A program made the translations under genes and the position numbers. Positions 1 through 35,740 of a stretch of 35,740 bases of DNA are shown piece after piece. The notes under the pieces were generated by a model. It was not told where the DNA came from and ran no database searches. It worked only from the letters and a program-made list of their open reading frames with translations. The DNA is from Acidobacteria bacterium RIFCSPLOWO2_12_FULL_67_14b (GTDB lineage Bacteria; Acidobacteriota; Vicinamibacteria; Vicinamibacterales; UBA2999). Numbering within the stretch: the stretch's first letter is position 1; every line of letters begins with the position of its first letter. The DNA lies in assembly GCA_001768615.1 (NCBI GenBank), contig MELE01000131.1:1-35740 (forward strand), given 5' to 3'.

Positions 1-87
1 GCTTATAAGGCCGAGCGGGAGAAGATTCCACGCTCACAACGACCCGGCCAGAATCCGAAGAGCGAGGGCCGCGCTTCAGATGAGTGA
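1..87 (+). CDS. C-terminal fragment of an unidentified protein
   Basis: An open frame runs from the left edge and stops with TGA at 85-87, giving 28 residues rich in Lys, Arg, Glu, Gln and Pro (it contains KIPRSQRPGQNPKSE). The charged, low-complexity composition is typical of a disordered protein tail. It converges on the transposase gene with only 6 bp between the stop codons. I do not recognise the family. It may be a chromosomal gene ending next to the insertion sequence, a passenger of the element, or chance. Too little is present to decide. Confidence 0.3.
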   Translation, partial: AYKAEREKIPRSQRPGQNPKSEGRASDE

Positions 88-93
88 CGCGAG

Positions 94-1056
94 TTAGACG
101 GCTCTCGCGTCGGCTGCTATCAGTTGGGTGTAGGTCAAGCGACGGCCCACGATGGCGGTGATGACGGCGGCAAATCGCTGCGCGTCATTCCATGTCCGAT
201 TGTTGAAACGAAACGCTTGCTCGTCAAGGTAACGAAACAGATGGAACGGTTCGACGGCAACGTAGGTGCCCATCAGGGCGCGCTTCAAGAGCGACCAGTA
301 GTTCTCAAGGCCGTTCGTGTGGACGTTGCCGCGTGCGTACTCCTCTGCGTGGTCAACGAACTGATGCACGAACAAGTGATTGAGGCTGCTGTACGTCGGC
401 AGAGCGTCGGTGTAGACGTTCGCCCCATGTTCAATGTGTTCCTTCATCTTGCCGACGAGCGCCCAACGCTTCGTGTTCGGCACGATGCGCGTGCGAACCT
501 TGCTCCGGCCCTCGGTGTTCCGCTCCAGCAAGCCCATGACTGCCACCTTACCGTGCCAGCGTCCGGTGTTCGTTCGCTTGCGGCGGTCTTTGTGCATGTT
601 GCGCGCCTTGCCGCCGATGTAGGTTTCGTCCACTTCGACGTCGCCGCCCAGTTTGCCGCCGCCGTGGTTCTCGTCTTCCTGCATGGCGAGACGAATGCGC
701 TGGAGCATGAACCATGCGGTCTTTTGCGTGACGCCGATAGCGCGAGCGATTTCGTGCGAGCTGATGCCGTTCTTCGCGTTGGCGATCATCCACACGCACG
801 GCAACCACTTATCCAGGCCGAGCGCGGAGTCCTCGAAAATCGTGCCGGTCTTGAGGGTGAACTTTCGCTTCGGGTGACGGGTCTTGCACTCCCATCCGTT
901 GCGGGACTGGTCGAAATAGACCGACTCCGACCCGCACTGGGGGCACTTGACCCCGTTCGGCCAGCGCCGGGAAATCATGTATTCCCTGCAGTTTACGGGG
1001 ATTGAGAAGAACTTGACCGCTTCCAGCAGCGTCCGTGGCGTCTGAGGCATACCCAT
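94..1056 (-). CDS. IS1595-family (ISXO2-like) transposase
   Basis: A 320-residue transposase that would cut and paste an insertion sequence. The N-terminal part has a zinc-ribbon-like start (KCPQCGSE near residue 37, later CKTRHPKRKFTLKTGTIF) typical of IS1595 enzymes. A helix-turn-helix follows (SSHEIARAIGVTQKTAWFML, about 100-119). The ISXO2-like catalytic domain shows VDETYIGGK (first Asp), YTDALPTYSSL (second Asp) and NGLENYWSLLKRAL (the third acidic/Asn position). The length is normal for the family and no frameshift is seen, so it may be functional. The start is the ATG at 1056, just downstream of a good promoter; ATG at 1050 is an alternative. I could not identify both terminal inverted repeats, so the element's boundaries are not called. 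Confidence 0.93.
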   Translation of the reverse strand: MGMPQTPRTLLEAVKFFSIPVNCREYMISRRWPNGVKCPQCGSESVYFDQSRNGWECKTRHPKRKFTLKTGTIFEDSALGLDKWLPCVWMIANAKNGISSHEIARAIGVTQKTAWFMLQRIRLAMQEDENHGGGKLGGDVEVDETYIGGKARNMHKDRRKRTNTGRWHGKVAVMGLLERNTEGRSKVRTRIVPNTKRWALVGKMKEHIEHGANVYTDALPTYSSLNHLFVHQFVDHAEEYARGNVHTNGLENYWSLLKRALMGTYVAVEPFHLFRYLDEQAFRFNNRTWNDAQRFAAVITAIVGRRLTYTQLIAADARAV

Positions 1057-1064
1057 AATTACGG

Positions 1065-1093
1065 AGTGTAGCCTATGAAAGTTCCCCCGTCAA
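1065..1093 (-). promoter_or_regulatory. Sigma-70-type promoter of the transposase
   Basis: On the minus strand TTGACG (1093-1088) and TACACT (1070-1065) are separated by 17 bp. The -10 hexamer ends 8 nt before the ATG, so the transcript would be nearly leaderless. Confidence 0.6.
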
Positions 1094-1116
1094 GTATATT
1101 GATACCCATTTTGTAC

Positions 1117-1146
1117 TTGACCGACCATTTTAGTCGGCAATATGCT
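1117..1146 (+). promoter_or_regulatory. Sigma-70-type promoter of the TonB receptor gene
   Basis: TTGACC (1117-1122) and TATGCT (1141-1146) are separated by 18 bp. The spacer carries an inverted repeat, CCGAC at 1121 and GTCGG at 1133. Transcription would begin near 1153, which excludes the in-frame ATG at 1142 as a start and favours ATG 1181 or 1220. Confidence 0.5.
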
Positions 1147-1158
1147 CGTTTTGAAAGT

Positions 1159-1173
1159 TGAGACAGAGTCTCA
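1159..1173. promoter_or_regulatory. Fur-like 15-bp palindromic operator
   Basis: TGAGACAGAGTCTCA is a palindrome with 6-bp arms. Read as 7-1-7 it resembles the Fur-box pattern TGAtAAT-N-ATTaTCA at the outer positions. It lies just downstream of the predicted transcription start of a TonB-dependent receptor gene, where a metal-responsive repressor would block transcription. The identity of the metal is not shown by the sequence. Confidence 0.5.
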
Positions 1174-1219
1174 TTTTGTGATGAGTCCGTTCCAGCCTCA
1201 GAAGGGCATTCGGTCTTCC

Positions 1220-3502
1220 ATGTGGATTCGCTTCTCGGTTCTTGCGTTGATTCTCGTCGGGTTTGCGCCGCCTTCCGTGTCGGCGCAGGGCACCACGCTT
1301 GCGGGCGTCGTCCGCGATGGCAGTGGCGCCGTTGTTCCCGGCAGCACCGTGGTGGTGCGGCACGGCGGCAGTGCGTTTGAGCGTATCGTCGAGAGCGGCC
1401 GCGACGGCCGGTTCCTGGTGAGCCCGATCGCCGACGGCGAGTACCTCGTCGAGGTGATCGCGCCGGGGTTTGCGGTGCTGAGCACGACGGTCCGGGTGCC
1501 GTCGCCGCAGGCAATCGAGCTGGCGCTCGGCCCCGCGCCCGTGATTGAAGCGGTGCAGATCGTGTCGGCCTCCCGGCAGGATGAGCTGCGCGAGAGCCTC
1601 AACACCAACGTCTCGGTGCTGTCGCGCCGCCATATCGAAGAGAGCGGTTCGCAGACGGTGGCCGAGCTGCTGCGCGAGGTGCCCGGCGTGGTGTCGCGCC
1701 GCGGATCGGAAACCGCCGGCCCGGCGGGCGAGCAGATCCAGGGCATCGATTCGCGGCAGGTCCTGGTGCTGCTCGACGGCCAGCCGCTGGCGGGCGCGCG
1801 GGGCATCAAGCGTGGTGTCATCAATCTCGATCGCCAGTCGGTGGGCCGCCTCGAGCGAATCGAGGTCGTGAAGGGCGCTTCGTCGGCGCTCTACGGATCC
1901 GACGCCATCGGCGGCGTCATCAACATCATCACCAGGAATGCCACCGCGCCCGTGGAGACGACCGGCGAGCTGTCGGGCGGGAGCTTCGGCGAGGTGAACG
2001 CGGCCGCAGAGCTTGGCGCTCGGCGCGACCGGTTCTCGGGCCTCTTCTCGATCGAGCGCCACCAGAATGACGGCTTCGACCTGACGCCGACCACGTTCGA
2101 CACGACCGGCGCGCCGTTCGAGCGCGTTGACTTCATGGGGCGCGCGCGGGTGCAGGTCCTCGACACCTTCTCGCTGACGGCGCTCGTGACCGGCTACGAC
2201 AACCACACCGAGGGCCGCTCGAATGGCGAGCTCGGTCCTCAGGAAGACCGGATCGACGACGCGACGCTCAACGCGAACATCCAGGCCGACTGGCTGCCGC
2301 GCCCGTCCACGTCGGTCCAGGCGCGCGTGTATGTCGCGCGCTACGACGAACGCTCGACCGCCAGGCTGGCGCCACCCGCATCGACGCCGCTCGATCCGGG
2401 TGAGCTCGACGAGCGCCTGTTGAAGGTGGACGGGTCGGTCTCCCAGGTCATCGGCGCGAACCAGCAACTGCAAGGGGGCGCCGAGTTCTGGCGGGACGAG
2501 TACTCCGGGATCAACCGTCTGCGCACCGATGCCGGCGAAGACGCGAGCATCGCGACCGCCTGGCTGCAGCATCGGCTGACGATCGGCGGGCGGCTCACCA
2601 CCACGCTGGGCGTCCGCGGCGATCACCATTCGGAATTCGGCACCGCCGTGTCGCCGAAGGCCGCCGCGAACGTGCGCATCGCCGGCGGCCTCAGCCTGCG
2701 CGCGTCGTACGGCCGTGGGTTCCGCGCGCCCGACATCGGGCAGCTCTACTACCGGTTCCTGAATCCGTCCAGCATCTACCAGGTGATCGGCAATCCGAAC
2801 CTGCAGCCCGAGTACGCGAACTCGCTGCAGATCGGCGGCGAGTACGCGACGCCCGCCCGCCGCGCGCGCCTCGGCGTCAACGTCTTCCGCAACGATGTGC
2901 GGGACCTGATCGAATCGGTCAGCCTCGGGTTCCCCGCCACGCCGGCGCAGGTGCAGCAGATCTTCGAGCGCGAGGGGCTCGATCCGTCGTTTCGCCCCGT
3001 CGCGGGCCGGCTGCTTTTTACCTACAAGAACGTCAACGACGCGGTGACGGAGGGCGTCGAGGTTGACGGCGAGTGGGCGGTCCTGACCGGCTTGAGCCTG
3101 GCCGGCGCCTACACGTATCTCGACGCCCGTGATGACCTCACGGATCTGCGGCTCACGGGCCGCCACACGCACCAGGGCAACGTCCGTGCGACCTGGCGGC
3201 ATCATCGCGCGGGTTTCGTCGCGAACCTCCGCGGCATGTTCTACAGCGAGTGGGTCGGCGCGCGCGCGACGGTGAACGGCCGGGCGCAAGACACGATGGC
3301 GCCCGGATATGCGCTGTGGGACGTGTACGCGTCGCAGCGGATCCGGCGCGGACTGAGCGCCTTCGCGGCCATCGACAACATCACCGACAACCAGGATCCC
3401 AATACCGGACGGCTGTCAGCAACGGGCGCGCCGCTCGCGATTTATCGGCCCGACGTCGGACGCACGGTGCGGTTCGGCGTGCGCTGGTCGTGGGCGAAGT
3501 GA
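1220..3502 (+). CDS. TonB-dependent outer-membrane receptor
   Basis: Outer-membrane gated channel that takes up a metal chelate or another ligand using TonB energy. The chosen ATG (1220) gives a clear signal peptide (MWIRFSVLALILVGF, cleaved near VSAQG). Next comes a carboxypeptidase-regulatory-like beta-sandwich (about 25-105; TTLAGVVRDGSGAVVPGS). The plug domain (about 125-235) contains VLVLLDGQPL and VEVVKG-type residues ending in SSALYGSDAIGGVINIITR. The rest is the barrel, with FRAPDIGQLYYRF and a C-terminal strand ending VRFGVRWSWAK. The product is about 760 residues, normal for the family. The last residue is Lys rather than the usual aromatic. A Fur-like palindrome upstream and the CbiX-like gene 24 bp downstream point to metal or metallo-tetrapyrrole uptake. 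The ligand cannot be read from the sequence. Confidence 0.93.
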   Translation: MWIRFSVLALILVGFAPPSVSAQGTTLAGVVRDGSGAVVPGSTVVVRHGGSAFERIVESGRDGRFLVSPIADGEYLVEVIAPGFAVLSTTVRVPSPQAIELALGPAPVIEAVQIVSASRQDELRESLNTNVSVLSRRHIEESGSQTVAELLREVPGVVSRRGSETAGPAGEQIQGIDSRQVLVLLDGQPLAGARGIKRGVINLDRQSVGRLERIEVVKGASSALYGSDAIGGVINIITRNATAPVETTGELSGGSFGEVNAAAELGARRDRFSGLFSIERHQNDGFDLTPTTFDTTGAPFERVDFMGRARVQVLDTFSLTALVTGYDNHTEGRSNGELGPQEDRIDDATLNANIQADWLPRPSTSVQARVYVARYDERSTARLAPPASTPLDPGELDERLLKVDGSVSQVIGANQQLQGGAEFWRDEYSGINRLRTDAGEDASIATAWLQHRLTIGGRLTTTLGVRGDHHSEFGTAVSPKAAANVRIAGGLSLRASYGRGFRAPDIGQLYYRFLNPSSIYQVIGNPNLQPEYANSLQIGGEYATPARRARLGVNVFRNDVRDLIESVSLGFPATPAQVQQIFEREGLDPSFRPVAGRLLFTYKNVNDAVTEGVEVDGEWAVLTGLSLAGAYTYLDARDDLTDLRLTGRHTHQGNVRATWRHHRAGFVANLRGMFYSEWVGARATVNGRAQDTMAPGYALWDVYASQRIRRGLSAFAAIDNITDNQDPNTGRLSATGAPLAIYRPDVGRTVRFGVRWSWAK

Positions 3503-3526
3503 CATCGGGCGAATGGAGAGAATGAG

Positions 3527-4438
3527 ATGAAGGCATCCATCGGCGTCGTCGCCCTGCTCCTGGCGGGGTTCGCGGCCGTCGCGGCACGGTCGCCGCAGAC
3601 GACGGGCGTGTTGTTGCTCGCGCACGGCGGCTCCGCGCAATGGAACGAGCGCGTGACCGCCGTGGCGAGCACGGTCGATGCGCTGCAGCCCACCGAGGTC
3701 GCGTTTGGTATGGCCTCTCGCGCCTCGATTGTGGCGGCCATCGACAAACTGACGGCGCGCGGCGTCACCGAGATCGTCGCCGTGCCGTTGTTCGTGTCAT
3801 CGCACAGCTCCGTGATCACGTCCACGGAGTACCTGCTTGGATTGCGCAAGGACGCGCCGCCGGATCTCGCGCGCTTTGCGAAGATGGATCACTCGACGCC
3901 CGGCGCCGCGGCCGGCGATCACGCGGGCCATGCCCCGGGAGCGGACCCCGCGTCGCCCATCACGACCACGGTGCCCGTGCGCATGACCGCCGCCTTCAAT
4001 CGCCATCCGTTAATCGCACAGATCGTCGCGGACCGCGCGAAGTCGATCAGCACCGCGCCTGAACGCGAAGCCGTGATTCTGGTGGCCCACGGCCCGGTGC
4101 CGGACGACGACAACCGCAAGTGGCTGGAAGACATGGCGGTGCTCGCGCATCATATCCGCGGCGCGGCGCCGTTTGCCGTCGTCGAGTACATGACCGTCCG
4201 TGACGATGCGGGTCCGGCGCTGCGTGAGGCCGCCACCCGAGAGTTGCGCGAAAGGGTCGCGGCACAACGGGCGGCCGGCCGCCGCGTCCTGATCGTCCCG
4301 CACCTCCTGTCGTTCGGCGGCATCGAGCAGGGCATCCGCACGCGGCTCGAAGGGCTTGACTACACGATGTCGTCCCAGGCGCTGATGCCGGACGACCGGA
4401 TCGTGCAGTGGATCCTCGATAGTGCCCGTCAGCCCTGA
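3527..4438 (+). CDS. Exported CbiX/sirohydrochlorin-chelatase-like protein
   Basis: A 303-residue protein with two class-II chelatase (CbiX/SirB-like) half-domains. The first begins with TGVLLLAHGG (about 26-35) and contains VPLFVSSHSSVITS. The second begins with EAVILVAHGPVPDDD (about 180) and ends with LIVPHLLSFGGIEQGI. The paired AHG motifs match the strand-end His of the family. Unlike cytoplasmic CbiX it starts with a hydrophobic signal-like segment (MKASIGVVALLLAGFAAVAA), so it is probably exported. A His-containing linker (DHAGHAPG, about 132-139) sits between the halves. It follows the TonB receptor by 24 bp with a GGAGAG ribosome site and is likely co-transcribed. It may bind or insert metal in the periplasm; enzymatic activity is not proven. 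Confidence 0.8.
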   Translation: MKASIGVVALLLAGFAAVAARSPQTTGVLLLAHGGSAQWNERVTAVASTVDALQPTEVAFGMASRASIVAAIDKLTARGVTEIVAVPLFVSSHSSVITSTEYLLGLRKDAPPDLARFAKMDHSTPGAAAGDHAGHAPGADPASPITTTVPVRMTAAFNRHPLIAQIVADRAKSISTAPEREAVILVAHGPVPDDDNRKWLEDMAVLAHHIRGAAPFAVVEYMTVRDDAGPALREAATRELRERVAAQRAAGRRVLIVPHLLSFGGIEQGIRTRLEGLDYTMSSQALMPDDRIVQWILDSARQP

Positions 4439-4533
4439 CCACGCTTGACGACCCCAGCCTCAACGAGAGGCGGCGATGGCGGTTGCGACGGGGAGGCGGC
4501 GGCTCGCACCGAACCCGGACCGGGAATCGGCGC

Positions 4534-4539
4534 TATGAT
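4534..4539 (+). promoter_or_regulatory. -10 element for a leaderless transcript
   Basis: TATGAT ends exactly 6 nt before ATG 4546, and no Shine-Dalgarno sequence precedes that ATG. This spacing places transcription start on or beside the A of the start codon. No convincing -35 is seen. Confidence 0.4.
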
Positions 4540-4545
4540 GCGCGC

Positions 4546-5853
4546 ATGAAGTTACATTCTGCGGCATTCAGGTCTGTGTTATCTGCGTCATCTGCGGCCC
4601 TGGTGATTGTTCTTGTATCTGCGTCATCTGCGGCCCCACAGCAGCGTCAAACCCAGGAAGACGACTACACCCGCTACGAGCTGCTCGGCCCTGATTCGGC
4701 GCAGTTCCGCATCCTCTACGAAGTCACCGCCACCACGCCCGGCGCGAAGTTCTTCTTCAACGCGATCCGCAAGGGCAGCGTCGCCAGCGACGAGCGCGTC
4801 AGCGACATGATGACGGGGCAGCCGCTCAAGTGGGAAGTCGTCAGCGGCGCGCAAGCCCGCGCCGAGGGCCACCCGACCGCCGACCTCGAGACCGAGTGGC
4901 TGAAGGTCCACCTCGCCCGTCCCGTCCCGCCCGGCGGCGAAGGACGCGTGCTCATCGACAAGACCTACAAGGATGCGAAGAGCTACTTCCGTGATGGCGA
5001 CACCATCGTGTTCGATCGATCGCTCGGCATCCGGCGCAACGCCGTGGTCCTGCCCACCGGCTACCGGCTGATCAGCTGCAACGTGCCGTCGCAGGTCATG
5101 TCGACGCCTGACGGCCGGGTAATGATTTCGTTCCAGAATGCCGGCCCCGCGGCGGCGCCGCTCGTGATCAGGGCCAGGCCGGGCCTCGCGATGCGTGGGG
5201 TCGGACCTTCAGGTCCGACCGATAAGGCCCAACCTCAAGGTTCGGCCCCACGGATGGTCGCGCTCGCGTCGCAGGCCTCTCGCTTGTCGGAACGCGCGCA
5301 TCAGGATCGCGAGATCGTCTACTTCCCCAACGACCCGTCGACGCACTCGTTCAGCCTCTATCACGACTACACCGAGTCGCGTCCCGGCGTCGGGCACTAT
5401 TTCAACGTGGTCCGCGCCGGCAGCAGCGTGTCGAATCCCTCCGCGGTGCTGCTGGACACGGGCGAGAAGCTCAAGGTCGAGACGCTCTCGGGCGCCGAGC
5501 TCAAGAAGCGCGGCCTCGATGCCGGCGAACCCGTGGCCGACGACACGCAGATCGTCGTCATCTCGTTCCCCGTGGTGAAGCCGGGACAGTCGGCGCGGCT
5601 GCGCATCACGGAAACCTACACGGACGCGGGCCGCTACATGATCGATGGCGACGAGTTGGTCTGGGATCGCGCCTTCGGCCGTCCCCGCAACACCGTGGTG
5701 CTGCCCGCCGGATGGACGGTGGTGGCCAGCTCGATCCCCGCGTCGATCTCGCAGGATCCCGACGGCCGCCAGCGGCTGTATTACGAGAACGCCCGCAACG
5801 ACGAGATCCAGGTGCTGATTCGCGCGCGACGGATCGTAGGGGCGGGACTTTAG
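4546..5853 (+). CDS. Secreted protein with two tandem copies of an unnamed domain
   Basis: A 435-residue protein of unknown function. An N-terminal signal peptide is followed by two homologous domains of about 165 residues, roughly 45-215 and 260-430. Paired landmarks show the duplication: FRILYEVTATTPGAKFFFN with SLYHDYTESRPGVGHYFN, RVLIDKTYKDAKSYFRDGD with RLRITETYTDAGRYMIDGD, and DRSLGIRRNAVVLPTGY with DRAFGRPRNTVVLPAGW. The linker contains a 57-bp mobile-looking palindromic element in frame (5195-5251). The signal peptide encodes a repeated 9-mer, and the stop codon TAG lies inside another palindrome (5840-5861). It sits 28 bp before an S9 peptidase gene, so a shared transcript is plausible. 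I do not recognise the domain; its duplicated beta-rich look suggests a surface or periplasmic binding role, which is inference. Confidence 0.8.
   Translation: MKLHSAAFRSVLSASSAALVIVLVSASSAAPQQRQTQEDDYTRYELLGPDSAQFRILYEVTATTPGAKFFFNAIRKGSVASDERVSDMMTGQPLKWEVVSGAQARAEGHPTADLETEWLKVHLARPVPPGGEGRVLIDKTYKDAKSYFRDGDTIVFDRSLGIRRNAVVLPTGYRLISCNVPSQVMSTPDGRVMISFQNAGPAAAPLVIRARPGLAMRGVGPSGPTDKAQPQGSAPRMVALASQASRLSERAHQDREIVYFPNDPSTHSFSLYHDYTESRPGVGHYFNVVRAGSSVSNPSAVLLDTGEKLKVETLSGAELKKRGLDAGEPVADDTQIVVISFPVVKPGQSARLRITETYTDAGRYMIDGDELVWDRAFGRPRNTVVLPAGWTVVASSIPASISQDPDGRQRLYYENARNDEIQVLIRARRIVGAGL
4572..4634 (+). repeat. Repeated 9-mer (ATCTGCGTC type) in the signal-peptide coding region
   Basis: Near-identical 9-mers occur at 4572-4598 (three units: GTCTGTGTT, ATCTGCGTC, ATCTGCGGC) and again at 4617-4634 (two units). 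They encode the repeated Ser-Ala-Ser-Ser-Ala-Ala stretches of the signal peptide. Because 9 is a multiple of 3, copy-number change would keep the frame. Confidence 0.7.
5195..5251 (+). repeat. 57-bp double-hairpin element inserted in frame
   Basis: The element is bounded by GTGGGG (5195) and CCCCAC (to 5251). It holds two palindromes with 9-bp arms and 4-nt loops. The first pairs GGTCGGACC (5199-5207) with GGTCCGACC (5212-5220) around TTCA. The second pairs GGCCCAACC (5226-5234) with GGTTCGGCC (5239-5247) around TCAA, with one mismatch. Its length is 19 codons, so the reading frame of the host gene survives. It encodes the Gly/Pro/Ser-rich linker between the two domains. Confidence 0.75.
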
Positions 5854-5861
5854 TCCCGCCC
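5840..5861 (+). repeat. 9-4-9 palindrome supplying a stop codon
   Basis: GGGCGGGAC and GTCCCGCCC are perfectly complementary around the loop TTTA. The TAG stop of the upstream gene (5851-5853) is formed by the loop and the first base of the right arm. No T-run follows, so it is not a standard terminator, although the RNA would fold strongly. Confidence 0.75.
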
Positions 5862-5881
5862 AGGTCTTTGGGAGGACACCA

Positions 5882-8122
5882 ATGACGAAATGGCTCTCTG
5901 CCACCCTGTTGGTCGCCGCGGCGCTGGTCGCACCGGCCGCACAGTCGCTCGCGCCAATCTCGGCCGAAGACACGCTCAAGGTCACGACCGTCACCGTCCT
6001 CGACTTGAGCGACGACGGCCGGCGCGTCGCGGTTGGGGCGAGGCGCCTGTTCGACAACGCCGAGACCAACCATCGGCGATACGGCGATCCGACGTACTTC
6101 GCGCCATCGATGGTCGAACTCCGGGTGATCGACACGCGTACGGGCGCCATCGACAAAGTGGGCAGCGGCTTGATGAACGTCCGCCAGGCGGCCTGGACGC
6201 GCGACGGGTCGCGGCTGGCCGTGCTGACCGCCGCGGAGTCGGCGTCCGGCCTGCCGATCACGACGCTGTGGGTCTACAACGCCGACCGCAAGACCCTCGC
6301 CGAGGTACCCCGGCAGAAGGGCGCGGAGGTGGCCGCAAATTCCCAGCTGGTCTGGACGCCGGACGGCACGAAGTTGTTCGTGGCCTTGCGCAACCCGGCC
6401 GACGATGCCGCGGCGCAGGCGGCGTTCAAGGCCCTCGTGTCCGGGCCCGTCGTCGTCCAGTCGTCCACGCCTTTCCTGGATTGGGACGCGATGAACCGTT
6501 CGAATCGCCGCCGATCCCTCGCGGAGATCGACCCCGCGACCGGCGCGGCGACGGCCGTGGTCCCGACGGCCGCGATCACCAATTACCAGTTGTCCCGCGA
6601 CGGTTCGTTCGTCACGTGGCTCGAAGACTCGACGGAGAAGACCAGCTACGACGTGATCTTCGGCACCGACAACGCCGTGAGGACGCTCGCGCATAACGGC
6701 CGGCCGCGGACCGTTCTCGATGCGAAGACGCTGAAGACCACGACGCCGCGCTGGTCCGACGATGGGCGGACGTTGGCGTATGCGGAGAAGGGCGAAGTCT
6801 TCGTGCAGCGGATCGACGAGGAGAAGCCGCGATCGATCACGCCGAAGCCGAAGGTGGACTTGGCGGCGCCCAAGCCCGCGCCGGGCACCGACGACGAATC
6901 CGAGTCGTTCTCGGTCACGTCGTTCTCGCGCGATGGTTCGCGCTTGCTGCTCACGAGCAAGAAGGGCTGGTATGTCGCCGCGGTCGCGGATGGCGCGCGC
7001 GAGCGCGTGCTGACGCTCGACGACAAGAACGAGGAGCGCAATCCCAAGGTCACCGCCGTCGACTGGACGCCCGCCGGTGATGCGTTGCTCGTCCAGTACG
7101 GCGAGCCCGACCGCTGGGACCGCGGCCTCTCGCGTCTCGACCTGAAGACCAAGTCGTTGACGACGCTGGTGCGGGGCAGCGAGGTGTATCAGGGCGTGCG
7201 CCTCTCGCGCGACGGCAGCACCGTCCTGTTCCAGAAATCCGACGGCACGCGCCCGGCGGAGCTCTATGCCGCCGACCCCGCGTTCACCAACGTCCGCAAG
7301 CTGACCGATCTCAACCCCTGGATCGCGAAGAAGGCGCTGCCGGCGTCAGAGCTCGTCTCCTATCGCGACGCCGACGGTAAGGTGCTCTACGGTGTGCTCC
7401 GCTATCCGATCGGCTACGAGAAGGGGAAGAAGTACCCGACCGTGTTCGAGCTCTACGAGACCTTCTTCGACAACGGTTTCAACGGCCGCGCCGCGTTCAT
7501 GGCGGGGCAGGGCTACGCCGTGTTCCATCCATCGGTAAACCTCGTGGTTGGCCGCCCCGGCGAGTCGTGGGCGAAGGGCGTGACGGCGGCGGCGAACAAG
7601 CTGATCGACATGGGCGTCGCCGATCCCGATCGGCTCGGCGTGCACGGCACCAGCTACGGCGGCTACGCCACGGTGCTGCTGCTCACGGAAACCGACCGGT
7701 TCAAGGCGGCGGTCAACGTCTCGGGCAAGGTCAACATGGTGAGCTTCTACACCGACAGCGAGCGGCTGGGCGTGCGCAACACCCACGCGCCGGAAAAGAG
7801 CCAGGACCGCATCGGCGGCACGCTGTGGGAATACCCCGAGCGCTACATCGAGCACTCGGCGATCTTCCGCCTCGATCGGGTCAAGACGCCACTCCTGACG
7901 ATCAGCGGCGATCAGGATCCGAACGTGCCGGCCAACCAGTCGCGCGAGCTCTACTACGCGCTGCGACGGTTGAACAAGGAAGTGGAATGGGTCCGCTACG
8001 TCAACGGTGGCCATCGTCCGCCGAACAGCGTCAGTGAGAGCATCGACTTCGAGCAGCGGATTGTTGCGTGGTACGACCGCTACCTCAAGGAGAAGCCGAA
8101 AGCAGGGACTACCCAACAGTAG
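5882..8122 (+). CDS. S9-family serine peptidase (prolyl oligopeptidase/DPP type)
   Basis: A 746-residue secreted peptidase. A signal peptide (MTKWLSATLLVAAALVAPAA) is followed by a beta-propeller-like region (about 30-470) with repeated WTRDGS, WTPDGT and FSRDGS motifs. The C-terminal alpha/beta-hydrolase domain is about 485-735. The catalytic triad is visible: Ser591 in HGTSYGGYA, Asp679 in SGDQDPNVP and His711 in NGGHRPPN. The family cleaves short, often proline-containing peptides. A good ribosome site (GGGAGGAC) precedes ATG 5882. It follows the two-repeat secreted protein by 28 bp, with the palindrome between them. The substrate is unknown. It is intact, and its length is normal for the family. 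Confidence 0.93.
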   Translation: MTKWLSATLLVAAALVAPAAQSLAPISAEDTLKVTTVTVLDLSDDGRRVAVGARRLFDNAETNHRRYGDPTYFAPSMVELRVIDTRTGAIDKVGSGLMNVRQAAWTRDGSRLAVLTAAESASGLPITTLWVYNADRKTLAEVPRQKGAEVAANSQLVWTPDGTKLFVALRNPADDAAAQAAFKALVSGPVVVQSSTPFLDWDAMNRSNRRRSLAEIDPATGAATAVVPTAAITNYQLSRDGSFVTWLEDSTEKTSYDVIFGTDNAVRTLAHNGRPRTVLDAKTLKTTTPRWSDDGRTLAYAEKGEVFVQRIDEEKPRSITPKPKVDLAAPKPAPGTDDESESFSVTSFSRDGSRLLLTSKKGWYVAAVADGARERVLTLDDKNEERNPKVTAVDWTPAGDALLVQYGEPDRWDRGLSRLDLKTKSLTTLVRGSEVYQGVRLSRDGSTVLFQKSDGTRPAELYAADPAFTNVRKLTDLNPWIAKKALPASELVSYRDADGKVLYGVLRYPIGYEKGKKYPTVFELYETFFDNGFNGRAAFMAGQGYAVFHPSVNLVVGRPGESWAKGVTAAANKLIDMGVADPDRLGVHGTSYGGYATVLLLTETDRFKAAVNVSGKVNMVSFYTDSERLGVRNTHAPEKSQDRIGGTLWEYPERYIEHSAIFRLDRVKTPLLTISGDQDPNVPANQSRELYYALRRLNKEVEWVRYVNGGHRPPNSVSESIDFEQRIVAWYDRYLKEKPKAGTTQQ

Positions 8123-8130
8123 GGCTCGGT

Positions 8131-8275
8131 CGCTTCCGCCTTCGCCAAGGCTTCGGCGGACAAGTCGCTCGGCGCAGGCTCGCGGCTGCGCCGCTCGTGG
8201 GCGCCTCGCTCACGCTCGGCGTGGGAGTCGCGCCTGCGGCGCTCCTTGGGCTCGGCGCTTCGCGCCTCGTGCGGT
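8131..8275 (-). repeat. GC-rich composite repeat, left copy (inverted)
   Basis: A dense run of short inverted repeats between the S9 peptidase and the PEGA gene. On the minus strand it reads CGACTTGTCCGCCGAAGC (8167-8150), a short spacer, then GCGAAGGCGGAAGCG (8145-8131). The same two blocks occur in the plus orientation at 9896-9952. Further similarity includes GAGGCGCG(A/G)AGCGCCGAGCCCA. The rest of the gap to 8426 has no gene I can support, only the ribosome site GGAGG at 8418. Confidence 0.65.
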
Positions 8276-8426
8276 GCCGACTGAACAGGTTAAGGCGACG
8301 CGCGATGGGAAGTGCCGGAGGCGGACGATGTGGCGTGGTTCGCGGCGAGCGCTGGCAACGGCTCTCCTCCACTATCATGACCAAGTAACCGCTGGCGATT
8401 CTCGCGGGAGCAGTCTTGGAGGGGTC

Positions 8427-9644
8427 ATGCGTCATCAGCTCCTGGGCGTTGGGGTCATTCTCGGGCTGGCTATACTGGTCGCCCTCGCCGATGGACGGCA
8501 GCGCGTGCACGGCGCCACTGCAACCGAAGCGGCCGGCTCGCTCTCGATCGGGAGTGTTCCTGCCGGTGCCACGGTCTACGTGGACGGGCGGTTCATCGGG
8601 CAGACGCCAATCACGGTGTCCGATCTTCCAGCGGGCGACCATCGCGTGCGGCTGGTCAAGGCCGAGTACCTGGAGCACAGCCGGGTCGTCACCGTGGGCA
8701 GCAGGAAGACCGGCGTGCTGCAGGTGCGCCTGACCGCGCGTGCCGCGGAGAACGGTGGCGCGCAGGCCGCGGGCCTCAAGATCGTCGTCATCAAAGGTGA
8801 AGACGCCGTCAACATCATTCAGCAGAAGACGGCCGTGGCACCGGTGATCGAAGTGCGCGATCGGAACGGTCAGCCGGTCGCCGGAGCCGTCGTCAGGTTC
8901 GCGATCCAGGGCGGGCGGGCGACGTTCAATGGCGCCCGGACGATGACGGTGATCACCGACGTCGCGGGCCGCGCGGCCGTGAGCGGCCTCACGCCGACGG
9001 CGAGCGGCGCGGTGCAGATCAGCGCGTCGGCGGCGTTTCAGGGGCAGACGGCGGCGGTGACGATCGCGCAAACGAACGTCCTGACCGCGGCACAGGCGGC
9101 GAGCGCGGCCGGAGCCCCAGGAACGGGAGGCGGCGCGGGAGGGGGAGCCGCGTCCGGCGCAAGTGGTGGCTCGGTGGGCGGAGGCACGGTCGCTGCAGCC
9201 GGAAGTGGTGGCGTCGGGCTATCGGCCATGACGATTGGTCTGGTGGGCGCGGCCATCGGCGGCGGAGCGATCGCGGCCATGCAACTCGGCGGCGGTACAA
9301 GTCAAACGACTTTCGAGATCAGCTCACAATTCCCTCAGGAGTGCACGAACCTGAACAACGTGCGCGCTGGACAAACGATCATGTTTCAACAGGGTGTCGG
9401 GCGCTGGCCTACTCCAGCTGAAAAGGAAATGGCGCTGGCCGGGCATTACGCCGTCATCAGTCTCGACGATGTGCCGCTGAGTGTATTCTACGAGGGGACA
9501 ACCTTGCATGACCGCGGTGGCATGCCGGGCTATGGTGATCGCGCACGGGCACACTGGGTCGCCACCGCCGGCACTCATACGGTGACGGCCGTGTGGACAA
9601 AACAACCACAAGCCTCCAGTTGCACATTTACGATTTCACAATAG
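8427..9644 (+). CDS. PEGA-domain and Ig-like-domain surface protein
   Basis: A 405-residue envelope protein without recognisable catalytic residues. The start ATG 8427 is set by GGAGG 5 nt upstream and by a signal-type segment (MRHQLLGVGVILGLAILVALA). A PEGA domain follows (about 32-100; GSVPAGATVYVDGRFIGQTP). Next is an Ig-like domain of the invasin/Big type (about 130-215; VIEVRDRNGQPVAGAVVRF). A Gly/Ala/Ser-rich stretch (about 225-265) leads to a hydrophobic segment (LSAMTIGLVGAAIGGGAIAA). The last 110 residues look like a beta-sandwich with two cysteines (QECTNL and SSCTFTIS) that could form a disulfide. PEGA and Ig-like modules usually mediate binding at the cell surface. The gene is flanked by inverted GC-rich repeats, so it could have moved as a unit. 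Confidence 0.82.
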   Translation: MRHQLLGVGVILGLAILVALADGRQRVHGATATEAAGSLSIGSVPAGATVYVDGRFIGQTPITVSDLPAGDHRVRLVKAEYLEHSRVVTVGSRKTGVLQVRLTARAAENGGAQAAGLKIVVIKGEDAVNIIQQKTAVAPVIEVRDRNGQPVAGAVVRFAIQGGRATFNGARTMTVITDVAGRAAVSGLTPTASGAVQISASAAFQGQTAAVTIAQTNVLTAAQAASAAGAPGTGGGAGGGAASGASGGSVGGGTVAAAGSGGVGLSAMTIGLVGAAIGGGAIAAMQLGGGTSQTTFEISSQFPQECTNLNNVRAGQTIMFQQGVGRWPTPAEKEMALAGHYAVISLDDVPLSVFYEGTTLHDRGGMPGYGDRARAHWVATAGTHTVTAVWTKQPQASSCTFTISQ

Positions 9645-9860
9645 TGACGAAGAGCGTCTCCGCGCGCCTCGATTGTGTTCCGCTCGATGTGAACGGCCGG
9701 AATCACATCACGCCTTGACGTGCAGCCGCTAAACGACGTGTTCGGCTAACATCCCAATCGAGCCGACAAGAGATCTTCCCTCGATAAAGTAGACACTTCC
9801 GCCTAACAGCGAGGAGGTGTCCGATTCTGCTGCAAGAGTCGAGGCATTCCCACGAGCGGC

Positions 9861-9952
9861 GACTTGTCCGCCGACGTGTCCGCCGACGTGTCCGCCGACT
9901 TGTCCGCCGAAGCGCAGCAGCGCGAAGGCGGAAGCGCAGCAGCGCGAAGGCG
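9861..9952 (+). repeat. Nested tandem repeats, 12-bp x4 then 22-bp x2
   Basis: Four 12-bp units (GACTTGTCCGCC or GACGTGTCCGCC) occupy 9861-9908. Two identical 22-bp units beginning GAAGCGCAGCAGC occupy 9909-9952. The junction is the part shared with the inverted copy at 8131-8167. Short ORFs crossing it (for example 9817-10005) have repeat-driven composition and are not supported as genes. Confidence 0.8.
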
Positions 9953-10107
9953 GAAGCCGCGAGTCGACGAGGCCCCGAAGGGGCCGAGCCCAGGAGCGAG
10001 CGTAGCGAGCGACCCCTACGAGGCGCGGAGCGCCGAGCCCACGAGCCCCGAAGGGGCGAGTTCCAGGAGCGAGCGACTCCTACGCCGAGCGCAGCGAGGC
10101 GCCTGCG
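9953..10107 (+). repeat. GC-rich composite repeat, right copy; gene-free stretch before argF
   Basis: This is the remainder of the gap after the PEGA gene (9645-10107). It contains small hairpins such as GGCCCC-GAA-GGGGCC (9974-9988) and GCCCC-GAA-GGGGC (10044-10056). GAGGCGCGGAGCGCCGAGCCCACGAG-like sequence is similar to the minus strand of 8131-8275. The segment 9645-9860 is less GC-rich and shows no gene or clear signal. The repeat abuts the 3' end of argF. Confidence 0.6.
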
Positions 10108-11034
10108 TCAGGCGAGCATCTGGACAAGAAGTGCCTTTTGGGCATGGAGCCGATTTTCCGCCTGGTCGAACACCACCGAGATCGGTGATTCGATCACTTC
10201 GTCGGTGACTTCCTCGCCACGATGCGCAGGCAGGCAGTGCATGAACAGCGCGCCGGGCTTGGCGAGCGCCATCAGGTTCTCGTTCACCTGGTAGCGCTTG
10301 AAGGTCTTCGAGCGGTCGGTATACTCCACTTCCTGTCCCATCGACGTCCAGACGTCGGTGTAGACCGCGTCCGCATCGCGGACCGCCGCCTTCGGATCCG
10401 TGTACTCCGTCAGCCCCGCGCCCTTTTGCGACACCGCCGCCGCCTGGTCGACGACCTCGTCGGGCAGCTCGTAGCCCTTGGGCGTGGCCACGTGCACGGC
10501 CATCCCGAGCATCATCGCCACGTGCACGAGCGACGTGCAGACATTGTTGCCGTCGCCGACGAACGCGATGCGGCGGCCGTCGAACGACGGCCACTTCTCC
10601 GACAGCGTCTGCATGTCGGCCAGGGCCTGGCACGGGTGCTCTTCGTTGGTGAGCGCGTTGATGACATGCAGGTTCGGTGTGATCTCGGTGATGTGCTGGA
10701 GCCGCTCCTGCGCGAACGTGCGGATCACCACGGCGTCGACCCAGCGCTCGAGGTTGCGCGCCACGTCGTTGATCGGCTCCCGATCCGCGTGCATGACATC
10801 CGCCGGGATCTCGACGATGTCGCCGCCGAGCTCGCGGACGCCGATGGTGAAGGTCACCCGCGTGCGCAGCGACGGCTTCTCGAACAGCAGCCCGACGTGC
10901 TTGCCGTTGAGCGCCGCCGCCGTCGGCGCCTTCATCCCCTTGACACGCTGCCGCTTCAGCTTCGCCGCCAGCTCCAAGAGCTTTCCCAGACGATCGGGAT
11001 CCAGATCAAGAATTGAAAGGAAGTTCTGCACCAT
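10108..11034 (-). CDS. argF: Ornithine carbamoyltransferase
   Basis: Cytoplasmic enzyme joining carbamoyl phosphate and ornithine to give citrulline. The 308 residues show the carbamoyl-phosphate site FEKPSLRTR (51-59), the HPCQALAD motif, DVWTSMGQE (the SMG ornithine loop) and the active-site HCLPAHRGEE. The length is normal. The SMG and HCLP motifs favour true ornithine transcarbamylase over the acetyl- or succinyl-ornithine types, although FEKPSLRTR is the less common variant of FEKxSTRTR. It is the last gene of the leftward argC-B-D-A-J-F operon, 32 bp after argJ, with a direct repeat and palindrome remnant in the gap. Its 3' end abuts a GC-rich repeat. Confidence 0.95.
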   Translation of the reverse strand: MVQNFLSILDLDPDRLGKLLELAAKLKRQRVKGMKAPTAAALNGKHVGLLFEKPSLRTRVTFTIGVRELGGDIVEIPADVMHADREPINDVARNLERWVDAVVIRTFAQERLQHITEITPNLHVINALTNEEHPCQALADMQTLSEKWPSFDGRRIAFVGDGNNVCTSLVHVAMMLGMAVHVATPKGYELPDEVVDQAAAVSQKGAGLTEYTDPKAAVRDADAVYTDVWTSMGQEVEYTDRSKTFKRYQVNENLMALAKPGALFMHCLPAHRGEEVTDEVIESPISVVFDQAENRLHAQKALLVQMLA

Positions 11035-11040
11035 TCCTCA

Positions 11041-11080
11041 CCGTGGGGAACCTCCGTGGGGAACCTTTAGGTCCGATACT
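11041..11080 (+). repeat. Direct 13-mers plus decayed palindrome between argJ and argF
   Basis: CCGTGGGGAACCT occurs twice in tandem (11041-11053 and 11054-11066). The second copy runs into GGGAACC-TTTA-GGTCCG, a decayed version of the 9-4-9 palindromes elsewhere. The GTGGGG edge matches the boundary of the 57-bp element at 5195. On the minus strand the TTTA loop gives the TAA stop of argJ (11069-11067). Confidence 0.6.
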
Positions 11081-12278
11081 CCGCGTTGATCTTGACGTAC
11101 TCGGCGGATAGATCGCACGTCCACACCGTCGCGTGATGCGATCCGCCGGTGCCGAGGCCGACCTCGACCTGCAGGTCCTTGCCCATCAGGTAGTCCGCGG
11201 CCTGCGGCGCCCGCTCGTCGAACGGCCGCCCGTGCTCGAACAGCACCAGCGATCCGATCTGCACGCGCGCCTCGTCCAGCACGAACGCCGCTCCCGAGCG
11301 GCCCGCGGCGGCCACCAGCCGGCCCCAGTTCGGATCGCCGCCGTGGATCGCCGTCTTCACGAGCAGCGAGTTGGCGATGGCGCGCGCGGCCAGCCAGGCG
11401 TCGGCGTCGGTGGCCGCGCCGGTCACCGTGACCGCGATGAGCTTGGTCGCGCCTTCGCCGCCGCGCACGATGCCGAGCGCGAGCTCGTGCGCCACCGCGC
11501 GGAAGCCCTCGACGAGCGCCGGATACAGGCCTTCGTCGATCACCACGCCGCTTGCGCCGTTGGCCAGCGCGAACACGCAGTCGTTGGTCGACGGCTCGCC
11601 GTCCACGGTGATCGCGTTGAACGTGAAGCGCGATGCCTCGGTCAGCGCCCGCGACAGCGTCACCTGATCCACGGCCGCGTCGGTCGTCAGGTAGCCGAGC
11701 ATGGTGGCCATGCGCGGCTCGATCATGCCCGAGCCCTTGGCCATGCCGCCGACGCGGAACGTCCCGACGTCGGTCGTGACCTCGACGGCATGCTCCTTCG
11801 GAAACGGATCGGTGGTCATGATGGCCCGCGCGGCCGCCGCGCCGCCGTCGCGCGCCAGCGCGGCGACGGCCTGGGGAATGCCCGCGCGCAGGCAATCCAT
11901 CTTCAGGTTGACGCCGATCACGCCGGTCGAGGCGATCAGCGTCTGGTCAAGCGCGCAGCCGACGGCCGCCGCCGTCAGTTGCGCCATCTCGCGCGCGTCC
12001 GCCATGCCCTGCGGGCCGGTGCAGGCGTTGGCGCAGCCGCTGTTGGTCACGACGGCCCGCGCCCGCCCGCCGCTCGACGCCAGGTGCTCTTCACACACCA
12101 CCAGCGGCGCCGCCTTGGCCAGGTTCAACGTGAACACGCCCGCGGCACTCGCCGGCGCGTCGCTGACGAGCAGCGACAGGTCGGGCTTGCCGCTGGCCTT
12201 GATGCCGCAGTGCAGACCGCTGGCGCGAAACCCCGCGGGGGCCGTCACCCCGCCCGCGATCGCGGCGATCTTAGCCAT
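11067..12278 (-). CDS. argJ: Glutamate N-acetyltransferase (ArgJ)
   Basis: Transfers acetyl from N-acetylornithine to glutamate (and in bifunctional forms also uses acetyl-CoA), recycling the acetyl group of the pathway. The start ATG 12278 gives 403 residues, the usual size; the longer in-frame extension upstream is argA sequence in another frame. The self-cleavage site is visible as GSGMIEPRMATMLGYL, with Thr192 as the nucleophile that starts the beta chain. Other family landmarks are TNSGCANACTG, the SRFTFNAITVDGE stretch and HGGDPNWGR. The ATG overlaps the last 8 bp of argA, indicating translational coupling. Its stop codon lies in a repeat element. Confidence 0.95.
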   Translation of the reverse strand: MAKIAAIAGGVTAPAGFRASGLHCGIKASGKPDLSLLVSDAPASAAGVFTLNLAKAAPLVVCEEHLASSGGRARAVVTNSGCANACTGPQGMADAREMAQLTAAAVGCALDQTLIASTGVIGVNLKMDCLRAGIPQAVAALARDGGAAAARAIMTTDPFPKEHAVEVTTDVGTFRVGGMAKGSGMIEPRMATMLGYLTTDAAVDQVTLSRALTEASRFTFNAITVDGEPSTNDCVFALANGASGVVIDEGLYPALVEGFRAVAHELALGIVRGGEGATKLIAVTVTGAATDADAWLAARAIANSLLVKTAIHGGDPNWGRLVAAAGRSGAAFVLDEARVQIGSLVLFEHGRPFDERAPQAADYLMGKDLQVEVGLGTGGSHHATVWTCDLSAEYVKINAEYRT

Positions 12279-12945
12279 GACCCACGGAGGCTGCTGAGCC
12301 CGGTGCCCGGAGCCCGGAGCCCGCGGAAGTTCCCACGAACGTCCGCAACTCGAGCACGACCGCGTACTGGCCGCAGTTGCGGAACAGCGGGCACGAGTGG
12401 CAATCGTGCGCGATCTTCTCCGGCATCCACGTGTGCGGCACGATCGAGAAACCCAGCCGCACGAAGAACATCGGGTCGTGCGCGAAGGCGCACAGGCGGG
12501 TGAAGCCTTCCCGGCGCGCGCGCCGGCCCAGCTCGTCGAGCATCTGCATGCCCAGGCCCTTGCGGCGCGCCTCGCGACCGACGACGAGCGAGCGGACTTC
12601 GGCGACCGACCCCGACAGCGGCGCCAGCTCGGCGCAGCCGACAATGCGGTCGCCGTTCGACGACGACAAACCTAAAGGTTTGTCGCCACCCACGACGGCG
12701 ACGACGAAGCGCGGCGCATGCACCGTCAGCTCGTCGAGCGTGCGCGGCAGCAGGCGGCCTTCTTCGAGATGCGACGCGACCAGCGCGTGCAGCTGCGGCG
12801 CATCCGCCGCCACTGCCGCGCGCAGGGTCACGGCCGGCGCGGCCGGCTTCAGACGACGGGAGCCCGGGGCCCGGAGCCCCGAGCCCGGAGCCCGGAGCCG
12901 GCGTCCTTTCCCCGGCCCGTTGTCGACAACAACCCGCATGGTCAC
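12271..12945 (-). CDS. argA: GNAT-type N-acetylglutamate synthase (short ArgA)
   Basis: Probable first enzyme of arginine synthesis, acetylating glutamate with acetyl-CoA. The GNAT core spans about residues 40-185, with VRSLVVGREARRKGLGMQ (acetyl-CoA loop RRKGLG). It ends with the Cys motif HDCHSCPLFRNCGQYA, which I associate with short ArgA proteins lacking the kinase-like domain. The start is GTG 12945 (GTGA overlap with argD) or ATG 12939. Both ends are unusual. Residues about 16-29 and the C-terminal tail (SGLRAPGS) are encoded by AGCCCGG heptamer arrays. Residues near LGLSSSNGD are encoded around a 9-4-9 palindrome. The ends are probably disordered extensions gained from repeats. Context inside the arg operon supports the call. 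Confidence 0.85.
   Translation of the reverse strand: MTMRVVVDNGPGKGRRLRAPGSGLRAPGSRRLKPAAPAVTLRAAVAADAPQLHALVASHLEEGRLLPRTLDELTVHAPRFVVAVVGGDKPLGLSSSNGDRIVGCAELAPLSGSVAEVRSLVVGREARRKGLGMQMLDELGRRARREGFTRLCAFAHDPMFFVRLGFSIVPHTWMPEKIAHDCHSCPLFRNCGQYAVVLELRTFVGTSAGSGLRAPGSAASVGHG
12297..12324 (+). repeat. Heptamer array AGCCCGG x4 in the 3' end of argA
   Basis: Units on the plus strand are AGCCCGG, TGCCCGG, AGCCCGG and AGCCCGC with an exact 7-bp period. They encode part of the ArgA C-terminal tail. Confidence 0.8.
12664..12685 (+). repeat. 9-4-9 palindrome inside argA
   Basis: CGACAAACC (12664-12672) and GGTTTGTCG (12677-12685) are perfectly complementary around TAAA. It lies within the argA reading frame. 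The architecture matches the palindromes at 5199 and 5840. Confidence 0.75.
12861..12902 (+). repeat. Heptamer array AGCCCGG x6 in the 5' end of argA
   Basis: Six units of exactly 7 bp: AGCCCGG, GGCCCGG, AGCCCCG, AGCCCGG, AGCCCGG and AGCCGGC. It has the same unit and orientation as the array at 12297, so the acetyltransferase core is bracketed by two direct copies. Confidence 0.85.
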
Positions 12946-14168
12946 GCTTTCACCTCGACACCCGACCCGGGGGCCGGCACACTTGCCAGCGCCCGGTCGA
13001 GAATCCCGATCGCTTCGTCAATCTCCGCAACCGACACCGTCAGCGGCGGCAGCATCCTGATCACGCGCTCCGCCGTTCGATTCACCAGCAGCCCGGCCTT
13101 GAGCGCCGCATCGATCGCGGGCTGCGCATCAACCGCCAGCTCGAGACCGCGCATCAGGCCGGCGCCTCTCACCGAGCGCACCACGGGGTGCTTCTTCTGC
13201 AGGTCGAGCAGCCGCCGCTCGAACACCGGGCCGACCGCCTTCACGTTGGCCGCGATCGGACCGCTCAGCTGATCGAGCACGTAGATCGCCGCGCGCGTGG
13301 AGAGCAGGTTGCCGCCGTACGTCGTGCCGTGGTCGCCGGGGAAGATCTCTTTCGCGACGTGCTCGGCCACCAGCGCGGCGCCGATCGGAATACCCGAGCC
13401 GATCGCCTTGCCGATGGTGACGAGGTCCGGCGTCCAGCCGAGCCCCTGGAACTCGAACGTCCGGCCCGTGCGGCCGAGGCCGCATTGAATCTCGTCGGCG
13501 ATCAGCAGCGTGCCCGTCTGCCTGGTCACGCGCGCGATCGCCGCGGCAAACGCCGGCGGCAGGGGCCGCACGCCGCCCTCGCCCTGGATCGGCTCCGCGA
13601 TGATCGCCGCCGTCGATTCGGTCACCGCCGCCTCGAGCCCCGCCACATCGTCGGGCGACACGAAGGTCACGCCCGGCACGAGCGGCTCGAACGGCTCGCG
13701 GTAGTGCGCGTTGGCGGTCACCGACAGCGCGCCCATCGTCCGGCCCGAGAAGCCGTGCTCGAGGGCGACGTAGCCCGTGCGGTGCTTCACGCCCTTCGAA
13801 TACCAGTAGCGGCGCGCGAACTTGAGGCACGCCTCCACGGCTTCGGTGCCGCTGTTGCAGAAGAACGAGCGCTGCAGCCCAGACAGCGACGCGAGCTTCG
13901 CGGCGAGCTGGCCCTGCAGCGGGTGGTAGTACAGGTTCGACGTGTGAATCAACGTCTTCGCCTGATCGGCCACCACCGCCGCGAGTCCCGCGTGCGCGTG
14001 GCCCAGCACCACCACGCCGATGCCCGAGATGAAGTCGAGGTAGCCGCGGCCGCTCTCGTCGAACAGCCGGGTGCCCTCGCCGCGGACGAAGACCACGGGC
14101 AGTCGCTTGTAGGTCTGAAGCACGTGCTGTGCTTCGAGCGCGGTCACGGTCTGTGCGTTCGTACTCAT
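12942..14168 (-). CDS. argD: Acetylornithine aminotransferase
   Basis: PLP-dependent class-III aminotransferase converting N-acetylglutamate semialdehyde to N-acetylornithine with glutamate as donor. The 408 residues include NSGTEAVEACLKFAR (phosphate binding), the FSGRTMGALS segment, IADEIQCGLGRTG with the PLP-ring Asp, and Lys254 in TIGKAIGSGIP as the Schiff-base lysine. The HGTTYGGNLLSTRAA stretch is typical of ArgD. The length is normal. It lies 2 bp after argB and overlaps argA by 4 bp (GTGA), so it is an internal gene of the argC operon. Enzymes of this family can also serve lysine synthesis (DapC activity), which cannot be excluded here. Confidence 0.95.
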   Translation of the reverse strand: MSTNAQTVTALEAQHVLQTYKRLPVVFVRGEGTRLFDESGRGYLDFISGIGVVVLGHAHAGLAAVVADQAKTLIHTSNLYYHPLQGQLAAKLASLSGLQRSFFCNSGTEAVEACLKFARRYWYSKGVKHRTGYVALEHGFSGRTMGALSVTANAHYREPFEPLVPGVTFVSPDDVAGLEAAVTESTAAIIAEPIQGEGGVRPLPPAFAAAIARVTRQTGTLLIADEIQCGLGRTGRTFEFQGLGWTPDLVTIGKAIGSGIPIGAALVAEHVAKEIFPGDHGTTYGGNLLSTRAAIYVLDQLSGPIAANVKAVGPVFERRLLDLQKKHPVVRSVRGAGLMRGLELAVDAQPAIDAALKAGLLVNRTAERVIRMLPPLTVSVAEIDEAIGILDRALASVPAPGSGVEVKA

Positions 14169-14170
14169 CG

Positions 14171-14977
14171 TCAGCTAACCACCTTCGACGTGGCGCTGGT
14201 CTTCTCCAATGCCACGGCCTTCGCAATCCGGCGGGCGTCACGCCCGTCGATGATCACCACGCTGCGGGCGCCCTTGAGCGCGGCCTGGCAGGCGTTGAGC
14301 TTCGCCACCATCCCGGCATTCGCGGTGCCCGAGTTCACGAGCTTCGCGATGTGCGTCCGGTTCAGCCGCGGAATGGTTTGCCCGCGCTTGTCGAGCACGC
14401 CCGCCGTGGCGCCGGCAATCACCAGACGCTTGGCCTTCACCCGCGCGGCCAGGCTGCCGGCCAGGGTGTCGGCGTTGACATTGAACAGCTGGCCGTCCTT
14501 CGACGCGCTGATGCACGCGATCACCGGCACGTAGCCGGCCTTGCACAACGTCGCCAGCAACTCGGGCGCCGGAGCCTTGGCCGGCGTGCCGACCATGCCC
14601 AGGTCCACCGTGTGGCCGCTGGTGGCCTTGTGCAGCGCCGCCTTCTTCACCGGCGCGACCCCGGCGTCCGCGCCCGACAACCCGACGGCCCGGCCGCCGG
14701 CGCCGTTGATCGCCGCGACCAACCGCGTGTTGATCGATCCGGCGAGCACCGAGACGACGATCTCGAGCGTTTCCGGGTCGGTCACCCGCAAGCCGTCGAC
14801 CTGCCGCTTCGGGATGCCCACCTGCGCGAGCGCCGCATCGATTTCGCGGCCGCCGCCGTGCACGACGATGAGCGGGCGCTTCTTCGCCGCTCGCGTGATC
14901 ACCTTGCCGATGGCCGCCAGGCGATCGGGGCTTTCGATCAGCTCCCCGCCGACTTTCAACACGACCGGACGCTTCAC
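14171..14977 (-). CDS. argB: Acetylglutamate kinase
   Basis: Phosphorylates N-acetylglutamate using ATP, the second step of the pathway. The 268 residues follow the amino-acid-kinase fold: VLKVGGELI at the N-terminus, LIVVHGGGREID (glycine-rich loop), VDGLRVTDPETLEIV (substrate site) and FNVNADTLAGSLA near the C-terminal lobe. The protein begins directly with the first kinase strand and lacks the N-terminal helix found in arginine-inhibited hexameric forms. Feedback control by arginine may therefore act elsewhere (inference). The start overlaps argC by 4 bp (ATGA) and the end is 2 bp from argD, typical of a tightly coupled operon. Confidence 0.95.
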   Translation of the reverse strand: MKRPVVLKVGGELIESPDRLAAIGKVITRAAKKRPLIVVHGGGREIDAALAQVGIPKRQVDGLRVTDPETLEIVVSVLAGSINTRLVAAINGAGGRAVGLSGADAGVAPVKKAALHKATSGHTVDLGMVGTPAKAPAPELLATLCKAGYVPVIACISASKDGQLFNVNADTLAGSLAARVKAKRLVIAGATAGVLDKRGQTIPRLNRTHIAKLVNSGTANAGMVAKLNACQAALKGARSVVIIDGRDARRIAKAVALEKTSATSKVVS

Positions 14978-16017
14978 AGCAGGCCTGCCTTTTGATCCAG
15001 CCCGAACATCACGTTGAAATTCTGGATCGCCTGTCCGGCGGCGCCCTTCACCAGGTTGTCGATCACGCTCACCACGAACACGCGGCTGCCGGCCTCGTCG
15101 ACCTTCCAGCCGATGTCGCAGAAGTTCGTGTGCGCCACGTGCTTGATCTCGGGCAGCAGGTCGCCGGTGAGCCGCACAAACGGCGCGTGCGCGTAGTCGC
15201 GCTCGAACGCCGCCGTCACCGCGGCGGCCGGCGTCCCGGGCACGAGGCGCGCGTACAGGCTCGCGAGAATCCCGCGGTCGAGCGGCACCAGGTGCGGCAC
15301 GAAGGTCACGCCCCGGCCGAGCGCCTGTTCCATCTCCGGCGTGTGGCGGTGACCGAACGGGTTGTACGCCGCCACGCTGCCGTGGTTCTCCGAGAAGTGC
15401 GTGCGCTCGGTCGGCGCCTTGCCGGCGCCGGAGATGCCCGACTTGGCGTCGATCACGATATCGGCGCCAGGCTGCAGCAGGCCGGCGCGCTGCAAGGGCA
15501 GCAGGCCCAGCAGCGACGCGGTCGGGTAGCAGCCCGGGTTCGACAGCAGCCGCGCCGGGCGGATCGCCTCGAGCTCGAACTCGGTGAGACCGTAAGCCAC
15601 GCCGGCCGGGAGCGCTTTCGTGGCCGGGTACCAGCGCGCGCGGGCAGCCTCGTCTCGCAGCCGGAATGCGCCCGACAGATCGATCACGCGAAGGCCCGCG
15701 TCGAGCAGCACGGGCGCGATCTCCGCCGAGGCGGCTTCCGGCAGTCCGAGGAACACGGCGTCGGCCTTGCCGACCAGCGCGGCCGGATCGAGCGGCACGA
15801 CCGTGCCGTCCCAGATGCGCGCGAGCGCCGGCAGCGAGCGCGGCGTGCTGGTGGCCTGCGAACCGGTGGCGGCCGTGATGGTGGCGTGCGGATGGCGCGA
15901 GAGCAGGCGGATCAGTTCCTGGCCCGCAAAGCCGGTGGCGCCGGCCACGGCCACGCGGATGAGCCGGTGCCGGCCCCGCTGGTCCCCTTCCGTTTCGGTC
16001 ACGACCTGTGTATCCAT
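14974..16017 (-). CDS. argC: N-acetyl-gamma-glutamyl-phosphate reductase
   Basis: NADPH-dependent reduction of N-acetylglutamyl phosphate to the semialdehyde. The Rossmann motif VAVAGATGFAGQELI starts near residue 22. The catalytic Cys163 lies in LLSNPGCYPTAS, and the family His lies in GHRHTPEMEQ. The 347 residues are normal for the long type-1 enzyme. A polar 20-residue N-terminal extension (MDTQVVTETEGDQRGRHRL) precedes the fold and follows from the ATG at 16017, the only ATG consistent with the promoter. As the first gene of the leftward arginine operon it is expressed from a strong promoter whose -10 is covered by an ARG-box-like site. Confidence 0.95.
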   Translation of the reverse strand: MDTQVVTETEGDQRGRHRLIRVAVAGATGFAGQELIRLLSRHPHATITAATGSQATSTPRSLPALARIWDGTVVPLDPAALVGKADAVFLGLPEAASAEIAPVLLDAGLRVIDLSGAFRLRDEAARARWYPATKALPAGVAYGLTEFELEAIRPARLLSNPGCYPTASLLGLLPLQRAGLLQPGADIVIDAKSGISGAGKAPTERTHFSENHGSVAAYNPFGHRHTPEMEQALGRGVTFVPHLVPLDRGILASLYARLVPGTPAAAVTAAFERDYAHAPFVRLTGDLLPEIKHVAHTNFCDIGWKVDEAGSRVFVVSVIDNLVKGAAGQAIQNFNVMFGLDQKAGLL

Positions 16018-16028
16018 ATGCGCCAGAA

Positions 16029-16042
16029 AGAATACTTATACA
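16029..16042 (-). promoter_or_regulatory. ARG-box-like operator at the argC promoter
   Basis: AGAATACTTATACA overlaps the argC -10 hexamer. It is the near mirror image of the site at 16096-16109, and the pair is flanked outside by TATGCG (16017-16022) and CGCATA (16116-16121). The A/T-rich half-site GAAT...TATaCA resembles the E. coli ARG box half TGAAT. ArgR is encoded next door. Confidence 0.65.
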
Positions 16043-16064
16043 TGATTGATTTCCCTGATGTCAA
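16035..16064 (-). promoter_or_regulatory. Promoter of the argCBDAJF operon
   Basis: On the minus strand a perfect TTGACA (16064-16059) is followed after 18 bp by TATAAG (16040-16035). The predicted start lies near 16028, about 11 nt before the argC ATG. Confidence 0.75.
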
Positions 16065-16095
16065 TGCCATTTGCGCATATTCGGCCCCAATCTTG

Positions 16096-16109
16096 TGTAT
16101 ACTGATTCA
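16096..16109 (+). promoter_or_regulatory. ARG-box-like operator and -10 region of argRGH
   Basis: TGTATACTGATTCA reads as TGAATCAGTATACA on the other strand, matching the argC-side box at most positions. TATACT (16098-16103) inside it is a good -10 for argR, 21 nt before its ATG. The best -35 candidate (TTGCGC, 16071) is too far at 21 bp, so this promoter may be weak or activator-dependent. Confidence 0.6.
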
Positions 16110-16124
16110 CTTGGACGCATAAAT

Positions 16125-16577
16125 ATGAAGGCCCGCCGCCAATCGGCCATTCTCGACGTCGTGGAGCACGAGGCCGTCCGCAGCCAGGAGCAGTTGCGGC
16201 AGCGGCTGGCCGCGCGCGGGTTCGTGGTGACCCAGGCCACGCTCTCGAGGGACATCAAGGAGCTGGGGCTCCTCAAGCGGTCTGCCGACGGTGCGTATCA
16301 GCCGTCGAGCGCCGAGGCGGCGCCGGCGGCGACCGCGCTCGGCACGCTCGCCAAGGCGCTGGCCGAGTACCTGGTGACGATCGAGCCCGTGCAGCAGCTG
16401 ATCGTCTTGCGCACGGGAGCCGGGCAGGCCCAGCTCCTGGGCCTGGCGATCGATCGCGCGCGGCTGCCTGAGGTCGTCGGCACGCTCGCCGGCGACGACA
16501 CGATCCTGATCATCGCGCGCGACGCGAAGAACGCGCTGGCCGTGGTCAAGAGGCTGCAGGCGTTTGCCGATGAATAA
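16125..16577 (+). CDS. argR: Arginine repressor ArgR
   Basis: Hexameric arginine-sensing transcription factor. The start ATG 16125 gives 150 residues, the family norm; the in-frame codons upstream lie over the operator. The N-terminal winged helix includes RQSAILDVVEHE, the recognition segment VTQATLSRDIKELGLLK, and a linker near residue 75. The C-terminal oligomerisation and arginine-binding domain ends with VVGTLAGDDTILIIAR, matching the GTIAGDDTI signature. It is the first gene of the rightward argRGH operon and faces argC. Two mirror-image ARG-box-like sites lie between them, so autoregulation plus control of both operons is likely. Its stop overlaps the argG start. Confidence 0.95.
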   Translation: MKARRQSAILDVVEHEAVRSQEQLRQRLAARGFVVTQATLSRDIKELGLLKRSADGAYQPSSAEAAPAATALGTLAKALAEYLVTIEPVQQLIVLRTGAGQAQLLGLAIDRARLPEVVGTLAGDDTILIIARDAKNALAVVKRLQAFADE

Positions 16578-17628
16578 GATCGTTCTCGCGTATTCCGGCG
16601 GCCTGCGCTCTTCGGTGGCCACTGCCTGGCTCACCGAGCGGCGTGACGCCTCGGTGATTGCCGTCACGCTGGATCTGGGCCAGGCCGCGGACCTGGCGCA
16701 GGCGCGCGATCGGGCCCTCGCCTCCGGCGCGCTGCGCGCCCACGTGCTCGACGTCCGCGACGAGTTCGTCCGCGACTTCGTGATTCCCACGCTCAAGGCG
16801 GATGCCCTGTCGGACGGGCGTTACCCGATGGCGACCGCGCTCGGCCGGCCGTTGATCGCGAAGAAGCTGGTCGAGATCGCGCGCATCGAGAACGCCGCCC
16901 TCGTGGCGCACGGCTGTTCGGGCCGCGATCGGGCGCGCATCAGCAACCCGCTGCAGACCCTCGACGAGGCGCTCACGGAGATCGCCGTCATCGATGAATG
17001 GGGCCTCACTCCCGATCAGATCGCCGGCTATGCCGATCGGTTGGGGATCTCCGCGGCCGGCCTGACGCAGGATCGCGTGGACGACAACCTGTGGGGCCGC
17101 ACCACGGGGCGTCGCGGCGACAACGCCGCCGACGAGGCGCCCGAGACCGTGTTCAAACTGACCCGGCCGCTCGCGCAGAGCCCGGCGCAGCCGGCCATCG
17201 TCGATCTGTCCTTCGACCGCGGTGTGCCGACCGGCATCAACGGCGTCGCGATGCCCCCGGTCGAATTGATCGAGAGCCTTTCGACGATCGCGGGCGAGCA
17301 CGGTTGCGGCCGCCTCGAACGCGTGAAGAACCACCCCGACGGCCAACGGTCGCGCGCGCTGTACGAGGCGCCGGCCGCCGCCGTTCTGCACCTGGCGCAT
17401 GGCGATCTGGAACGCGTGGTGTCCTCCGATACGCTCGAGCGGTTCTCTCGACTGGTCGCGAGCACCTACGCCGACGCGATCGATCGCGGCGAGTGGTTCG
17501 ATCGCCTCCGCACCGCCCTCGACGCCTCCGTGGACGTCGTCCAGGCGCGCGTCACCGGAACGGTGCGCGTGAGACTATTCAAGGGCGACTGCCGGGTCGT
17601 CTCGCGCACTCTGAACTCTGAACTCTGA
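16570..17628 (+). CDS. argG: Divergent argininosuccinate-synthase homologue
   Basis: By position this should join citrulline and aspartate using ATP, but it departs from the family. The start ATG 16570 overlaps argR. The product is 352 residues against about 400 normally, with the C-terminal helix missing. The fold is recognisable: FVRDFVIPTLKADALSDGRY, RPLIAKKLVEIA, PVELIESLSTIAGEHG and VTGTVRVRLFKGDCRVV. The ATP-pyrophosphatase loop reads SGGLRSS, so Arg13 replaces the usual Asp of SGGLDTS. The substrate motif usually G(K)GNDQVRFE reads GRDRARISNP (118-127), so Asn, Asp, Gln, Arg and Glu are all changed. GMKSRGVYETP has become GQRSRALYEAP. The last codons and stop lie in a CTGAACT heptamer array. 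It may be a neofunctionalised or failing enzyme. Confidence 0.75.
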   Translation: MNKIVLAYSGGLRSSVATAWLTERRDASVIAVTLDLGQAADLAQARDRALASGALRAHVLDVRDEFVRDFVIPTLKADALSDGRYPMATALGRPLIAKKLVEIARIENAALVAHGCSGRDRARISNPLQTLDEALTEIAVIDEWGLTPDQIAGYADRLGISAAGLTQDRVDDNLWGRTTGRRGDNAADEAPETVFKLTRPLAQSPAQPAIVDLSFDRGVPTGINGVAMPPVELIESLSTIAGEHGCGRLERVKNHPDGQRSRALYEAPAAAVLHLAHGDLERVVSSDTLERFSRLVASTYADAIDRGEWFDRLRTALDASVDVVQARVTGTVRVRLFKGDCRVVSRTLNSEL

Positions 17629-17638
17629 ACTCTGAACT
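17611..17638 (+). repeat. Heptamer array CTGAACT x4 between argG and argH
   Basis: Four perfect CTGAACT units. The argG stop TGA (17626-17628) lies inside the array, and argH begins 5 bp after it. Confidence 0.9.
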
Positions 17639-17643
17639 GACGA

Positions 17644-19032
17644 ATGACACAACACCTGTGGTCCGGCCGTTTTGATTCCGCCCCCGATCCCGCCGCGTTC
17701 GACTTCGGCGTGTCGTTTCCCTTCGACCGCCGGCTTTTCGAAGACGACGTGACCGGCAGCCTGGCGTGGGCTGATGCCCTGGCCCGCGCGGGCGTGCTCG
17801 ATGCGGCCGACGCCGGCGCCATCGCCGGCGGCTTGCGCGCGATTCTCGAACAGGGCCGGAGCGACCCGGCGTGGGTGAGCGGCGACGACGAGGACGTGCA
17901 TAGTTTCGTGGAGCGGCAACTGGTGGCGCGCATCGGCGACGCCGGGCGCCGGCTGCACACCGGCCGTTCGCGAAACGAGCAGGTCTCGGTCGACCTGCGG
18001 CTCTACTTGCGGCGCCGCATCCCGCTCCTGCAGCAGAAGCTGCGCGCGGCGGTCGCGGCGTTTGCGGATCAGGCCGAACGGGCCGGCGACGCGCTGATGC
18101 CGTCGTATACCCACATGCGGCGGGCGATGCCCGTGCTCGTGTCGCACTTCCTCCTGAGCCATGCGGCGGCGCTGCGCCGCGATCATGCGCGGCTCGAACA
18201 CGCGCGCGAAGAAGCCGACGCGCTGCCGCTCGGATCCGGCGCCATCGCCGGCACCGGATACCCGGTCGACACGGCGGCGCTGGCGACGGCCCTGGGCTTT
18301 TCGCGGGTGGTGCTCAACAGCATGGATGCGTCCTCGGACCGTGACTTCGCCGTGAGCTTCCTGCACGCCGTGTCGCTGTGCATGGTGCACCTGTCGCGGA
18401 TCGCGGAGGATTTCATCCTGATGACGGGGGAGGAGTTCTCGTTCTTCGAGCTGGCCGACTCGTCGGCCACCGGCAGCAGCATGATGCCGCAGAAGAAGAA
18501 CCCGGATCCGCTCGAGCTCGTCAGGGGCAAGGCCGGGCGCGCCATCGGCCACCTCACCGGTTTCCTGGTGACCATGAAGGGGCTGCCCACCGGTTACAAC
18601 AAAGATCTGCAGGAAGACAAGGAGCCGCTGTTCGATGCGGAAGACACGCTCGCCGTCTCGCTCGATGCGACGGCCGCGGTCGTCGGCAAGCTCACGCTGC
18701 ACCCCGAGCGCACGGGGGGCGCGGCGTCGGGCCTGCTGCTGGCGACCGACGTCGCCGATTACCTCGTGGCGCGCGGCCTGCCGTTTCGACAGGCGCATGA
18801 AGTGGTCGGCGCGCTGGTCCGGCGGCTTCTGGCCGAAGGCCGGGACTTCGAGGCCCTCTCGGTGGCGGAATGGCGCGAGTCGAGCGACCTGTTCGGCGAT
18901 GACGTGAAGGCGAAGGTCACGGCCGCGGCGTCGGTCCGCGCCCGGACCACCCCCCAATCCACCCATCCGGATGCGGTCGGGGCGGCCCTGGCCGAGACAC
19001 GGACGTGGCTTGCCCAGGGGTCGGCCGTTTGA
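17644..19032 (+). CDS. argH: Argininosuccinate lyase
   Basis: Splits argininosuccinate into arginine and fumarate; last step of the pathway. The 462 residues belong to the fumarase/aspartase superfamily. Landmarks are WSGRFDSAPDP at the N-terminus, DDEDVHSFVE, LHTGRSRNEQVSVDLRLYLR, the catalytic-His region PSYTHMRRAMPV, and the signature GSSMMPQKKNPDPLE with Ser278/Ser279 in the flexible loop. The two Gln of the common YTHLQRAQP motif are Arg and Met here, a modest departure. The rest is conventional and the length is normal. It is the third gene of argRGH, separated from argG only by the heptamer array. The presence of an ordinary argH argues that argininosuccinate is still made, by this or another argG. 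Confidence 0.93.
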   Translation: MTQHLWSGRFDSAPDPAAFDFGVSFPFDRRLFEDDVTGSLAWADALARAGVLDAADAGAIAGGLRAILEQGRSDPAWVSGDDEDVHSFVERQLVARIGDAGRRLHTGRSRNEQVSVDLRLYLRRRIPLLQQKLRAAVAAFADQAERAGDALMPSYTHMRRAMPVLVSHFLLSHAAALRRDHARLEHAREEADALPLGSGAIAGTGYPVDTAALATALGFSRVVLNSMDASSDRDFAVSFLHAVSLCMVHLSRIAEDFILMTGEEFSFFELADSSATGSSMMPQKKNPDPLELVRGKAGRAIGHLTGFLVTMKGLPTGYNKDLQEDKEPLFDAEDTLAVSLDATAAVVGKLTLHPERTGGAASGLLLATDVADYLVARGLPFRQAHEVVGALVRRLLAEGRDFEALSVAEWRESSDLFGDDVKAKVTAAASVRARTTPQSTHPDAVGAALAETRTWLAQGSAV

Positions 19033-19163
19033 TATATTCCATTTGCCCTGCGCTTTCCGGTCTATCGACCGATCAGGCGCTTCCCGCCTCTACATGATGT
19101 CCGGGCCGTTTGGAGCAATGTTGGCCCTTGGACTACGGTTCGAACGTGAGTTGCAGACTGGTA

Positions 19164-19193
19164 CCGACTAAGCCCTGGCGGGCAGCTGGTCGG
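19164..19193 (+). other. Nested hairpin upstream of the Cys-motif protein gene
   Basis: CCGAC (19164-19168) pairs with GTCGG (19189-19193), and inside it GCCC (19172-19175) pairs with GGGC (19180-19183). It ends 16 bp before ATG 19210, just upstream of the purine-rich GGGGG ribosome-site region. No T-run follows, so it is not a clear terminator for argH. The rest of the gap 19033-19209 shows no gene. Confidence 0.35.
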
Positions 19194-19209
19194 CTTTCGG
19201 GGGATTTGC

Positions 19210-19923
19210 ATGCAAGACCGCCGGTTCCGGCCCGGTGACGTGCTGGACGATTACTGTCCACGCGAACGCCGCATTACCGATCACGCCATCGTGGCGATGA
19301 TAGACGACGAAATCAGACGCACGCGTTGCGGAGTTTGCGACGCCGAGCACGAATACAAAGAGGCGAAGGTGCCGGCCCCGCGTCGCAAGACGCAGCCGCC
19401 GGCACTGTTCACTCAAGTGCTCGACGGCTTGCAAGGTCCGAACGCCCGGCCGCAGGCGCCTGCCGCGGCCCCGACCCCCGTCGACCCCGACCGACCGCTG
19501 GCCGCCGCGCCCGCGGAACCACCGATACCCGGCGATGCGCATCCGCCGGCCTTCGTGTCCGAAATTCCCCTGACCGAAACCGAACCGCCCCCCGATGACG
19601 ATCGCGACGAGGGTCCGATCAGGCGGTCGTTGATCCGCGCGCAGTTCCCGAAGATCGAAGGCGCCATGCCGGCGCCGCGCGCGTTGCCGGAATTCACCAT
19701 TCAAACGCTCAACAACCGCCGGAACAACGGCGGCCAGCGGCACGCTGGCGGGCAGGGCAAGTTCCGCCGCCGCCGTCCCGGCGGCGGCCAGGACAACAAC
19801 GTGGGTCCCATGCGCTTCCGCGATCCGCACGCGCAGGCCCAGGGTGACGGACGGTCGGGTCAGGGTCAGGGCCAGGGGCAGGGTGGCGGACGCCGGCGCC
19901 GCGGCGGCAAGAAAAACCGCTGA
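19210..19923 (+). CDS. Cys-motif protein with Arg/Gly-rich tail, unknown function
   Basis: A 237-residue protein I cannot assign to a named family. The N-terminal 55 residues look folded, and their cysteines (DDYCPRERR near 16, TRCGVCDAEHEY near 40) could bind zinc. Residues 55-150 are Pro/Ala-rich and acidic, probably disordered. A short conserved-looking stretch follows (RRSLIRAQFPKIEGAMPAPRALPEFTI-like). The last 70 residues are rich in Arg, Gly, Gln and Asn (FRRRRPGGGQ, GQGQGQGQGGGRRRRGGKK), as in RNA-binding tails. A nucleic-acid-binding role is therefore an inference from composition. Its stop overlaps the fabI start by one base (TGATG), so the two are co-translated. Confidence 0.7.
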   Translation: MQDRRFRPGDVLDDYCPRERRITDHAIVAMIDDEIRRTRCGVCDAEHEYKEAKVPAPRRKTQPPALFTQVLDGLQGPNARPQAPAAAPTPVDPDRPLAAAPAEPPIPGDAHPPAFVSEIPLTETEPPPDDDRDEGPIRRSLIRAQFPKIEGAMPAPRALPEFTIQTLNNRRNNGGQRHAGGQGKFRRRRPGGGQDNNVGPMRFRDPHAQAQGDGRSGQGQGQGQGGGRRRRGGKKNR

Positions 19924-20696
19924 TGGCCGACTTCGCGGGCAAGATCGGGCTCATCGTCGGCGTCGCGAACCACCGCTCGCTGGCCTGGGCCATCGCGCAA
20001 GCCACGTCCCGGGCGGGCGCGACGCTCGTCCTCACATACCAGGGCCGGTTCGAAGAGCATGTCGGCGAGCTCGCCGATACGCTCTCGCCGCGTCCGCTCG
20101 TGTTGCCGCTCGATGTCCAGAACGACCAGGAGATGGCGGCCGTGTTCGCGAAGATCAAGGAACAGCACGGCGGGCTCGACTTCGTCGTCCACGGCGCGGC
20201 CTTTGCCGCTCGTGAAGAGATCACCGGCCGCTTCATGAACACGACGCGCGAGGGCTTCAAGCAGGCGCTCGACATCAGCGCGTATTCGATGATCGCGCTG
20301 GCGCGCGGCGCGCAGCCGTTGATGGCCGTACGGGGCGGCGGCAGCGTGCTGACGCTGACCTTCCTGGGCAGCGACCGCGTGTTCCCGAACTACAACGTGA
20401 TGGGCGTGGCGAAGGCCGCGCTCGAATCTTCCGTGCGCTACCTGGCGGCCGACCTCGGTCCCGAGAACATCCGGGTCAACGCGATTTCGGCCGGGCCGGT
20501 GAAGACGCTGGCGGCGGCGGGCATTGGCGGCTTCTCCGCGATCCTCGCGGTCGTCCGCGACAAGGCGCCGCTGCGCCGCGCGATCGACACCTCCGAGGTC
20601 GGCGACGCCGCGGCGTTTCTCCTGAGCGACGCCGGCCGCGGCGTGACCGGCGAAGTCCTGATGGTCGACGCCGGCTATCACGTGCTGGGAATGTAG
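19923..20696 (+). CDS. fabI: Enoyl-[acyl-carrier-protein] reductase
   Basis: NADH-dependent reduction of enoyl-ACP, the last step of each fatty-acid elongation round. The 257-residue short-chain dehydrogenase fold shows the FabI form of the nucleotide motif (LIVGVANHRSLAWAIA), DISAYSMIALARGA, and the catalytic pair Tyr157 and Lys164 in NYNVMGVAKAALE (Tyr-x6-Lys). GPVKTLAAAGIGGF matches the substrate-binding loop of FabI. Length and motifs are ordinary, and the gene looks intact. It follows the Cys-motif gene without a gap. A TTCAGCC-type heptamer array lies directly after its stop codon, separating it from the flavoprotein gene. Confidence 0.93.
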   Translation: MADFAGKIGLIVGVANHRSLAWAIAQATSRAGATLVLTYQGRFEEHVGELADTLSPRPLVLPLDVQNDQEMAAVFAKIKEQHGGLDFVVHGAAFAAREEITGRFMNTTREGFKQALDISAYSMIALARGAQPLMAVRGGGSVLTLTFLGSDRVFPNYNVMGVAKAALESSVRYLAADLGPENIRVNAISAGPVKTLAAAGIGGFSAILAVVRDKAPLRRAIDTSEVGDAAAFLLSDAGRGVTGEVLMVDAGYHVLGM

Positions 20697-20700
20697 GCAG

Positions 20701-20763
20701 CCTTCGGCCTTCAGCCTTCAGCCTTCAGGTTTCGGCTTTCAGCTTTCGGCTATCAGCCTTTAA
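20701..20763 (+). repeat. Heptamer array CCTTCAG x9
   Basis: Nine 7-bp units, drifting from CCTTCGG/CCTTCAG to CTTTCAG/CTTTCGG and CTATCAG. The array starts 5 bp after the fabI stop and ends 12 bp before the GTG of the next gene. Its unit is the reverse complement of the array at 21471, so the intervening gene is bracketed by inverted arrays. Confidence 0.9.
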
Positions 20764-20775
20764 GATCGAGGGCCT

Positions 20776-21474
20776 GTGCTCACGATCACGGTTCCCGTGC
20801 GGCAGGTGGTTCACGCCACACCGCGCACGAGGATTCTCAACCTCGATCTCGAGGCAACCGCGTTTCACTTCAGGGCTGGACAGGCCCTGATGATCGGCCT
20901 CCAGGGTTCCCCGCTTCGAAAGCCGTATTCGATCGCGTCAGCGCCGTGGGAGGTCGCCAAGACCGGTGTCATGCAGGTCCTCGTCCAGATCGATGACAGC
21001 GGCGCGCTGGATCCCCATCTCGAGCTCGCGGCTCCGGGAACGGTGCTCGACGTCGAGGGTCCGTTCGGCACGTTCGAGTTGCCCATGGACAGCCGTCCGC
21101 TCCTGTTTATCGCCGGCGGAACCGGGATCGCGCCGCTGCGGTCGATGTTGATGGAGCGGCTGTTGAGATCGGGCGCGCCTCGAGTCGGGCTCGTCTACAG
21201 CGTGCGGGTACCGGAGGAGTTGGCGTTCCGCGCCGAGCTCGACGCGTTGCAGACGGCCGGGCGAATCGCCGCGTATTTCACGGTCACGCGCGACAACACC
21301 GCGACCTGGACCGGTCGCCGCGGCCGCATCGACCGGGCCTTGCTGCAAGACGCCTTGCCCTCCACAGACGCGTACTGTTTCGTGTGCGGCCCACCGCAAC
21401 TCGTCGCGGACACCAGCGGCCTGCTGCGCACGCTGGGCGTCGACGAATCACGAATTCAAATCGAAAAATACTGA
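20776..21474 (+). CDS. Ferredoxin-NAD(P) reductase-like flavoprotein
   Basis: A 232-residue FAD/NAD(P)-binding oxidoreductase of the ferredoxin-reductase family. The FAD domain (about 1-100) has RKPYSIASAP, the RxYS flavin motif. The pyridine-nucleotide domain (about 105-232) has LLFIAGGTGIAPLRSML and the C-terminal CFVCGPPQLV motif. It ends with a Tyr (IEKY) like some plant-type reductases. It lacks the C-terminal 2Fe-2S cysteines of PyrK, so it is not called as that subunit. The electron partner is unknown. The start is GTG 20776 with GAGGG close upstream. Its stop TGA (21472-21474) lies inside the first unit of a heptamer array, and another array precedes it. Confidence 0.85.
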   Translation: MLTITVPVRQVVHATPRTRILNLDLEATAFHFRAGQALMIGLQGSPLRKPYSIASAPWEVAKTGVMQVLVQIDDSGALDPHLELAAPGTVLDVEGPFGTFELPMDSRPLLFIAGGTGIAPLRSMLMERLLRSGAPRVGLVYSVRVPEELAFRAELDALQTAGRIAAYFTVTRDNTATWTGRRGRIDRALLQDALPSTDAYCFVCGPPQLVADTSGLLRTLGVDESRIQIEKY

Positions 21475-21505
21475 AGGCCGAAGGCTGAAGGCTGAAGGCT
21501 GAAAG
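21471..21505 (+). repeat. Heptamer array CTGAAGG x5
   Basis: Units are CTGAAGG, CCGAAGG, CTGAAGG, CTGAAGG and CTGAAAG. The unit is the reverse complement of the 20701 array (CCTTCAG). It fills the space between the convergent flavoprotein and c-di-GMP genes and contains the flavoprotein stop codon. Confidence 0.9.
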
Positions 21506-21508
21506 CTG

Positions 21509-24043
21509 CTACAGCACCCCGAAGCCGGCTCTCTGGATGTCGATCTCGGTGATTTCCTGCGCGGGCGCGATCGGCACGGACACGGCCGGCAGGCCGTCGG
21601 TGCCGGTCGCGGCCGGTTGCACCTGCACGCGCTGCTTGCGCTTGCTCTTGTCCCGATACATGCGGCTGTCGGCGGTGGCGAGCAGCGCCTCGTAGGTATC
21701 GCCGTCCTGCGGGTAAATCGCCGCGCCCACGCTGATGGCGAGCGGCAGGCGGCGGCCGGGCCGCGCCTCGAAGAGCACGTCGTCGACGGTCCGCTGCAGC
21801 TCGAGCCGCTTGTGCTCCGCCTCCTCGGCGCCGCAACCCGAGAGCACGACGATGAATTCGTCGCCGGCGTAGCGGACGCAGATGTCGTAGGGCCGGATCG
21901 CGGATCGCAGGACGGTGGCGACCTCGCGCAGGGCGCGGTCGCCGACGTGGTGGCCGTGGTTGTCGTTGATTTCCTTGAAGCTGTCGAGATCCATGACCAG
22001 CAGCGCGACTTCGGCCTTGAGGCGCTCGGCGCGCGCGAGCTCGCGCGTGAGGTGCATGAACATGAAGCGCGTGTTGGGCAGCCCCGTCAGCGGGTCGGTC
22101 AGCGAATCTTCCTGTGTCTGCTCGAACACGATCGAGTTGTGGATGACGGCCGAGGCCTGCTCGCTGACGCGGTCGAGCAGGCGGCGGTGATCGTCGGTGT
22201 AGAAGTCGGGCTGCATCGAGTAGACGGCCAGCGTGCCGATGAAGCGATCGCTGAACACCAGCGGCGCCACCAGCGCCGACTTGAGCGACGTCGCCTTCGC
22301 GGTGAGACCGGCGGCTTCGAATTCCGCGCTCGGCCGCGCGTTGACGAGCGGCCGGCGATTGCGCGCCACCCATCCGGTGAGGCCCTGGCCGCCGCGCACC
22401 GTCATGGTGCCGATGAGATCGGACTCGGCGCCCGTCGCGAAGCGGCAGGTGAGGGTCTCGACGTCTTCGTCGTAGAGGAACAGCGCGCACGACGAGAACG
22501 GCACGAGGTTCGAAAGCTTCGACGAGATCAGCGCCATCGTGTCGGCGACGCCGAGGCTCGTGCCCATGGTCTGGGCGATTTCGTAGAGCGCGTAGATTTC
22601 GCGGTGCGCGAGCGCGATGTCTTCGAACACCGTGCTGGCCTTGGCGGTGGTGCGGCTGCTTTCGGGCTGGAAGCCTACCGCGGGGCGGCCCAGGTCGGAG
22701 GTCGACTCGAGCGACAGCCGGCGCGGCGTCGCCGTCTCGACCGCGCCGGCGGCATCGGCCATCTCGGGCACCATCTTCACGAACATCTGCACCACGGTCG
22801 GGTCGAGCGCGCGGCTGGCTTCCTGCTGCAGCAGCGCGACCGCCGCGTCGTGGGTCATCGCCTTGTGATACGGGCGGTCGGAGGTGAGGGCGTCGAAGTA
22901 ATCGACCACCGAGAGAATGCGCGCGCCGAGCGGAATCTCCTCGCCCTTCAGCCCCTGCGGATAGCCCTTGCCGTCCCAGCGCTCGTGATGACTCAGGATC
23001 AGCGGCGCCACCGGATACGGGAACGGCACCGCGCTGATGATCTCGGCGCCGACCTGCGGGTGGACCCGGATCTTCTGGAACTCTTCCTGCGTCAGCGGCC
23101 CCGGCTTCGACAGGATGTGTTCCGGCACGGCGAGCTTGCCGATGTCGTGGAGCAGCGCGGCGGTCTTCACGCCCTGGATCTCCGTGTCGGACATGCCGAG
23201 CCCGCGCGCGATGCCGGTCGCATAGATCTGCACGCGGCGGATGTGCGACTGGGCGGTCTGATCCTTGGCGTCGATGGCGAGCGCCAGCGCCTCGATCGTC
23301 GCCAGGTGCAGGTCGGCCATCTCTTCGACATGGCGGCGCTCGTCGTCGATGCGGCCGAGATACACCTTGTAGGTGCGATACGTGAGGTAGAGCATCGGGG
23401 CGACCAGCAGCGCCAGCCACACGCCAGAGGTCTTGACCGCCCAGGTGGCGATGGCCGCGGCGCCGGCGCCGACGAAGTAACTCGGCGCACTCCAGAGGAA
23501 GTTCTGGTTCCAGACGGCGAAGAACGTCTGCTTGGTGGCCAGTGCCACCGCGATCGCGATCAGGCAGGTGTTGAAGATGAAATACATCGTCGCCGCCGCG
23601 ACCAGCGGCTTGGCCAGTCCCTGGACGTCGGTCGCCAGCGTGCCGGGCACCCCGCCGACGATCTCGTAGGCGAAGCCCGCGACCTGCACGGTAATCGCCA
23701 GGCACGCCATGCTGAAGAGCGTCCGGTAAGCCGGGTTCTTCGTCTTCATGCGGAACGTGCACTGGCTCCACGCGCTCGTGACCGCCACCAGCATGGTTTC
23801 GTTGGGCCCGAGCAGCATCAGGGCGGCGAAATCCACCGCATACGACACCGACATCGTCGACCCGCTCTTGGCGAGCGGCAGGCTTACTTTGAAGGCGGAG
23901 GTGACGGCCGAGATGGCCAGCAGGACGACGAAGAGGAGCGGCTGGTTGAATTCCGAGCGCGGCCCCAGCGACACCACTAGCAAGGCGCCGATCGCGATCG
24001 AGGCGCCGATATAAAGCCGGGCAGGAAGCGGCAGGGCGCGCAT
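21509..24043 (-). CDS. Membrane HD-GYP - GAF - GGDEF cyclic-di-GMP protein
   Basis: An 844-residue signalling protein combining synthesis and breakdown modules for cyclic di-GMP. The first 225 residues are a multi-helix membrane region. The HD-GYP phosphodiesterase domain (about 240-430) has LLHDIGKLAVPEHIL and LSHHERWDGKGYPQGL, with all hallmark residues. A GAF domain (about 490-640) follows. The GGDEF cyclase domain is about 655-815 and has the active variant RYAGDEFIVVL. An RPYD sequence placed five residues before AGDEF fits the product-inhibition I-site. Both catalytic modules look intact, so the net effect may depend on the membrane or GAF signal. The upstream 327 bp contains a promoter with an embedded palindrome. 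The neighbouring sigma-54 regulator gene reads in the same direction. Confidence 0.92.
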   Translation of the reverse strand: MRALPLPARLYIGASIAIGALLVVSLGPRSEFNQPLLFVVLLAISAVTSAFKVSLPLAKSGSTMSVSYAVDFAALMLLGPNETMLVAVTSAWSQCTFRMKTKNPAYRTLFSMACLAITVQVAGFAYEIVGGVPGTLATDVQGLAKPLVAAATMYFIFNTCLIAIAVALATKQTFFAVWNQNFLWSAPSYFVGAGAAAIATWAVKTSGVWLALLVAPMLYLTYRTYKVYLGRIDDERRHVEEMADLHLATIEALALAIDAKDQTAQSHIRRVQIYATGIARGLGMSDTEIQGVKTAALLHDIGKLAVPEHILSKPGPLTQEEFQKIRVHPQVGAEIISAVPFPYPVAPLILSHHERWDGKGYPQGLKGEEIPLGARILSVVDYFDALTSDRPYHKAMTHDAAVALLQQEASRALDPTVVQMFVKMVPEMADAAGAVETATPRRLSLESTSDLGRPAVGFQPESSRTTAKASTVFEDIALAHREIYALYEIAQTMGTSLGVADTMALISSKLSNLVPFSSCALFLYDEDVETLTCRFATGAESDLIGTMTVRGGQGLTGWVARNRRPLVNARPSAEFEAAGLTAKATSLKSALVAPLVFSDRFIGTLAVYSMQPDFYTDDHRRLLDRVSEQASAVIHNSIVFEQTQEDSLTDPLTGLPNTRFMFMHLTRELARAERLKAEVALLVMDLDSFKEINDNHGHHVGDRALREVATVLRSAIRPYDICVRYAGDEFIVVLSGCGAEEAEHKRLELQRTVDDVLFEARPGRRLPLAISVGAAIYPQDGDTYEALLATADSRMYRDKSKRKQRVQVQPAATGTDGLPAVSVPIAPAQEITEIDIQRAGFGVL

Positions 24044-24370
24044 GTGCGCTGGTTAGTTATGAACCCCAAACCGCCTTGGCTCGGATGGCCATGACCGCAA
24101 TCGGCCAGAGCGAGCCTCGACAAGAGTTAATGGGGCATTGGGGGGAGGGAGCCTTCTTCAATTCGTTGGCGAGAATACATGACTATAAAGTCATGTCGCA
24201 ACAGAAAAGTAACACGGGCATTGTCCGACCACCGTGTCTATTTACGTAATCTGTTTGTTTACAGATAGTTAAATGAAAACAGCCCGGCTGGGACTTTCGT
24301 GCAAAAGTGTTATTTCGAGCGCAATTATGAAATGACATTATAGGACACTAATACCACTGAGCGACCCTTT
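24044..24370. other. AT-rich regulatory gap upstream of the c-di-GMP gene
   Basis: This 327-bp gap is clearly less GC-rich than its surroundings. I see no gene. It holds three inverted repeats: CATGACT/AGTCATG (24178-24195), ACACGG/CCGTGT (24212-24237) and ATCTGT/ACAGAT (24249-24266). These make it a likely control region for the leftward HD-GYP gene and possibly the termination region of the sigma-54 regulator. Confidence 0.5.
24172..24201 (-). promoter_or_regulatory. Candidate promoter with palindrome filling its spacer
   Basis: On the minus strand TTGCGA (24201-24196) and TATTCT (24177-24172) are 18 bp apart. The spacer is exactly the palindrome CATGACTATAAAGTCATG (7-4-7). This is where a repressor, or an activator that twists the spacer, would bind. 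It is about 130 bp upstream of the HD-GYP gene start. Confidence 0.4.
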
Positions 24371-25715
<1,345 letters not shown>

Positions 25716-25723
<8 letters not shown>

Positions 25724-26150
25724 GCGCGGCCTCCGCGGGCCTGGCGACGCCCGGCGTCCGGTAGTACTGGGTCTGGTGCTGCTCGATCAGCTGCTTCATG
25801 CGGACCGCGTCCCGCTTGCGGTGGCCATGGCACTGGACGGGCGTCGTCCCGCCGCTCGTTTCGATGAGCACGTTCGAGAACAGCAGGTTGGTGTCGATGC
25901 TGACGGAGGACACATGGGCAATGTGGATCGAATGCTCTTTTCGGCCGACCAGCTCAGGGGTGTAGTGGACGACCGCCGTCGGCGTGATCAGGACCTGGGT
26001 CGGAAACAGCCGGTTGCCGCGGGAGAACCGGCTCGCCCGGAACAGGTCGCCCTCGGCAAAGGGGAGGCCCTTCCACCACAGGAAGAGCACGACCGCCACG
26101 GCCACGGCCGCCAGCACGCCTGCCGCCGGTATCCACAGGCCGTCGTTCAT
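25716..26150 (-). CDS. Small membrane protein with PH-like domain
   Basis: A 144-residue protein with one N-terminal transmembrane helix (WIPAAGVLAAVAVAVVLFLWW). The rest is a cytoplasmic-looking domain resembling bacterial PH-like folds (FPTQVLITPTAVVHYTPELVG, then EHSIHIAHVSSVSI). The start ATG 26150 is preferred because AGAGG lies just upstream; the longer frame would need a TTG. It ends inside the start of the sigma-54 regulator gene (8-bp overlap), so the two are co-transcribed. Proteins of this type are often membrane anchors or adaptors; here it may relay a membrane signal to the regulator, which is inference from the overlap only. Confidence 0.65.
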
Positions 26151-26218
26151 GAGCCTCTGATGGTACCCCAAAGGCCGATGGCGCGGGTATCCGGCGGCCC
26201 GGCCGTGCCGGCAAATGC

Positions 26219-26224
26219 TACGCT
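26219..26224 (+). promoter_or_regulatory. Extended -10 for a leaderless transcript
   Basis: TGC-TACGCT is an extended -10 whose hexamer ends exactly 6 nt before ATG 26231. No ribosome site is visible. No good -35 is seen. Confidence 0.45.
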
Positions 26225-26230
26225 AATGCG

Positions 26231-27358
26231 ATGCCTTACCGTGCTCCTGGTGCGCCCAAGGGTCAGAAGTCGTTTCTCAAAGGCAAACCCATCCGCTACT
26301 ACCGTCCCAAGGGCAGTGCGGCCATTCGCGCGCTGATCGACGACGGCTTCCAGGCGTTCAACGCCGCGCGGCTCGGCGAAGCGTGCCGCATCTTCGGCGA
26401 CAAGATGCTCGCCAAGCCGCACGACACGACGATCGCCCTGACGATTGCCGGTGCCATGACGCCGGCCGGGCTGGGCGGCTGCGTGATCGAGCTGATGAAA
26501 CGCGGCCTGGTCGACTTCATCATCAGCACGGGCGCGAACCTCTATCACGACCTGCATTACGCGCTGAACTTCACGCTGCGCCGCGGATCGCCGTTCGTGG
26601 ACGATCGCGTGCTCTACCACGAGGGCGTCATCCGGATCTACGACGTGCTGTTCCCGGCGCAGGTCCTGCTCGACACCGACACCTTCATCCGCGAGTTTCT
26701 CGAGGCGAGCGGCATGGAAGGGCCGGTCTCGTCGGCGGAGCTGCACGAGGCGCTCGGCCTGCACCTGCTGAAGGTGCGGCAGGGCTGCGCCGAGTATTCG
26801 CTGGTGGCGTCGGCCGCCAAGTACGGCGTCCCGATCTACACCTCGTCGCCGGGCGACAGCTCCATCGGCATGAACCTCGCCTATCACGAGCTGATCAACC
26901 ACAGCACGCTGCTGGTCGATCCGAACCTGGACGTCAACGAGGTGTGCGCGATCATCCGCGCCGCCGACAAGAACGGTTGCGTCATCCTCGGCGGCGGCTC
27001 GCCGAAGAACTTCTACCTGCAGGGGCAGCCGACCCTGTGGGAGGTCTACGGCATCGCCAAGGGCGGCAACGACTACTTCATCCAGATCACGACCGACTCC
27101 GTCGTGTGGGGCGGGCTGTCGGGCGCCACGCCCGCCGAGGCGGTCAGCTGGGGCAAGGTGAACCCGAGCGTCCTGCCCGACACCGCCGTGGCCTACTGCG
27201 ACTCGACGATCGCTTTCCCGCTGTTCTGCGAATACGCCGTTGGCCACAAGAACGGCCGCCGGCCGCGCAAGGCGCTGCTCCGCCGCCGCCGCGAACTGGT
27301 GGCCGAGCTCGAACGGCACGCCAGGAAGCAACTGAAGAATCTCAGACCCAAGATCTGA
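26231..27358 (+). CDS. Deoxyhypusine-synthase-like enzyme
   Basis: A 375-residue homologue of deoxyhypusine synthase, the NAD-dependent enzyme that moves an aminobutyl group from spermidine. The active-site lysine is conserved as Lys309 in EAVSWGKVNPS. Other family landmarks are TLTIAGAMTPAGLGG-like and FIISTGANLYHDLHY near the N-terminus, VPIYTSSPGDSSIGMN and CVILGGGSPKNF. Bacteria lack eIF5A, so the substrate must differ; bacterial relatives are generally linked to polyamine synthesis such as homospermidine. The N-terminus carries a basic stretch (KGQKSFLKGKPIRYYRPKG). The last codons and the stop lie at the start of an AGATCTG heptamer array. It may head an operon with the PIN-like, ROK-like and nagA genes. 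Confidence 0.88.
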   Translation: MPYRAPGAPKGQKSFLKGKPIRYYRPKGSAAIRALIDDGFQAFNAARLGEACRIFGDKMLAKPHDTTIALTIAGAMTPAGLGGCVIELMKRGLVDFIISTGANLYHDLHYALNFTLRRGSPFVDDRVLYHEGVIRIYDVLFPAQVLLDTDTFIREFLEASGMEGPVSSAELHEALGLHLLKVRQGCAEYSLVASAAKYGVPIYTSSPGDSSIGMNLAYHELINHSTLLVDPNLDVNEVCAIIRAADKNGCVILGGGSPKNFYLQGQPTLWEVYGIAKGGNDYFIQITTDSVVWGGLSGATPAEAVSWGKVNPSVLPDTAVAYCDSTIAFPLFCEYAVGHKNGRRPRKALLRRRRELVAELERHARKQLKNLRPKI

Positions 27359-27399
27359 GATGGCAGATCTGAAATCTGAGCTCTGAGATCTGATATGGG
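27351..27399 (+). repeat. Heptamer array AGATCTG x7
   Basis: Seven 7-bp units: AGATCTG, AGATGGC, AGATCTG, AAATCTG, AGCTCTG, AGATCTG and ATATGGG. The TGA stop of the upstream gene (27356-27358) and the ATG of the downstream gene (27395-27397) both lie inside the array. Confidence 0.85.
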
Positions 27400-27817
27400 T
27401 ACTCTGTGGTCTGAGCTGGGCCCGGTCGCCGACACGGTCGCCGGCCGGCCGCGCGTGTATGCCGACGCCAACGTGCCGGCAGGGCTCGTGGCCCACATGC
27501 GCGGGCGGCTGCGCTGGGACGTGCTCTGCGTGATGGAGCATCCCGACCTGCGCCGCGCCCGCGATCGCGAGCACTTCCGGCTCGCGCGGCAGCTGCGGCG
27601 GACGCTCGTGACGCTCGATCGCGACTACCTCGACGATCGCGCGTTCCCACCCATGGAAGGCTGCGGCGTACTTGTGATCGCGGCGCCGGATGAGCGAGGA
27701 TTGGCGGCATTGCTGACCCGCATCGACACCGACCTCTTTGGCCCGCCCGCGGGGCCGTTGCCGCTGGACGGGCGCAAGCTCCACGCGCACGCCGACTGGC
27801 CCGCCAACCATGAGTGA
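27395..27817 (+). CDS. DUF5615-type PIN-like protein
   Basis: A 140-residue protein resembling the DUF5615/Mut7-C branch of PIN-like nucleases. VYADANVPAGLVAHMR (about 21-36) gives the first Asp and Asn, and RTLVTLDRDYLDD (about 68-80) gives the central acidic cluster. These are the usual metal-binding positions of the fold. A role as an RNA nuclease or toxin is possible, but no antitoxin-like partner is adjacent. The ATG lies inside the heptamer array, so its expression could respond to array length. The stop overlaps the start of the ROK-like gene by 8 bp. Confidence 0.7.
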   Translation: MGTLWSELGPVADTVAGRPRVYADANVPAGLVAHMRGRLRWDVLCVMEHPDLRRARDREHFRLARQLRRTLVTLDRDYLDDRAFPPMEGCGVLVIAAPDERGLAALLTRIDTDLFGPPAGPLPLDGRKLHAHADWPANHE

Positions 27818-28718
27818 AATGACCTTAGGGCTCGACCTCTCGGATCTCGGCGCGCGCATCGTCGTGGTCGACGACAGCGCCAAGGTGCGGTCGCGCGCGG
27901 AGCTGTCGGCGACGGCCGCGGGCCACCTCGCCACCGGTGTGCGCGAGGCGGCGCGCCGGGCCATTGCCGGCGCGAAGGGCAAGCTGTCGGGCATTGCCGT
28001 CGCCCTGCCGCAGGCGGGCGAGACCGTGCCGGGCGACATCGCCTCGGCGCTGGCCGATGTGTCCAAGGGCGCGCCGCTGCCGGTGGCGGTGGCCGCCGGC
28101 CACGCCGCCGCGATGGCCGAGCAGTGGTGCGGCGCCGCGCGCGGCATCACGGAAGTGGTCACGTTCGCGATCGGCGAGCACGTGACCGCCGGCGTGTTGA
28201 TCAACGGCGAGCCATGGCTCGGCGCGCACGGCCTGGCCGGCGCCGTGGGCTGGCTGGCGCTCAACCCGGTTGAACGCGAAGACTACCGCCGTTACGGCGG
28301 GCTCGAAGCCGAAGTCGCCGCCGCGGGCATCGTCCGGCGGCTGGTGTGGCGCATCAAGTCCGGCGATCGGTCGTCGGTGGCGGATCACGTGGGCGGCGAC
28401 CTGTCGCGCCTGATCGCGGAAGACGTCCTGCGGGGCGCGAGGGTCGGCGACGGCGTCTGCATTTCGGTGATGCGGGATACGGCGAAGTACGTCGGGATGG
28501 CGGTGGCCAACCTGGCCACGATGTTCGATCCCGAGGCCGTCGTGCTCGGCGGCGTGCTCGCCAGCTCCGGCGACATCATGCTCGAGGCGATCCGCGTCGA
28601 GGCCGCGCGCCGGCTCCGGCCGGCGCAGGCCGATCGCGTCCGCATCGTGCTCTCGACGCTCGGCCCCGACGCCGTGGCGATTGGCGCGGCCCGCGCCGCC
28701 ATGCGCGCCCGCGCATGA
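27810..28718 (+). CDS. ROK-fold protein lacking kinase active-site residues
   Basis: A 302-residue protein with the two-lobed ROK (sugar kinase/repressor) fold: an N-terminal LGLDLSDLGARIVVVDD, HGLAGAVGWLAL in the middle, FDPEAVVLGGVLASSG and a C-terminal GPDAVAIGAARAAM. Key catalytic features are missing. The ATP loop DxGGTK is DLSDLGA. The catalytic Asp motif NDANAAA is AAGHAAA (VAVAAGHAAAMAEQ). The ExGH and zinc CxCGxxGC motifs are absent. No helix-turn-helix is present, so it is not a ROK repressor. It may be a sugar sensor or an allosteric partner. It overlaps nagA by 4 bp (ATGA), which ties it to amino-sugar metabolism. Confidence 0.75.
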   Translation: MSEMTLGLDLSDLGARIVVVDDSAKVRSRAELSATAAGHLATGVREAARRAIAGAKGKLSGIAVALPQAGETVPGDIASALADVSKGAPLPVAVAAGHAAAMAEQWCGAARGITEVVTFAIGEHVTAGVLINGEPWLGAHGLAGAVGWLALNPVEREDYRRYGGLEAEVAAAGIVRRLVWRIKSGDRSSVADHVGGDLSRLIAEDVLRGARVGDGVCISVMRDTAKYVGMAVANLATMFDPEAVVLGGVLASSGDIMLEAIRVEAARRLRPAQADRVRIVLSTLGPDAVAIGAARAAMRARA

Positions 28719-29926
28719 TCGTGCTCGCCGGCGCCGACCTGGTCCTGCCGGATCGCGTGGTGCCGGCCGGCAGCCTCGTGATCGACGCCGGCCGCATTCT
28801 GGCCATCGAATCCCGATCGATTGACGGCCCCGCGGGAGCGACCCGCCTCGACCTGGCCGGCCACGTGATCGTTCCCGGATTCGTGGACGTGCACGTGCAC
28901 GGCCTCGAAGGCATCGACGTCCTTGACGGCGCCGCGGCGATCGCCGGCGTGGCCGCGCGGCTGCCGAAGTACGGCGTCACCGCGTTCTGCCCGACCTCCG
29001 TGGCGTGCGGCCCGGCGGCGCTGGCCACGATGCTGATCGCGGTCGGCGCCGCGCGGCGGTCGCCGGCGGCGCGGTCGGCGCGCGTGCTGCCCGCGCACCT
29101 CGAGAGCAACTTCATCAACCCGGAATGGAGTGGCGCGCAGCCACGGCGGTGCTTGCGGCGGCCACCGCAGAAGGCAGAAGGCAGAAGGCAGAAGGCACAA
29201 GGCGACGCCGAAGCGGAGTTCGCCGGCGACGAGATTCTCGCGGCGATCGCGGCGGCGCGTGAGAGCGTCGGCATCATCACGCTCGCGCCGGAGCTGCCTG
29301 GCGGGATGGATCTGGTCCGCGATTTCATTGCGGCCGGTCATCGCGTGTCGATCGGACACACGGGCGCGACCTACGACGAGGCGCGCGCGGCGATTGCCGC
29401 CGGCGTCGGTCACGCGACGCACCTGTTCAATCGCATGACGCCGATGGCCTCGCGGGCGCCGGGCGTGGTCGGCGCGGTGCTCGAGTCGGACGCGGTGGCG
29501 GCCGAGCTGATCTGCGACGGCTTCCACGTCCATCCCGCGTTGATGGCGACCGCGATTCGCGCCAAGGGCACCCGGCGGATCATGGCGATCACGGACGCGA
29601 CCGCCGGCGCCGGACTGGCCGTGGGCACCCGGGCGCGGCTGGGCGGCCAGACGATTGTCGTCACCGGGCGCACGGCGGAGCTCGAGGATGGCACCGTGGC
29701 CGGCAGCGTGCTGACCATGGATGCGGCGTTCCGGACGCTGGTCGACCGCCTGGGCCTGCCCCTGGTCGAGGCCGCGCGGATGTGCGCGACGACGCCGGCG
29801 GCCGAGCTGGGCCTCGCCGATCGCGGGGCGCTGGCCAGTGGCCTGGCCGCCGACCTGGTGGTCTTCGGCCCGGGACTGCGCGTCCGTCAGACCTACATCG
29901 ACGGCGTCGCCGCGCTGGAACACTAG
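28715..29926 (+). CDS. nagA: N-acetylglucosamine-6-phosphate deacetylase
   Basis: Removes the acetyl group from GlcNAc-6-phosphate in the use or recycling of amino sugars. The start ATG 28715 gives 403 residues of the amidohydrolase fold. VDVHVHGLEGIDVLDG holds the first metal His pair. HLESNFINPEW is the Glu-ligand motif, usually HLEGPFINP, so Gly-Pro has become Ser-Asn here. GHTGATYDEA, GHATHLFNRM, DGFHVHP and the catalytic Asp in AITDATAGAG follow. A basic insertion (about 149-163) is encoded by a GCAGAAG heptamer array and lies right after the Glu motif. It might disturb the active-site loop or form a surface loop. The start overlaps the ROK-like gene. Confidence 0.9.
   Translation: MIVLAGADLVLPDRVVPAGSLVIDAGRILAIESRSIDGPAGATRLDLAGHVIVPGFVDVHVHGLEGIDVLDGAAAIAGVAARLPKYGVTAFCPTSVACGPAALATMLIAVGAARRSPAARSARVLPAHLESNFINPEWSGAQPRRCLRRPPQKAEGRRQKAQGDAEAEFAGDEILAAIAAARESVGIITLAPELPGGMDLVRDFIAAGHRVSIGHTGATYDEARAAIAAGVGHATHLFNRMTPMASRAPGVVGAVLESDAVAAELICDGFHVHPALMATAIRAKGTRRIMAITDATAGAGLAVGTRARLGGQTIVVTGRTAELEDGTVAGSVLTMDAAFRTLVDRLGLPLVEAARMCATTPAAELGLADRGALASGLAADLVVFGPGLRVRQTYIDGVAALEH
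29167..29201 (+). repeat. Heptamer array GCAGAAG x5 inside nagA
   Basis: Four perfect GCAGAAG units and one GCACAAG. It is read through by nagA as a Lys/Arg/Gln-rich stretch. A gain or loss of one unit would shift the reading frame. Confidence 0.9.
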
Positions 29927-29963
29927 CGTTCCGCGGGCCGTCTATTGTCCCGTGAGGTATTTC

Positions 29964-30908
29964 ATGAGGCTCCCGTTCCATCGACCCGCGCTCTCGGCCG
30001 GCGCCCTGCTCATCGCATCGACGTTGCTCGGCGGCTGCGAGGTCAACCTCAACACCGAGGGCCTGTCGTCGCGCGACACCCGGACGTTCAAGCTGACGGG
30101 CCAGGCCGAGGTCGTGCTCGACACCTTCGACGGCGCCATCGAGGTCCACTCGTGGGACCGCAACGAGGTCGAGGTCGAAATCGAGAAGCGGGCGATGGAG
30201 CAGCCGCTGATCGACGAGATCAAGGTGGCGGCGGAGCAGCAGGGCAACCGCATCGTCGTGCGCGTGACGGGCCCGAGCCGCACCGAGTTCCGCGGCGTCA
30301 CCATCGGCATGCACATCTCGCCGACCGCGCGCCTGCGCGTCGCGGTGCCGCGGGCCACCAACCTCAACGCCAGGAGCGGCGACGGTTCGATTCGCGCCGA
30401 AGCGCTCGACGGCAGGATCGTCCTGACCACCGTCGACGGCAGCGTCACGGCCGTCCGGCTCTCGGGCGACATCCAGATCCGCACCGGCGACGGCTCGATC
30501 CGTCTCGATGACGTGAGCGGCAAGCTGGATCTCGAAACCGACGACGGCAGCATCGGGATAGAGGCGCGGCCGACGGCGCTGCATGCCAAGACCGGAGACG
30601 GCACGATCCGCGCGACGATCGACGCCGACACCGTCATGTCGGACAACTGGGACCTGACCACCGGCGACGGCAGCGTCGTGCTGACCCTGCCGGCGTCCTT
30701 CAACGCCGAGCTCGACGCCGAGACCAGCGACGGCGTGGTGCGCGCCACGCATCCGCAGTTACGGGACGTCGCCGGCGACGACCGGCGGCGGGGCGAAGAC
30801 GGGGACGATCGGCGCGAGCGCCGGCGCAGCCTGCGGACCCGCATGGGCGAGGGCGGCAAGCTGCTGCGCGTGCGGACCGGCGACGGCACCATCCGCATCG
30901 AGCATTGA
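29964..30908 (+). CDS. DUF4097-family beta-helix lipoprotein
   Basis: A 314-residue envelope protein. The N-terminal signal ends in a lipobox (STLLGGCEVNL), so it is probably a lipid-anchored protein. Residues 45-290 are a repetitive right-handed beta-helix typical of DUF4097 (putative adhesin) proteins. GDGSI-type motifs recur (SGDGSIRAE, VDGSVTAV, TGDGSIRLD, DDGSIGIE, TGDGTIRAT, TGDGSVVLT and TGDGTIRIE). A charged Arg/Asp loop (DDRRRGEDGDDRRERRR) interrupts the last turns. The ATG 29964 has GAGG upstream. It begins 37 bp after nagA and may share its transcript. The function is unknown beyond a surface or periplasmic location. Confidence 0.85.
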   Translation: MRLPFHRPALSAGALLIASTLLGGCEVNLNTEGLSSRDTRTFKLTGQAEVVLDTFDGAIEVHSWDRNEVEVEIEKRAMEQPLIDEIKVAAEQQGNRIVVRVTGPSRTEFRGVTIGMHISPTARLRVAVPRATNLNARSGDGSIRAEALDGRIVLTTVDGSVTAVRLSGDIQIRTGDGSIRLDDVSGKLDLETDDGSIGIEARPTALHAKTGDGTIRATIDADTVMSDNWDLTTGDGSVVLTLPASFNAELDAETSDGVVRATHPQLRDVAGDDRRRGEDGDDRRERRRSLRTRMGEGGKLLRVRTGDGTIRIEH

Positions 30909-30917
30909 GGCAGGCTC

Positions 30918-30947
30918 TTGACACCTGGCTTTGGTGCGTGGGATAAG
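30918..30947 (+). promoter_or_regulatory. Promoter of the siroheme/sulfite-reductase operon
   Basis: A perfect TTGACA (30918-30923) is followed after 18 bp by GATAAG (30942-30947). The start of transcription is expected near 30954, only a few bases before the leader-peptide ATG at 30957. Confidence 0.65.
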
Positions 30948-30956
30948 AGTCTTCTG

Positions 30957-31031
30957 ATGTTCGCCATGTGCACCTGCGCGTGTTGTTGTCTCGGGGCCCA
31001 GCCTCCGAGCGCCGCGCTCTGTACATGTTGA
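30957..31031 (+). CDS. Cysteine-rich leader peptide of an attenuator
   Basis: A 24-residue ORF, too short for ordinary gene calling, beginning MFAMCTCACCCL and ending LCTC before TGA (31029-31031). Seven of 24 residues are Cys, with three consecutive TGT codons at 30981-30989. It starts about 3 nt after the predicted transcription start, so it is nearly leaderless; a second ATG at 30966 is possible. It lies immediately upstream of competing hairpins, a strong terminator and the operon that makes cysteine's sulfide precursor. Known amino-acid attenuators use the same logic, with ribosome stalling when charged tRNA is scarce. Poly-Cys leader ORFs have been reported upstream of sulfur genes in mycobacteria. 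Here it is inferred from sequence only. Confidence 0.75.
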   Translation: MFAMCTCACCCLGAQPPSAALCTC

Positions 31032-31084
31032 TCGTGCCAGGCTAGCTTTCACACCAGCGGCACCACCAAACAAGTTTCAGGACC
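30990..31084 (+). promoter_or_regulatory. Attenuator: alternative hairpins after the Cys codons
   Basis: CTCGGGG (30990-30996) can pair with CCTCCGAG (31002-31009) through a 7-bp stem starting right after the Cys triplet. Alternatively GCCTCCGAG (31001-31009) can pair with CCCGGAAGGC (31088-31097), the left arm of the terminator, with one bulge. A ribosome stalled on the Cys codons would mask 30990-31000 and favour the second fold, preventing termination. GTGCC (31034-31038) and GGCAC (31059-31063) form a further small stem. Confidence 0.55.
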
Positions 31085-31125
31085 AGGCCCGGAAGGCTTT
31101 CAGCTTTCCGGGCCTTTTTGTTTTT
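31085..31125 (+). terminator. Rho-independent terminator in the operon leader
   Basis: AGGCCCGGAAGGC (31085-31097) and GCTTTCCGGGCCT (31103-31115) form a 13-bp stem, including one G-U pair, around the loop TTTCA. The T-rich tract TTTTTGTTTTT follows. It ends 26 bp before ATG 31152, so it must be bypassed to express the operon. Confidence 0.88.
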
Positions 31126-31151
31126 GTCGATGCGTCTTTGGGGAAATTGAA

Positions 31152-32045
31152 ATGGCGATACCACCGTCCGTTGAACCGTTCGTCGAGCCGGAAGCCGATC
31201 GGCAGGATGCGCCGTGGTGGCTCGACCGGCTGATGAGCGTACCGCTCGCGCCGCCCGCGACGGTCCTTCTGCTGGGCCTCATCCTATGGGAAGACGTGTC
31301 CCGCAAAGGGCCCTGGCCCGGATGGCCTGGTCCGCTCGAGCTCAGCACCTCGCCGCTCTCGCTGAACGCCGGGTGGCTGCTGGGTGGAATCGCGATCGCG
31401 CTTGCCGCCGGCGTGATCCTTGGCCGGAGCGCGACCAAGCGCGCTTCGCTGCCGGCCGATGCGGGCCTGCCGCGACTGCCCGTGTTCCTGCGGTTCGACG
31501 GCCGTCGCGTGGTCGTGGTGGGCGCGGGTCCGGTTGCGGCGTCGAAGGTCCCCGCGCTGCTCGCAGCGGGGGCTCAAGTCACTGTGGTGGCGCCCGAGAT
31601 CTCCTCTGCGATCGATCGATCCGGAGTTCGGGTCGTCCAGCGCGAGTTCGAGGCCGCCGATCTCGACGGCGCGTGGTTCGCCACCGCGGCGGCCACGCCT
31701 GCCGTGAACCGCCAGGTCTGTGATGCGGCGGAGCCGCGCGGCATCTTCGTGAACGCGGTCGACGATCCGCCGAATGCTACCGCGTACCTTGGCGGCACGG
31801 TATCCCGCGGCGGCGTCACGGTGGCCTTCTCGACCGCGGGCCAGGCGCCGGCGCTGGCGGGCCTGCTGCGCGAGGCCTTCGACGAGCTGATGCCCGCCGA
31901 CGTGGCGACGTGGGCGGAGCGGGCGCACGAGCTCAGCCGCCACCAGCGGGCGTCGGGTGTTGCGGTCCACGCACGCCGGCCGCAATTGCTCGACGCATTG
32001 AACCGGTTGTACGACCGGCGCGATCGAGCCGGTGCGCCGCGATGA
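31152..32045 (+). CDS. Membrane-anchored precorrin-2 dehydrogenase (siroheme synthase, CysG-N/Met8 type)
   Basis: NAD-dependent oxidation of precorrin-2 to sirohydrochlorin, and possibly iron insertion, for siroheme. The 297 residues carry an unusual N-terminal part of about 105 residues with two transmembrane helices (VPLAPPATVLLLGLILW and AGWLLGGIAIALAAGVILG). The soluble domain follows: VVVVGAGPVAASKVPALLAAGA (Rossmann loop), WFATAAATPAVNRQVCDAA, GIFVNAVDDPPNA and VAFSTAGQAPALAGLLREAFDELMP, all matching CysG's first domain. The usual enzyme is soluble, so the anchor is odd; the frame from ATG 31152 is continuous. The gene is first after the attenuator and overlaps the methyltransferase by 4 bp (ATGA). 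Confidence 0.88.
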   Translation: MAIPPSVEPFVEPEADRQDAPWWLDRLMSVPLAPPATVLLLGLILWEDVSRKGPWPGWPGPLELSTSPLSLNAGWLLGGIAIALAAGVILGRSATKRASLPADAGLPRLPVFLRFDGRRVVVVGAGPVAASKVPALLAAGAQVTVVAPEISSAIDRSGVRVVQREFEAADLDGAWFATAAATPAVNRQVCDAAEPRGIFVNAVDDPPNATAYLGGTVSRGGVTVAFSTAGQAPALAGLLREAFDELMPADVATWAERAHELSRHQRASGVAVHARRPQLLDALNRLYDRRDRAGAPR

Positions 32046-32815
32046 CCACTCGGAACGCCGGGTTCGTGTCGCTCGTCGGCGCCGGGCCCGGGCACCCGGA
32101 ACACCTGACGCAGAAGGCGGTCCGGCGCCTGGGCGAAGCCGATCTCGTGCTGCACGATGCGCTCGTGTCCGACGGCGTCCTCGCCTTTGCGGCCGGTGCG
32201 GAGTTCCTGTGCGTCGGCAAACGCGCGGGGCGCCCGCAGACGCCGCAGGAGACGATCGAGCGGCTGCTGATCGACGCGGCGCGCCGGGGCCGGCGAGTGG
32301 TGCGCCTCAAGGGCGGCGACCCATTTGTGTTCGGACGGGGCGGAGAAGAAGCGCTGGCCCTGAGCGCTGCGGGTATTCCCTTCGAGGTCGTTCCAGGATT
32401 GACGACGGCGGTGGCGGCCCCGGCACTTGCGGGCATTCCGGTCACGCATCGCGGCACGTCATCGGGATTTGTCGTGATCACCGCCGCGGACGAAGGCGCG
32501 TGCGACGCCACGATCGAGGCGCTGCCGCCGGGCCTGCTGACGCTCGTGGCGATGATGTCGGTGCAGTCGGCCGGCCGGTTGGTGGGTTGCCTGCTGGCGC
32601 GCGGCTGGCCGGCCGGCACGCCTGCCGCGCTGGTGATTGGCGCGGCGACGCCACGCCTGTGGACGTGGAGGGGCCGGCTCGCCGACCTGTCACGCGTGGT
32701 CATTCCGGACCACAGTGCCGATGCCCCGGGAACGATCGTGATCGGCGAGGTCGCGGCCCTGCCCATCGACCTCGACGAAGAGGGCGCGTCCTCGGCAGCG
32801 GCGGTCCCTTCATGA
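32042..32815 (+). CDS. cobA: Uroporphyrinogen-III C-methyltransferase
   Basis: SAM-dependent double methylation of uroporphyrinogen III to precorrin-2, feeding the preceding gene's enzyme. The 257 residues show VSLVGAGPGHPEHLT (SAM site), VLHDALVSDGVL, VVRLKGGDPFVFGRGGEEA (family signature), the VPGLTTAVAAPALAGIPVTHRG loop in parts, and MMSVQSA followed by the C-terminal domain. The length is normal for the single-domain SUMT. It overlaps its neighbours on both sides by 4 bp (ATGA), so expression is translationally coupled within the attenuated operon. Splitting SUMT and dehydrogenase into two genes is common outside enterobacteria. The alternative symbol sumT would be equally suitable. Confidence 0.95.
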   Translation: MTTRNAGFVSLVGAGPGHPEHLTQKAVRRLGEADLVLHDALVSDGVLAFAAGAEFLCVGKRAGRPQTPQETIERLLIDAARRGRRVVRLKGGDPFVFGRGGEEALALSAAGIPFEVVPGLTTAVAAPALAGIPVTHRGTSSGFVVITAADEGACDATIEALPPGLLTLVAMMSVQSAGRLVGCLLARGWPAGTPAALVIGAATPRLWTWRGRLADLSRVVIPDHSADAPGTIVIGEVAALPIDLDEEGASSAAAVPS

Positions 32816-33006
32816 GCCGCACGATTCGCGTCGGCGCGCGGGGCAGCCGCCTGTCGCGGTGGCAGGTCGGCGTCGCGATCGGCGCGCTCGAACGCCGCGG
32901 CATCGCGGCCGAGCGCCTGCTGCTGTCATCGTACTTTGCCGCCGCCAGGCGCCTGGCGGACGTCCACGACATGACCCTGCCAGGAGCCCACCATGGCCGC
33001 CCATGA
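32812..33006 (+). pseudogene. hemC: Remnant of hydroxymethylbilane synthase (hemC 5' end)
   Basis: A 64-codon frame starting with an ATGA overlap to the methyltransferase. The first 33 residues (IRVGARGSRLSRWQVGVAIGALERRG) match the N-terminal strand and helix of HemC (IRIGTRGS-LALWQ). After that the similarity stops abruptly, and the remainder (LLLSSYFAAARRLADVHD) is unrelated. About 250 residues of the enzyme are absent. The frame ends inside the start of the sulfite reductase gene. It looks like a hemC that lost its body by deletion, keeping the coupled start. A functional copy must exist elsewhere. It could also persist as a translated spacer that couples the two neighbours. Confidence 0.65.
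32942..32959. repeat. 18-bp perfect palindrome before the siroheme reductase gene
   Basis: CCGCCAGGCGCCTGGCGG is a perfect palindrome located 33 bp before ATG 32993 and just 3' of the conserved part of the hemC remnant. It could be the scar of the deletion or a protein-binding site. Confidence 0.5.
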
Positions 33007-34825
33007 TTCTGCGAAGACCCTCGGCCGCGCGCGGCTGTCGTTCGCGCGCGAAGCCGACATCGACGAGTTCGCGGACATGCTCGGGCGCTTCGAGCGCGGC
33101 GAGATCACGCCCGACCAGTGGCGTGTCTTCCGGCTCGTGCGCGGCACCTACGGCCAGCGGCAGGTCGACGATGCGCAGATGATTCGCGTGAAGATCCCGC
33201 AGGGCGTGCTGACGGTGGAGCAGTTGCACGCGCTGGCGGACGTCGCCGAGCGGTACTCACGCGGCTTCGGCCACATCACCACGCGCCAGAACGTCCAGTT
33301 CCATTTCGTGAAGCTGCACGACGCCGAGCCCGCGATGCGCCGGCTCGCGGACGCGGGTCTGACCACGCGGGAGGCGTGCGGCAACTCCGTGCGCAACATC
33401 ACCGCGTGCCAGTTCGCCGGCGTCGCCGCCGACGAGCCGTTCGACGTGACGCCGTACGCCGAGGCGCTGACACGGTTCCTGCTGCGGCACCCGCTGAGCT
33501 CGTCGCTGCCCCGCAAGTTCAAGATCGCCTTCGAAGGGTGCGGGCGCGATCACATCAAGCTCACGATCAACGACATTGGCTGGCTCGCCCGGGTCGTCGA
33601 TGGCCGGCGCGGGTTCCGCGTCTACATCGGCGGCGGCACCGCGACCATGACCACCGCGGCGGCGGTGCTGTTCGACTTCCTGCCCGTCGAGGACATGCTG
33701 CGCGTCGCCGAAGCGGTGATTCGCCTGTTCCACGAGCGCGGCGATTACCAGCACAAGCAGCGCAACCGCATGAAGTTCCTGATCAAGGCGCTGGGTTGGG
33801 AGGCGTGGCGCGCGGCATTCGACGTGGCCCTGGCCCAGGTCCGTGCCGACGGCGGCCGCGACCTCGTGTTCGACGTGGCCCCGGCTGCGGCGGAGGCCGC
33901 GCCGGCGTGGCCTCGTGCGGCGGCGCCGGCGATCGGCGACATCGCACGACGGGTCGAAGCTGCCACGCTGCGCGGTCCCGGCATTGTCCCGGGGGGCGGT
34001 CCCGCGCCCGCCGGCGCCGACGGCTTCGCGCCCTGGGTGCGGACCAACGTGCGGCCGCAGAAACAGCTCGACTTCGTGTCGGTCGTTGTCACGGTACCGC
34101 TGGGCGACCTCAGCGGCGCGCAGTACCGCATTCTCGGCGACCTGGCGAATGCCTACGGCGACGGGACGGTCCGCGTCACGGCGGTGCAGGACCTGGTGTT
34201 TCGCTGGGTGCGGCGTGCCGACCTGCTGGAGTTGTACCGGCGGCTGCAGGCGGCGGGGCTAGGTCTTCCGGATGCCGACTCCATTGCGGATGTGACCAGT
34301 TGCCCGGGCGCCGAGTCGTGCAAGCTCGCGGTCACGCAGTCACGCGGCCTCGGCCAGGCGCTCGAGCGGCACCTGCGCGCAACGCCGGACCTGATCGAGC
34401 TCGCGCGTGAGCTCGACATCAAGATCAGCGGCTGCCCGAACGGCTGCGGCCAGCACCACGTGGCGACCATCGGCTTCCAGGGCAGCCTGCGCAAGGTCGA
34501 TGGCAAGGCGGTGCCGCAGTACTTCATCCAGGTTGGCGGCGGCATCGACGCGGCGCGCACCACCTTCGGCCGGCTCGCCGCCAAGGTGCCGGCTCGCCGC
34601 GCCGCCGCCGCCCTCGAACGCCTGGTGCGGTTGTATGCGGATGAAAAACAGGGTGGTGAAACGCCGGTCGCGTTCTTCCGCCGCCTGGAGGTATCGAAGG
34701 TGAAAGCGCTGCTACACGATCTGGAAACGTTGACCGCCGACACCGCGAGCGACGCTGACTACATCGATCTTGCCGAGACCACGACGTTCCGGCCCAAGAC
34801 CACCGACGGTGAGTGTGCGACCTAG
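32993..34825 (+). CDS. Siroheme-dependent sulfite (or nitrite) reductase
   Basis: Six-electron reductase using a coupled siroheme and [4Fe-4S] cluster, probably with ferredoxin as donor since no flavin domain is present. The 610 residues have the duplicated ferredoxin-like half-domains and siroheme domains. Landmarks are GVLTVEQLHALADVAERY, TTRQNVQFHFV, and GNSVRNITACQFAG in the first half. The cluster cysteines are Cys437 and Cys443 in TSCPGAESCKL, and Cys481 and Cys485 in SGCPNGCGQHH. A ribosome site (AGGAG) precedes ATG 32993. The family includes assimilatory sulfite and nitrite reductases that motifs alone cannot separate. The Cys-rich attenuator upstream and absence of nitrate genes favour sulfite. 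A basic, Ala/Pro-rich linker lies around 300-345. Confidence 0.9.
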   Translation: MAAHDSAKTLGRARLSFAREADIDEFADMLGRFERGEITPDQWRVFRLVRGTYGQRQVDDAQMIRVKIPQGVLTVEQLHALADVAERYSRGFGHITTRQNVQFHFVKLHDAEPAMRRLADAGLTTREACGNSVRNITACQFAGVAADEPFDVTPYAEALTRFLLRHPLSSSLPRKFKIAFEGCGRDHIKLTINDIGWLARVVDGRRGFRVYIGGGTATMTTAAAVLFDFLPVEDMLRVAEAVIRLFHERGDYQHKQRNRMKFLIKALGWEAWRAAFDVALAQVRADGGRDLVFDVAPAAAEAAPAWPRAAAPAIGDIARRVEAATLRGPGIVPGGGPAPAGADGFAPWVRTNVRPQKQLDFVSVVVTVPLGDLSGAQYRILGDLANAYGDGTVRVTAVQDLVFRWVRRADLLELYRRLQAAGLGLPDADSIADVTSCPGAESCKLAVTQSRGLGQALERHLRATPDLIELARELDIKISGCPNGCGQHHVATIGFQGSLRKVDGKAVPQYFIQVGGGIDAARTTFGRLAAKVPARRAAAALERLVRLYADEKQGGETPVAFFRRLEVSKVKALLHDLETLTADTASDADYIDLAETTTFRPKTTDGECAT

Positions 34826-35009
34826 GGCGTCGATCACGGCCTTCCTGATTCCGGCGGTCGCGCTGATCCTCGGCATCGCCGTGCGCCACGAGCGCGTGTC
34901 GACGGTGTCCCTGGCGGGCGCGGCGATTTGCCTGTTGGGCGCCGCGATCGTCCGCAACCCGCAGATGCTGCGGGTGGTGCCGCGTTACCTCGGCGAGCGA
35001 TTGGCGTAG
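34812..35009 (+). pseudogene. C-terminal remnant of an EamA/DMT-type transporter
   Basis: A frame of about 65 codons from GTG 34812 matches only the last two transmembrane helices of an EamA-family transporter (ITAFLIPAVALILGIAVRHE, then VSTVSLAGAAICLLGAAIV). A full gene would have ten helices. It overlaps the end of the reductase gene in another frame and converges on queC with a 25-bp overlap. It is best read as the 3' stump of a gene whose body was deleted or replaced. Confidence 0.55.
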
Positions 35010-35674
35010 GCGCTCGGATCCGCGACCCCGGCCGCGGCGAACCCGTCGCGCCGCTCGCGGCACTTGCTGCACACGCCGCAATGCCGCGGCAACGGCCCGC
35101 TGACAGGATTCATGCAGGACATGGTCAGCTCGAGCGGCACGCGGAGCTCGACGCCGCGGCGGATCACGTCCGCCTTCTGCCAGTCGAGAAACGGCGTCGC
35201 GATGTCCAGCGGATGATCCAGGCCGAGGCTGAGCGCCCCGGCCATCGCCTCGAAGAACGCCGGCCGCGCGTCCGGAAACGGATTGCCGGCGAGCGGGCCG
35301 AGCGCGATCCGGCGCGCGCCGGTCCTGGCGGCGACGACGCCGGCCTTGGTGAGGAGCACGAGATTGCGGCCGGTGAGATAGACGTCTTCATCCGGCGTGT
35401 CGTAGGCCGGCGGCACGCCGCGGATCGCCCAGTGCGTCGGCGGATAGACGTCCCGCATGGTGAACTCGACGCGCACGATCGGCGCCACGCGGCCCTGGAA
35501 TGCCGGCGCCGCGAGCAGCCGATCGATCATCGCGCACTCGGCCGCTTCCCATGCCAGTCCCACGCTCACGTACACGGGTTGCACGGGCGCCTCGCGCGCC
35601 TCGTGCGCGGCGAGCACCGCGCTGTCGAGGCCGCCGGACAGGAGGACGAGCGTGCTCATGCGGCTATCACCCAT
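34985..35674 (-). CDS. queC: 7-cyano-7-deazaguanine synthase-like protein (QueC family)
   Basis: ATP-dependent conversion of 7-carboxy-7-deazaguanine to preQ0, for queuosine tRNA modification or related deazaguanine products. The 229 residues start with the PP-loop VLLSGGLDSAVLAAHE. PVYVSVGLAWE and the VYLTGRNLVLLTKAG stretch follow. The C-terminal zinc cluster is LTMSCMNPV...RHCGVCSKCRERRDGF, with four Cys. No other queuosine gene is in the window, so the product is not certain; some QueC homologues act in other pathways. ATG 35674 is chosen because a TAGGCT hexamer lies 6 nt upstream; ATG 35659 is the alternative. It converges on the reductase operon. The remaining 54 bp to the right edge show no gene. 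Confidence 0.82.
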   Translation of the reverse strand: MGDSRMSTLVLLSGGLDSAVLAAHEAREAPVQPVYVSVGLAWEAAECAMIDRLLAAPAFQGRVAPIVRVEFTMRDVYPPTHWAIRGVPPAYDTPDEDVYLTGRNLVLLTKAGVVAARTGARRIALGPLAGNPFPDARPAFFEAMAGALSLGLDHPLDIATPFLDWQKADVIRRGVELRVPLELTMSCMNPVSGPLPRHCGVCSKCRERRDGFAAAGVADPSAYANRSPR

Positions 35675-35680
35675 TACACT

Positions 35681-35686
35681 AGCCTA
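35681..35686 (-). promoter_or_regulatory. -10 element for a leaderless queC transcript
   Basis: On the minus strand TAGGCT ends exactly 6 nt before ATG 35674, and no ribosome site is visible for that ATG. Confidence 0.35.
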
Positions 35687-35740
35687 GACTGGCTGGACCA
35701 GTGACATGCGCATTGACGGTCGTCGATCGTCCGATTGACG

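Follow-up and report, generated by a model that had tools for sequence, protein, structure and literature searches.

A probable cysteine-responsive attenuator before siroheme genes in an Acidobacteriota genome, and related leaders in its class

Why should a short, cysteine-rich open reading frame (ORF) lie between a promoter-like sequence and a terminator hairpin, directly ahead of genes for siroheme synthesis? The arrangement occupies 30918-31152 of the window, by which we mean the whole stretch of 35,740 nucleotides analysed here, and follows a DUF4097 gene that ends at 30908. In attenuators of the trp/his type, a leader ORF carries codons for the end product, the leader RNA can form 1:2, 2:3 and 3:4 pairings, and an intrinsic terminator precedes the regulated genes. 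An initial annotation of this DNA had read the locus in this way, and the leaders of relatives, a switch reproduced in silico and covariation between leaders all support that reading. We think it very probable that the locus is a ribosome-mediated transcription attenuator of the trp/his type that senses cysteinyl-tRNA.

Table 1. Features of the leader and of the genes behind it (positions in the window).
Feature	Position	Strand	Evidence or remark
-35 element TTGACA	30918..30923	+	read from sequence
-10 element GATAAG	30942..30947	+	read from sequence; 18-nt spacer to -35
Near-leaderless leader ORF, MFAMCTCACCCLGAQPPSAALCTC*	30957..31031	+	24 codons, 7 Cys
1:2 hairpin, Cys codons in left arm	30965..31027	+	folding; pairing map; arm swaps
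Three consecutive TGT Cys codons (9-11), predicted stall site	30981..30989	+	ribosome-mask scan
Apical 7-bp hairpin, 30990-30996 / 31003-31009	30990..31009	+	directly after Cys triplet
Region 2, shared by 1:2 (right arm) and the antiterminator (left arm)	31001..31009	+	
Intrinsic terminator 3:4	31085..31115	+	14 pairs by terminator tool; T-run to 31125
Region 3, within terminator left arm	31088-31097	+	can pair with 31001-31009
Siroheme synthase N-terminal-domain protein (CysG type, precorrin-2 dehydrogenase), with N-terminal extension	31152..32045	+	TIGR01470 above cut-off, PF13241
Uroporphyrinogen-III C-methyltransferase	32042..32815	+	TIGR01469, NF004790 above cut-off
Siroheme 4Fe-4S reductase (NirA/CysI type)	32993..34825	+	PF01077, PF03460; NirA best, below cut-off

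Both hexamers of the promoter proposed in that annotation were found where it had placed them, and the near-leaderless ORF does contain the seven Cys codons, three of them in a row, that had been ascribed to it. Transcription is predicted to start 1-3 nt before the ORF; a consensus promoter scanner returned no promoter in 30700-31300, because GATAAG breaks the scanner's rule for the last T. The 7-bp hairpin described after the Cys triplet is present, but in the ribosome-free fold it is the apical part of a longer hairpin in which the Cys codons are included, codons 22 and 24 (the second Cys pair) falling within the right arm. Similarly, the terminator was correctly positioned, T-run included, but has one pair more than the 13 first counted; it ends 36 bp before the start of cysG, and terminators occupy the matching position in the leaders of relatives. 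The segment 30948-31130 has a fold z of -3.68. Among 2000 dinucleotide shuffles of 30908-31152, a Cys-rich ORF appeared in 45 and a terminator in 33, and both in range in none; the combination of ORF and terminator in the window is not chance. The leader is present once in its own genome, covariance models gave no Rfam family at the gathering score in the window, and a DNA similarity search of plasmids gave no match.

Of the operon named in the annotation, the siroheme genes stand as described, but the sulfite reductase is likely from context, the best model (NirA) scoring below its cut-off; we regard the product as probably an assimilatory sulfite reductase. The extension of the CysG-domain protein comprises ∼105 residues (31152-31470) and was also aligned in two other loci (L003 and L004); it does not align in the remaining CysG matches of the family search, which start at residue 91 or later. 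Between the methyltransferase and the reductase, a short ORF (32812-33003) resembles by eye the N-terminus of HemC, with no Pfam match at 0.01; a fragment at 34815-35006 resembles the C-terminal end of an EamA transporter, just under the Pfam cut-off; and 26231-27355 encodes a deoxyhypusine-synthase family protein (PF01916), here in a bacterium.

One can envision the following sequence of events. Transcription would begin a few bases ahead of the leader ORF, and with ample cysteinyl-tRNA a ribosome translating the ORF would clear the Cys codons and reach the stop, where region 2 would be held in the 1:2 hairpin or lie under the ribosome; region 2 being unavailable, the 3:4 terminator would form and RNA polymerase would halt. 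With scarce cysteinyl-tRNA, the ribosome would instead pause at codons 9-11 and occupy the left arm of 1:2, and the freed region 2 (31001-31009) could take the left arm of the terminator (31088-31097). This antiterminator would permit read-through to the siroheme and reductase genes, the predicted direction of the response thus being towards more sulfide for cysteine.

The alternative pairing, put forward earlier as possible, is indeed possible in the sequence and is favoured in silico at Cys codons 9-11. In a scan of ribosome positions, the transcript was cut before the right arm of the terminator is made and the ribosome footprint was masked. P(antiterminator) was 0.80 for an A site on Cys 9 and 0.88 on both Cys 10 and Cys 11, as against 0.02 in the ribosome-free transcript and 0.00 with the ribosome at the stop. 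Leu 12, which directly follows the Cys run, gave 0.72 and the start codon 0.44; Cys 5, 7, 22 and 24 stayed at 0.08 or below. When the entire 5' side was masked, Ala 8 (0.67) and Gly 13 (0.41) were additionally raised.

Orthologous leaders provide a further check. A CysG protein search matched 24 of the 43 family genomes, and among the 29 loci compared (window included), nine have a Cys-rich ORF and then a terminator just upstream of cysG, as the annotation had anticipated for orthologous operons. One locus (L008) has a terminator before cysG but four scattered Cys codons, and the remaining loci have no such leader directly before cysG; in many of those without a Cys leader, cysG lies closely behind thrC or cysH (named by eye). 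The leader ORF of the same-genus locus L003 differs from that of the window by two synonymous changes. A contig scan gave 42 named loci, 25 of them titled Acidobacteria, Acidobacteriota or Acidobacteriaceae, the closest named relative being JAUSDY010000078.1 (Acidobacteriota bacterium isolate E14_maxbin.140_sub, a MAG). On the sense strand, 18 of the 42 have a Cys-rich ORF and, no more than 140 nt from it, a terminator; on the antisense strand 0 of the 42 do. Of the 18, 16 are titled Acidobacteria, and the others are Candidatus Sulfopaludibacter (L042) and Planctomycetota (L053). On the Planctomycetota contig the leader precedes a TauE/SafE gene (PF01925), beyond which lie cysH and ATP sulfurylase/APS kinase (by eye) and then cysG.

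In 22 distinct leaders, the distance from the first Cys codon to the terminator is 84-117 nt, and an RNA model was built from these. Within the family, 31 of the 43 genomes yielded full-length matches below 1e-7, 47 in total; at 0.01 the model reached 41 of 43, with many weak matches covering little beyond the terminator. At 1e-5 it matched 38 of 396 phylum genomes, namely, in a kinship-ordered count, 31 of the 46 sampled from the window's class and 7 of 350 others, and absence elsewhere is weak evidence because the model was trained near the window and the filters were strict. Of these seven outside the class, four (G180, G269, G386 and G265) carry Cys leaders, in front of cysH-like, reductase or cysK genes; the other three (G299, G307 and G370) have no Cys ORF. 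Genomes G017, G034 and G035 carry three leaders each. An Rfam search of seven loci placed SAM riboswitches downstream in two that also have Cys leaders (L043:7462-7572 and L037:7290-7426).

From 115 leader candidates, 79 distinct leaders were kept, 21 being duplicates and 15 failing the filter. Because the leaders were chosen for both a Cys ORF and a terminator, these two parts are not evidence in this set, and the training set of the RNA model also shapes the sample. Among the filter failures, L008, L091, L102, L120, L154, L170 and L174 have by eye a short ORF near a terminator, with at least two Cys codons; in L149, L121 and L150 a Cys ORF is present but no terminator was found; L101 is cut by a contig end; and a Cys ORF is absent from four others, as judged by eye for L142 and L157 and by the filter for L148 and L158.

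The near-leaderless start recurs in this set. A hexamer pair was found in 71 of the 79 leaders, with TTGAC in 55 of those 71, and in 62 of the 68 leaders scoring at least 8 the first in-frame start codon falls 6-12 nt past the -10 element, most commonly, as in the window, at 9 nt (32 of 68). Transcription usually starts 6-8 nt after the -10 element; if it does so here, the closeness of the start codon leaves little room for a Shine-Dalgarno site. Codon choice in the leaders is also distinctive: TGT makes up 274 of 432 Cys codons (63%) in leaders, as against 49 of 314 in the downstream ORFs, which are 68% G+C, or 27 of 212 when these are restricted to the 64 of 82 ORFs whose frame is judged right (range 13-16% overall).

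The pairings were not a criterion of the selection. Complementarity between the two arms of the antiterminator exceeded that of shuffles (mean z -1.46 over 79 leaders; single-leader p below 0.05 in 33), the controls being near zero (right arm of the terminator, mean z -0.10; Cys run with the downstream region, 0.02). The antiterminator starts at a median of 11 nt past the last Cys codon, a distance at which it should just escape the footprint of a ribosome paused there; region 2 lies inside the ORF, the stop codon being 21-66 nt before the terminator in the leaders kept. When terminators were swapped between leaders, the antiterminator on average fitted its own better, with z of -10.0 for all 79 and -6.4 for 32 non-redundant leaders (0 of 20000 permutations in each set; controls for the 32, +0.7 and +2.3), and the own terminator ranked among the top 10% of partners in only 14 of the 32. 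The arms of 1:2 likewise fitted their own better than swapped partners (z -5.1). A test for a hairpin situated entirely downstream of the Cys codons was negative (mean z -0.15; below 0.05 in 2 of 79), which directed attention to one that takes in the Cys codons: in a pairing map of the 79 leaders, a recurrent hairpin is centred ∼5-9 nt past the last Cys codon, with the Cys codons in its left arm. Pairing of the pre-terminator spacer with the start region (mean z -0.35) or with the Cys run (-0.05) was weak or absent as a common feature.

As for the compensatory changes that had been suggested as a check, one related, aligned subfamily of 23 has changes on both sides of the pairing for 1:2 and the terminator, but not for the antiterminator. 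There, the apical 1:2 helix is 91% paired with four double-change cells (5 of 500 shuffles reach four), its number of double-change pairs not being above shuffles, and the terminator is 97% paired with six such cells (0 of 500 shuffles). The antiterminator, also 91% paired, has no double change and is not above its shuffles; it is uninformative in this subfamily because it is conserved there.

Extended to the 79 leaders, the scan gave a mean P(antiterminator) of 0.42 without a ribosome, 0.76 for one halted on the last Cys codon and 0.36 for one at the stop. Stalling raised it by more than 0.2 in 36 leaders, lowered it by more than 0.2 in five and changed it less in 38, in several of these because the antiterminator prevails whatever the state of the cut transcript. 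The position profile has its maximum on the last Cys codon, with a mean of 0.71 and a median of 0.94, and P(antiterminator) is higher at Cys codons than at other codons in 72 of the 79 leaders; the drop past the Cys codons is partly by construction, because region 2 (the best duplex) is then under the ribosome.

These results bear on several alternatives. Control could be Rho-dependent or translational rather than through intrinsic termination, a possibility raised for the actinobacterial cys leaders, and the predicted near-leaderless start, like that of the mycobacterial ORFs, might suggest it; however, a T-tailed hairpin is present (in the 79 leaders by selection) and the antiterminators match the left arm of the terminator, so that we hold this explanation to be very improbable. 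We give slightly less credence still to the notion that the terminator merely ends the transcript of the upstream DUF4097 gene, about 180 bp behind which it stands, and that the Cys-rich ORF arose by accident: between that gene and the terminator lie a promoter-like pair and the ORF, the same set of elements stands before sulfur genes elsewhere, no shuffle produced both parts, and the antiterminator covaries between leaders. A metabolite riboswitch or T-box acting without translation would likewise present a structured leader with an intrinsic terminator upstream of biosynthetic genes, and the ribosome-free fold is also strong, but neither the window nor the leaders of seven loci gave an Rfam match at the gathering score, and what recurs is the Cys codons, their distance to region 2 and the complementarity, with no evident aptamer core; we rate its chances as low as those of the DUF4097 explanation. 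Least credible of the four is a function of the Cys-rich peptide itself, perhaps in binding metals or thiols, with the terminator secondary. Peptides of the CxCxCCC kind could bind metals, but the leader peptides vary in length and sequence except for Cys, TGT is preferred, and the distance from Cys codons to region 2 is similar across leaders.

If the leaders are, as we favour, ribosome-mediated attenuators, the genes behind them should indicate what is regulated, and these are largely cysteine and sulfur genes. They include cysD, cysH, an ORF of the cysH-ATP sulfurylase-APS kinase type and cysK; cysG, uroporphyrinogen methyltransferase and a NirA-like reductase; TauE/SafE, a YeiH-like protein and an SsuA-type binding protein (in the single-contig genome G165, the leader of L175 precedes a gene of the SsuA-like cluster); genes resembling homoserine kinase and threonine synthase, from operons in which cysG is also present; and a RimK-like ATP-grasp protein and a TlpA/ResA-like redoxin. 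The YeiH, RimK and ResA model matches are all below the NCBIfam cut-offs, and not every leader's gene is named because some of the ORFs picked are in the wrong frame (e.g., L107, L109, and L110). The ATP-grasp protein, which may make or use a thiol compound, stands behind Cys leaders in L089, L087, L092, L111, L116 and L118, and the redoxin in L093, L096, L097, L115, L120, L151 and L185; in L185, the redoxin is followed, by eye, by an ATP-grasp-like protein and cytochrome c genes. In the window's own genome, CysD was not found, the redoxin homologue has its start at the end of a contig, and the match to the ATP-grasp protein is partial.

Gene controls were drawn from the order. A Cys leader lies within 1.5 kb upstream of cysD in only 6 of 30 loci (the best 30 of 35 matches by CysD score, cysD often not being the first gene), and one of the six is 1.1 kb away, before another gene. 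At hisG (L216-L245), Cys leaders were found in 0 of 30 loci and a His-rich ORF with a terminator upstream in 26 of 30, own genome included; His leaders before cysD numbered 0 of 30. The His leader of the own genome, with the ORF MSFVHHAHWGHHRRSLNGPAGACA, lies at about 2480-2660 in L220 (G000:C27), a TTGACC box standing close before the ORF by eye.

Taken together, these observations incline us, with some reserve, to a class-wide cysteine regulon of Acidobacteriota, in which near-leaderless sensor ORFs would govern several operons at separate places in one genome, every operon having an antiterminator and a terminator matched to one another. Such a regulon would join sulfate activation and reduction, siroheme, cysteine synthase, sulfonate uptake and sulfur exporters; it would place the RimK-like ATP-grasp and TlpA-like redoxin genes in the metabolism of cysteine or thiols; and it would make leaderless starts and rare UGU codons parts of a sensor evolved apart from that of mycobacteria. 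Cys leaders suggest roles for genes otherwise without a pathway (ATP-grasp, redoxin and NirA-like reductase), and raise the question of why poly-Cys sensor ORFs should be near-leaderless in two distant phyla.

Compared with known trp/his attenuators, the window's leader is alike in its end-product codons (7 Cys in 24), its three predicted pairings, its intrinsic terminator before the first gene and its pathway genes (siroheme and a siroheme reductase here; cysD, cysH and cysK elsewhere), and differs in that cysteine is sensed, the ORF is near-leaderless and region 2 lies inside the ORF. The His leaders found here in the same order share the layout of a short ORF rich in the codon and then a terminator; the amino acid and the operon are others. 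Cysteine attenuation as such is known, as PMC1262725, PMC8632094, PMC2965389 and PMC13236596 indicate. The initial annotation's statement on novelty holds for the literature searched: poly-Cys leaders are known in mycobacteria, and among the matches listed in the open-access literature there is no description of a Cys attenuator in Acidobacteriota. The mycobacterial short ORFs (Canestrari et al. 2020, as cited in PMC13236596) are similarly poly-Cys, stand before cysteine and sulfur genes and are, by the title of the 2020 paper, leaderless. For actinobacterial cys leaders, Seliverstov et al. 2005 (PMC1262725) report no conserved terminator hairpins and suggest Rho, whereas the Acidobacteriota leaders have an intrinsic terminator matched to the antiterminator. 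The uORFC-8-2 motif, for which attenuation was proposed, also combines a short ORF with tandem Cys codons and an intrinsic terminator, but is, in the account given in PMC8632094, reported only before cysS in Rhodobacterales; the present leaders are in Acidobacteriota, stand before sulfate assimilation, siroheme and other genes, and often have longer Cys runs. What looks new is thus the combination of a near-leaderless ORF, an intrinsic terminator and many operons in this phylum.
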